The notes under the pieces are model-generated. The model worked only from the letters and a program-made list of their open reading frames with translations, was not told the origin of the DNA and searched no databases. The position numbers and the translations under genes are program-made. From Sedimentisphaerales bacterium (GTDB lineage Bacteria; Planctomycetota; Phycisphaerae; Sedimentisphaerales; Anaerohalosphaeraceae), in contig JAFGPC010000093.1 of the NCBI GenBank assembly GCA_016926155.1, positions 1 to 42,694 of the forward strand: a DNA stretch of 42,694 bases, in the 5' to 3' direction. This document shows, piece by piece, positions 1 through 42,694 of the stretch. Each line of letters opens with the position of its first letter. The first letter of the stretch is position 1.

Positions 1-1
1 G

Positions 2-232
2 ATGTATTTTGCCACCCTTACCGAAGTGCCTATCCTGCAGGGGCTGCTCGGATCGGGAATGGGCAAAGGGCCGGCTTTGGCGCTTCTATTGGCAGGTCCC
101 GCACTGTCTTTGCCTAATATGCTGGTCATCCGTTCGGTGATGGGAACAAAGAAAACCGTCGTATTCGTTTCGCTCGTGATTGTGATGGCCACGCTTAGCG
201 GGATGTTTTTTGGAGCCCTGATGGAGATATGA
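2..232 (+). CDS. ArsP_1/DUF318-type permease, C-terminal fragment
   Basis: Only the last 76 residues are inside the window; the gene begins before position 1 and the reading frame is open at the edge, so the Met at 2 is internal. The segment reads TEAP-like (TEVPILQGLL), then GMGKGPALALLLAGPALSLP, then a hydrophobic tail, which is the typical end of the ArsP_1/DUF318 permease family. Known members export trivalent organoarsenicals or are of unknown substrate; they are often found beside a small CxxC thioredoxin-like protein, as here. The stop overlaps the start of that next gene by 4 bases (ATGA), so the two are likely co-translated. The match is by recognised motif, not by search; the substrate is inferred from the ACR3 gene and cassettes downstream. 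Confidence 0.8.
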   Translation: MYFATLTEVPILQGLLGSGMGKGPALALLLAGPALSLPNMLVIRSVMGTKKTVVFVSLVIVMATLSGMFFGALMEI

Positions 233-468
233 AGATGAAGAAGATACAAATCTTAGGCACCGGTTGCCCCAAGTGTAAAAAACTCGCAGAGAATGCGGAA
301 TCCGCCGCCAAAGACCTCGGCATCGAATATGAACTGGAAAAGGTTACGCAGATCAACGACATCATGAAGATGGGCGTGATGGTCACGCCGGCGCTGGCGA
401 TTGACGGGGTGGTCAAAGCGGCCGGGAAAGTGGTTTCCTCGGATGAAATCAAGGCGATGCTTTCCTGA
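229..468 (+). CDS. Small thioredoxin-like redox protein (CPKC)
   Basis: A 79-residue cytoplasmic protein with a glutaredoxin/thioredoxin-like beginning (KKIQILGTGCPKC) and the active-site pair C13-C16. The pattern beta strand, GTGCPKC, helix, and a cis-Pro type TPAL segment near residue 53 match the small thioredoxin family of the TM0996/MTH895 type, usually 75-80 residues. It has no signal peptide. It overlaps the upstream permease by ATGA and is followed 19 bases later by the membrane thioredoxin gene, so it belongs to the same operon. Members of this family are commonly coupled to DUF318 permeases. I infer that it supplies thiol electrons to metalloid handling on the cytoplasmic side; the exact partner is not shown by the sequence. 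Confidence 0.85.
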   Translation: MKMKKIQILGTGCPKCKKLAENAESAAKDLGIEYELEKVTQINDIMKMGVMVTPALAIDGVVKAAGKVVSSDEIKAMLS

Positions 469-487
469 TGGAACCCGGAAAGGAAAA

Positions 488-1834
488 ATGGATATGAATA
501 CCCTGGTAAAGATTCTTGTCGTGCTCGGGCTCGTCGTAGCGGTAGGGGCGGTTATCGCCATTAAGCAGAATCAGGCCCCTTCAACGCCACCCGTTTCAGA
601 AGGGCCTTCGGAGGGTCAAACCACGGGTCTGATCTCTCCCGATTCGCAGGAAAATTCCTCTCCTGCGGCCTCGGCCATGCAACCGCGACCTCAGGCCCTG
701 CCGCGTCTGGTGGATCTGGGGGCGGGCAAGTGTGTCCCCTGCATCATGATGAAGCAGATCCTGGATGAGCTTAGACAGGAGTATAAAAATCGCTTCGAGG
801 TGATCTTTATCGATGTCTGGGAAAATCCCAGCAAGGCAAAGGAATATAAGATCAGCCTCATTCCGACACAGATTTTTTACAATCCCGACGGCAAGGAGAT
901 GTTTCGTCACGAAGGATTTTTCTCCAAAGAGGACATCCTGGGCAAGTGGAAGGAGTTCGGATTCGATTTTACGAGCGAGGGGGCAATGACCGCCTTTGAA
1001 CGGCTGGAACCGGCCAGGGCGGATACGCGCCCGAAAGAGCAGATTTGCTATATGTGCGACAAGGACATCCAGCCCAAAGCCCTTGTCGTCGTACAAACCG
1101 ATAAGGGCCCGGTTCGGTTGTGCGGTCCGCACTGCTATTTTATTCTGTATTCCTGCCTGACCGAGGACAAGACCGGCCTGGCAGAGAAGATCGCATTCAC
1201 CGATTGGACCTCGGGTAAGTCTATCGCCGCTTCCGAAGCGGTGTTCCTGAGCGGGCAGGAGGAAGACACGGGTAAGCCCTGGATCAAGGCCTTTTCCGAC
1301 AGGACCGAGGCTATAGCGGAACGAGCGGTCTCCGGCGGCAGTATCCTGTCGCTGCAGGCCCTGCAGGACAGGGAGTTGTCGCATCGCTGCGGATTCTGCG
1401 ACCGGGCCTGTTATCCGCAGGATGCCGCCAGGGTGCTCGTGGAAGGGGGACTCCAGACGTGGGGGTGCTGCTCGCATTGCGCGCTGGGGGTGGCCGCCCG
1501 AACCGGAAAGGATATTGAAATCCATGAAAAGGATCGTCTGAGCGGCGAAAAAATCGTCGTTAAGACATTCAATGGCGGGATCGCTTCCCTGGAGCCCAGG
1601 ACCGCCGTCGCCTGGTTCGGGCAGCGCAGGAAACCGGACGGGAGTTGGGCCTCGGCCGGCTGTTTCCATCAGGGTTTCTTTGTCAGCGACGACAATCTGA
1701 AGGCATGGGTGGAAAAAAATCCCTACGAAACCGGCCGGATGATCTCCATCAGCCAGGCCCTGGCCGACAAAATGAAGCTTTCTCCGGAGCAAATTATGAA
1801 GGCCTGCAAGATCGGCGAGTGCGCCCCGAAGTAA
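488..1834 (+). CDS. Membrane-anchored thioredoxin fused to NosL/MerB-like Cys-rich domains (ArsF-like, cassette 1)
   Basis: 448 residues. The start at 488 follows an AAAGGA-type ribosome site and gives a single N-terminal membrane anchor (about residues 5-24), then a Pro/Ser-rich linker to about 70. A thioredoxin domain follows with active site CVPC (82-85), a FIDV strand and the cis-Pro segment IPTQIF. This half resembles the ArsF-family proteins of arsEFG-type operons. From about 186 the protein continues with a CYMC pair (187-190), LCGPHC (211-216), and a NosL-like layout ending SILSLQAL. A second block has HRCGFCDRAC (299-308), WGCCSHC (325-331), GCFHQGFF (391-398) and a C-terminal pair C440/C445, resembling the NosL/MerB fold in which a late Cys in an FCxxxxFF-like segment is catalytic in MerB. 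The extra domains are absent from the second copy at 4713. Metal or metalloid binding outside the membrane is inferred. Confidence 0.7.
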   Translation: MDMNTLVKILVVLGLVVAVGAVIAIKQNQAPSTPPVSEGPSEGQTTGLISPDSQENSSPAASAMQPRPQALPRLVDLGAGKCVPCIMMKQILDELRQEYKNRFEVIFIDVWENPSKAKEYKISLIPTQIFYNPDGKEMFRHEGFFSKEDILGKWKEFGFDFTSEGAMTAFERLEPARADTRPKEQICYMCDKDIQPKALVVVQTDKGPVRLCGPHCYFILYSCLTEDKTGLAEKIAFTDWTSGKSIAASEAVFLSGQEEDTGKPWIKAFSDRTEAIAERAVSGGSILSLQALQDRELSHRCGFCDRACYPQDAARVLVEGGLQTWGCCSHCALGVAARTGKDIEIHEKDRLSGEKIVVKTFNGGIASLEPRTAVAWFGQRRKPDGSWASAGCFHQGFFVSDDNLKAWVEKNPYETGRMISISQALADKMKLSPEQIMKACKIGECAPK

Positions 1835-1851
1835 TGGGAGTTCGATAGAAG

Positions 1852-2550
1852 ATGCAGGACTTATTTATCCAATTAACCCGTGCGGTCGAAGGGGCCTGGT
1901 TTGTCGCGGTCGCGGCCTCCTTTCTCTGGGGTATCCTGAGCATCCTGCTGAGCCCCTGTCATCTGGCCAGCATCCCGCTGATCGTGGGCTTTATTGACGG
2001 CCAGGGCAAAATCACCACCCGGCGGGCCTTTGGCATCTCTGTCCTCTTTGCGGTGGGCATCCTGCTGACGATCGGGCTGATCGGAGCGGCGACCGCCATG
2101 ATGGGACGGATCATGGGCGATGTAGGAAGATACGGCAATTACTTTGTGGCGCTGGTGTTTTTTGCCGTGGGGCTGTATTTGCTGGATGTGATCCCCATGC
2201 CGTTTTCCGCGCCGGGTCAGATCGGAATGAAACGAAAGGGATTTCTGGCGGCGTTTATTTTGGGGCTGGTCTTCGGGATCGCCCTGGGACCGTGCACGTT
2301 CGCCTATATGGCGCCCATGCTGGCGGTCACATTCAAGCTAAGCTCCACGAACCTGGCGTACGGAATCCTTCTGCTGGCTGTATACGGGATCGGGCACTGT
2401 TCGGTCATCGTGCTGGCCGGCACCTTTACCGAGGTGGTCCAGAGATACATGAACTGGAACGAGAAATCCAAAGGTGCGATCATCCTAAAGCGGATCTGCG
2501 GCGTGCTGGTCCTGCTGGGCGGCCTTTATATGATCTACGTGGCCCCCTAA
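1852..2550 (+). CDS. CcdA/DsbD-family transmembrane thiol protein (ArsG-like, cassette 1)
   Basis: 232 residues with about six hydrophobic spans. The CcdA signature is modified: SPCHLASIPL (C36) in the first span instead of the usual SPC-x-LPL-x-P, GPCTFAYMAP (C148) in the fourth, and GIGHCSVIV (C183). These three Cys are conserved in the second copy at 5132. CcdA/DsbD proteins pass electrons across the inner membrane from cytoplasmic thioredoxin to exported thiol proteins; ArsG proteins of arsEFG operons are described as belonging to this family and as efflux permeases for aminated aromatic arsenicals. The gene is 17 bases after the membrane thioredoxin gene, its likely redox partner. Whether it moves electrons, arsenicals or both cannot be decided from the sequence. 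Confidence 0.8.
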   Translation: MQDLFIQLTRAVEGAWFVAVAASFLWGILSILLSPCHLASIPLIVGFIDGQGKITTRRAFGISVLFAVGILLTIGLIGAATAMMGRIMGDVGRYGNYFVALVFFAVGLYLLDVIPMPFSAPGQIGMKRKGFLAAFILGLVFGIALGPCTFAYMAPMLAVTFKLSSTNLAYGILLLAVYGIGHCSVIVLAGTFTEVVQRYMNWNEKSKGAIILKRICGVLVLLGGLYMIYVAP

Positions 2551-2596
2551 AACGGCGTAAAAAATAAAAAAACTTGTAACAATGTTCGGAGGGACT

Positions 2597-3283
2597 ATGG
2601 ACAGGCGAAGATTTGTGACATCGACACTGGCGGCCGGAACAGGGATCGGCTTGACAGGCACTCAGACCCTGGGAGAGGCTCGAAAGAGCAAGGTATTGAT
2701 CCTGGGAGTCTCGTGCAGTCCCCGGAAGGGTAAAACCACGGCGACATCGATTCAAGTGGCCCTGGATGCCGCCAAAACGGTCAGTCCGCGTATCGAGGTG
2801 GATTTGCTGGACCTGGCAGGATTTGAAGTGTCCGGCTGGAAAGGCGGCGCAACCCCGTCGGAGGCCATGACATTGAAGGACGATTTTGACTTGCTTTTAC
2901 CCAAGTTTCAGGATCCCAGCCTGGGTGGACTGATCATCGGCTCACCAAGCTACTTTCGTTCGATGAGTTCCCTGTGCAAGGCCTTTCTGGAACGTCTAGC
3001 GGTGCTTCGAAATCCCAAGCTGTTTCTGGCTGACAAACCTGTCGGGGCCTTGTCTGTCGGTGCGTTCCGAAACGGCGGCCAGGAATTGGTAATCGAGCAG
3101 ATTCTTACCGCCATGCTATGTCATGAAGTACTGGTCGTTGGCGGCAAGCCCCGTGCCCATCAGGGGGCGACTCTCTGGAACGCTTTTCAGGATGACATTA
3201 TGAAAGATACATTTGGGATAGATACAGCTAGAAAATTGGGAATACGAGTAGCGGAAGCGGCTCTGCATCAGGCATCCGGATGA
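2597..3283 (+). CDS. TAT-exported flavodoxin-fold NADPH-FMN reductase-like protein (cassette 1)
   Basis: 228 residues. The start at 2597 is chosen over 2582 because GGAGG lies just before it and because it puts a twin-arginine signal at the N-terminus (MDRRRFVTSTLAAGTG). After the signal comes a flavodoxin-like FMN site: LILGVSCSPRKGKTT with the phosphate loop SPRKGKT, then IIGSPSYFRSMS and GALSVGAFRNGGQE, the three usual FMN contact loops of the WrbA/iron-sulfur flavoprotein/NADPH-FMN reductase group. The Cys cluster of true iron-sulfur flavoproteins is missing; a single C40 sits next to the phosphate loop. The protein would fold with FMN in the cytoplasm and then be exported. ArsH is a cytoplasmic relative in arsenic operons, so a role in oxidation or reduction of arsenicals outside the membrane is inferred. 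Confidence 0.8.
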   Translation: MDRRRFVTSTLAAGTGIGLTGTQTLGEARKSKVLILGVSCSPRKGKTTATSIQVALDAAKTVSPRIEVDLLDLAGFEVSGWKGGATPSEAMTLKDDFDLLLPKFQDPSLGGLIIGSPSYFRSMSSLCKAFLERLAVLRNPKLFLADKPVGALSVGAFRNGGQELVIEQILTAMLCHEVLVVGGKPRAHQGATLWNAFQDDIMKDTFGIDTARKLGIRVAEAALHQASG

Positions 3284-3293
3284 AGTACAAAAG

Positions 3294-3521
3294 ATGGATA
3301 CCGATTACATGGAGGCAATGTATGAGCGTTCCCATGAAATCGGTCCGTTGTTTTCCGGATAGAAGGGATTTCCCGTCAGTGCCGACGACTTGCCGGAACT
3401 GACGCGAAGGAAAAATGAAGAGAATACCCTGGATGATTATCGGTATGCAAAGGATTAGATCCGAACCTTTGTGGAATCCTTGCCGGGTATTTTATTTCAG
3501 GAGCAAGTGAATGATTTCTGA
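3294..3521 (+). pseudogene. Degenerate ORF with two in-frame TAG codons
   Basis: From ATG 3294 one frame reads about 75 codons to a TGA at 3519-3521, interrupted by TAG at 3360-3362 and TAG at 3456-3458. The text between the stops looks protein-like and charged (PVSADDLPELTRRKNEEN, then LDDYRYAKD, then a segment containing VESLPGILFQEQ). Other genes here end in TAG (for example the one ending at 5821), so a changed genetic code is unlikely. I do not recognise the family. It is most easily read as the tail of a decayed gene between the two halves of the arsenic island. Its last codons overlap the start of ACR3, whose ribosome site AGGAG lies inside it. Confidence 0.45.
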
Positions 3522-4716
3522 CACTAATATTGTTAAACAACCAGAAGGACTCCGTTTTTTCGAAAGATATCTAACCCTTTGGGTGGGATTATGTATTGCC
3601 GGGGGGATTATCCTGGGCAGACTCGCTCCGGGATTTGCCAGGACACTGGATGGTATGGCGATTCATGTCAATAACGCGCCGGTTGTGTCGATTCCGATCG
3701 CCGTCTGTCTGTTCTTCATGATGTATCCGATCATGGTCAAGATCGATTTTGCCACGGTGCTCAAGGCCGGCAGGAGCATCAAGCCCGTTGGATTGACGCT
3801 TTTTGTAAACTGGGCGATTAAACCGTTTACCATGTACGCGATCAGCCTCTTATTCCTGGGAACCTTGTTTTATGGTTTCATCGGTCCCGATGCGGTAGAC
3901 CAGGTCAAGATGCCTTTCGGACTGGATCTGGCGGTTGGAGATACGTATGGTGTCGGCACAGTCGTGCAAGTCGATGGGATAAAACTGCTGGAAGTACCCT
4001 TGTGGCGAAGCTATCTGGCCGGTTGTATTCTGTTAGGGATCGCCCCGTGTACGGCGATGGTACTGGTTTGGGGATATCTGGCAAAAGGCAATGACGGACA
4101 TACCCTGATAATGGTCGCGATCAATTCGTTGACAATGTTGTTTTTATATGGACCCCTTGGCGGTTTCCTTCTGGGAGTGGGGCGGCTTCCTGTTCCCTGG
4201 CAGGCACTGCTGCTGTCGATTGCCATCTATGTGGCGTTGCCTCTGGTGGCCGGATTTATTTCCCGCAAGTGGATTATCGCTCATAAAGGACTGGATTGGT
4301 TCAGGGAAAAATTTCTTCATGTGCTGACTCCCATTACGATCATTGCCCTGTTGATCACACTGGTTCTGTTGTTCAGCTTCAAGGGAGATACGATTCTTGA
4401 TAATCCTCTGACGATTCTATGGATTGCAATTCCGCTATTTCTCCAGACCTGTCTGATCTTCGCCTTGGGATATGGACTGGCTCGATTGCTCAAGTTGAGT
4501 TATGCTGACGCAGCGCCTTCGGCCATGATCGGTGCATCCAATCATTTCGAAGTGGCGATCGCTACGGCAACGATGCTGTTTGGATTGTCCTCCGGGGCGG
4601 CTCTGGCTACTGTTGTTGGTGTATTGATAGAAGTTCCCGTGATGTTGATGCTGGTAAAGATCTGTCTGAAAACACAGACTTGGTTCCCGGCTCGTGAATT
4701 GGAGATCGAAACATGA
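3511..4716 (+). CDS. acr3: ACR3-family arsenite efflux permease
   Basis: 401 residues with about ten hydrophobic segments. Signature motifs of ACR3 are clear: a helix containing [18 protein letters not shown], then [18 protein letters not shown] with the conserved Cys at residue 180, [19 protein letters not shown], and near the end [19 protein letters not shown] followed by [14 protein letters not shown] (E374). ACR3 exports As(III), driven by the proton gradient, and may also carry antimonite. The start at 3511 is preceded by AGGAG at proper distance. The gene overlaps the next one (thioredoxin) by ATGA, tying cassette 2 to it in one operon. Length matches the family (about 350-400 plus a small insertion near residues 130-155). 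Confidence 0.93.
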
Positions 4717-5135
4717 AGGAAAGCACAAAAAACTTTTTGATCCTGTTTGTTGTTTTGTGTGCGGTCGTCGGCGTTGTCGCCGTGCGTCAGTACCGTCAGG
4801 CAAATGCCATGGCGGAAATGGGTAAGGATGTAGCAGTCGGCGCCGGTACTGCAGTGCTTCTGGAGCTCGGTTCACATAGCTGCATTCCCTGTAAACAGAT
4901 GATGCCCATCCTGGAAGAGCTCAGTACGGAATACAAGGACCATTTTGACGTCAAATTCATCGATGTCTACCAGGATCGGGATGCGGTTAAAAAATACGGC
5001 ATTGAGAAAATCCCAACCCAGATTTTCTTCGGCGCACAGGGGCAGGAACTGTTTCGTCATGTCGGTTTTTATCCGAAGGAAGATATCCTGGCCAAATGGA
5101 AAGAACTGGGCATTGCACTGGAACCATCCAAATGA
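4713..5135 (+). CDS. Membrane-anchored thioredoxin-like protein (ArsF-like, cassette 2)
   Basis: 140 residues: one N-terminal membrane anchor (about residues 6-24), a short linker, and a thioredoxin domain with active site CIPC (C57-C60), FIDVYQD and cis-Pro segment IPTQIF. It is closely similar to residues 70-165 of the larger protein at 488 (shared features CxPC, KFIDV/IFIDV, KEDILxKWKE) but stops there, so it lacks the NosL/MerB-like part. It overlaps ACR3 upstream and the CcdA-like gene downstream by 4 bases each (ATGA), showing strong translational coupling. It likely acts outside the membrane, receiving electrons from the CcdA-like partner and passing them to an exported acceptor. Confidence 0.8.
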
Positions 5136-5821
5136 TCCAGGAATGGTTTGATCAACTCACTCATGCGATGCAGGAACAATCCGTCGTTGCTGCTCTTGCC
5201 GCATTGGCCTGGGGAGTGTTTAGCGTTCTGCTGAGCCCGTGTCACCTGGCCGGGATTCCGCTGGTCATCGGTTATATGTCCACGCAGGGCCGACTCACAG
5301 TACGACGAGCCTTCCTTTTATCGAGTGTCTTCTCTTTCGGCATTCTGCTTACGATCGCTGTTGTCGGATTGATAACCCACCTGTTGGGACGATTACTCGG
5401 AGATATGGGGCCCTGGGCGAATTATTTTGTCAGTACCGTGCTTGTACTCTTCGGTCTGGTTCTTCTGGATGTGATCAAGCTTCCCTGGATCACGGCGGGT
5501 CGGATCCGGATGAAACAACGCGGTATCCTGGGCGCGTTTTTACTGGGTTTGGTATTCGGGATTGCCGTGGGACCATGCACGTTTGCGTTTATGGCGCCGG
5601 TACTGAGTGTCGTGGTATTAGGCTCGGTTTCCGGGTTAATTTTGCTCTTGCTGTACGGGATCGGACACTGCAGTGTGATTGTCATAGCCGGCGTGTCTGC
5701 GGACCGGGTGCAGCGATACCTGAACTGGAATGAAAAATCACATGCTGTACTGCGTTTCAGGAAAGCATGCGGGGTAATCATCATTCTTAGCGGGCTTTAC
5801 ATGCTGTACAAAGCACGATAG
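5132..5821 (+). CDS. CcdA/DsbD-family transmembrane thiol protein (ArsG-like, cassette 2)
   Basis: 229 residues from the ATG at 5132, which overlaps the thioredoxin stop by ATGA; an upstream in-frame ATG at 5096 lies inside that gene and is not preferred. Motifs match the copy at 1852: SPCHLAGIPL (C37), GPCTFAFMAP (C149), GIGHCSVIV (C180) and a shared RYLNWNEKS segment followed by a Cys (C213) and a last hydrophobic span. The family carries reducing power across the inner membrane; ArsG proteins of the same family are reported with organoarsenical resistance. Conservation of the same unusual SPCHLA motif in both copies points to shared function and duplication rather than two unrelated CcdA recruits. 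Confidence 0.8.
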   Translation: MIQEWFDQLTHAMQEQSVVAALAALAWGVFSVLLSPCHLAGIPLVIGYMSTQGRLTVRRAFLLSSVFSFGILLTIAVVGLITHLLGRLLGDMGPWANYFVSTVLVLFGLVLLDVIKLPWITAGRIRMKQRGILGAFLLGLVFGIAVGPCTFAFMAPVLSVVVLGSVSGLILLLLYGIGHCSVIVIAGVSADRVQRYLNWNEKSHAVLRFRKACGVIIILSGLYMLYKAR

Positions 5822-5883
5822 GATGGTCTAACCCTGGCTGTTATATTCAATGATCTTTTAACCTTATTTACGGAGGAAGTGCA

Positions 5884-6558
5884 ATGGATCGACGCACATT
5901 TGTGGCCGCTTCACTGGCGGCCGGGACAGGCGTATCTGCGACCGCACAGGCTGCTTCGTCAGGACCTGTCACTATTCTGGGTATCTGCTGCAGCCCGCGA
6001 AAGGGAAAGACCACATTTCAGTCCATGCAGGTATGTCTGGCCGAGGCGGCCAAAGTGGACACGCGGATCAAGACGGAATTGCTCGAGTTGGCGGGAATGA
6101 AGATCGACGGTGCCCCGGCTGCCGGTTTGCCGTCGGCTTTCGGTGAGGAAGATGAATTCCCGAAGATTCAGGAAAAACTGACGCGGCCGGATGTGGCGGG
6201 AGTGATTCTGGGTACGCCTACGTATTTCGGGAACATGAGTTATCTGGCCACGATCCTGATCGATCGGTGCATTGCCGTACGAAGCAGCTTCGGTTTGGCC
6301 GGTAAGGTGGCCGGTGTCCTGGCCGTCGGCGCGGCCCGTAACGGCGGACAGGAACTGGTGATTGCCTCGGTCCAGGCGGCGTTAATGGCGCAGGAAATGA
6401 TCGTGGTTGGCGACAGCCGGCCCACAGGCCATCGCGGCGCTACCGTGTGGAGCGGGATCAAGGATGGAGTCATGGCCGATGAATGGGGCTTGTCCACGGC
6501 GAAAAATCTGGGCAGGCACGTAGCCCAGGTTGCTTTGCAGGTCTCATCTGCAAAGTAA
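5884..6558 (+). CDS. TAT-exported flavodoxin-fold NADPH-FMN reductase-like protein (cassette 2)
   Basis: 224 residues, start preceded by GGAGGA. The N-terminus MDRRTFVAASLAAGTG is a good twin-arginine signal ending near AQAA (residue 24). The mature part has ILGICCSPRKGKTT (C35-C36 followed by the FMN phosphate loop), ILGTPTYFGNMS and GVLAVGAARNGGQE. It is a clear paralog of the protein at 2597: same signal, same loops and same ending style (GATVWSGIKD versus GATLWNAFQD). Members of this fold usually bind FMN and reduce quinones, metals or nitro compounds with NAD(P)H; exported versions would need another electron donor, for which the CcdA/thioredoxin pair just upstream is a candidate. It is the last gene of the island and is followed by a hairpin at 6601. 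Confidence 0.82.
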   Translation: MDRRTFVAASLAAGTGVSATAQAASSGPVTILGICCSPRKGKTTFQSMQVCLAEAAKVDTRIKTELLELAGMKIDGAPAAGLPSAFGEEDEFPKIQEKLTRPDVAGVILGTPTYFGNMSYLATILIDRCIAVRSSFGLAGKVAGVLAVGAARNGGQELVIASVQAALMAQEMIVVGDSRPTGHRGATVWSGIKDGVMADEWGLSTAKNLGRHVAQVALQVSSAK

Positions 6559-6600
6559 AATCAGACAATAAGCTTTCCCTCAAAGTGGATTTGAATAAAA

Positions 6601-6633
6601 GCGGCAGGAAAGATAGTTCGTCAATCCTGCCGC
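6601..6633. terminator. Bidirectional hairpin terminator between the arsenic island and glgP
   Basis: A perfect 9-base stem (GCGGCAGGA at 6601-6609 with TCCTGCCGC at 6625-6633) and a 15-base loop sits in the gap between convergent genes. On the minus strand it is followed by TTTTATT, a good U-run for glgP; on the plus strand it is followed by TTTCC, which is weaker. Confidence 0.7.
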
Positions 6634-6650
6634 TTTCCTGATCCGTCATA

Positions 6651-8366
6651 TTATGAACTGTAGGCCTTGACGATGTACTGGTCCATCATGCGATGCGTGT
6701 TGAAGAAGGAACCGTTCAGGGCAATCGCATGCAGCATGATGCTGAGGAACTGTTCCCGGTTTTGATAGTATGTAGGCATGACAACAGTTTCCAGTTTGTC
6801 ATACAGGTCGTCGGCGTCCGATTCCCGGGTGCTCTCGGCGATTTCTTTTTCCGGTTCCATACCAATGGCCCAGCCGGTCACGTTTTCGATGCAGCCTTCG
6901 ATCCACCAGCCATCCAAAATACTGAATGAAGGTACTCCGTTCAAGGCCGCCTTCATGCCGCTGGTGCCGGAGGCTTCCATCGGCGGCTGGGGCGTATTGA
7001 GCCAGACATCTACTCCCGCCGTCAGCAACTGACCCAGTTCGATGTCATAGTTGGGCAGATAAACCAGTTTAATCTTGCCGCGAAGCTTTTTGCATATCTC
7101 GAAGATATGCACGATCAACTCTTTTCCCTTCGCATCGTTCGGATGCGCTTTCCCGGCATAGATGACTTGCAAGGCGCCGAATTTGTCGGCGATTTCAACA
7201 AGCCGGTCCGGATCGTCCAGCAAAAGGTCGGCTCGTTTGTAACTGGTGGCTCGTCGTGCAAAACCGAGCGTGAAATGATCCAGGTCCATTCCGCAGTTGG
7301 TTTCACGATTGATATATTCCAACAAACGCAGTTTTTCGGCGCGATGAGCAGCCCAGACGTCTTCGGACTTCAGGCCCAGAGCGTAACGCAGACTGAAATT
7401 ATCTTCCCGCCAGCCGGGAATATGCTCGTCGTATAACTGAGCAAACGATTCGGAAACCCAGGTAGCGGCATGTACTCCGTTGGTAATCGAATCGATCACA
7501 TATGGAGCAAACATATTCCGCGAGACCTCTCCGTGTTTTTTGGCTACGCCATTAACATAATCACTGAGGCTCAATGCAAGATAGGTCATGTTCAAAGATT
7601 CGTCACAGCAGACTACCTTCGGTATGTTGAAGGCAGGATGCGTGCCCAGGATCGACTTGACCAGTTTCATATCGAACTTGTCATGGCCTGCTTCGACGGG
7701 GGTATGTGTCGTGAAAACACATTTTTGCCGTACGGTCGCCAGGATCTTGGGAGTGATTTTTTTGGCGCTGCTTTCGGTCAGTTGCCGGTCCAGCAACTCC
7801 ACGGTCAGGAGACTGGCATGGCCTTCGTTCATGTGATATTTCTGAATGCCGTCGTAACGAAGGGCGTCAAGCATACGAACGCCGCCGATACCGAGAATGA
7901 TCTCCTGACACAGTCGGTACGCCTTGTCTCCGCCATAGAGGGAATCGGTCAGTTGTCGGTCCTGTTCGGCATTTTCCTTCAAGTCGGTATCCAGAAAATA
8001 GACGGGAATCACATGCCCGCTGAAACCTTTGACCTCATATTTCCAGCAGCGAATCTGGACTGTTCGTTTTTCGATCTGAACGTTTACTCGTTGGGGCATT
8101 TCCACAAGAAAATCATCCGTCGACCAGATGACAGGCTCTTCGATTTGCTTGCCTGCACTATCCAGTCGCTGGTAAAAATACCCTTTTCGATACAGCAGGG
8201 AAACGCCCACAAGATTGATCCTGCGATCGGCAGCGGCACGAATCGTATCACCGGCCAGGATGCCCAGGCCTCCGCTATAGGTGGGCATACCGGGATCAAG
8301 ACCGATTTCCATACTGAAATAAGCGATTTTGCCTTTGTTTCCGTTTGTTGTCAGGTTGTTTACCAT
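6651..8366 (-). CDS. glgP: Alpha-glucan (glycogen) phosphorylase, short GT35 form
   Basis: 571 residues from ATG 8366, which has AGGAG 6 bases upstream; a TTG three bases earlier is not needed. The enzyme cleaves alpha-1,4-glucan with phosphate to give glucose 1-phosphate. The N-terminus [20 protein letters not shown] and GGLGILAGD is typical of the short alpha-glucan phosphorylase group (about 550-700 residues), shorter than the roughly 800-residue glycogen phosphorylases. The pyridoxal-phosphate site [14 protein letters not shown] is intact, with the lysine at residue 472. It lies 81 bases downstream of bioD on the same strand and may share its transcript, although no pathway link to biotin is evident. 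Confidence 0.92.
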
Positions 8367-8447
8367 CAAAAACTCCTATCTTCTGCGTCAAAAGACGCCA
8401 TATATTTATGATTCCTATCCGGAAAGGTTCAGCGGAAAGTAGTATTT

Positions 8448-9182
8448 TCATCTGGCCTGTTGCCAGTCGACTCGTTCCAGTGAAACAATCACTGTCCGGC
8501 TAAGCCGCCCCTGTTCCACATTACTAGCCGGATCCCAAGGCACCACCGCCAGAAGGGGTATATGACCCCATTCCTTGAGAACATCGGCGACGGTTTCTTC
8601 CGCGATTCCGGCACGGGCGGTATCATATCCATTGATGACCAGCCCTGCAAGAGGCAGTCCTGAGTTTCTTATCGCGTCGATGGTTAAAAGGGTATGGTTG
8701 ATCGTACCCAGGCCAGGCCGGGCAACGACCAGGACCGGCAAACGGAAGCCCTTCATCATATCCAGGACATCCACATCCCGGCTGATGGGAACCCGTACCC
8801 CCCCGATTCCTTCCACCAGGACAAAATCGCTGACCTTACAGAGATGGCGGTAGGCGATGGCAATCGCCTCAAAATCGACCTGGCGTTTTTCCCGTTCTTC
8901 ACAGACGACCGGGGCGGCCGGGATGGCGAAGGTGACCGGATTGATCACGGACAGCGACAGGTCGGTATCGGAGGCGAAGGCCAGAAATTCGGCATCACTG
9001 CTGACCAGGCCTTCCCGTTCATGACGGCAACCGCTGGCGACGGGTTTAAAAACGCCGACTTTGACGCCTTTTTGGGAAAGGGAACGGGCAATCCCGCCGG
9101 TAACCAGGGTTTTTCCCACGCCGGTATCGGTACCCGTGATAAAGAGCCCTCGGGCTTTGGGAAATTTGAGTTTGAACGGCAT
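8448..9182 (-). CDS. bioD: Dethiobiotin synthetase
   Basis: 244 residues. ATP-dependent carboxylation and ring closure of 7,8-diaminopelargonate to dethiobiotin, in biotin synthesis. The P-loop GTDTGVGKT is at residues 17-25, followed by KPVASG and, near the middle, VEGIGGVRVPIS, the usual substrate-binding loops. The start overlaps the bioA stop by one base (TGATG), so translation is coupled. Length is slightly above the usual 220-230 residues. A usual neighbour, bioF or bioB, is not in the window. Confidence 0.94.
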   Translation of the reverse strand: MPFKLKFPKARGLFITGTDTGVGKTLVTGGIARSLSQKGVKVGVFKPVASGCRHEREGLVSSDAEFLAFASDTDLSLSVINPVTFAIPAAPVVCEEREKRQVDFEAIAIAYRHLCKVSDFVLVEGIGGVRVPISRDVDVLDMMKGFRLPVLVVARPGLGTINHTLLTIDAIRNSGLPLAGLVINGYDTARAGIAEETVADVLKEWGHIPLLAVVPWDPASNVEQGRLSRTVIVSLERVDWQQAR

Positions 9183-10546
9183 CAGGCATTCCTCACCAGA
9201 CGGGGCAGGTCGTCGATCAAGGTATCGATTACAATATCGAGCAGGATTTGCAGGGTCATTCGATCAATAGCCAAAGGTGGCATAAGAACGATTACGTCCG
9301 AAAGCGGTCGCATCATAGCGCCCCGGCACCGCATTAGAGCACAAAGCTTGGCGCCCAGCGTCATTTCATACAAAAATGATTCTTTGGATTTTTTGTTTTT
9401 GACGATTTCAATCCCGGCCATCATACCGCACTGTCTCACATCGCCGATATGATCGAGTCGGGCGATTTTTTCCAGAGTATCACGAATCAGGGCGATTTTG
9501 TCAGGCAGTGTTTCAAGGAGTCGATTTTGTTCAAACAGATCCAGGGATGCGATCGCCGCCGCACAACCCAGGGCGTTGCCTGTGTATGTATGTCCATGAT
9601 AAAAGGTCTTGAAGTCTGCCACTTCACCGAGAAAAGCTTCGTAAATTTGCTGAGTGGCCAAGGTGGCGGCCAGGGGCAGGCACCCCCCGGTAATCCCTTT
9701 TGCCAGACACAACAGGTCGGGTGTGACATTTTCATGCTCACAAGCGAACATCCTGCCCGTCCGTCCAAAACCTGTGGCGACTTCATCGACGATCAGGAGT
9801 GTATCGTATTTTTTCGTCAGTTCACGTACACCTTTGAGAAAGCCGGACGGATGGACAATCATGCCGGCCGCCCCCTGAACGAGTGGTTCGACGACAACCG
9901 CGGCCATCTCATGGCTGCGTTCTTGCAAGAGTTGTTCTATCTGGTCCAGGCTGAATTGACGACATTGATCAATACTGCCATCAAATCGATACGGATACGG
10001 AGCCGGCACAAAGCAAGTCTCAAAGAGAAGTGAATGAAAGATGCCGTGGAATAGTTCCATCCCCCCGACGCTGACCGAGCCGATGGTATCCCCATGGTAG
10101 GAATTTCGCAAGGCGATGAATTGGGTGCGGGTTTTCTTTCCCTGATTATGCCAGAACTGGTACGCCATTTTCAAGGCGATCTCGACAGCCGTAGCGCCGC
10201 TGTCGGAGTAGAAGACCTTGGTTAAACCGTTCGGCGCGATTCGAATAATCCTTTCGGCCAGTTCGACCGAGCGACTCTGGGCAAGACCCAGCAGCGTACT
10301 GTGGGCGATTCTGTCCAGTTGTTCGCGGATTGCGGAGTCGATCTGGGGTACGTGATGGCCATGGACATTGCACCAAAGCGAGCCGACGCCGTCGATATAG
10401 CGTCGCCCTTCCGTGTCGATCAGATAGAATCCCTCACCCGATTCGATCACAATCGGTTCACCGGACAGCCAGTCCTTCATCTGGGTAAACGGATGCCAGA
10501 CGTACTCCTTATCCGCTGTGATGAGTTGCTTTGTCTTTTCCTTCAT
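9182..10546 (-). CDS. bioA: Adenosylmethionine-8-amino-7-oxononanoate aminotransferase
   Basis: 454 residues, fold-type I PLP aminotransferase making 7,8-diaminopelargonate from KAPA, the step just before BioD. Recognisable elements: WHPFTQMKDW (17-26) near the start, DSGATAVEIALK (115-126), SYHGDTIG (149-156), the PLP-phosphate aspartate in VDEVATGFGRTG (D254) and the Schiff-base lysine in LAKGITGG (K283). HPFTQM distinguishes BioA from other class III aminotransferases. It precedes bioD with a one-base overlap, and follows a lipoprotein gene with a 63-base gap. An inverted repeat GTTCG-N8-CGAAC lies at 10549-10566 just before the start; I see no BirA box. Confidence 0.95.
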   Translation of the reverse strand: MKEKTKQLITADKEYVWHPFTQMKDWLSGEPIVIESGEGFYLIDTEGRRYIDGVGSLWCNVHGHHVPQIDSAIREQLDRIAHSTLLGLAQSRSVELAERIIRIAPNGLTKVFYSDSGATAVEIALKMAYQFWHNQGKKTRTQFIALRNSYHGDTIGSVSVGGMELFHGIFHSLLFETCFVPAPYPYRFDGSIDQCRQFSLDQIEQLLQERSHEMAAVVVEPLVQGAAGMIVHPSGFLKGVRELTKKYDTLLIVDEVATGFGRTGRMFACEHENVTPDLLCLAKGITGGCLPLAATLATQQIYEAFLGEVADFKTFYHGHTYTGNALGCAAAIASLDLFEQNRLLETLPDKIALIRDTLEKIARLDHIGDVRQCGMMAGIEIVKNKKSKESFLYEMTLGAKLCALMRCRGAMMRPLSDVIVLMPPLAIDRMTLQILLDIVIDTLIDDLPRLVRNA

Positions 10547-10609
10547 CGGTTCGTTATCATTCGAACGGGAATTAGATTTGATATATACCTTTACACATTT
10601 GGGCTGGTT

Positions 10610-11233
10610 TTATTTTTCTTCCTGATTTTGTTCTGTTGTTTTCAGTGGTTTCGCCGGAACCAGTTCCATCGCTTCTCCAAAAGCCTTTTCCGTCTTCGCG
10701 CAGTTAACCACGAACTTCTGCAACTCTTTTGTGCCGGCGGTCAGGACAATCCCGTCTCCGTCGTCCATGATTTCATGTTTAACCAAATCCGGCTTTTCCT
10801 GAAGCATCTCCTCGATCTTGTCCGGATTCATCATGTGCAGGTCCCAGCCTGTTTCCGTTCGGATAACTTTCAGGAAGGTATGTCCCGGAATCAGATGGAT
10901 GGCATACAGTTCGTGCATTTTTTCATCATCCAGGTCGCCGGGGAACATATCCATGAATAACATTCCTTCCAACCTGACCAGATGCACCTTAAATTTCCCG
11001 CTCTTTCCGTTGTCACCGACGACAGTCAGTTTATAAGTCTTTTCATTATCCTCTTTTTCGAACGTCCATGTCGTATCTTCATTATCCTGCATCCACCGGC
11101 CTAGAAGTTGTTCCTCAAAAACGAGGGTCTTGTCATCGTAGAGCCGATGCAATGAAGGCACACAACCGACCAGAAACACAACCGAAAAACTCAGCCAGAA
11201 TCGTTTGGTAACCATTTCTAACCCCTTTCTCAT
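10610..11233 (-). CDS. Lipoprotein of unknown function
   Basis: 207 residues. The N-terminus carries a lipoprotein signal ending at the lipobox FLVGC, with the lipidated Cys at residue 24. GAGGAG lies just upstream of the ATG at 11233; the Met at residue 7 also has a ribosome-site-like AAAGGGG and would shorten the signal. The mature part begins with a segment like LYDDKTLVFEEQLLGRW, then strand-rich text (TWTFEKEDN, YKLTVVGDNGK, MLFMDMFPGDLDD) and ends with an acidic tail. The FEEQLLGRW and TWTF pattern is like small beta-barrel lipocalin-type or META-like folds, but I do not recognise a named family. It is first in the minus-strand bioA-bioD-glgP run. Confidence 0.75.
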   Translation of the reverse strand: MRKGLEMVTKRFWLSFSVVFLVGCVPSLHRLYDDKTLVFEEQLLGRWMQDNEDTTWTFEKEDNEKTYKLTVVGDNGKSGKFKVHLVRLEGMLFMDMFPGDLDDEKMHELYAIHLIPGHTFLKVIRTETGWDLHMMNPDKIEEMLQEKPDLVKHEIMDDGDGIVLTAGTKELQKFVVNCAKTEKAFGEAMELVPAKPLKTTEQNQEEK

Positions 11234-11267
11234 CTGAACTCCTCATTTTTATTCAAAACCTTCATGC

Positions 11268-11295
11268 AATATACCACAGTCATAGTCGGTGGCAA
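11268..11295 (-). promoter_or_regulatory. Sigma-70-type promoter for lipoprotein-bioA-bioD-glgP
   Basis: On the minus strand TTGCCA (11290-11295) is followed after 16 bases by TATATT (11268-11273), about 35 bases before the lipoprotein start. Both boxes are close to consensus; no other evidence supports it. Confidence 0.45.
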
Positions 11296-11324
11296 GACAG
11301 AACCAGGATTGGAGGAGAATAGAG

Positions 11325-12023
11325 TTGAAAAAACCTGGTTTCATGGGCATGATGGGGCTCATGGTAGATTATGAACAAGCAGGACGTTTTGAGTATGTAA
11401 GAGAGACCATGATCCGGCAGCACCTGGAGGCAAGGGGCATTAGTGACCCAGCCGTACTCAAAGCGATGCGGGCCGTTCACCGGGAGGAATTTGTCACGGG
11501 CAAGTACCTAGCCGAGGCGTATGCCGACCGGCCCCTGCCGATCGGACTAGGCCAGACCATCAGCCAGCCCTATATCGTGGCCCTGATGACCCAGGAGCTT
11601 CGGTTGAACAGAGATTGCGACGTGCTCGAACTAGGTACAGGCTGTGGATATCAGACAGCTATCCTGGCCAGGCTTTCCAAGCGGGTGTATACCATCGAAC
11701 GGCTGGGGCAATTATCCGAATCCGCCCAGGCCGTTCTGGGGCGGCTGGGTATAGAAAACGTGGAATATTTTGTCGGCGACGGCAGCAAAGGCTGGCCGGA
11801 AAAGAAAACATTCGATCGTATTATTATCACGGCCGCCGTCCCTCAGGTTCCGCAGCCGATAGTCGAGCAGCTCAAGGAAGACGGCCTGCTGGTGGCTCCG
11901 GTAGGCGGGGACTTTGCACAGGACTTGATTTGTTACCGAAAATGGGAAGGCCAATTACAGCCGAGCATGATCTGCGGCTGCCGCTTTGTCAAACTGATCG
12001 GAGAGTATGGATTCGACAAATGA
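11325..12023 (+). CDS. pcm: Protein-L-isoaspartate O-methyltransferase
   Basis: 232 residues if the TTG at 11325 is used. That codon has GGAGGAG at 11311-11317, seven bases upstream, while an upstream ATG at 11289 has no ribosome site. The enzyme methylates isoaspartyl residues with SAM, starting repair of aged proteins. Family landmarks: VRETMIRQHLEARGISDPAVL near the start (split here by text), LPIGLGQTISQPYIVALM (71-88), the SAM loop LELGTGCGYQTAIL (101-114) and VGDGSKGWPE. The length is about 20 residues beyond the E. coli enzyme, mostly at the N-terminus. The last 17 bases overlap recG. Confidence 0.92.
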   Translation: MKKPGFMGMMGLMVDYEQAGRFEYVRETMIRQHLEARGISDPAVLKAMRAVHREEFVTGKYLAEAYADRPLPIGLGQTISQPYIVALMTQELRLNRDCDVLELGTGCGYQTAILARLSKRVYTIERLGQLSESAQAVLGRLGIENVEYFVGDGSKGWPEKKTFDRIIITAAVPQVPQPIVEQLKEDGLLVAPVGGDFAQDLICYRKWEGQLQPSMICGCRFVKLIGEYGFDK

Positions 12024-14094
12024 GCACAATCTGGACCTGGCGATGCCTGTGCAGTATGTCAAAGGAGTGGGACCCGTTCGAGCCCAGGCCTTTGCCGAGC
12101 TGGGTGTTCATACACTGGAGGATTTGCTGGAGTATTTTCCGCGTGACTGGCGTTTCGCCCCGGATTTGGTCAAGATCGCCGACCTGGAGCCGGACCAGAC
12201 GGGCACGGTGATCGGCGTGATCGAGCAGACGGATTTTCATCGATCCCGCCGGACGCCCATGTTCAAGGCCATGATCGCCGACGACACCGGCGTCTGTTAC
12301 CTGGTCTGGTTTCATGGCGGGTATCTGCGCAACGAGCTTGAGCCGGGTCAGGTAATCATGGTCTCGGGAAAGATTACGCTGTACAAATTCCTGAAACAGA
12401 TGACCAATCCGCGCTTTACAATCCTCGATGAGGAGGACCAGGCCAATCCCGAACAGTTTGGCGGGGCGGTCTATCCGGGAACGTCGGCGCTGCCTCCCCG
12501 GCAGATTCGTCGTATTATCCGGCCGATTCTCCACGATGCGACGAAGCTGGCGGCGGAATTCTATGAAGAGAACTTTTGCAGAAAAAATGAGCTTCTCGGG
12601 CGAAGTGAGGCGTACTGTCAGATTCACGATCCCACCGACCAGGACAAGCTGGTCCAGGCCAAACGACGGCTCAAGTACGATGAACTGTTCCTGATGCAGC
12701 TCGGTCTGGCCATCAAGCGATATCACGTGCAGCACAACGCCGTTGCGACGGCGATGGAGCACAATGAAAAAATCGACAGCCGGGTCCGCAGGCGGTTTCC
12801 GTTCCTGCTTACCTCCGATCAGGACGCCGTCATCGATGAGATCGTCGCCGATATGGCCCGATCCGTTCCGATGAACCGGCTCCTGCAGGGCGATGTGGGC
12901 TCGGGTAAGACCGTGGTGGCGTTGTATGCAGCGCTGCTAGCCGTGGCCAACAAGACCCAGGCGGCGATCATGACGCCGACCGAGATTTTGGCGGGACAAC
13001 ATTTTCAGAGTATCGAACGATATCTCAAGGGCAGCCGGGTTCGTCGGGAGTTGATTACCGGGGGGATCACCGGAAAAAAACGACAGGATCTGACGGATCG
13101 CCTGCGATCCGGAGAAATTGACATTGCCGTCGGAACTGTGGCCCTGCTGCAGGAGGATATCGACTTTGCCGATTTGGGGCTGGTCGTGGTCGACGAACAG
13201 CACAAATTCGGCGTGCGCCAGCGATCGCTGATCCGCAAGGGAAAGGCCCCGCATTGTTTGGTCATGACGGCGACACCCATCCCGCGGACGCTGGCGATGA
13301 CGGCGTTCGGCGACCTGGATGTGTCGATTATCCGGAACAGTCCGCCGGGCCGGGGCAAGGTGACGACCAAATGGGTCCAGCCGCACAATCGGGATGCAGC
13401 GTTTGAGTTTATCCGGCAGCGGCTCAAGGCAGGCAAGCAGGCGTATTTTGTCTATCCGCGGATCGATGTCGACGCCGAGAACGGCGACGTCAAGGCGGCG
13501 ATCAGCGAGCATAAGATATTGCAGGAGAAGGTATTCCCTGTGTTTTCGGTCGGTCTGCTTCACGGACAGATGAAATCCCAGGAAAAAGAGCGGATCATGC
13601 GGCAGTTCCGAGCGGGAAAAATCCATGTTCTGGTCTCCACGGTCGTGATCGAGGTGGGCGTCGATGTGCCCAAAGCGACGATCATGGTGATCGAGAATGC
13701 CAACCGGTTTGGCCTGGCGCAACTGCATCAGCTTCGCGGGCGGATCGGCCGGGGCCAGAGCAATTCGTACTGCCTGCTCTTTGCCGAGACCGAGGATGAG
13801 ACGGCGGTCAGCCGGCTGGAGATCATGACGCGGAGCAATGACGGATTCGAGATTGCCGAACAGGACCTGCGGCTGCGCGGGCCCGGCGAGCTGTTCAGCA
13901 CACGGCAGCATGGTCTGCCCGACCTGAAGATCGCCAACATCATCGACGACTTTGAACTGCTGGGACTGGCCCGACGGGATGCCTTCGCACTCGTGCAGCA
14001 GGACCCGACACTGTCCCAGCCGGAACATCAGGCCCTTCGAAAAGCCCTCCTAAAAAAATTCGGCGGCAAACTCGGTCTTGTCGACGTGGCGTAA
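12007..14094 (+). CDS. recG: ATP-dependent DNA helicase RecG
   Basis: 695 residues, full length. Acts on stalled replication forks and branched recombination intermediates. The N-terminal wedge part includes VKGVGPVRAQAFAELGV and an OB-fold; the helicase core has Walker A GDVGSGKT (295-302), Walker B as DEQH (396-399) followed by KFGVRQR, the motif MTATPIPRTLAMT, and the RecG-specific LHGQMKSQEKERIM, VIEVGVDVPKAT and QLRGRIGRG segments. It begins inside pcm by 17 bases, so the two are probably co-transcribed. It ends only 16 bases from the convergent lipA gene with no evident hairpin. Confidence 0.96.
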   Translation: MDSTNEHNLDLAMPVQYVKGVGPVRAQAFAELGVHTLEDLLEYFPRDWRFAPDLVKIADLEPDQTGTVIGVIEQTDFHRSRRTPMFKAMIADDTGVCYLVWFHGGYLRNELEPGQVIMVSGKITLYKFLKQMTNPRFTILDEEDQANPEQFGGAVYPGTSALPPRQIRRIIRPILHDATKLAAEFYEENFCRKNELLGRSEAYCQIHDPTDQDKLVQAKRRLKYDELFLMQLGLAIKRYHVQHNAVATAMEHNEKIDSRVRRRFPFLLTSDQDAVIDEIVADMARSVPMNRLLQGDVGSGKTVVALYAALLAVANKTQAAIMTPTEILAGQHFQSIERYLKGSRVRRELITGGITGKKRQDLTDRLRSGEIDIAVGTVALLQEDIDFADLGLVVVDEQHKFGVRQRSLIRKGKAPHCLVMTATPIPRTLAMTAFGDLDVSIIRNSPPGRGKVTTKWVQPHNRDAAFEFIRQRLKAGKQAYFVYPRIDVDAENGDVKAAISEHKILQEKVFPVFSVGLLHGQMKSQEKERIMRQFRAGKIHVLVSTVVIEVGVDVPKATIMVIENANRFGLAQLHQLRGRIGRGQSNSYCLLFAETEDETAVSRLEIMTRSNDGFEIAEQDLRLRGPGELFSTRQHGLPDLKIANIIDDFELLGLARRDAFALVQQDPTLSQPEHQALRKALLKKFGGKLGLVDVA

Positions 14095-14110
14095 AAAGTT
14101 TTTCTGTGCT

Positions 14111-14971
14111 CTAAATTGAATTTTGTTCGGCGTGGAAGCTGCTTCGGGTAAAGGGCGAGCTCATGATCCAGGTAAAGCCTAACTCGCGGGCCTGCTGAGC
14201 CCACCCGTCGAATTTCTCGGGCGGGATGTATTCGACGACCTCGAGCGAGTCTTTGGAGGGGCGCAGGTACTGGCCGATCGCGATGCGGTCGCAGCCGACA
14301 CCGCGAAGGTCGCGGAGTACCTGCTTGACCTGCTCGTCGGTTTCTCCCAAACCCAGCATGATGGAGGATTTGCTCTGCGTATCAGGCCAGGCGGCTTTGG
14401 CCTTTTGCAGCAGGTCCAGCGACCGCCGGTAATCGCCGCCGGAGCGGGCAGCCGCATACAGAGCCGGGACGGTTTCGACATTGTGCCCGAAGACAAGCGG
14501 CAGGGCCTCGGTGAGAATTTCAATAGCCCATTCCTGACAGTCTCGAAAGTCCGGCACCAGCAGCTCGAACTGCAGGCCGGGATGATCTTTGCGACATCGA
14601 AGGACTACATCGCGGAAATGTCCCGCGCCACCGTCGGGAAGATCATCCCGGTCCACACTGGTGATGACCAGGTAGCGAAGTTTCATTCGTCCGGCCATCT
14701 CGCTGACGCGCCGGGGCTCATCCGGATCGGGCGGCAAAGGTTTGCCGTGGCCGACCGAGCAAAACCGGCAGTTGCGGGTACAGATATTGCCCAGGATCAG
14801 GACGGTCGCTGTGCCGCGCCCCCAGCATTCACCGCGGTTGGGGCAGTTGGCATTGGTGCAGATCGTCTCCAGACCCAGTTCGCTCAGCGTGCCCGCGGTA
14901 TGGTTAAATGTATCGCCCGCCCCGAGTCTTCGTTTGAGCCACGGCGGGAGCCTTCGTGTCGTCTCACTCAT
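14111..14971 (-). CDS. lipA: Lipoyl synthase
   Basis: 286 residues. Radical-SAM enzyme that inserts two sulfurs into octanoyl-protein. The auxiliary cluster motif is CTNANCPNRGEC (C38, C43, C49), the radical-SAM motif is CTRNCRFC (C64, C68, C71), and the C-terminal RSS (276-278) that supplies the serine ligand is present. All cluster ligands are intact. The start overlaps the end of lipB by 8 bases, so the two genes of the lipoylation pathway are translationally linked. It is the last gene of the minus-strand run that begins at 18656. Confidence 0.96.
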   Translation of the reverse strand: MSETTRRLPPWLKRRLGAGDTFNHTAGTLSELGLETICTNANCPNRGECWGRGTATVLILGNICTRNCRFCSVGHGKPLPPDPDEPRRVSEMAGRMKLRYLVITSVDRDDLPDGGAGHFRDVVLRCRKDHPGLQFELLVPDFRDCQEWAIEILTEALPLVFGHNVETVPALYAAARSGGDYRRSLDLLQKAKAAWPDTQSKSSIMLGLGETDEQVKQVLRDLRGVGCDRIAIGQYLRPSKDSLEVVEYIPPEKFDGWAQQARELGFTWIMSSPFTRSSFHAEQNSI

Positions 14972-15659
14972 CTGTGTTTTTCACCCAAACTTTCCTGCAC
15001 AGATCGGCCAGTGTTGCTTTAAGTTGATCCATATCGGCCTTTTGGCCCGTATCGGTTTCGACGGAGGTCATCTGTACGCCGTCGATACCGCAGGGCACAA
15101 TCGCCTGAAAGATCGACAGGTCGTTATTGATATTGATCGCCATGCCGTGCAGCGTAACCCATCGCTTGACCTGTACCCCAATGGAGGCGATCTTACGCGG
15201 GCCGATCCACAAGCCGGGAAAGCCCTTGCGTCGATCCGCTGTGACTCCTACTGTTTGGAGCAATTCCATGCCTATAGACTCCAGCCGGCGGATATAGTCG
15301 GTAACACCAAGGTCCAGCGAACGCAGCTTGAGGATCGGATAAAACACCAGTTGCCCGGGATTATGGGCGGTGGCTCCGCCGCCGCGTCGAATCTGCACCA
15401 ACTCAATGTCGCGGTGCTGCAATTGTTCTTCACTGAGCAATACCTTGTTCTCGCTTTGCCGGGCGCCCAGGGTAATCACCGACGGATGTTCCACGATCAA
15501 AACCGTGTTAGGGGCTTGATCTTCATAACGCATCCGGCATAATTCCATCTGGAGAGAAAGAGCCTGAGCATACGACATCAAACCACAATCCCGAACATCC
15601 GGTAACGGTTCATGAGCTTTGGACTGTGGAAGTAACGAATTGTCCGTTTCGGCTTTCAT
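14964..15659 (-). CDS. lipB: Octanoyl-[ACP]:protein octanoyltransferase
   Basis: 231 residues. Transfers octanoate from ACP to lipoyl domains, supplying LipA. The family motifs RRGGGATAHNPGQLVFYPI (91-109), the lysine of RKIASIGVQV (K156), HGMAININND (171-180) and the thioester cysteine of IVPCGI (C190) are all there. The N-terminus carries about 20 extra residues before the usual beginning (DCGLMSYAQAL), so a later start cannot be excluded. It follows a small membrane-protein gene by 50 bases. Confidence 0.95.
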   Translation of the reverse strand: MKAETDNSLLPQSKAHEPLPDVRDCGLMSYAQALSLQMELCRMRYEDQAPNTVLIVEHPSVITLGARQSENKVLLSEEQLQHRDIELVQIRRGGGATAHNPGQLVFYPILKLRSLDLGVTDYIRRLESIGMELLQTVGVTADRRKGFPGLWIGPRKIASIGVQVKRWVTLHGMAININNDLSIFQAIVPCGIDGVQMTSVETDTGQKADMDQLKATLADLCRKVWVKNTDE

Positions 15660-15709
15660 TTAAACTAATTATGAGATGGTGTTACAACTCGTCGTTAAAA
15701 TCCTGGGGA

Positions 15710-15955
15710 TCAGAGCCGATGTACGATTAGATTCAGTACGATTCCTACGGCAATCATAAACAGGCTGACGGTGAGAAACAGCACGACCACCTCGCGGACA
15801 AACCGCTTCCAGAACAGGACGCGCATCTTGGTCGCCTTGTAAATAATCGCAATCGAAGCCAGCAGGGGGAACATCCACAGCATGGACCGCCAATCGGTAT
15901 GAATCTCGATCGGGGCCATGAAGCCGGCCAGAATGGAGACGATTTCAGGACTCAT
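15710..15955 (-). CDS. Small two-span membrane protein of unknown function
   Basis: 81 residues with two clear hydrophobic segments (about 27-42 and 56-77) separated by a basic stretch (KATKMRVLFWKRFVRE), so N-terminus and C-terminus probably lie on the same side. It overlaps the upstream gene by 11 bases and precedes lipB, so it is a true gene of the operon rather than a chance ORF. I do not recognise the family. The position beside an exported-protein chaperone and another small membrane protein suggests an envelope role, but that is guesswork. Confidence 0.65.
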   Translation of the reverse strand: MSPEIVSILAGFMAPIEIHTDWRSMLWMFPLLASIAIIYKATKMRVLFWKRFVREVVVLFLTVSLFMIAVGIVLNLIVHRL

Positions 15956-16361
15956 CTTCTTCCTCCCCGATCTTCTCGCCGCGGCCCTGATAGGCCATGT
16001 ACATCGCGCTCAGAATGCAAAGCAGATTCAGCATCCCGGCGATGCTCGTGTAGATTTGTCCTACATCTCCCGGTCGGCCGTAGGCGGCATACTGGCCGGA
16101 TCGCGTAACATTGGCCAAAATACCCACCGCAGGCGATGCCAGAATCTGGGCCATATACCATGGTTTGGCATTCACCGGATCGATCACGCCGATGGAGCCG
16201 ACATATAATCCCGATACAAACGTGGCTGTAATGGTTATGAAAATGATAATCGATCGCTTCCGCTCCCCAATCAGAAAATGTCCGCCCCCGGGTACGGCCC
16301 AGGCCAGAAGACCCACAATTACCAGAAACAACATGTGATCCACTTTGGAACGCGGCTGCAT
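15945..16361 (-). CDS. Polytopic membrane protein with PGxGHxxxG motif
   Basis: 138 residues with three or four hydrophobic segments. The first helix ends with a PGGGHFLIGERKRS motif, the PG-x-GH-x4-G pattern shared by TM2-like and DUF6677-like small membrane proteins; the C-terminus is acidic. It starts three bases after the end of the PpiD/SurA-like gene and overlaps the next small membrane protein by 11 bases, so it sits firmly inside that operon. I recall similar proteins in Planctomycetota, but no function is established. The assignment to DUF6677 is from memory and uncertain. Confidence 0.65.
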   Translation of the reverse strand: MQPRSKVDHMLFLVIVGLLAWAVPGGGHFLIGERKRSIIIFITITATFVSGLYVGSIGVIDPVNAKPWYMAQILASPAVGILANVTRSGQYAAYGRPGDVGQIYTSIAGMLNLLCILSAMYMAYQGRGEKIGEEEDES

Positions 16362-16364
16362 TCG

Positions 16365-18656
16365 TCAGGCTCCCTTATCCTCCTGTGGTTCGGTTGTGTC
16401 GCTGGAGATTCCCGTTTCATTCGATTTGGCCGCTTCCTCTTCACCGACGACTTTGAACTCCATTCGTTTGAGCACGTTTTCCGGATTGAAATGGACGACC
16501 GCTAAGGTATCCGCAATGGCCGCATCGATCTGATACGAGGCCAGCGGCTTGGCCTTGATATAATCCTGCCGAGCCACCGGTTTGCGGGTAACGCTTTTGA
16601 CGGCGTAGACGATCCGGGACGGTTCGAATTCAAGGACTTTATTCAAAGCCTTGGCCTCTGTCTGTCCCGCAGGGATCAGGGGGATCAGCCGTTCCAGCAG
16701 CTTGCCGGTCTGGAGTGTTTCCTCGTAATAACTGGCGGCGATCGGGTATTCCTGGATCATCTGTTTCATCTTCTGGAGTTCCAGCAACGTTATGCGGTTG
16801 CGGTCACGAAGCTTGTCAAGGCTGATCTTTCCCTTGGTATCGTCTTTGGCGTACTGGTCATTATAAGCCTTGATGGCTTTATCCCAATCGCCTTCTTCGA
16901 TCATCTTGATGAATTCCTCGGCTCGTTGTCGCGCCAGATGAATCGCCTTGATGAGTTTTACGTCCTCAACCAGTTGTTCGCGAATGGAGAAGACCTGACC
17001 TGTCACCTGATTCGGATCGTCCAGGACAGCGCCTTTTGTGCTGTAGGATATATGGATATCGGCCGGTTCCTCGGCGGGCTTGACGGCCACGACGCGAGCC
17101 AGAGCCGAGAGTTGCGTATATTCGCCGAAGTTGTCTTTTAAGGGGCCGATGTTGGCCCACATCTTGGGTGTGGGCACTTCGAATCGACTCAAAGTAGTTA
17201 CTTTCAGTGGGTCTACAGAAAATACAATTTTGCTGAGCCGGACGGGCATCGATGTCTGGCCCTGCATGCTTAGCCGTGAAAGGGTGCTGTCGTTACCGAT
17301 ATCCTCCGGATTGAGCCACCCGGTTCTTCCGCTGTAGACTTGCAATCCATATTTTTCCTTCAACTGCCTGGCGATCACGCCGTATTCAACGGCGGCCTGG
17401 AACAATTGTTCGCTGGTGACTTCCGTCGGATCCATTCCGGTGAAGGGAGAGTCGCACAGGCTCCTCGCTTCATTGAGGATCATATCCGCTTTACGGTTGG
17501 TTTTCTGTCGTACGAGAATATCGCGGATCCGACCGGCCACCTCGGCATAGGGTTTTGTTTTCTCGATTTCCTCGGCCGTCGGATCATTGGGATCGGGAGG
17601 AATTTTCTGCTTGAAGATGGTACTGTACTGAGTATTGTCCTGATTCCGTTGATAAAACAGTTCCATTTCCTCGGGCGTGGGCAGCTCGATCGTCTCTTTT
17701 ACCTGTTCCTGTTTGATCAGAATGTAGTCCAACTGTACGCGAGGCGGCAGTTTGTATCCGAAACCGTAGGGATTTTCTTCGCCCGATTGACCCGGCTCGT
17801 TGTTCTTGAAGCTGATCAATTGCTGCGTCAGCTCATTATCCTTCGGTTCATCAATCTGGTCTGTAAAATTCGCAATCGGGAACTTGACAAACTCGGCGCT
17901 GATCTGTTCGGGTCGAACCTGAGAAACGGCTTCACCCTTTCGTGCGATCTGTCCCCGAAGCTGATTGACTGTCAGGTCTTCGCGAACAGTCACCATCTGG
18001 GCATAATTCAGGATCGCCAGCATCCGGGCGAAGGTTTGAATGATCTGGTTTTCAGGAACCCGGTTTCGTTTCATGATCAGCCCGACCAGATCTTTAGCGC
18101 TAACCCCCCCCTGGCCTTCCGGGCCGGCCGTGAGTCTGGGAATCAACCCCTTGAGCAGTTCCGTCGCATCGGACATCGAAACGACACTGCCGGCCTGCTC
18201 GGCTTCGGCATTCAACATGATCCAGAATTGCGGACTCATGTTGATATCCCGACGGAAGACTTCATCCATTTGCTCGTTGGTTAATAGCAGGCGGCCCTGC
18301 ATCTGGGCGGAACGCAACTCCTGGCTCAGCATCGCAACAGAGCTTGCCTCAGGAAACAGAAGAAGACCCAGCATGTTAGCCCGTATATCCGGCCCGCCCA
18401 TGATGGTCTGCTTGTACCGCAGGTATATCGGCATCTGGAGGGCCCGGAGAATTTCCAGCTCCTTCTGGGCCTGAAGGTATTCGGCCCGCTTGATCTGCCC
18501 GCCGCGATAGGTCCACAGGGCTCCTGTGCGGCTCATCGCGAACTGCATCAGCAACTGCTGCAGGGCATAGCCGCCCACAAAGGCGACCATGATGAAAATG
18601 ACCACAAAGGCCATGAGCTTGCGGTTGTTTTTCCGCATCCATTTGACGATATTCAT
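16365..18656 (-). CDS. Membrane-anchored PpiD/SurA-like periplasmic folding protein
   Basis: 763 residues. A short basic cytoplasmic start (MNIVKWMRKNNRKLMAF) leads into a single membrane span (about 15-37), then a large exported part. This layout matches the PpiD/SurA_N_3 group: the first 230 residues resemble the helical SurA N-terminal chaperone domain, and a segment near 300 (LPPRVQLDYILIKQE) is where PpiD-like proteins pass into their prolyl-isomerase region. I cannot find the conserved parvulin active-site pattern, so catalytic isomerase activity is doubtful; a holdase/chaperone role for envelope proteins is more likely. The C-terminus is low-complexity and acidic. First gene of the operon with lipB-lipA. 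Confidence 0.65.
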   Translation of the reverse strand: MNIVKWMRKNNRKLMAFVVIFIMVAFVGGYALQQLLMQFAMSRTGALWTYRGGQIKRAEYLQAQKELEILRALQMPIYLRYKQTIMGGPDIRANMLGLLLFPEASSVAMLSQELRSAQMQGRLLLTNEQMDEVFRRDINMSPQFWIMLNAEAEQAGSVVSMSDATELLKGLIPRLTAGPEGQGGVSAKDLVGLIMKRNRVPENQIIQTFARMLAILNYAQMVTVREDLTVNQLRGQIARKGEAVSQVRPEQISAEFVKFPIANFTDQIDEPKDNELTQQLISFKNNEPGQSGEENPYGFGYKLPPRVQLDYILIKQEQVKETIELPTPEEMELFYQRNQDNTQYSTIFKQKIPPDPNDPTAEEIEKTKPYAEVAGRIRDILVRQKTNRKADMILNEARSLCDSPFTGMDPTEVTSEQLFQAAVEYGVIARQLKEKYGLQVYSGRTGWLNPEDIGNDSTLSRLSMQGQTSMPVRLSKIVFSVDPLKVTTLSRFEVPTPKMWANIGPLKDNFGEYTQLSALARVVAVKPAEEPADIHISYSTKGAVLDDPNQVTGQVFSIREQLVEDVKLIKAIHLARQRAEEFIKMIEEGDWDKAIKAYNDQYAKDDTKGKISLDKLRDRNRITLLELQKMKQMIQEYPIAASYYEETLQTGKLLERLIPLIPAGQTEAKALNKVLEFEPSRIVYAVKSVTRKPVARQDYIKAKPLASYQIDAAIADTLAVVHFNPENVLKRMEFKVVGEEEAAKSNETGISSDTTEPQEDKGA

Positions 18657-18712
18657 GCTTTTGTCCCTTTCTCCCAGGACAGGTTCGGCTCTTGTACATC
18701 AGAAACCGGCAC

Positions 18713-18740
18713 AGTATACGAATACGAACAGAGATTGCAA
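18713..18740 (-). promoter_or_regulatory. Sigma-70-type promoter for the PpiD-like/lipB/lipA operon
   Basis: On the minus strand TTGCAA (18735-18740) and TATACT (18713-18718) are separated by 16 bases and lie about 57 bases before the gene start at 18656. The start also has GGGAGAAAGGG upstream. Confidence 0.5.
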
Positions 18741-18804
18741 GGAAAATACCCCGCTCCGAGCCGCTATCTATCGATAGGGCCGGAAGTTAGCTGTGAAGGG
18801 GCGA

Positions 18805-19599
18805 TTAAACCGCCTCAGAAAGTCGTTTCCGGAGATATTGATTGACGTGCTCCTGTACCCGACTGATTCCCTTATCGACGGGCAGGAGGGAGAACAACTC
18901 CTGCATATATCCTCGTTCATGAATTCTCTCCAGGGCAGCGGGGAAATTGATGTCATGGATCCAGCCCAGTTGCATCAATTTGACATCGTTAATGGTCTGC
19001 AGATCGGCGTATGCGACAGTCCGGCCGTCCAAAACAGCCTGAACCATCTGGGGATTATAGCCGGGACTGTCCGGCAGGGGCACATCCAGAACAAATCCTT
19101 CCGGGCATTTCTGATATTCACGATAGCTTTTAAGAATCACGCGGTAAATATCGATCTTGTCCGCATCCCGGATCAATTTGCAGAATAGCAGATCCCTCTC
19201 TGGAAGATCTTTCGGCAGATCCTTCTCGCCATGGTATCGGATAGCGGTTTCGACGATCCGGCGTTCTTGAGATTCAAGGGCATCGAGAACATTGTGCTCG
19301 GACAGGACCTGCAATGCCAGGAGACTGTGGTTTTCACTTCGTGCGTCCATGAAGGTCTGATACCGACGATACTGCTCGAATCGGCCCGTGTCATGAAATA
19401 AGGCGATCGTTTCGGCGATCCGTCCGTCGTTTGACGGCAAATGCAGGCTTTTGACCAAATACCGCATTTCCTGACAGACCTTGTTTGTATGCACTTGCTT
19501 GAGATGGATGTGGGCGTCATTGCGCAGCTCGCCTGTATAGAAACCCTTTACATAACCGGCGAACCAGCGACGATATTCCTGTACTTTTCGTTTATCCAT
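18805..19599 (-). CDS. HD-domain protein, probable phosphohydrolase
   Basis: 264 residues. The metal-binding HD motifs are visible: an early His (H37, in QVHTNKV), the HD pair (H69-D70, in ALFHDTGRF), a His at 91 (SENHSLL), and an acidic stretch LIRDADKIDIY (D145/D147) that supplies the last ligand. Proteins of this sort hydrolyse phosphate esters of nucleotides or signalling nucleotides; the precise substrate cannot be told. No membrane segment or extra signalling domain is present. The gene is divergent from the cupin gene at 19755. Confidence 0.8.
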   Translation of the reverse strand: MDKRKVQEYRRWFAGYVKGFYTGELRNDAHIHLKQVHTNKVCQEMRYLVKSLHLPSNDGRIAETIALFHDTGRFEQYRRYQTFMDARSENHSLLALQVLSEHNVLDALESQERRIVETAIRYHGEKDLPKDLPERDLLFCKLIRDADKIDIYRVILKSYREYQKCPEGFVLDVPLPDSPGYNPQMVQAVLDGRTVAYADLQTINDVKLMQLGWIHDINFPAALERIHERGYMQELFSLLPVDKGISRVQEHVNQYLRKRLSEAV

Positions 19600-19686
19600 A
19601 TCGATCCATTATTGTAAAGAAGACGAAAACGACGCTTATAACGGATGATTGAGACATTTACCAGCTTCGTGTGCAAAAAGCAAAGG

Positions 19687-19715
19687 TTGAGCATTCCGGA
19701 GGAGCAGGATATAAT
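19687..19715 (+). promoter_or_regulatory. Sigma-70-type promoter for the cupin gene
   Basis: TTGAGC at 19687-19692 and a perfect TATAAT at 19710-19715 are 17 bases apart. The expected transcript start near 19722 lies 33 bases before the ATG at 19755, which rules out the earlier in-frame ATG at 19671. Confidence 0.6.
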
Positions 19716-19722
19716 CTCCTCC
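19698..19722. promoter_or_regulatory. Inverted repeat overlapping the -10 box
   Basis: GGAGGAG (19698-19704), 11 bases, then CTCCTCC (19716-19722). The repeat spans the -10 TATAAT, the layout expected for a repressor operator. No regulator gene can be named. Confidence 0.35.
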
Positions 19723-19754
19723 AAACAAATACGAAGATAGAATGGGAGAGAATC

Positions 19755-20036
19755 ATGCCGACTGTAAAAGATGTGATTGTTCGTAAACCAACCGAAGAAG
19801 AAGCCCTTACCTGCAAGAGCTGGGATACATGGGGGTGTCCGGCCAGCGAGTTTCTCTGGGATTATACTCAGACCGAAACATGTCTGATCCTGGAGGGGCA
19901 AGTAACGGTTACAGACCGGCCGGAGGGAACGGACAGTGTTAGCTTTGGTCCGGGGGATTTGGTGATCTTTCCCGTGGGACTCAAATGCATCTGGAAGGTC
20001 ACGAATCCGGTTCGAAAGCATTACGATTTCAGTTGA
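19755..20036 (+). CDS. Small cupin-domain protein
   Basis: 93 residues from the ATG at 19755 (GGGAGAG just upstream, promoter at 19687). Single cupin barrel: TETCLILEGQVTVTDRPEG is the first half and SFGPGDLVIFPVGLKCIWKV the second, as in the DUF861/cupin_3 group (EutQ- and ureidoglycolate-related). The usual first metal motif G(X)5HXH is not present, with C-x-I in the place of HxH, so metal binding is uncertain. The protein begins with a basic segment DVIVRKPTEEE. Function unknown; members of this group are often sugar or small-acid related. Confidence 0.75.
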   Translation: MPTVKDVIVRKPTEEEALTCKSWDTWGCPASEFLWDYTQTETCLILEGQVTVTDRPEGTDSVSFGPGDLVIFPVGLKCIWKVTNPVRKHYDFS

Positions 20037-20057
20037 TTCCAATTCTTCAAAACAGGA

Positions 20058-20072
20058 ATGGGCCGGGCCCAT
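20058..20072. repeat. 15-base palindrome after the cupin gene
   Basis: ATGGGCC-G-GGCCCAT, preceded by AAAACAGGA and followed by GTAAAAA. It may be a weak terminator or just a restriction-like palindrome; the stem has almost no loop. Confidence 0.3.
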
Positions 20073-20115
20073 GTAAAAAGCCGATTTGCCTCAGATTTGT
20101 ACGGGGAGCACTTGC

Positions 20116-21906
20116 ATGGAACAGATTCGTATTCTTGTTGTCGGGACTGTTTTGATTTTGTCCCCCGCATTCGCCCAAACCGATTCGGTTTCCACGTTGC
20201 GCTATGAGCCTACATGGGACTCCCTCGACACCCGACCGATTCCGGCTTGGTTCAACGAGGCTAAGTTCGGCATTTTTGTGGTTTGGGGGCCTTATTCGGT
20301 GCCGGCCTGGAAGGATCGGGGCTATGCAGAGTGGTACGGCTGGAATATGCGGCAGGAGAATTCCCCCACATGGAAATTCCATCGGCGGGTGTACGGAGAA
20401 GACTTCCGGTACGAACAGTTCGCTGAGCGTTTCAAGGCCGAACTCTGGGATCCCGACCAATGGGCGGATTTGTTCGTGCGGGCCGGAGCGAAATATGTCG
20501 TGACGACGGCCAATTACCACGACGGTTTTTGTCTGTATCCCAGTCAGTTTGATGCCACGACGGAAACAGACCAATGGAACAGCACGGAGGTCGGTCCAAT
20601 GCGTGATATCCTGGGTGAGTTGAATGAGGCAGGCCGGAAGTGCGGCCTGAAGATGGGAATATATTACTCGCTTTACGAGTGGTTCCATCCTCTCTGGCTG
20701 ACTGATCGGCAACGCTACGTGACGGAAAAATTCCATCCCCAGTTCAAGGAGGTCGTGACACGATACAAGCCTCCGGTGATCTTTCTCGACGGGGAATGGG
20801 AGATGGACTATACGGCATGGAAGAGCGAAGAGCTTTGTGCCTGGCTGTTTAATGATTCCCCCGTTGCCGACTATGTCGCCGTCAACGACCGCTGGGGAAA
20901 GTGCCGCGGGCAGCATGGATCCTTCTATGAAAGTGAGTATGGCGGCGGGACGGGCTGGCGAGACCATCCCTGGCAGGAGGACCGCGGAATTGGGCATAGC
21001 TACGGATATAACCGTAATGAAACCGTGGATGATTACGATTCACGACAGGAATTAATCCGAATGTTGTCGCGGGTGGCCGGTAACGGCGGAAATTTTCTCC
21101 TGGATGTCGGCCCCACCGCCGATGGCCGTATCCCTGTGATCATGCAGGAGCGTCTCGTACAGATCGGCCAGTGGCTCAAGATCAATGGAGAAGCGATCTA
21201 TGGATCGTCGGGAAGTCCATTCTGGCCTCGCCGATTTCCCTGGGGCACATGTACCTGTAAACCAGGCAAGATATTTGTCCATTTGTGGGATTCCAAACTG
21301 CAAGAGGTCTGTCTTCCCGGATTGAAGAACAAGGTCAATTCCTGTACCGTCCTGACCGACCAGGGAGCAAAGCTACTGGCCTTTACCCAGACCGATCGTT
21401 GGACGACTATTGCGTTGCCGAACCAATTATGGCTTGACGATGCCGTTGCCATAATAGTTCTTGACATAACAGGAAGCCCGGACGTAGACATAACGATTCC
21501 GCAGGATCCGGATGGAACGATCTCACTGACAGCTATCGAAGCACAGATTCATGGATCTTCGCCTCGGTATGAAGCAGGAAAGAAAGATCAGATCGGCTAC
21601 TGGGACAATCCGGCAGATTCCGTGAGTTGGACGTTTCATCTGGATCGTGAGGGTATATTTGATATGCTTGTTACCTATTCCTGCGCCTCAGGTGCCGGGG
21701 GCAGTGAATTTGAGTTTGCTATAGGTGAACATAAAATTCGTGGACGGACGCAGGAAACGGGCGCCTGGGATAGGCATCGGACTGACACAATCGGACGGAT
21801 TTCGTTATCCGGATCGGGAAAATGTGTAATGACGGTCAAACCAATTACTCCGCCAAAATGGAATTCGATGGGATTGCGATCTGTTCGATTACTCCCGCAC
21901 AAGTGA
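20116..21906 (+). CDS. Exported alpha-L-fucosidase, GH29
   Basis: 596 residues from the ATG at 20116 (GGGGAG upstream); the in-frame ATG at 20086 would add a sequence lacking a signal. A Sec signal peptide ends about AFAQ (24). The GH29 body starts with FNEAKFGIFVVWGPYSVPAW, continues with AKYVVTTANYHDGFCLY, and has the nucleophile aspartate in PVIFLDGEW (D225). GGNFLLDVGPTADGRIP is the usual later GH29 signature. The last 170 residues form a beta-sandwich-like part not needed for the family core. It removes alpha-linked fucose from glycans outside the cytoplasm, fitting the other glycan-degrading genes in this window. Confidence 0.93.
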   Translation: MEQIRILVVGTVLILSPAFAQTDSVSTLRYEPTWDSLDTRPIPAWFNEAKFGIFVVWGPYSVPAWKDRGYAEWYGWNMRQENSPTWKFHRRVYGEDFRYEQFAERFKAELWDPDQWADLFVRAGAKYVVTTANYHDGFCLYPSQFDATTETDQWNSTEVGPMRDILGELNEAGRKCGLKMGIYYSLYEWFHPLWLTDRQRYVTEKFHPQFKEVVTRYKPPVIFLDGEWEMDYTAWKSEELCAWLFNDSPVADYVAVNDRWGKCRGQHGSFYESEYGGGTGWRDHPWQEDRGIGHSYGYNRNETVDDYDSRQELIRMLSRVAGNGGNFLLDVGPTADGRIPVIMQERLVQIGQWLKINGEAIYGSSGSPFWPRRFPWGTCTCKPGKIFVHLWDSKLQEVCLPGLKNKVNSCTVLTDQGAKLLAFTQTDRWTTIALPNQLWLDDAVAIIVLDITGSPDVDITIPQDPDGTISLTAIEAQIHGSSPRYEAGKKDQIGYWDNPADSVSWTFHLDREGIFDMLVTYSCASGAGGSEFEFAIGEHKIRGRTQETGAWDRHRTDTIGRISLSGSGKCVMTVKPITPPKWNSMGLRSVRLLPHK

Positions 21907-21935
21907 GCAGAGTGAGTCTAACATAATACACCGGT

Positions 21936-22616
21936 TTACAAATCAGGAACCGTCTCGGGGGTTACATTGCCTGTATTGTCAATCTTGAAGATGTACTGTA
22001 GACCCGGTCGTACTTTCTGATACGTTACGTTACCGTGAATCGCCGTGATGCCCAAGTGTGAAAGGCGTTCGGGATTGTTCGCCAGTTCCCAGATCTCATT
22101 CCAGAACATTTCCGAATCAGAAACCGAAAGTTTTTTTCCAATTTGAGCATACCGTCGAGGCTCGGCATTCGCCTCTTCGATCGGATAGCCCTGTTCGGGT
22201 GTCATTTTTTCGCCATAGATCCTGCGCCACAGATACAGGGCTCGTTCCTTGCCGTCCTGAACAAGCTGGCCGGAAAATTTGACAATGAGCGCGTCAAAAT
22301 GCACGATATCACCTTCGATTTCGTATTCTTTTTCCAGCACGCGCTTGAGCGGATCATCCGGATGGGTCTCCACGAATTTCAGCCGGGTGAATAATCGTCC
22401 CTCCCGTACCTGCTGGTCTGTCACCTTGGCGTACCCGATTTGCGTTTCGGCAGTGAGATTGGAAATGGCCTGGGTAAGCTGACTGTTCTCCTGGAGGAGT
22501 TGTTCGAAATCTTGGTCACGGCTATAGCTTTGCCATGCGTACGCGCCGAAACCGGCGGCAGCGCCGATTACGAACAGTTTAAAAAGGAGCCCCACTACAA
22601 ATCGTTTTGTTTTCAT
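21936..22616 (-). CDS. Membrane-anchored protein with coiled coil, unknown function
   Basis: 226 residues: one N-terminal membrane span (about residues 8-27), then a predicted coiled coil (QDFEQLLQENSQLTQAISNL, about 35-54), then a mixed alpha/beta domain with FTRLKFVETHPDDP, EYEIEGDIVHFDALIVKF and a GQLVQDGKERALYLWRRIYG segment. The recurring LxxVxxHxDD-like text and the exported position recall nothing I can name. It ends convergent with the fucosidase gene, 29 bases away, and begins just before the terminator at 22648. Confidence 0.7.
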   Translation of the reverse strand: MKTKRFVVGLLFKLFVIGAAAGFGAYAWQSYSRDQDFEQLLQENSQLTQAISNLTAETQIGYAKVTDQQVREGRLFTRLKFVETHPDDPLKRVLEKEYEIEGDIVHFDALIVKFSGQLVQDGKERALYLWRRIYGEKMTPEQGYPIEEANAEPRRYAQIGKKLSVSDSEMFWNEIWELANNPERLSHLGITAIHGNVTYQKVRPGLQYIFKIDNTGNVTPETVPDL

Positions 22617-22647
22617 GACACCGATTGTACCAGATGAACAAAAAAAT

Positions 22648-22672
22648 GGGAGAGCCTTTTTCAGGCTCTCCC
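22648..22672 (-). terminator. Intrinsic terminator for a minus-strand transcript
   Basis: GGGAGAGCC (22648-22656) and GGCTCTCCC (22664-22672) form a perfect 9-base stem; on the minus strand the hairpin is followed by ATTTTTTT. It terminates transcription coming from 23000 toward 22673, although no clear protein gene is there. Confidence 0.75.
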
Positions 22673-22854
22673 GAATCTTTTGTGGCTCTTTCCGTCATTG
22701 CTAAAATTAGCCTTTTCTCTCCATGCCATTGCTTACGATCCGCCTTGCACGCCACACAACAGAACAGGCATTTCAAGGTCCAGCTAATATGGCCGAACAG
22801 GTCATTAGACAGAGCCACCTTTTTCGCCGATTCTTATTTCAAAAAACACTGGTA
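22673..22854 (-). ncRNA. Candidate structured small RNA
   Basis: Between the two minus-strand terminators there is no convincing gene. On the minus strand, GTGGCTCT (22818-22811) pairs with AGAGCCAC (22689-22682), an 8-base long-range stem that closes about 120 bases; inside lie a GCTA-ATTT-TAGC hairpin and a TGCC/GGCA pairing. The stem ends ten bases before the terminator at 22672-22648. This is the layout of a small structured RNA of about 170 bases. It does not show the conserved core of the SRP, 6S, tmRNA or RNase P RNAs. An ORF on the plus strand (22625-23023) has no ribosome site and looks like noise. Confidence 0.3.
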
Positions 22855-22956
22855 TCAGTACTGTTTAGCCCGTTTTTTCCGGCTCTTGGTTGCCATTTGT
22901 ATATCGGCCAGGGAACTTCCGGCAGTTGAATTTTTTCTCAAAATGATACGAATCAT
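22855..22956 (-). CDS. Possible 33-residue basic small protein
   Basis: From ATG 22956 a frame of 33 codons runs to TGA 22855, ending in a very basic tail (MATKSRKKRAKQY). There is only a poor ribosome site (GACGGAAAC). It lies between the tkt terminator (23005) and the candidate RNA, and could be its leader or chance. No family recognised. Confidence 0.2.
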   Translation of the reverse strand: MIRIILRKNSTAGSSLADIQMATKSRKKRAKQY

Positions 22957-23004
22957 GTTTCCGTCACTATGTCTTTCCAGGGCGGATGCAAGTGGGCATA
23001 AAAA

Positions 23005-23034
23005 ACGGGCAGGTCCTAGTTGAAACATGCCCGT
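23005..23034 (-). terminator. Intrinsic terminator of transketolase
   Basis: ACGGGCA (23005-23011) and TGCCCGT (23028-23034) form a 7-base stem; on the minus strand TTTTTT follows at once. It is 22 bases past the tkt stop. Confidence 0.65.
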
Positions 23035-23055
23035 ATTTTGTTTGGAAATCCACTA

Positions 23056-25080
23056 TTATTTATCAGCCAGTTTTCTGGCGGCCGCCACGACAGCGTCGGT
23101 CGTGATGCCGAATCCTTCGAAGCACTTGCCCTGCGGGGCTGAGGCGCCGAAGGTGCGCATGCCGATAAAGATCCCCTCCGAGCCGATGTACTTGTGCCAG
23201 CCCAACTCGACGCCCGCCTCGACAGCGACGCGCGCCTTGACGGCCGGGGGCAGTACGGAATCCTTATACGCCTTGTCCTGCTTTTCAAACAACTCCCACG
23301 ATGGCATGGAGACCACCTGTGCCTTAATGCCGTCACTTGCCAACGTGTCGGCTGCTTCGATCGCCAGCTTGATTTCCGATCCGGTCGCCAGCAGCAGCAC
23401 ATCGGGCTTGTCCTGTCTGATGAGCACATACGCGCCTTTAACGACACCGTCGCAGGCCTTGCCGTATTTGTTCTGATCCAGGACGGGCAGCCCCTGCCGT
23501 GTCAGGGCCAGCACGACTGGGCCGACGGGATTCTCGAGCGTCCACTTCCACGCATACTCGGTCTCAATGGCATCGGCAGGACGGAATACGATCATATTCG
23601 GTATGGCCCGCAGGGAAGCGACATGCTCGACGGGCTGATGCGTCGGGCCATCTTCGCCGACACCGATGCTGTCATGCGTGCATACGAAGATCGTCGGATA
23701 GCTGGAAATCGCCGCCACCCGCATAGCGCCTCGCATGTAATCGCTGAATACCATGAACGTACCGCCGTAAGGCCGGATACCGCTGACGGCCAAGCCGTTC
23801 ATCACAGCGCCCATCGCGTGTTCGCGCACCCCGTAGCGGATATACCGGCCTGAGGGATTGGCCTTCTGGAAATCCGTTGCGCCCTTGAACTGGGTGTTGT
23901 TGGAAGGAGTCAGATCCGCCGAACCGCCCATCACCAGCGGAAGATGTGGCATCAGAGCGTTGAGCGTTGAGCCGGAGGCCTTCCGTGTTGCGACACCCGT
24001 ACCGGCTTCAAAGGCGGGTAACAACGATGTCAAATCTACGCCCAGCTTGCCGGTCTGCATGTTTTTAATCTCGGCAGCCAGGTCGGGATTGGCCTTTTCA
24101 TAACGGGCGAACTTGTCGTCCTCAGCCTTCTGCAAGGCAGCGCCTTTGTCCTTCATCGAAGCCATGTGCTTATAGACCGAATTGGGAACGTGGAACTTCT
24201 TTTCTGGGTCCCAGCCGAAATTCTTTTTGATCAGGGCAATCTCTTCATTGCCCAGCGGCGCTCCATGGGCTGTGTGCGTATCCTGGAAGTTGGGCGAACC
24301 GAAACCGATATGCGAGCGGAAGGCGATGATGCTGGGCCGGTCCTTCTCGGTCTGGGCGTTCTTGATGGCCTTTTCCAGGGCATCCATATCCGTACCGTCG
24401 CCGGGGACCTGCTGGACGTACCAGCCGTAGGCTTCGTACCGCTTGGCGCGGTCTTCGGTAAAGGACAGCGATGTGTTGCCGTCGATGGTGATGTGATTGT
24501 CATCATAGAGAACGATCAGGTTATCGAGTCCCAGATGGCCGGCCAGGCTGGAAGCCTCGGCGCCGACGCCTTCCTGGAGACAGCCGTCCCCGCTGAGGAC
24601 GTAGACATTATAGTCGAACAGGTTGAGCCCGTCCTTGTTATAGCGGCTGGCCAGGTACTTGCCTGCGATCGCCATCCCGACGGCATTGCCCAGTCCTTGA
24701 CCAAGGGGCCCGGTCGTCACTTCCACACCCGGCGTATGCCCGTATTCCGGATGGCCGGGGGTCTTGGAGCCCCATTGACGGAAGTTTTTCAGCTCCTCCA
24801 GAGGCAGATCATACCCACACAGATGCAGCAGCGAATACAGCAGCATCGAGCCGTGTCCCGCCGAGAGGACAAACCGATCCCGGTTCATCAGCTTCGGATT
24901 GGCGGGATTGAACCGCAGATGCCGCATCCAGAGCGTATAGGCGGCCGCGGCCATGCCCATCGGCATGCCGGGATGGCCGGACTTGGCGGCCTGGACGCCG
25001 TCCATGCTCAAAAAGCGGATCGTCTGAATACACAACTCATCAATTTCGGATACACCCTTGGTCTTTACTGCTTCTGTCAT
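23056..25080 (-). CDS. tkt: Transketolase
   Basis: 674 residues, full length. Thiamine-diphosphate enzyme of the pentose phosphate pathway, moving two-carbon units between sugars. The N-terminal pyrophosphate domain has SGHPGMPMG (34-42), the ThDP/Mg motif GDGCLQEG (164-171) with N195 of DDNHITIDG, and the pyrimidine domain has [17 protein letters not shown] with the catalytic Glu. [17 protein letters not shown] and [14 protein letters not shown] are further fixed points. It is followed by its own terminator and has a likely promoter upstream at about 25145-25150 (TATAAT on the minus strand, poor -35). Confidence 0.96.
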
Positions 25081-25318
25081 TCTAAAATTCCTGCAATACG
25101 TGCCGTTGTTTATCCGCCCTAAGCATGCCCGGCGTAGGGGTACAATTATAGACCAGGAAAGATACCAGATCGGGCTGGGGATGCAAGCCTTTTCCCGATC
25201 CTATCCGATGCGGCTTATCTGCTGCAGACGGAACAGGATTTGGCTACCGGGACTTTCGCATTCACGGAAATCTGATATGATCTTGCTGCGTACATGAATT
25301 CGAATGGGAGAGCGAAGT

Positions 25319-26017
25319 ATGAAAATTCTTGGCATATCGGGCAGCTCGCGGACCCCGGAGCAGTCTTCGACATACCGGCTGGTTCGGCGGGTGCTGGATG
25401 CGACGGACTGCGAGACGGAACTGATCAGCCTGGCCGGAAAGAAGATCGGCGGGTGTATCGCGTGTCTTGGCTGTGTGAAGGACAACGTCTGCGTCGTGCA
25501 GGACGATATGACATCGTTGCGTGAAAAAATCGTAGAAGCCGACGCCTATGTGATCGGAGCGCCTAACTTTTACGCCGGGCTCAACGCCCTGACGCACGCG
25601 TTTCTGGAGCGGTGGTACCAGTTCCGCCATCAAATGGGCGATCTGCTCTGGGGCAAGCTGGCCGTAGCTCTCGGCGTGGGCGGCTCCGGCGGAGAGGCCG
25701 TGATCCGGCAGATCGAGACAATCCTGGACTACAGCTTTATCGAGACGATCGCGACGGTGAGCGGACAGGGAGCGGCCTGCTGCTTTACCTGCGGTTACGG
25801 ACAGACGTGTCAGGTGGGTGTGCCCCAAATGCTCTATGGCGAGGGTGTGCAGATCACCGAGGACATGATCCCGGATATTGCCAAACAGCCCAAAGTCCTT
25901 GCCGCGGCCGAGAAGGCAGGAAAGCTGCTGGGACAGCGCCTGAAAAAACACGACCGCGCTGTCGTGGCCAGAAAGATGCAGCGGCTCATGATGGAACGCT
26001 TCAAGACCTCGACGTAA
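25319..26017 (+). CDS. Iron-sulfur flavoprotein-like oxidoreductase
   Basis: 232 residues from the ATG at 25319, chosen over 25304 because GGGAGAG lies right before it. The FMN phosphate loop GISGSSRTPEQSST starts the protein. A compact Cys motif C46-x2-C49-x2-C52-x5-C58 fits the CX2CX2CX4-7C cluster motif of archaeal-type iron-sulfur flavoproteins. YVIGAPNFYAGLNALTHAF and VALGVGGSGGEA supply the other FMN contacts. A second Cys group, C154-C155-x2-C158-x5-C164, is unusual. It is not exported, unlike the paralogs at 2597 and 5884. It probably carries electrons to small molecules or stress substrates; the partner is unknown. Confidence 0.82.
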   Translation: MKILGISGSSRTPEQSSTYRLVRRVLDATDCETELISLAGKKIGGCIACLGCVKDNVCVVQDDMTSLREKIVEADAYVIGAPNFYAGLNALTHAFLERWYQFRHQMGDLLWGKLAVALGVGGSGGEAVIRQIETILDYSFIETIATVSGQGAACCFTCGYGQTCQVGVPQMLYGEGVQITEDMIPDIAKQPKVLAAAEKAGKLLGQRLKKHDRAVVARKMQRLMMERFKTST

Positions 26018-26047
26018 AGGAAAACGATACGACAGAATGGATACTCC

Positions 26048-26135
26048 CTGTCATGCCGGGCTTGACCCGGCATCCAGAACGATATCATAAAGTTCTTCTT
26101 CATATCCAGATCCCGGCTCAAGGCCGGGATGACAG
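26048..26135. repeat. Palindromic dispersed-type repeat
   Basis: Two 30-base arms, 26048-26077 and 26106-26135, are inverted copies with about 24 of 30 positions matching, and each arm is itself a hairpin (GCCGGG-CTTGA-CCCGGC on the left; ATCCCGG and CCGGGAT on the right). The differences between arms are G/C swaps that keep both hairpins paired. It resembles the short CTGTCAT...CCGGG repeat scattered through many proteobacterial genomes (from memory). It lies in the gap between the flavoprotein and the esterase. Confidence 0.65.
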
Positions 26136-26164
26136 TGGGGACGGGGACAAAGACCGTAAAACGG

Positions 26165-26193
26165 TTTACCGGGAGCAGATCATTTGTTATAAT
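26165..26193 (+). promoter_or_regulatory. Sigma-70-type promoter for the sialate esterase
   Basis: TTTACC (26165-26170), 17 bases, then a perfect TATAAT (26188-26193), about 51 bases before the ATG at 26245. It lies just after the palindromic repeat. Confidence 0.5.
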
Positions 26194-26244
26194 GCCCTAT
26201 CGTTATATAAAACGTTCCGAGGTTTTCAGTTAGGAGCAGGTGTT

Positions 26245-27777
26245 ATGAAAGTGAGCAAATCCTTCCTGTCATTGTTTGTCATACTGACTCTCACGCTGGC
26301 TTGTGCTTTACAGGCCGAGGTGCGTCTGCCTTCGGTGATCGGCAGCAATATGGTTCTGCAGCAGCAGACCGAAGCGCCAATCTGGGGCTGGGCCGAGCCG
26401 GGCGAGAAGATCAGTGTTCGGGGCAACTGGCAATGGTTCGACGTAACAACCTGGGCGAGCAAGGATGGTTCCTGGCTGGTCAAACTGCCCACGCCGGGCG
26501 CCGGCGGACCGTATACGGTCACGATCAAGGGGGCCAACGAGATCAAGCTGGACAATGTGCTGATTGGAGAAGTCTGGGTCTGTTCGGGACAATCCAATAT
26601 GCAGTGGACAGTGAAGGACTCGAACAATGCACAGGAAGAGATCGCAGCGGCAAAGTATCCCAACATTCGCCTGTTCTATGTGACCCGCAAGGTGGCCCAA
26701 ACCCCGCAGAACGATTGCGAAGGCGCATGGAAAGAATGCAATCCGGAGACGATCCCCGGTTTTTCAGCAGCGGCATATTTTTTCGGAAGGGAGCTTCATA
26801 AGGAATTGAATATTCCGATCGGGCTAATCCATACAAGTTGGGGCGGCACCCCGGCCGAAGCCTGGACTCGCCGGGCGATTCTGGAATCCGATAAGGACTT
26901 TATGCCGATCGTGGAGCGGTTTGACCAGGCGATGGAAAACTACCCCAAAGCCATGGAAGAATACAAACAGCAGGTCGAGGAATGGAGAAAGCAGGCCGAA
27001 CAGGCCAAGGCCGAAGGCAAGAATCCGCCGCGGTATCCCGGCCAGCCGTTCGGCCCGGATCACCCCCATTCACCGGCAGGCCTGTATAATGCAATGATCG
27101 CGCCGCTGATCCCGTATGCGATTCAGGGGGCTATCTGGTACCAGGGCGAGTCAAATGCCGGGCGGTCGTATCAGTATCGCACGCTGTTCCCGGCCATGAT
27201 CCGTAACTGGCGGCAGGACTGGGGGCAGGGCGATTTTCCGTTCTATTTCGTACAGATCGCTCCGTATAACGGCCAGACGCCGGAGATACGCGAGGCCCAG
27301 TTAATCGCATACCACACGACGCCTAACACGGGAATGGTGGTCACAATGGATATTGGAAATCCCACCGACATTCACCCCCGCAACAAGCAGGATGTGGGCA
27401 AGCGGCTGGCACTGTGGGCCCTGAGCAATACTTACGGCAAGGAGGGAATCGTATATTCCGGACCGCTGTACAAGGCATATAAGATTGAAGGCGACAAGAT
27501 TCGGATTATGTTTGATTTTATCGGTTCGGGATTGATGGCTAAGGATGGGCCGCTTACGTATTTCCTGATCGCCGAAGAAGATAAGGATTTTGTGCCCGCC
27601 CAGGCGAAGATTGACGGCGATACGGTAGTCGTCTGGAGCGACGATATAAAGAATCCTGTAGCGGTCCGGTACGGCTGGGAGAACGGCGCCGAACCGAACC
27701 TGTTCAATAAGGAAGGTCTGCCCGCTTCGCCGTTCCGCACTGATGATCGAAAGGGAGAGACCTACGGAAGATATTGA
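26245..27777 (+). CDS. Exported sialate O-acetylesterase (SGNH)
   Basis: 510 residues from the ATG at 26245 (GGAGCAGG upstream); the long open frame before this is not gene text. A Sec signal peptide ends near ALQA (about residue 23). The mature part begins with VRLPSVIGSNMVLQQQTE, then a beta domain, and the nucleophile motif VCSGQSNMQW (S117). The catalytic His is in TDIHPRNKQDVGKRLALW (H377). YQGESNAGR is the GxSN-like oxyanion element. It strips acetyl groups from sialic acids or other acetylated sugars outside the cytoplasm. A linker rich in Lys, Glu and Ala lies near residues 235-265. Confidence 0.9.
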   Translation: MKVSKSFLSLFVILTLTLACALQAEVRLPSVIGSNMVLQQQTEAPIWGWAEPGEKISVRGNWQWFDVTTWASKDGSWLVKLPTPGAGGPYTVTIKGANEIKLDNVLIGEVWVCSGQSNMQWTVKDSNNAQEEIAAAKYPNIRLFYVTRKVAQTPQNDCEGAWKECNPETIPGFSAAAYFFGRELHKELNIPIGLIHTSWGGTPAEAWTRRAILESDKDFMPIVERFDQAMENYPKAMEEYKQQVEEWRKQAEQAKAEGKNPPRYPGQPFGPDHPHSPAGLYNAMIAPLIPYAIQGAIWYQGESNAGRSYQYRTLFPAMIRNWRQDWGQGDFPFYFVQIAPYNGQTPEIREAQLIAYHTTPNTGMVVTMDIGNPTDIHPRNKQDVGKRLALWALSNTYGKEGIVYSGPLYKAYKIEGDKIRIMFDFIGSGLMAKDGPLTYFLIAEEDKDFVPAQAKIDGDTVVVWSDDIKNPVAVRYGWENGAEPNLFNKEGLPASPFRTDDRKGETYGRY

Positions 27778-27789
27778 TATCAAGACCCA

Positions 27790-27823
27790 AAGAGCCGGAA
27801 GTTCAATAAAACCTCCGGCTCTT
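27790..27823 (+). terminator. Intrinsic terminator after the sialate esterase
   Basis: AAGAGCCGGA (27790-27799) pairs with TCCGGCTCTT (27814-27823), a perfect 10-base stem followed by TTCCC on the plus strand. It also lies past the end of the convergent minus-strand gene (27962). Confidence 0.7.
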
Positions 27824-27961
27824 TTCCCGAATTAGAATTTCTTGTTCTTGGAGCAAGATCACTGTGAAACGAATCTGTTTCGTTTGCTGGATTTAATGGA
27901 TGCTGCAGTCCGTCCAGATACGAACAAAATGAGAGGAACAGCAAAAATCTGCTGCTGTGAA

Positions 27962-28822
27962 TCATGTTTCCTTCCGTGGTGCATGAGCACGGGCAGTAGC
28001 CGATTCAATCAGATTCTTTGCCCGGGGGAAAGTAAAGGTGCGTTGCTTCTGGTAGAGCGCCTTACCAAAATCCAGCATCGTTTGATTGCCCATTTCAGCG
28101 ATCTCAACCGGGGAAAGCACCAGGTTGGCCAGGGCGCCTTTGATCGCACCCCATAATCCTTCCTTTTCTTCGGCTCCGACAACCGAAGCTACCGAGACAA
28201 TCATCTTAGGCGTTTTCTTCGTTCGCGAAAAAGACAAAGTATTGATTCGTACGATCATCTTGTCATACCGATTTTCGTAGCGGTACTGCCCTTTCTTTTG
28301 CTTCAGGCTGTATAGTCCCGCACGCACCGGACTCTTGCATCCCCGCGCATTGAAATGGATTTTCACATTGTCGACGATATCCCGTCCGTCGATTACCCGG
28401 CCGGCCACTTCGATTTGCCCGAATCCTTCCCCCTCTAAAGCAATAAAATCCAACAGGTTTTTCAACTCCTTGCCCTTCATTCCTTCGGATTGCCATGCGA
28501 TCATGGCGTCCGCATCGAATTGCTGACGGTACCAGCCGTGGCCGCGCATTTCGAATTCGCACTGGACGGAAAAAGATTCGTCTTCATTATCCCGATGATA
28601 TGTCACCACGCGCGTCGTCTGCTGGTTGTCCTCGCTGCTCTGGCTGCCGACAAGAGTCTTTGAAATGACGGGAACAAAATACAGAAAATGCTCCGAATCG
28701 TTGAGAGCCTCCTGATCCTGACCGTAATCCAGGATGACCGTTGGGCCGGTATCGATATCGCAAAAACCACTCGCCGCAAAAACTGCGCTAATACCGAAAC
28801 ATATCATAACGTATCTATTCAT
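27962..28822 (-). CDS. Exported protein of unknown function
   Basis: 286 residues from ATG 28822, which has AGGGGA just upstream; an earlier ATG at 28861 lacks one. A Sec signal ends about FAASGFCDI. The mature part is strand-rich: GPTVILDYGQDQEALNDSEH, FLYFVPVISKTLVGSQ, VVTYHRDNEDESFSVQCEFE, and later IVRINTLSFSRTKKTPKMIV. A C-terminal basic tail ends ARAHAPRKET. No known domain is obvious. It faces the DUF1080-fusion gene across a divergent, AT-rich 309-base gap. Confidence 0.65.
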   Translation of the reverse strand: MNRYVMICFGISAVFAASGFCDIDTGPTVILDYGQDQEALNDSEHFLYFVPVISKTLVGSQSSEDNQQTTRVVTYHRDNEDESFSVQCEFEMRGHGWYRQQFDADAMIAWQSEGMKGKELKNLLDFIALEGEGFGQIEVAGRVIDGRDIVDNVKIHFNARGCKSPVRAGLYSLKQKKGQYRYENRYDKMIVRINTLSFSRTKKTPKMIVSVASVVGAEEKEGLWGAIKGALANLVLSPVEIAEMGNQTMLDFGKALYQKQRTFTFPRAKNLIESATARAHAPRKET

Positions 28823-29131
28823 TTTTTCCCCTGCAAACAAACATGCTTTTCTATCGGCCAATCCACCATTTCAGGAATAGAAAAAACATACCCATATGAA
28901 ACCAAAACGCCCCATTTGGAATGCGGATTCCAGTGTAGAAAAAAGTGCCCCAAAACCCAGTTCACAAATCAAATTCTAACACGGTATTCCGTTTTTCATT
29001 ATCTTATATGTGTTCTGTCCTGTATCTGTATTTAGGCATACAAGTTTTGTCTTTTGTCCTTTTCCGTTATACTGTCATTAATGGATTGATCGTCGATACG
29101 TGATTGGGTGTATACTGTTCAGGAGAAAGCA
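28823..29131. other. AT-rich divergent intergenic region
   Basis: 309 bases without a gene. A TATACT at 29068-29073 about 59 bases before the ATG at 29132 could be a plus-strand -10, but the -35 is poor; another TATACT lies at 29110-29115, too close to the start to be the main promoter. The rest, rich in A and T runs, shows no further signal that I can support. Confidence 0.35.
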
Positions 29132-31000
29132 ATGCATTTTTTCCGACTGCCCACAGGGATCATTTTCTTTTTTGTAACATTCACGCAACCCGTTTTGTGC
29201 CAGGAACATACGGATTCCCTCTTTGATGGACGGCAGATGGGCCGATGGGAAAACGCCGATTTTTACGGCAGCGGCCATGTAGAGGTCAAAGACGGCGCGA
29301 TTGTCATGGAAAAGGGTGTCGAACAGACCGGCATCCGCTGGACCGGTCCCGTGCTACGATGTAACTATCGGATTAATCTGGAGGCGAAACGGATCGAGGG
29401 AAAAGATTTTTTCTGCGGCTTGACATTTCCGGTTGGGGATTCCTTCTGTTCCCTGATCGTGGGCGGCTGGGGCGGTAAAACAGTAGGCCTGTCGAATATT
29501 GACCTCCTGGATGCTGCCGAAAACGAGACGACGGTCCTGTTGGAGTTTGAGCTGAATCAATGGTACCCGATTCGACTGGAGGTTACGGACGATCGTATTG
29601 CAGTCTGGATCGAAGGCGACAAGATCATTGATGTGAACATTACCGGACGAATCATTGCCACCCGCCCGGAAGTGGATCTGTGTAAGCCGTTGGGGATCAT
29701 GACCTGGCAGACCACCGGGGCCATTCGAAAAATTACATTAACGGACCTGTCGAATCTAATGGAAAACGCTAAATCTCTGAAGGTTCGACATTTATCTGAG
29801 ATGACACCTGCAGAACAAAAAGCCCTGGCCCGTCAAATCCTCAAGGATCCTGATCTGCCCAAAGCCCTCGAAATGGCACTGGAAACCGCCCGGTCCGGTT
29901 TGACTGCAGGTGTGTATTATCCGCAGGTGTGGATTCGCGACCTGAATACGTTCCTGGAACTGGCCAGTAAAACACACCCGCAGGAAGAGATTCGAAAAAC
30001 ACTGATCACCTTTTTTGCCCATCAGGGCGAGGATGGCAATATCATCGACGGATTCGCAGTACAGGATGGTAAAACGCATAAGAACACAGTAGAAACCGAC
30101 CAGGAAAGTTCGCTCATTCAGGCTGTCTATACCTATATCAAGGTTTCCGGCGATCGAGGTTTTCTTACACAGCAGATCAAAGGACAGACCGTTGCCCGAC
30201 GAATGGAGATGGCGCTTGAGTATCTGCTCAATCATCGCTTCAACGAGCGATACGGATTGCTCTGGGGCGCAACAACCGTCGATTGGGGGGATGTGCAGCC
30301 CGAAACAGGCTGGGGTACTGAATTCACTGCTGAATCGCACAAGACGATTGATATTTATGACAATGCCATGTTCGTAATCGCCCTGCAGCGTTTTATCGAA
30401 TTGACCGATCAGCCCGAGGGCTCAAACTGGAATCATGTTCTGACACGCACGGAAAACAATATCCGGGCCTATCTCTGGAAAGAGGATAAATTCCTGCCCC
30501 ATCTTTATCTGAACGGTTCTCCCTTTCCCGATAACTTTAATGAAAACCGGATTCATTATCATGGCGGCACGGCTGTGGCCATTCAGGCGGGACTTTTAAA
30601 TTATGAACAGGTACGTTCCGTAATCCGTCAAATGATCGAAAATAAGCACAAGGCCGGGGCGCAATCCATCGGAGTGGCTGTTTACCCCGCTTATCCCAAG
30701 GGCTTTTTCAAGAATCCGATGATGGTTAAGCCATACGGATATCAGAACGGCGGAGACTGGACCTGGTTCGGCGGACGGATGATAGAGCAGATGGCCGGCT
30801 ATGGTTACATGGAGTCGGCCTATAGGGAAGCCAAACCAATGGTACAGCGTGTTATAGAGAATAAAGGGTTTTTAGAGTGGTATACCCTCGACGGTAAACC
30901 TAAGGGATCACCAGTATATCGCGGCTCGGCGGGTGCCCTGGCGGGAGGTATTCGGTCTTTGCTCGATTGGGCTAATAAAAGAGTAGAAGGGAATCCATGA
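29132..31000 (+). CDS. Exported DUF1080 domain fused to an (alpha/alpha)6 glycoside hydrolase-like domain
   Basis: 622 residues from the ATG at 29132 (AGGAGA upstream). After a signal peptide (ending about VLC) comes a DUF1080/3-keto-disaccharide-hydrolase-like beta-sandwich (about 25-190): SLFDGRQMGRWENAD, GAIVMEKG and WYPIRLEVTDDRIAVWIEG. From about 220 the protein has an (alpha/alpha)6 toroid of the GH15/GH63/amylo-alpha-1,6-glucosidase type: PQVWIRDLNTFLELA, then WGATTVDWGDVQ, then YHGGTAVAIQAGLL, and GGDWTWFGGRMIEQM. Catalytic acids are likely among these acidic positions but I cannot assign them with certainty. The combination in one chain is uncommon in my experience and fits degradation of a substituted polysaccharide outside the cell. 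Confidence 0.7.
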   Translation: MHFFRLPTGIIFFFVTFTQPVLCQEHTDSLFDGRQMGRWENADFYGSGHVEVKDGAIVMEKGVEQTGIRWTGPVLRCNYRINLEAKRIEGKDFFCGLTFPVGDSFCSLIVGGWGGKTVGLSNIDLLDAAENETTVLLEFELNQWYPIRLEVTDDRIAVWIEGDKIIDVNITGRIIATRPEVDLCKPLGIMTWQTTGAIRKITLTDLSNLMENAKSLKVRHLSEMTPAEQKALARQILKDPDLPKALEMALETARSGLTAGVYYPQVWIRDLNTFLELASKTHPQEEIRKTLITFFAHQGEDGNIIDGFAVQDGKTHKNTVETDQESSLIQAVYTYIKVSGDRGFLTQQIKGQTVARRMEMALEYLLNHRFNERYGLLWGATTVDWGDVQPETGWGTEFTAESHKTIDIYDNAMFVIALQRFIELTDQPEGSNWNHVLTRTENNIRAYLWKEDKFLPHLYLNGSPFPDNFNENRIHYHGGTAVAIQAGLLNYEQVRSVIRQMIENKHKAGAQSIGVAVYPAYPKGFFKNPMMVKPYGYQNGGDWTWFGGRMIEQMAGYGYMESAYREAKPMVQRVIENKGFLEWYTLDGKPKGSPVYRGSAGALAGGIRSLLDWANKRVEGNP

Positions 31001-31009
31001 TAACTTGAT

Positions 31010-31063
31010 ATAAGCCTGACATTTGATCGAACGAAAAAAAAGGGTTAGCGTATTCAGGCTTAT
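31010..31063 (+). terminator. Possible hairpin terminator after the DUF1080-fusion gene
   Basis: ATAAGCCTGA (31010-31019) pairs with TCAGGCTTAT (31054-31063), a perfect 10-base stem with a 34-base loop, just after the stop at 31000. The U-run (CTTTCC) is weak. Confidence 0.4.
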
Positions 31064-31126
31064 CTTTCCACACTTTTCAAGAATTAGTGCATAAGCATGG
31101 AAAAGGAATGACTGTAAGGGAAATAT

Positions 31127-32662
31127 GTGAAAATCCATAAAGAAACATGGGAAATAATCGGCCTGATTATCATTCTTCTGGTTCTTGGACTGCTTTTTCA
31201 AGGTAGCCGAGGTATCTGGCAGCCTGATGAAGGTTATTATACTGGAACCGCAATGACAATGATGAAAAACGGGACTTTCATAATCCCCTATCTTGGCGAG
31301 GAAGAAATATTTCTCGATAAACCACCGCTGATCTATTGGGGGATCATTGCCGGAATACGATTATTTGGTCAGACCGAATTCGGAGTGCGATTTGCACACG
31401 CTATAAGTTTTATACTTACTTCTTTAAGTGTCGGCCTCCTTTCCTTTGCTATGTTCCGACATCGCCGTATGGCGCTGTTTTCCTCCCTGATCTACGCCAC
31501 CATGATTGTACCGTTTTTTGCAGCCAATTTTATTACTCCCGATACTCACCTTGCACTCTGGACGACCTTAGGAGGTCTGCTGTTCTGGAAGAGCGTACAG
31601 ACATCAGGCCGAAGCAGCGTGATCTGGAAAATGCTGCTTTGTACGGTAATGGGTTTGGGATTTCTTTCGAAAGGCCCCGCTGTACTGATCCCCTGTACGG
31701 GGATGTTTATCTTTCTTCTGATCCGCCGACAGATAATCCGTTATTTTCTGACTTTCTGGTCACTCGTTGGGCTTCTGGTCTTTGGATTGGTCGGATTGTG
31801 GTGGTATGTCTGGATCTCCATCAAACTTCCCGGCGCTTTTTCATATTTCTTTGATAATCAAATATGGGGGCGTCTGGTATCCGATCGGTATGAACGGAAT
31901 CCGGGTCTTCACGGCGCATTGATTTATGTGCCGGTCCTCCTTCTCGGTTCATTGCCATGGTCGATTGTATGGTGGCAAGAGGATCGAATCCGCAAGATAT
32001 TCTTAAACAAACAATGGTGGATTCGATTGAAAAACAATCCGCAAGTCCTTTTCCTGACAACGTGGACTATCACCCCGTTAATTGTCTTGGCGCTCGCAAG
32101 TTCCAAACTGGGTTTTTATGCCCTTCCGGTTTTCGCACCTCTGGCGATCCTGACTGCCGGACTTTGGATAAATAAATATAACAATATTCCGGTTTCAAGT
32201 TTACAATGGCATAAAGAACAAAGGAGGATTATAGGATTGATTTGCTCCCTGATTCTCATCCTCCCGTTACTGAAACTGTCCTTGTCATATTATCCTCATA
32301 ATAACGATATGAGAGCCTTCTGGGCAGAGATTGAGCGGGAGTTGCCCAATGGTCAGGTTGAACTATGCACAATACATGATCGAGCCGATGGACTTATTTT
32401 TTATACATCCCAGCAGGTGGAACACCTCACTTATGATCAGGATCCTTATCCGACTTTTTTGGGAACAGAACACCTGCAAAATGAAATTTTTGAACCACTT
32501 TCGGAGTGTGAAAAAATCGTCCTTATAATTCAGGACTTGGATGAGTTGTCCAGAATTAAAAACTTTCTGGATACCGAAGGAATCCAACACAGAATAATAA
32601 ACCTATCGGGAGAGCGCCGACTGGTATATTTGAATCCTACTGCCCCCAACCCTGCTTTGTAA
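31127..32662 (+). CDS. GT39/ArnT-like membrane glycosyltransferase
   Basis: 511 residues, start GTG at 31127 with AAGGG upstream. Multi-span membrane protein of the GT-C class (PMT, ArnT, GT39/GT83). The first loop has the acidic WQPDEGYY motif (catalytic or lipid-binding Asp-Glu) followed by EEEIFLDKPPLIYW, both characteristic for bacterial ArnT-like proteins that transfer a sugar from a polyprenyl-phosphate carrier to lipid A or protein. About eleven membrane spans follow, ending with a soluble C-terminal domain. Substrate unknown. It is not next to the GT2/GT39 operon at 33160-37884 but could use its product. Confidence 0.85.
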   Translation: MKIHKETWEIIGLIIILLVLGLLFQGSRGIWQPDEGYYTGTAMTMMKNGTFIIPYLGEEEIFLDKPPLIYWGIIAGIRLFGQTEFGVRFAHAISFILTSLSVGLLSFAMFRHRRMALFSSLIYATMIVPFFAANFITPDTHLALWTTLGGLLFWKSVQTSGRSSVIWKMLLCTVMGLGFLSKGPAVLIPCTGMFIFLLIRRQIIRYFLTFWSLVGLLVFGLVGLWWYVWISIKLPGAFSYFFDNQIWGRLVSDRYERNPGLHGALIYVPVLLLGSLPWSIVWWQEDRIRKIFLNKQWWIRLKNNPQVLFLTTWTITPLIVLALASSKLGFYALPVFAPLAILTAGLWINKYNNIPVSSLQWHKEQRRIIGLICSLILILPLLKLSLSYYPHNNDMRAFWAEIERELPNGQVELCTIHDRADGLIFYTSQQVEHLTYDQDPYPTFLGTEHLQNEIFEPLSECEKIVLIIQDLDELSRIKNFLDTEGIQHRIINLSGERRLVYLNPTAPNPAL

Positions 32663-32755
32663 CGCTGGATAATATCAGGAACCTTCGATTTCCGGCCGGA
32701 GAAGCGTATTTCTTTCTCTTCCAGGCACGGAATTTCCTAACAAGCGTATTAGGGG

Positions 32756-32783
32756 TTGCGATGACGTAGTTAACACCTATAAT
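32756..32783 (+). promoter_or_regulatory. Sigma-70-type promoter for the NifU-like gene
   Basis: TTGCGA (32756-32761), 16 bases, then perfect TATAAT (32778-32783), 40 bases before the ATG at 32823. Confidence 0.5.
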
Positions 32784-32822
32784 AATAGAGGTATGGAATG
32801 AAACCCGATTTGGGAGAGAATT

Positions 32823-33086
32823 ATGTGCGATAGTTGTGGATGCGGCCAGACCGAGCAGAACTTTAATGATAAGGTCTCTGCCGTGATTGAATCGATTCGT
32901 CCGATGTTGCAGAACGATGGGGGCGATATTGAGCTGGTAGGTACGGATCAGGATAATACCGTTCGTGTCCGACTCCAAGGCGCCTGCAAAGGTTGTCCCG
33001 GTGCAGCCATGACCCTGAAAATGGGCGTGGAACGGTTGCTTAAGGAAAAAGTGCCGGAAGTCAAGCAGGTCGTTGCTGTAGCCTGA
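32823..33086 (+). CDS. NifU-like iron-sulfur scaffold protein
   Basis: 87 residues, matching the C-terminal NifU domain (Nfu), which holds a [4Fe-4S] cluster for delivery to target enzymes. The core reads IRPMLQNDGGDIELVG, then RLQGACKGCPGAAMTLK with cluster ligands C55 and C58, then a helix and VKQVVAV. The N-terminus MCDSCGCG adds three Cys that are not part of the usual domain. GGGAGAG lies just before the ATG. It has its own promoter and stands alone; targets could include LipA and the Fe-S flavoprotein in this window, though that is only a possibility. Confidence 0.9.
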   Translation: MCDSCGCGQTEQNFNDKVSAVIESIRPMLQNDGGDIELVGTDQDNTVRVRLQGACKGCPGAAMTLKMGVERLLKEKVPEVKQVVAVA

Positions 33087-33159
33087 TCTCTGTATGTTTA
33101 AAGTCTTGGCAGAAACGAAGTGTCTATGCGCGCAATAATCATTTAGACCAGACACTGCT

Positions 33160-35004
33160 TTAAGGTACGACGCGGATTGATCCGTCTCGTAAACGATAGA
33201 TATTGATGAAACGATATCGTGAAGGTGTATCCAGATAGCCAAGAAATTCCAGTTGCCCTGCATAGGCTCCCAGATCATTAGGATTGATCAGCCGTTCAAT
33301 CCGATCCAGTCGGTATTTACGATAGTAACTGTTGGTCGTGGCCAGACCCAGTCGTGAATCCCATGCTATATAGGTAATATCTTTCTTGCGACAATCGTCG
33401 AGAAACCCCTGCAGGTCATCCCCACTGATGTTTTCGGTAGCCACAAAAGCACTTGTCAGCTTGGGTAAAAACATTCCCACCATATGCGGTAAGGTCGTGA
33501 CCAGTTTTTCGGCGGGCTGGGCATTATCGCGATACCAGACGGCCAGTTTTTTAAACTCAAGATCTTTCTTCCCTTCGCCCAGCATGAATTTGACCAGGGT
33601 ATACTGGTTATGACAGGCCATGACTCCTACCAACGCCACCACTGCCAGGTCTGACAGGATAGTCCGTCCTCTGCATACAATCGCCCGGACGATCAATCCG
33701 ATCAGACATATGGAAATGACAGCCAGAGGGACAAAACGGCTCAAACCTTCATCCTCGCGAAGAATTGATAATTGAGGCAACAATCGTAACAACCAGACGA
33801 TCAAAAAACTGAAAACTACAATTAACAAACCCGAACGGAACCATTTCGGCGGCCTGAATCCCTCTCTGAAAAACACGACCAGCATTCGCAATCCATATAG
33901 GCTGATAAACAGGAATATCCACGCAATAGGCCAGATGTATCGCTCACGCGTGGCACTTTTCAGTGAATTGACCAGCCAGTAGGGGAGGAAAAACAACAGG
34001 ACCGCCAACAGAGTCCAATTTTTCTTATACAGGCCATAACCTGCTCCGAGTAAGAAACCTACCGGTGCCAGATAGGCCGTATACAGGGCTATAGGTGTGG
34101 TTTGTAACGGATCCTTCACAAACAGGACACGATACGTAATCGTCCATAGAACCCTGAGCACCGGACCAAACACTTGCGAATGGAAAAACCATCGAAGATA
34201 GCCGCCTCCCCCACTACTGCCATCACCTGCTCCTGAAGCGCCAGAAGTTCCATTGTTCTGCATCGCTGCCAGTATAATCCAGAGCAAAAGAGGGATCGCA
34301 CAGAGAACCGCCAAAATCACAGAACGGACTCGCATACGTTTCTCTTTTGTACGGATAAGATCCACGATCCAAACGGCCGGAATCAGGACAATTCCCTCAT
34401 ATCGAAGCATAGAAGCGGCACATGCTGAAAGGTATGCCCATCGGTTGTTACGGCTGATCAGATAAAACGTCAACAAGGTAAAAAACCAGAGCGGGATCTC
34501 AACAAGAGGTTGTATCAATACTCCAATGGTCCACGGATTGATCGCGACGATCAATGACAGGAAGACAGCCAACTGTCCCAGAAACGGGCGGGCAATCAAA
34601 TATAATAAGACCAGACAGAGCGGAAACAGAATCGCATTCAGCAGCCAGCCGGCCGTTAATTCCGGCGGCATTCCTCCTGTGAACTGACTCAATCCGATGA
34701 TGATCAGACCCAGGCCGGGAAGCCGTTTGAAATCGTTCGGCAAATCGAAAGACAACAGCGGACGGGCGGTTGTCAAAAAAGCGGGAAAATCACTCATCGG
34801 CACTTCCCTCTGTCCGAAAAAAAGGATCGAAAGGTAAATCCCGAAGAGAAACAAAACAGCGATATTAAACCCGTGTATATAGCATCCTTGACGTGATTCG
34901 ATTTGAGTCAGATCGCCTATGCCGTCATGGCTCGATGGTGTAATGGACGGTCCGGTTCGGATCTCCTGTCGAGCTGTCCGTCTTGTTCGTTTACGTCGTG
35001 ACAT
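33160..35004 (-). CDS. GT39-like polytopic membrane glycosyltransferase, copy 2
   Basis: 614 residues from ATG 35004 (AGAAGGA upstream); a longer frame from 35100 would overlap the upstream gene by 88 bases and has no ribosome site. After a basic N-terminus (SRRKRTRRTARQE) come about ten membrane spans. The first loop carries PMSDFPAFLTTARPLL, which replaces the DE motif of classical GT39 proteins, then TAGWLLNAILFPLCLVLLYL and INPWTIGVLIQPLVEIPLWF, and RYEGIVLIPAVWIVDLI. It is clearly paralogous to the upstream gene, sharing DFPxF, FKRxPxxGL, GWLxNxxF and MxRYExxxLI. The exact sugar and acceptor are unknown; a GT-C polyprenyl-dependent transferase is the best reading. Confidence 0.7.
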   Translation of the reverse strand: MSRRKRTRRTARQEIRTGPSITPSSHDGIGDLTQIESRQGCYIHGFNIAVLFLFGIYLSILFFGQREVPMSDFPAFLTTARPLLSFDLPNDFKRLPGLGLIIIGLSQFTGGMPPELTAGWLLNAILFPLCLVLLYLIARPFLGQLAVFLSLIVAINPWTIGVLIQPLVEIPLWFFTLLTFYLISRNNRWAYLSACAASMLRYEGIVLIPAVWIVDLIRTKEKRMRVRSVILAVLCAIPLLLWIILAAMQNNGTSGASGAGDGSSGGGGYLRWFFHSQVFGPVLRVLWTITYRVLFVKDPLQTTPIALYTAYLAPVGFLLGAGYGLYKKNWTLLAVLLFFLPYWLVNSLKSATRERYIWPIAWIFLFISLYGLRMLVVFFREGFRPPKWFRSGLLIVVFSFLIVWLLRLLPQLSILREDEGLSRFVPLAVISICLIGLIVRAIVCRGRTILSDLAVVALVGVMACHNQYTLVKFMLGEGKKDLEFKKLAVWYRDNAQPAEKLVTTLPHMVGMFLPKLTSAFVATENISGDDLQGFLDDCRKKDITYIAWDSRLGLATTNSYYRKYRLDRIERLINPNDLGAYAGQLEFLGYLDTPSRYRFINIYRLRDGSIRVVP

Positions 35005-35012
35005 GGTTCCTT

Positions 35013-36872
35013 CTATGGATTTGCGCCCGGTTTGTCCTGTATTTGGGGATCGACTGTACGCTCCGATACGTCCGATGTCAATCGAAAGATGTTGATCCAC
35101 ACATTTGATGCCTCCTCAATTCGCTTGATCAGGACAAGGGATCCGACTCGTTGTCCGATCGTCCGGGGCTCTTTAAGATAAGGCTGAATATTCATAAGGC
35201 CCTTCTTTGTGATCGCGCTGCCCCGCGTGCTCCAGGTAACATACGTAATGTTCGCCTTGCGACAGTTTTCGATGAATTCTTCCAGGGTTTCTGCTGCCAA
35301 ACTGTTGGTTATCACAAGGTCATCCTTTCGCGAAGGCGTCATATATTGCAGGGTGCTCGTCCAGCGGCTGGTCATTCGCTCTCCGGGACGGGTTTCTTGT
35401 TCAAACCAGTCAATTAAATGCTTAAATTCAATATAGTAAGTGCTTCGCCCGACCAGGAGCATAGTCGGGAAAAAATGCGAGGATGTCATCAGACATCCCG
35501 CCAGAGCCAATGCCAGAAAAACCGGAACATGCTTCATTTTGGTTTGTATAACCTGGATGATGGTTATTAGGACGGTTGTAGTCAGACCTGCAAAAATCAA
35601 CGTTCGCCCTTTGAGGGCCAGTTCGGGCGAGGCTAACTTTGCGAGATAAGGCCATAAACCGGCAAGCCATATCGAGCAAACAAGAATCACAATCCAGGGA
35701 AGGATCAGACGTATGATATTGTATCTCCATGCCGTAGCATGGAGTTTTTGCCAAAGGCGCACATATCCCCACCAGCACAACAACAGGCAAACCCAGCCGG
35801 CCGGCACTACATACCGGTGATGACTGGCTTCCCGCAGTGAGTGAACCAGGACGTAAAAAAATAAATAAACAAACAAGGCCCCGGCATATTGATTTCGCTT
35901 CCATATCGCATGAATTACCGCCGAAAGGATGCCCCCGATCACCACAATCTTACTCAACACAGAGAGAACTGTCCGAGTCTGTTCCAGAGAAGATGCCTCC
36001 GAAGCCGACAATGTTGTAAACATAGCCTTGGCCGCTATGGGCCACTTCAAAAGGGTATCGAAAGTGCCTTCCCAGACGAGTTGAAGATATTTGACACCGA
36101 GAGACGACTGCCCTTCCTCATGAATAAAATGATAAATATAATGTGACTGGCCCGGTTTCCATGTCAAATAAGTCCCAAGCATCCAGAGCAGAAACGGAAC
36201 CGATGCCAGGGCGGACAAACCAAAGGCACGAAACCAGTTCTTTCGGCTCTTCTCGCGCAAACCCTCCATCAGGAATGCGATCAGGATCAGAACCGTACAC
36301 TCGTAACGAACCATGGAGGCAATGGAAGCGGTTAAAAAGCTCCAACGTGACTTTCGAAACAGCAGCAGAAAGGTCAAAAGGGTGAAAAAAATCATGGACG
36401 TTTCCGCAATCGGATTGACCTGCGAGCGGACTATCCAGGGATTGAACATGGCGATTAAGGCCACATATGGAGCGGCCCTGCCGATCAGCCGGACACCGAT
36501 TCGCCACAAGAGGAGCAGATTGGCCACGCTGAATACGCCATTGATCAACCAACCGGCGCCAAGTTCATTGCCTCCCATGCATTTGCCTACAAGAACCTGC
36601 ATTAGTCCCACAACAGGCGCGCGTTTGAAACTGGAAGGAATCCGGAAATCCAACAGTTCCCTTCCAACCCGGACAAAACCGGGAAAATCCGGATTGGGTA
36701 CCGGAAACGCACCCCAAAGAACCACTGCTTTATAGATTCCGAAAGCTGTTAAAAGCAAAGCCAGCAGTATCGTTTCCCGGTTTTGCTGTAGATCAGTTAA
36801 GAGCGGCTGTTGTGTAACAGTAGCAATACTGCGATTGCTTTTGCTTGCTTGTTTTTTTCGTGATCGGCTCAC
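35013..36872 (-). CDS. GT39-like polytopic membrane glycosyltransferase, copy 1
   Basis: 619 residues from a GTG at 36872; no ATG lies in frame upstream. Same layout as the following gene: basic start (SRSRKKQASKSNRS), about ten spans, first loop PNPDFPGFVRVGRELLDF, then GAGWLINGVFSVANLLLLWR, NPWIVRSQVNPIAETSMIFF and VRYECTVLILIAFLMEGL. A soluble C-terminal part has TSRWTSTLQYMTPS. It is 49 bases after the GT2 gene and 8 bases before its paralog, so all three are one operon. The two GT-C proteins next to a GT2 that makes polyprenyl-phosphate-sugar suggests one sugar-donor enzyme with two acceptor enzymes; inference only. Confidence 0.7.
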   Translation of the reverse strand: MSRSRKKQASKSNRSIATVTQQPLLTDLQQNRETILLALLLTAFGIYKAVVLWGAFPVPNPDFPGFVRVGRELLDFRIPSSFKRAPVVGLMQVLVGKCMGGNELGAGWLINGVFSVANLLLLWRIGVRLIGRAAPYVALIAMFNPWIVRSQVNPIAETSMIFFTLLTFLLLFRKSRWSFLTASIASMVRYECTVLILIAFLMEGLREKSRKNWFRAFGLSALASVPFLLWMLGTYLTWKPGQSHYIYHFIHEEGQSSLGVKYLQLVWEGTFDTLLKWPIAAKAMFTTLSASEASSLEQTRTVLSVLSKIVVIGGILSAVIHAIWKRNQYAGALFVYLFFYVLVHSLREASHHRYVVPAGWVCLLLCWWGYVRLWQKLHATAWRYNIIRLILPWIVILVCSIWLAGLWPYLAKLASPELALKGRTLIFAGLTTTVLITIIQVIQTKMKHVPVFLALALAGCLMTSSHFFPTMLLVGRSTYYIEFKHLIDWFEQETRPGERMTSRWTSTLQYMTPSRKDDLVITNSLAAETLEEFIENCRKANITYVTWSTRGSAITKKGLMNIQPYLKEPRTIGQRVGSLVLIKRIEEASNVWINIFRLTSDVSERTVDPQIQDKPGANP

Positions 36873-36921
36873 AAGGGACTGTCCTAATGTCCGCCTATCG
36901 ACGGGATGGAGGTATTACCAA

Positions 36922-37884
36922 TCAGCTTTTCCGATCCTTAGTATCGGACTGATACATCTGTCTTCGTGTACTGAACAATGTCTCCTGGATCAACTCGCGG
37001 TTGGCTCGAATCAAATCGGCCAATACGCCCAGCACCATCATGTTGAACGCAATCAACAAGAGGATTGCCGCTAAAATTAACGACTGTAAATGTCCGCGAC
37101 CTCCTCCCGTGAAATAATAATACAGGAACCGCATACAGATTGCCAGTCCAATGACGCCAGGTACCGTGGCCAGATAAAAAAAAGTCCGCATCGGCTGATA
37201 GGTGATATAAGAGCGCAGAATGATCCCCATCGACCGGCGAACATAGTGAGGAATCGAGGAAATCAGTCTGGAACGGCGGGTCTGACCATTGATGCGGATT
37301 GGCACATGCCCGATCCGCATCGTCATGTGCCCGGCCTGAATGATGGTTTCCAATGTGTACGTGTATCGATTGAATACATGCAGTTTCATTGCCGCTTCGG
37401 CCCGGTAGGCCCTGAATCCACTGGTCGTATCGGGAATATCCGTACCGGAAAACCGCCGCACCACATGGCTTCCCCAGCGCTGTAGCTTTTTCTTGAACAA
37501 GGAAAAATGCTCAATTTCCTCGATTGGTCTGGCTCCGACTACAATATCCAGCCGCTTTTCTAAAATCGGTCCGATTAAATCACCAATGCAGGTTCCATCG
37601 TACTGGTTGTCGCCGTCAGTGTTCACGATAATGTCGGCCCCCAGCTCCAGAGACCGCGAAATCCCCCGTAAAAAGGCCACGGCAAGCCCATGGTTCGAAC
37701 CCAGTTCCAGAATATGGTGCACACCGCACTGTCGAGCTGTTTCGATGGTCTTGTCGCTGCTGCCATCGTCAATAACGAGGTATTCAATCACATCCACGCC
37801 CGGCAGTTCCCGTGGTAGTGCACGGACCACTTCCGGCAAGGTTTTTTCCTCGTTATAGCATGGAATCTGGATTATCAGCTTCAT
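36922..37884 (-). CDS. GT2 polyprenyl-phosphate glycosyltransferase (DPM1/GtrB-like)
   Basis: 320 residues. GT-A fold: IIQIPCYNEEKTLPEVV (4-20), LVIDDGSSDKT (36-46) and the metal-binding VNTDGDNQYDG (88-97), then TSGFRAYRAEAAMKL, which is typical of dolichyl- or undecaprenyl-phosphate sugar synthases. Two C-terminal membrane spans (about 232-252 and 264-290) anchor it. It transfers a sugar from a nucleotide donor to a polyprenyl phosphate, which GT39/ArnT-like enzymes then use; two such genes follow in the same operon. A minus-strand TATAAT lies at 37923-37928, about 40 bases upstream, with a poor -35. Confidence 0.88.
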   Translation of the reverse strand: MKLIIQIPCYNEEKTLPEVVRALPRELPGVDVIEYLVIDDGSSDKTIETARQCGVHHILELGSNHGLAVAFLRGISRSLELGADIIVNTDGDNQYDGTCIGDLIGPILEKRLDIVVGARPIEEIEHFSLFKKKLQRWGSHVVRRFSGTDIPDTTSGFRAYRAEAAMKLHVFNRYTYTLETIIQAGHMTMRIGHVPIRINGQTRRSRLISSIPHYVRRSMGIILRSYITYQPMRTFFYLATVPGVIGLAICMRFLYYYFTGGGRGHLQSLILAAILLLIAFNMMVLGVLADLIRANRELIQETLFSTRRQMYQSDTKDRKS

Positions 37885-38165
37885 GGTAACGCCTTATGGT
37901 CGGAATAAGCCGCCAAACCTCTATTATATCGTCGTTTACAGTTATTGGTCCACATCAGGATGTGCCATTTTTGACGAATCTCTGCCGCACACTGGGGCGA
38001 TTCTGCCAATTTGACACATTAAAAACCGGCCTGTTTCTTTTTATGTCTTTATATATAAAGAACTTACAAGCATTTATATTCTCATGGCACATTGTTTGCA
38101 CATTAGTTTACTCGCAGAAATTGTCAAAATAAACGCAATATGCGGATGACAAAGGGAGAGAGATT
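37885..38165. promoter_or_regulatory. Divergent upstream region of dnaK and the glycosyltransferase operon
   Basis: 281 bases. A perfect TTGACA is at 38011-38016 but has no clear -10 at the right spacing. A 14-base palindrome, CTTTATATATAAAG, is at 38047-38060. A 9-base inverted repeat ATGTGCCAT/ATGGCACAT lies at 37960-37968 and 38084-38092. No CIRCE element or sigma-32-type box is seen. GGGAGAGAG precedes the dnaK start. Confidence 0.3.
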
Positions 38166-40100
38166 ATGACCAAGATTATTGGAATTGATTTAGGAACAAC
38201 AAACTCGGTGGTGGCCGTTATGGAAGGCTCAGCGCCCAAGGTGCTGATCAATTCGTCCGGAAACCGACTGACCCCTTCGGTTGTGGGTTTTACGGACAAA
38301 GGCGAGCGGCTGGTGGGTCAGATTGCAAAACATCAGCAGGTCACCAATCCTGAGAATACCATATTTTCGATCAAACGATTTATGGGACGCAGGCACCGCG
38401 AGGTCAGCTCTGAAGAGAAACTGGTGCCTTACAAGATCACTGGTGGCTCGGATGAGCTGGTTAAGGTCGGGGCTCGCGGCAAGGAATATACCCCACCGGA
38501 GGTTTCGGCGATGATACTGCAAGACCTCAAGAAAACCGCCGAGGACTACCTAAGCGAGAAGGTCGAGCAGGCTGTGATCACCGTTCCTGCCTATTTTAAC
38601 GATGCGCAGCGACAAGCCACCAAGGATGCCGGCACCATTGCGGGATTGAAGGTTGAACGGATCATCAATGAGCCGACGGCTGCCGCGCTGGCTTACGGCC
38701 TTGAACGGAAAAAAGATGAGAAAATTGCTGTGTTCGACTTTGGCGGCGGTACCTTCGATATCTCAATCCTCGATATCGGGGAAAACGTCGTGGAAGTGCT
38801 GAGCACTAATGGAGATACGCACCTGGGCGGTGACGATCTGGACGAGGTGCTGATCAACTACTTGGCTGAAGAATTCCGCAAGACCGAAGGCATTGATCTC
38901 CGCAAGGATCCGATGGCTCACCAGCGACTCAAGGAAGCTGCGGAAAAATCCAAGTGTGAACTGAGTACTCAGGTTGAATCCACCGTGAATCTGCCGTTTA
39001 TCACAGCCGATTCTTCCGGGCCGAAGCACCTCCAGATCACGATCACACGAAGTAAATTTGAAGCCCTCGCCGATGGTGTCTTTGAACGGCTGAAAAAGCC
39101 CTGCCATCAGGCATTGAGCGATTCCGGTCTCAAGAGCAGCGATATCGATGAAGTCCTGCTCGTGGGTGGCTCCACCCGTATCCCGAAAGTTGTAACCATT
39201 GCCACGGAAATTTTCGGCAAGGAGCCTAATAAGAGTATCAATCCCGACGAGGTTGTCGCACTGGGAGCAGCGATCCAGGGTGCGGTTCTGGCCGGCGATG
39301 AGGGCGTTAAAGACATCCTGCTTCTGGATGTGACGCCCCTGTCGCTGGGTGTGGAAACGCTGGGCAGCGTGATGACCCGTCTGATCGAGCGCAATACCAC
39401 GATCCCGACCAGCAAAAAGGAGGTCTTCTCAACCGCGGCCGACAACCAGACCAGCGTGGACATCCATGTCCTCCAGGGTGAGCGGGAATTTGCCCGGGAT
39501 AACCGGACACTGGGCCGGTTCCAGTTGACCGATATTCCTCCTGCTCCTCGCGGCTTGCCGCAGATTGAGGTCAGCTTCAACATCGACGCCAACGGCATCC
39601 TGCACGTTTCGGCCAAGGACCTGGGCACCGGCAAGGAACAGTCGATCGAGATCCAGTCCAGTTCGGGCCTGAACGACGATGAAATCGAAAAGATGAAGCA
39701 GGACGCCGAATCGCACGCCGAGGAAGACAAAAAACGCCGCCAGGTGATCGACCTGAAAAACCAGGCCGACCAACTGGTGTACTCCACGGAAAAGACGCTC
39801 AAAGAACATGGCGACAAGGTGTCTTCCGATACACGCGGTAAGATTGAAAATGCCCTCAACAACCTTAAAGAGGTTGCCAAGGGCGAGGATGGCGACGCGA
39901 TCAAGAAGGCGATGGAAAACCTCAGCACAGTGGCGCAGGAACTGGGCAAGGTGCTCTACGAAGAGGCCTCTAAGAAACAGACCGCCGGGACAGGTGCTGC
40001 CGGCGCCAAGGCGGCTGGCCACAAGGCCCCTCCCGATGAAGGAGAAGTCCGTCGTAAAGGCGGCGACGACGTGATCGACGCCGAATTTGAAGCCAAATAA
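38166..40100 (+). CDS. dnaK: Chaperone DnaK (Hsp70)
   Basis: 644 residues, full length. The ATPase domain begins [18 protein letters not shown], includes [46 protein letters not shown] and [11 protein letters not shown]; the substrate-binding domain contains [30 protein letters not shown] (split across the text), and the tail is [11 protein letters not shown]. Length and all nucleotide-contact motifs are usual. No grpE or dnaJ follows; the gene ends at its own strong terminator, so it is monocistronic in the window. Confidence 0.98.
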
Positions 40101-40132
40101 ACAGACAGACGTTTTTTTATATACACAAACAG

Positions 40133-40168
40133 AAGGATGGATTCGGATTTGACACCGAATCCATCCTT
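40133..40168 (+). terminator. Strong intrinsic terminator after dnaK
   Basis: AAGGATGGATTCGG (40133-40146) pairs perfectly with CCGAATCCATCCTT (40155-40168), a 14-base stem with an 8-base loop, followed by TTTGT. On the minus strand it could also end the Tricorn-like gene. Confidence 0.85.
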
Positions 40169-40265
40169 TTTGTATTTCTGATCAACTGGTTCCAATCAAC
40201 AAGAAAAGGGATCAGAAATATTCTCCCATTTTTATTCTTACTCTAAATCATTCGGATATTATTTT

Positions 40266-42694
40266 TTATCGCTCCGGATACGGCGGCAGGGGTGGGATGG
40301 TCTTTTCCTGCGTACGCAACTGCTCCAGAATGACCTCGATCGCTTTATTAAGCTGCTGATCGGTCCCGGAGTATTCCTTGGCGGGATCATTATCGATGAA
40401 GATATCCGGGTCCACACCGTAGCCCTCGATAATCCATTCCTTACCTTCGAGATCATACCGTGAAAATTCCGGTTTTCGCAGGTCACCGCCATCCAGCAGC
40501 GGCAGTGAGCCTCGAATGCCAACCACGCCGCCCCAGGTTCGTTTGCCGATCACCGTGCCCAGCTTGTACTGTTTGAACCGGAAAGTGAACAGGTCCCCGT
40601 CCGATGCGCTGAACTCATCGCACAAACAGACCATCGGACCCCACAGCATATCGCCCGGGTCCACGCGAGGGGCGCCGTTTCGCGCCACGTCGATCATTAC
40701 GGCTTCGCGCCGCAGCCGCTCGATTAGCATGGGAGAGACATTGCCCCCGCCATTGCCCCGGACATCTACAATCAGGGCCTTTTTGCGAAGCTGGGGATAA
40801 AAATGCTTTGCAAATTCGTTCAGGCCGGCCGGTCCCATATCGGGCACATGCAGATAGCCCACCTTACCATTGGTTGCCTTGCTGACTTTTTCGATATTAC
40901 CCTGCACCCATTGATAATAGTAGAGCTGCGATTCATCATCTGTTGGGATCACGATCACATCCCGGCTGCCTTCGGTTTCTGGTTTCTCATTCAAAGTAAG
41001 CGTTACCTGCCGGCCGGCCGTGTTGATCAGCAGTTCATAAAAACTGCTTACCTCCTTTGTGCATTTTCCGTTAATCGCCAGGATGTAGTCGCCTTCGCCG
41101 GCATCCACTCCCATCTCGGTCAATGGAGATCGGAGAGACCGGTCCCAGTTCTGTCCGCTGAGAATTTCATCAATACGGAAATACCCGCTTTCTTTATCTT
41201 TGGTAATAACCGCTCCCAGCAGGCCCATCCTGATCCGCGCCGGCCTTGAGTAGTCGCCGCCGCTGACATAGGCATGCCCCGCATTCAGTTCGCTGATCAT
41301 TTCCCCGATGACATAGGTCAGATCCGCCCGATGCCGCACATGGGCCACCAGCGGCTCGTATTTCTTTTGCATGGCATCCCAATCGACTCCATGCATATTG
41401 GGAACATAGAAGAATTCCCGCATCTGTCTCCAGCACTCGTGGAAGATCTGATTCCATTCGGCATAACGATCCAGCATAACCTCCATTTCGCCCAGGTCTA
41501 AAGTCTTACCCATGTCCGCCTTACCCTTGGGCAAATCGATGATGGAATATTTCCCGCCGGATGCCAGCAGCATCTTTTTGCCGTCGGCGCTGATCTCGTA
41601 TCCACCGTAAGAACCGATCTCGGTTTCTTTTTTTTCTTTAAGGTCGTATACCAGTAATTGTGAACCGCGATCCTTGCTGCCGTTCCGGTTGTAATAGAGA
41701 CGATCTTCCACCGAACTCAGATTGTAATAGCGGGATGCTTCTATCGGCAGAGCGAGGATGCGTCCGATGATTCCGTCGATGTCAACACGAAGGCTTTCCT
41801 CCTTGGCTTTCTCATCTTTGTCGTCTTCCGCTTTCTTTTCCTCTTCGGAATCTTTTTCCGAATCGTCTTTCGATTCATCCTTCTTGATCTGTACCTCATC
41901 ACTAGTCGGCTCAAAAGGAGACGGGGTACCTTTGGCCAACGTCACAAAATAAATACGGGCCATATCAAGATAGACATGGTTCCATTCGGTCCAACTATAG
42001 ATTGGACGAAAATCTCGATTGGAAACAAAGAAGACAAATCGTCCGTCTGAACTGAATGTGGCACTACCTGCTTCATACCATGTGTCAGTGATGGGATAGG
42101 ACTCTTTCTTTTCCAGCGAATACAAATAGATCCGACTGACAGTCTCAACCTCCGGTCGGGTGTACACAATCCATTGACTGTCCGGTGACCATGCATAATC
42201 ATGCATTTCCCAAGCCGTTGCCCGGTCGACTTCGGTAATGGTCCCCGTTTCAATATCCACATAGGAGAGACGCTGCCGTTTATCCCCCCAGAGGATTTTC
42301 TTACTGTCCGGAGACCAGCGAATGTCATACTTGTACGTATCGGCCTCTTTGGTGACCTGTTTGGCCGGACCGCTGCCGTCCTGCGGTTCGAGATAAATTT
42401 CATCCTCGCCCGTGGCATCACTGATATAGGCAATCCACTTTCCATCGGGCGACCATTTGCTGTTGCGCTCATGTACACCGGGCGTCTGCGTCAGGTTGCG
42501 AATCGCCCCGTTCTCGGCCGGTACGGTAAACACATCCCCTCGCGCGCCGAACAGGGCTCGCTTGCCGTCGGGGGCAATTCCGGCATTTGTAACATTACCG
42601 ACTACATTTCGCAAAGCTGTGCGGGCATCCGGCGCATCTTCCTGAATATAGACCTTAAGACGCTTGCTGGTTTCCGTCTCCAGATCAAACCGAA
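40266..42694 (-). CDS. Tricorn-like S41-family protease, C-terminal part (gene continues past the window)
   Basis: At least 809 residues; the frame stays open to 42694, so the apparent start at 42614 (a TTG) is internal. The N-terminal part is a WD40/TolB-like beta-propeller (repeats like NSKWSPDGKWIAYISDATG, IRWSPDSKKILW and YAWSPDSQWIVY). A long Lys/Glu/Asp-rich stretch lies near 41770-41910. Next come a PDZ domain and an S41 peptidase: VDVRGNGGGNVSPM, then CDEFSASDGDLFTF with the probable catalytic Ser at codon 40602-40604, and GVVGIRGSLPLLDGG. The Tricorn protease breaks peptides in the cytoplasm of archaea; bacterial homologs are common in Planctomycetota and others. No signal can be judged because the start is missing. 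Confidence 0.88.
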   Translation of the reverse strand, partial: RFDLETETSKRLKVYIQEDAPDARTALRNVVGNVTNAGIAPDGKRALFGARGDVFTVPAENGAIRNLTQTPGVHERNSKWSPDGKWIAYISDATGEDEIYLEPQDGSGPAKQVTKEADTYKYDIRWSPDSKKILWGDKRQRLSYVDIETGTITEVDRATAWEMHDYAWSPDSQWIVYTRPEVETVSRIYLYSLEKKESYPITDTWYEAGSATFSSDGRFVFFVSNRDFRPIYSWTEWNHVYLDMARIYFVTLAKGTPSPFEPTSDEVQIKKDESKDDSEKDSEEEKKAEDDKDEKAKEESLRVDIDGIIGRILALPIEASRYYNLSSVEDRLYYNRNGSKDRGSQLLVYDLKEKKETEIGSYGGYEISADGKKMLLASGGKYSIIDLPKGKADMGKTLDLGEMEVMLDRYAEWNQIFHECWRQMREFFYVPNMHGVDWDAMQKKYEPLVAHVRHRADLTYVIGEMISELNAGHAYVSGGDYSRPARIRMGLLGAVITKDKESGYFRIDEILSGQNWDRSLRSPLTEMGVDAGEGDYILAINGKCTKEVSSFYELLINTAGRQVTLTLNEKPETEGSRDVIVIPTDDESQLYYYQWVQGNIEKVSKATNGKVGYLHVPDMGPAGLNEFAKHFYPQLRKKALIVDVRGNGGGNVSPMLIERLRREAVMIDVARNGAPRVDPGDMLWGPMVCLCDEFSASDGDLFTFRFKQYKLGTVIGKRTWGGVVGIRGSLPLLDGGDLRKPEFSRYDLEGKEWIIEGYGVDPDIFIDNDPAKEYSGTDQQLNKAIEVILEQLRTQEKTIPPLPPYPER

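Follow-up and report, generated by a model that had tools for sequence, protein, structure and literature searches.

What function could a membrane-anchored thioredoxin, a CcdA-family protein and a twin-arginine flavoprotein, encoded in the same order on both sides of an arsenite pump, perform in an arsenic locus? The genes lie at the beginning of a 42,694-nucleotide stretch from a Sedimentisphaerales bacterium, here called the window, which comprises the whole contig JAFGPC010000093.1 (C145). Pfam and TIGR00832 scores bear out the original prediction of a trio occurring twice with ACR3 in between. The ACR3 arsenite efflux transporter (3511–4716; all features are on the forward strand; TIGR00832, 377 bits, cut-off 282.8) is flanked by the two cassettes, with arsP and arsE upstream of both. 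The first base of the window falls inside arsP, a member of the organoarsenical permease family, whose C-terminal end spans 2–232 (Pfam ArsP_1, 71.3 bits, profile positions 223–293 of 294). The following gene, arsE (229–468), encodes a cytoplasmic thioredoxin-like protein, redox-active disulfide protein 2 (TIGR00412 MTH895/ArsE, 103.9 bits, cut-off 62); it also belongs to the unit, although the predicted trio did not include it. The ATGA couplings reported earlier are present between arsP and arsE (229–232), ACR3 and the second thioredoxin (4713–4716), and the second thioredoxin and its ccdA (5132–5135), but none occurs among the genes of the first cassette.

The first cassette is composed of a thioredoxin-containing fusion (488–1834), a CcdA-family protein of the SPCHLA type (1852–2550; PF02683, DsbD_TM, 45.8 bits, cut-off 27.1) and FlavA, a WrbA-like FMN flavoprotein with the twin-arginine signal MDRRRFV (2597–3283, within an open frame starting at 2582). 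The second cassette contains a membrane-anchored thioredoxin without the additional domains (4713–5135; PF00085, 48.6 bits), a second SPCHLA-type CcdA protein on a long tree branch of 1.12 (5132–5821; PF02683, 47.8 bits, same cut-off) and a second twin-arginine FMN flavoprotein, FlavB (5884–6558; predicted model pLDDT 92.6). The two thioredoxins share 54% identity over 85 residues, the CcdA proteins 51% and the flavoproteins 45%.

The CcdA proteins combine the DsbD_TM domain with a conserved membrane cysteine pair, as in CcdA/DsbD conduits. In 40 aligned rows of the SPCH type, Cys36, Cys148, Cys183 and Cys216 are conserved in 40, 39, 38 and 39, respectively, and this conservation is compatible with the predicted electron path between CcdA and thioredoxin. 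The names ArsF and ArsG, which had been proposed for the first two members of the trio, were dropped on the basis of the NCBIfam profiles: neither thioredoxin matches the ArsF model NF040494 at E 0.1, and the CcdA proteins reach 47.9 and 62.6 bits against the ArsG model NF040495, with a cut-off of 200. ArsF is also absent from the window's own genome at E 1e-10. Chen, Zhang and Rosen reportedly described ArsEFG in 2019, with ArsG as a CcdA-family protein. The present locus shares with that system an ArsE and the CcdA family, and in other loci genuine ArsF (2 of 2 tested) and genuine ArsG (SPCP-type partners, all 7 tested above the cut-off) occur near the same flavoprotein, whereas in the window neither thioredoxin is an ArsF and both CcdA proteins score far below the ArsG cut-off.

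The product of 488–1834, predicted as a membrane-anchored thioredoxin, does contain a thioredoxin (residues 73–151), but it is a 448-residue fusion whose other domains had been overlooked: the anchor and thioredoxin are followed by a weakly NosL-like domain and a MerB-fold domain (residues 316–425; Pfam, 65.9 bits, cut-off 27). The middle domain stays below the Pfam threshold for NosL in the window fusion (16.3 bits, cut-off 24); among 18 members of the fusion family, it matches NosL in 10 at E 1 or better (best 1.7e-4) and DUF2685 in 12 (best 0.0032). In the predicted model of the fusion (pLDDT 83.8), the C-terminal domain superimposes on 3f0o with a Z score of 14.7 and an rmsd of 3.3 over 125 aligned residues, while the NCBIfam MerB model gives only 24.3 bits with a cut-off of 200. 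Alignment to MerB2 (5c17) places Cys328 at the position of Cys96, Cys331 at that of Asp99 and Cys392 at that of Cys159, so that the Cys-Asp-Cys triad of the MerB lyase is not kept; both cysteine positions are present and Asp99 is replaced by cysteine. This all-cysteine site (Cys328–Cys392, 1469–1663) is unchanged in all 19 aligned sequences. Cysteines 187, 190, 212, 216, 301, 304, 327, 440 and 445 of the fusion are invariant as well, as are many further residues of the MerB-like domain. The domain thus resembles the organomercurial lyases MerB and MerB2 in its fold and in two catalytic cysteine positions, but differs from them in its fusion to thioredoxin and a NosL-like domain behind a membrane anchor, in the cysteine at the Asp99 position, and in that 20 of 21 genomes carrying the fusion lack a MerA above the cut-off.

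Both flavoproteins belong to the FMN_red superfamily (PF03358; 67.6 bits for FlavA and 75.4 for FlavB, cut-off 24). Quinone reductases are their closest folds: the predicted model is nearest to PnpB/WrbA (4la4, PnpB; Z 22.9, rmsd 2.4, 171 aligned), and it also matches ArsH (7ple; Z 21.1, rmsd 2.6, 180 aligned, 9% identity). The window flavoproteins and WrbA have a GGQE motif in common. FlavA and FlavB nevertheless fall below the NCBIfam quinone oxidoreductase cut-offs, with 24.9 and 54.2 bits against the WrbA/NAD(P)H:quinone oxidoreductase model NF002999 (cut-off 141) and 21.7 and 40.7 bits against TIGR01755 (cut-off 132.5). No ArsH model was among the NCBIfam matches of either protein at E 0.1, a collection that presumably contains one. 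Two features set the family apart from ArsH and WrbA/PnpB, with which it shares the fold. The twin arginine is aligned in 69 of 73 rows, including both window copies; among the other four, L077 has an RR upstream of the cut used, and L068, L093 and L102 have none. Cysteines 36 and 122, not known from WrbA and ArsH, are conserved in 71 and 72 of the 73 rows, respectively. FlavB lacks two of the three family cysteines, with alanine in the Cys122 and Cys169 columns.

Of the 80 best flavoprotein relatives, 59 lie in ars-type loci, which hold two or more families of the set, and the linked sequences come from seven phyla. One or more of arsP, acr3, arsC and arsM is found in 58 of the 80, and where the 10 kb flanks are complete, in 27 loci, 21 are ars-linked, which supports the recurrence of the flavoprotein in arsenic loci. 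The composite order, complete in L073, is arsR-arsP-arsE-(DGC)-(arsF)-Trx[-NosL-MerB]-(Trx fusion)-ccdA-FLAV-arsC-arsM-acr3, and the CcdA partner is of the SPCH type in 38 of the 80 loci and of the ArsG type (SPCP) in 11. However, the linkage is weaker in evenly drawn genomes. In Planctomycetota, 9 of 15 strong flavoprotein matches are ars-linked, or 7 of 13 once those of the window are set aside. In Verrucomicrobiota it is 1 of 5, and since this single case is the chosen centre genome rather than a fair draw, 0 of 4 otherwise. In the even draw, strong SPCHLA-type CcdA proteins occur in 21 genomes; the flavoprotein is absent from 15 of these and present in 6, the window's own included, and in all 6 the two genes are adjacent. 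As for ArsF, it was found in 28 of 392 genomes and the flavoprotein in 17; 7 genomes have both, several of them split into many short contigs, and only in G277 do the two lie within 5 kb on one contig. With one such case among 28 ArsF genomes, we discarded the flavoprotein as a general ArsEFG subunit. Nor is ars linkage a clean single-clade trait: the flavoprotein tree requires 13 changes of this label, and shuffled labels require 17.3 on average. Given the weaker linkage in even draws and the frequent occurrence of CcdA without it, the flavoprotein is a recurrent but optional partner of ars redox operons, and not the steady third member originally proposed.

The genes, their domains, the conserved cysteines and the recurrent ars context form the basis of a model from which we infer the direction of electron flow, the substrate, the contact between thioredoxin and flavoprotein, and the role of the latter. 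Reducing power from the cytoplasm would pass to ArsE, on to the cysteine pair 36/148 of the CcdA-like membrane protein, and then to the exported, anchored thioredoxin (CVPC or CIPC). This relay from ArsE through CcdA to a periplasmic thioredoxin is likely. It would power thiol-dependent handling of organoarsenicals beyond the membrane, with the tethered NosL/MerB-like part of the first cassette offering a three-cysteine pocket that would bind trivalent arsenic. The Tat-exported FMN flavoprotein would be supplied with electrons by thiols and not by NAD(P)H, with its family cysteines as the probable entry point, and would reduce an organoarsenical, while ArsP, ArsM, ArsC and ACR3 of such operons would produce or transport the arsenicals. 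As a whole, an outward dithiol relay that feeds organoarsenical handling by a MerB-like part and a thiol-fed flavoprotein is a reading that we favour only tentatively. Several observations speak against it: FlavB is short of two family cysteines, the flavoprotein is dispensable, its ars linkage drops in even draws, its co-variation with the neighbours is weak, and no TatC was found in the window's own genome, an assembly of 222 contigs, while 23 of 24 relatives searched alongside have one. The reduction of phenylarsonic acid by Paracoccus ArsH through FMNH2 speaks for the model, but the same study ties ArsH to higher toxicity of organo-As(V), so that reduction alone would not protect (PMC9137774).

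The flavoprotein might instead stand outside the relay, whose clients would then be limited to the MerB/NosL-like domain, to ArsF or to further thiol proteins of the periplasm. It would act on its own as an exported oxidoreductase of quinones or arsenicals, with WrbA- or ArsH-like chemistry, and would be found in ars operons because it is also arsenic-protective. The distances of ArsE, thioredoxin and CcdA correlate at 0.58–0.62, whereas those of the flavoprotein reach 0.29 with CcdA, 0.23 with ArsE, 0.15 with thioredoxin and 0.09 with ACR3 (p 0.11). The 15 CcdA genomes without a flavoprotein, its quinone reductase-like fold, and ars loci such as L085, where it lies beside arsR, arsC and acr3 with no CcdA found within 10 kb, point the same way. 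On the other hand, in each of the 5 further genomes that have both, ccdA directly precedes the flavoprotein gene, the two matches being 32–73 bp apart, and two kinds of CcdA serve as partners; we regard independence as somewhat unlikely.

The MerB-like domain can likewise be read in several ways. If the relay served to keep the thiols of the periplasm reduced during As(III) stress, the domain could be a non-catalytic arsenite sponge or chaperone, as would fit the replacement of Asp99, essential in MerB, in every aligned sequence and the many further invariant cysteines of the fusion. However, the invariance of two catalytic cysteine positions and of many other residues of the domain suggests a role beyond binding, and this option seems unlikely to us. 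An action on mercury is brought to mind by MerB2, which in its mercury-bound form is the sole relative of solved structure found by sequence. Weaker MerA relatives exist in all 21 fusion genomes, but because MerA exceeds the curated cut-off in only one of them, we consider mercury very improbable; moreover, 20 of the 23 flavoprotein loci matching the fusion family hold arsP, acr3, arsC or arsM. A bolder version of the organoarsenical model, which we view as quite improbable, makes the fusion an exported, oxygen-independent carbon–arsenic lyase, a MerB fold re-tooled from Cys-Asp-Cys to Cys-Cys-Cys. The thioredoxin of the same chain, re-reduced from the cytoplasm via CcdA, would free the product, and the Tat flavoprotein would pre-reduce pentavalent organoarsenicals to the trivalent state. 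ArsI, the known bacterial enzyme for C–As bond cleavage, requires oxygen. The routes of arsenic demethylation in anoxic soils are poorly known (cf. the accessible part of PMC10579292).

Among known systems, an earlier report on ars operons gives the same three redox parts in 8 instances from 7 organisms, read there as possible ArsC helpers; its main text does not contain "flavo", "MerB" or "twin", and names FMN reductase twice, for ArsH. The selenoprotein systems SAO and Tso (Haft and Gwadz 2023; Haft and Tolstoy 2025), as outlined in the accessible part of a review (PMC13188914), share the theme of a MerB-like lyase with thioredoxin-like and DsbD-like proteins, and SaoE is distantly related to the ArsP of flavoprotein operons. 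However, the window proteins lie far below the SaoL, SaoT and TsoB cut-offs (15.8 bits for SaoL, NF040728, cut-off 140), the arsP of the window is only a fragment, and no internal stop interrupts the window genes, which therefore contain no selenocysteine codon. None of the titles and abstract openings returned by literature searches, which covered few subscription papers, concerns a Tat flavoprotein or a Trx-MerB fusion in ars operons. The cassette set may be a previously undescribed means of processing arsenic compounds beyond the inner membrane. If the model is true, organoarsenical chemistry would take place at the outer face of that membrane, performed by an exported redox set with an all-cysteine MerB relative and a flavoprotein fed by thiols, and the ArsG family, currently named a permease, would be recast as an electron conduit.

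The two cassettes had been described as a duplication, with the copies of each gene expected to be sisters or to co-evolve. The gene order and the homology of the copies agree with this description, but the expectation is borne out only in part. FlavA lies within a 26-row clade (100/100) that excludes FlavB, and constraining the two to be sisters lowers the log-likelihood by 58.9 units (AU p 0.041), a marginal rejection. Sisterhood of ccdA1 and ccdA2 is not rejected (p 0.57; the constrained tree is 2.07 units better), in a tree with long branches to which we give little weight, and co-variation between the flavoprotein and its neighbours is weak. We therefore set aside a tandem duplication of the whole cassette on the evidence of the flavoprotein tree, the ccdA tree not speaking against it. 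The cassettes are probably separate lineages, and the second of them is divergent.

The arrangement of thioredoxin, CcdA-like protein and exported flavoprotein is recurrent and real. In the window, the genes lie on the plus strand throughout: the end of arsP, at base 1, is followed by arsE, a 448-residue membrane-anchored fusion (488–1834), ccdA1 (1852–2550), flavoprotein A (2597–3283), acr3, a short membrane-anchored thioredoxin (4713–5135), ccdA2 (5132–5821) and flavoprotein B (5884–6558). The interval between flavoprotein A and acr3 (3284–3510) lacks open frames of at least 70 residues and may contain the remains of a lost gene. The genome is 5.0 Mb in 222 contigs, and the window is one complete contig. 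A third related ars locus, on contig C40 (L167, 1–5383), carries arsR, arsP, arsE, a DGC-domain protein, a fusion 82.5% identical to that of the window over 423 residues, and a ccdA broken off by the contig end, beyond which a third flavoprotein may lie. Since contig ends cut both loci, their operons are incompletely visible. TatC was not found in this genome with two models, while it was present in 23 of 24 relatives searched; its absence is probably an assembly gap.

We scanned one genome per species (84,980 species) for the flavoprotein, a twin-arginine FMN protein (FMN_red, PF03358), which yielded 115 relatives, and the best 80 were retained. Linkage was scored with profiles of neighbouring families over as much as 10 kb of flanking sequence. 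Two or more of these families, among which the thioredoxin and CcdA of the module itself are counted, occurred in 59 of these best 80 of 115 loci; counting strictly arsP, acr3, arsC and arsM, at least one was found in 58 and at least two in 33. L037 and L086 have fewer than two families, yet carry arsP or arsC with arsR, and were treated as linked in the tree. Among the loci with full flanks, 21 of 27 were linked (19 by the strict genes), and six were not (L042, L049, L060, L062, L093 and L102). The linked rows belong to Planctomycetota, Acidobacteriota, Verrucomicrobiota, Hydrogenedentota, Omnitrophota, Calditrichota and KSB1. The same profiles detected nothing in five of six control stretches of ~19 kb and one arsM-like match in the sixth, although these stretches were preselected as unlinked and measure the false-positive rate only.

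Because the 80 loci are the top of a ranked list, the set is biased. In even draws, some of whose genomes are shared with the ranked collection, the flavoprotein was present in 17 of 392 Planctomycetota genomes, and nine of the 15 matches of at least 150 bits were among ars genes (seven of 13 without the window). The linked matches are both window copies and those of G127, G261, G277 (C240), G290, G209, G160 and G041, the G127 copy having been missed by gene calling and located by a match 32 bp after ccdA; the unlinked ones are in G235, G167, G277 (C387), G357, G310 (at a contig end) and G028. Two of four weaker matches were also linked (G142, with an internal stop, and G145). In the Verrucomicrobiota draw, 18 of 174 genomes had a match, and only one of five above 240 bits was linked, that of G411, the centre of the draw, picked because its locus is linked. 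Neither the remaining four strong matches nor four weaker ones that were retrieved lay among ars genes. Across 29 unlinked loci, no neighbour up to three genes away was common to more than three others, except one frame beside a broken flavoprotein (L099). Thus, no recurrent setting other than ars operons was found for the family, though it also occurs outside them.

The reverse search placed the flavoprotein outside the tight core. CcdA of the window's SPCHLA type was strong (>200 bits) in 21 of the 392 genomes, six of which, the window's own included, have the flavoprotein, always adjoining CcdA. Of the 15 such loci without it, 14 contain arsP, arsE, acr3, arsC or arsM, and the fifteenth (G126) is limited to ArsR-type regulators together with a thioredoxin fusion. 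The pairwise distances of ArsE, thioredoxin and CcdA correlated at 0.58 to 0.62, as compared to 0.15 to 0.38 for the flavoprotein with thioredoxin, ArsE, CcdA and ArsP, and 0.09 with ACR3. From these counts and correlations, the core consists of ArsE, thioredoxin and CcdA, not the flavoprotein.

The CcdA near the flavoprotein is either of the SPCH type (38 of the best 80 of 115 loci by motif, 41 by profile) or of the ArsG type with SPCP (11 and 12, respectively), one locus having both by profile. Seven of the ArsG-type proteins were compared with NCBIfam, and all scored above the 200-bit cut-off for ArsG (249.7 to 284.5); none of three SPCH-type proteins did. ArsF was found in 28 of 392 genomes, 26 above the cut-off, and both ArsF proteins tested from flavoprotein loci exceeded it. 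Each CcdA kind has two conserved cysteines (11/11 and 10/11 in the ArsG type; 40/40 and 39/40 in the SPCH type, two of the 40 rows being window proteins), a pairing that favours a putative electron conduit rather than a permease. A third kind, with an LPCNPG motif, occurs at L069 and L088, and L057 groups with them, its motif unseen; this kind has two partners that recur with it in or near some ars loci (clusters 45 and 46).

The first thioredoxin protein has two cysteine-rich domains downstream of its thioredoxin part. The last domain matches Pfam MerB with 65.9 bits (cut-off 27). In the structure model (pLDDT 83.8), residues 299–435 superpose on MerB (3f0o; Z 14.7, rmsd 3.3, 125 residues aligned) and 300–438 on MerB2 (5c17; Z 12.6, rmsd 3.2, 130 residues), and a profile of 19 homologues retrieved MerB2 as the sole match among all solved chains (E 7e-12, with E up to 1 considered). 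Cys328 and Cys392 align with the first and second catalytic cysteines of MerB2, and Cys331 lies opposite a MerB2 serine, which we take to correspond to Asp99 of MerB. According to PMC8261052, the essential MerB residues are Cys96, Asp99 and Cys159. Cys328, Cys331 and Cys392 are invariant in 19/19 aligned sequences. The middle domain is weakly NosL-like (10 of 18 members match PF05573 with E no higher than 1, the lowest being 1.7e-4, and the window protein scores under the cut-off), and 12 of 18 members match DUF2685 about as weakly. The MerB-like domain was present in four of the 392 evenly drawn genomes, and the flavoprotein is also present in three of these, including the window's own. It is missing from the fourth (G114), where the fusion occurs with arsR, arsP, arsE, arsF and an ArsG-type protein.

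The flavoprotein model (pLDDT 92.6) adopts a flavodoxin fold nearest to PnpB and WrbA, with ArsH next. Ser37 and Arg39 of an SPR loop are among its invariant residues, as are Arg152 and Gly154–Glu157 of an RNGGQE motif. The family cysteines are conserved at 36 (71/73 rows), 122 (72/73) and the column of 169 (62/73). Flavoprotein B is the sole row without cysteine 122 and also lacks 169, and ccdA2 has a long tree branch; judged by these sequence features, cassette 2 is a divergent unit, and it may have changed in function or be decaying. A further, distant FMN_red-type flavoprotein, on a very long tree branch, is encoded at 25304–26017 with no ars genes alongside, and another weak one lies on contig C216 (L168).

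In the known DsbD/CcdA arrangement, thiol electrons are carried outward by a CcdA-like protein that has thioredoxins on either side. Here the CcdA-like protein would pass electrons from cytoplasmic to exported thioredoxin, and such a relay is likely. The periplasm is not expected to contain NAD(P)H, and an exported FMN reductase must therefore have another donor, for which the neighbouring thioredoxin would be the obvious candidate. That the flavoprotein is linked to the relay is conjecture, only slightly favoured over the rival explanations. In PMC9137774, ArsH reduced an aromatic arsonic acid through FMNH2, though toxicity was raised there. Protection would therefore require a further step, for example C–As cleavage or capture in a three-cysteine pocket.

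The redox core has been published since 2010. As far as our literature searches reach, two elements are new: an exported flavoprotein, which is optional, and a Trx-NosL-MerB fusion that has an all-cysteine site. Other neighbours also recur. A cysteine-rich DGC-domain protein (PF08859) occurs in 19 of the 80 flavoprotein loci, often beside arsE (e.g. L030:2458–2841). A protein of ~325 residues, in which a C-terminal thioredoxin domain is combined with a region of weak similarity to peptidylprolyl isomerases, occurs at L034:8244–9221 and 11 other loci, often directly 5' of ccdA. In three Acidobacteriota loci (L056:10962–14352, L048 and L064), the genes after the flavoprotein encode, in order, an ArsP-type permease, a ~800-residue multiheme cytochrome c and ACR3, and this cytochrome is a possible further electron link.
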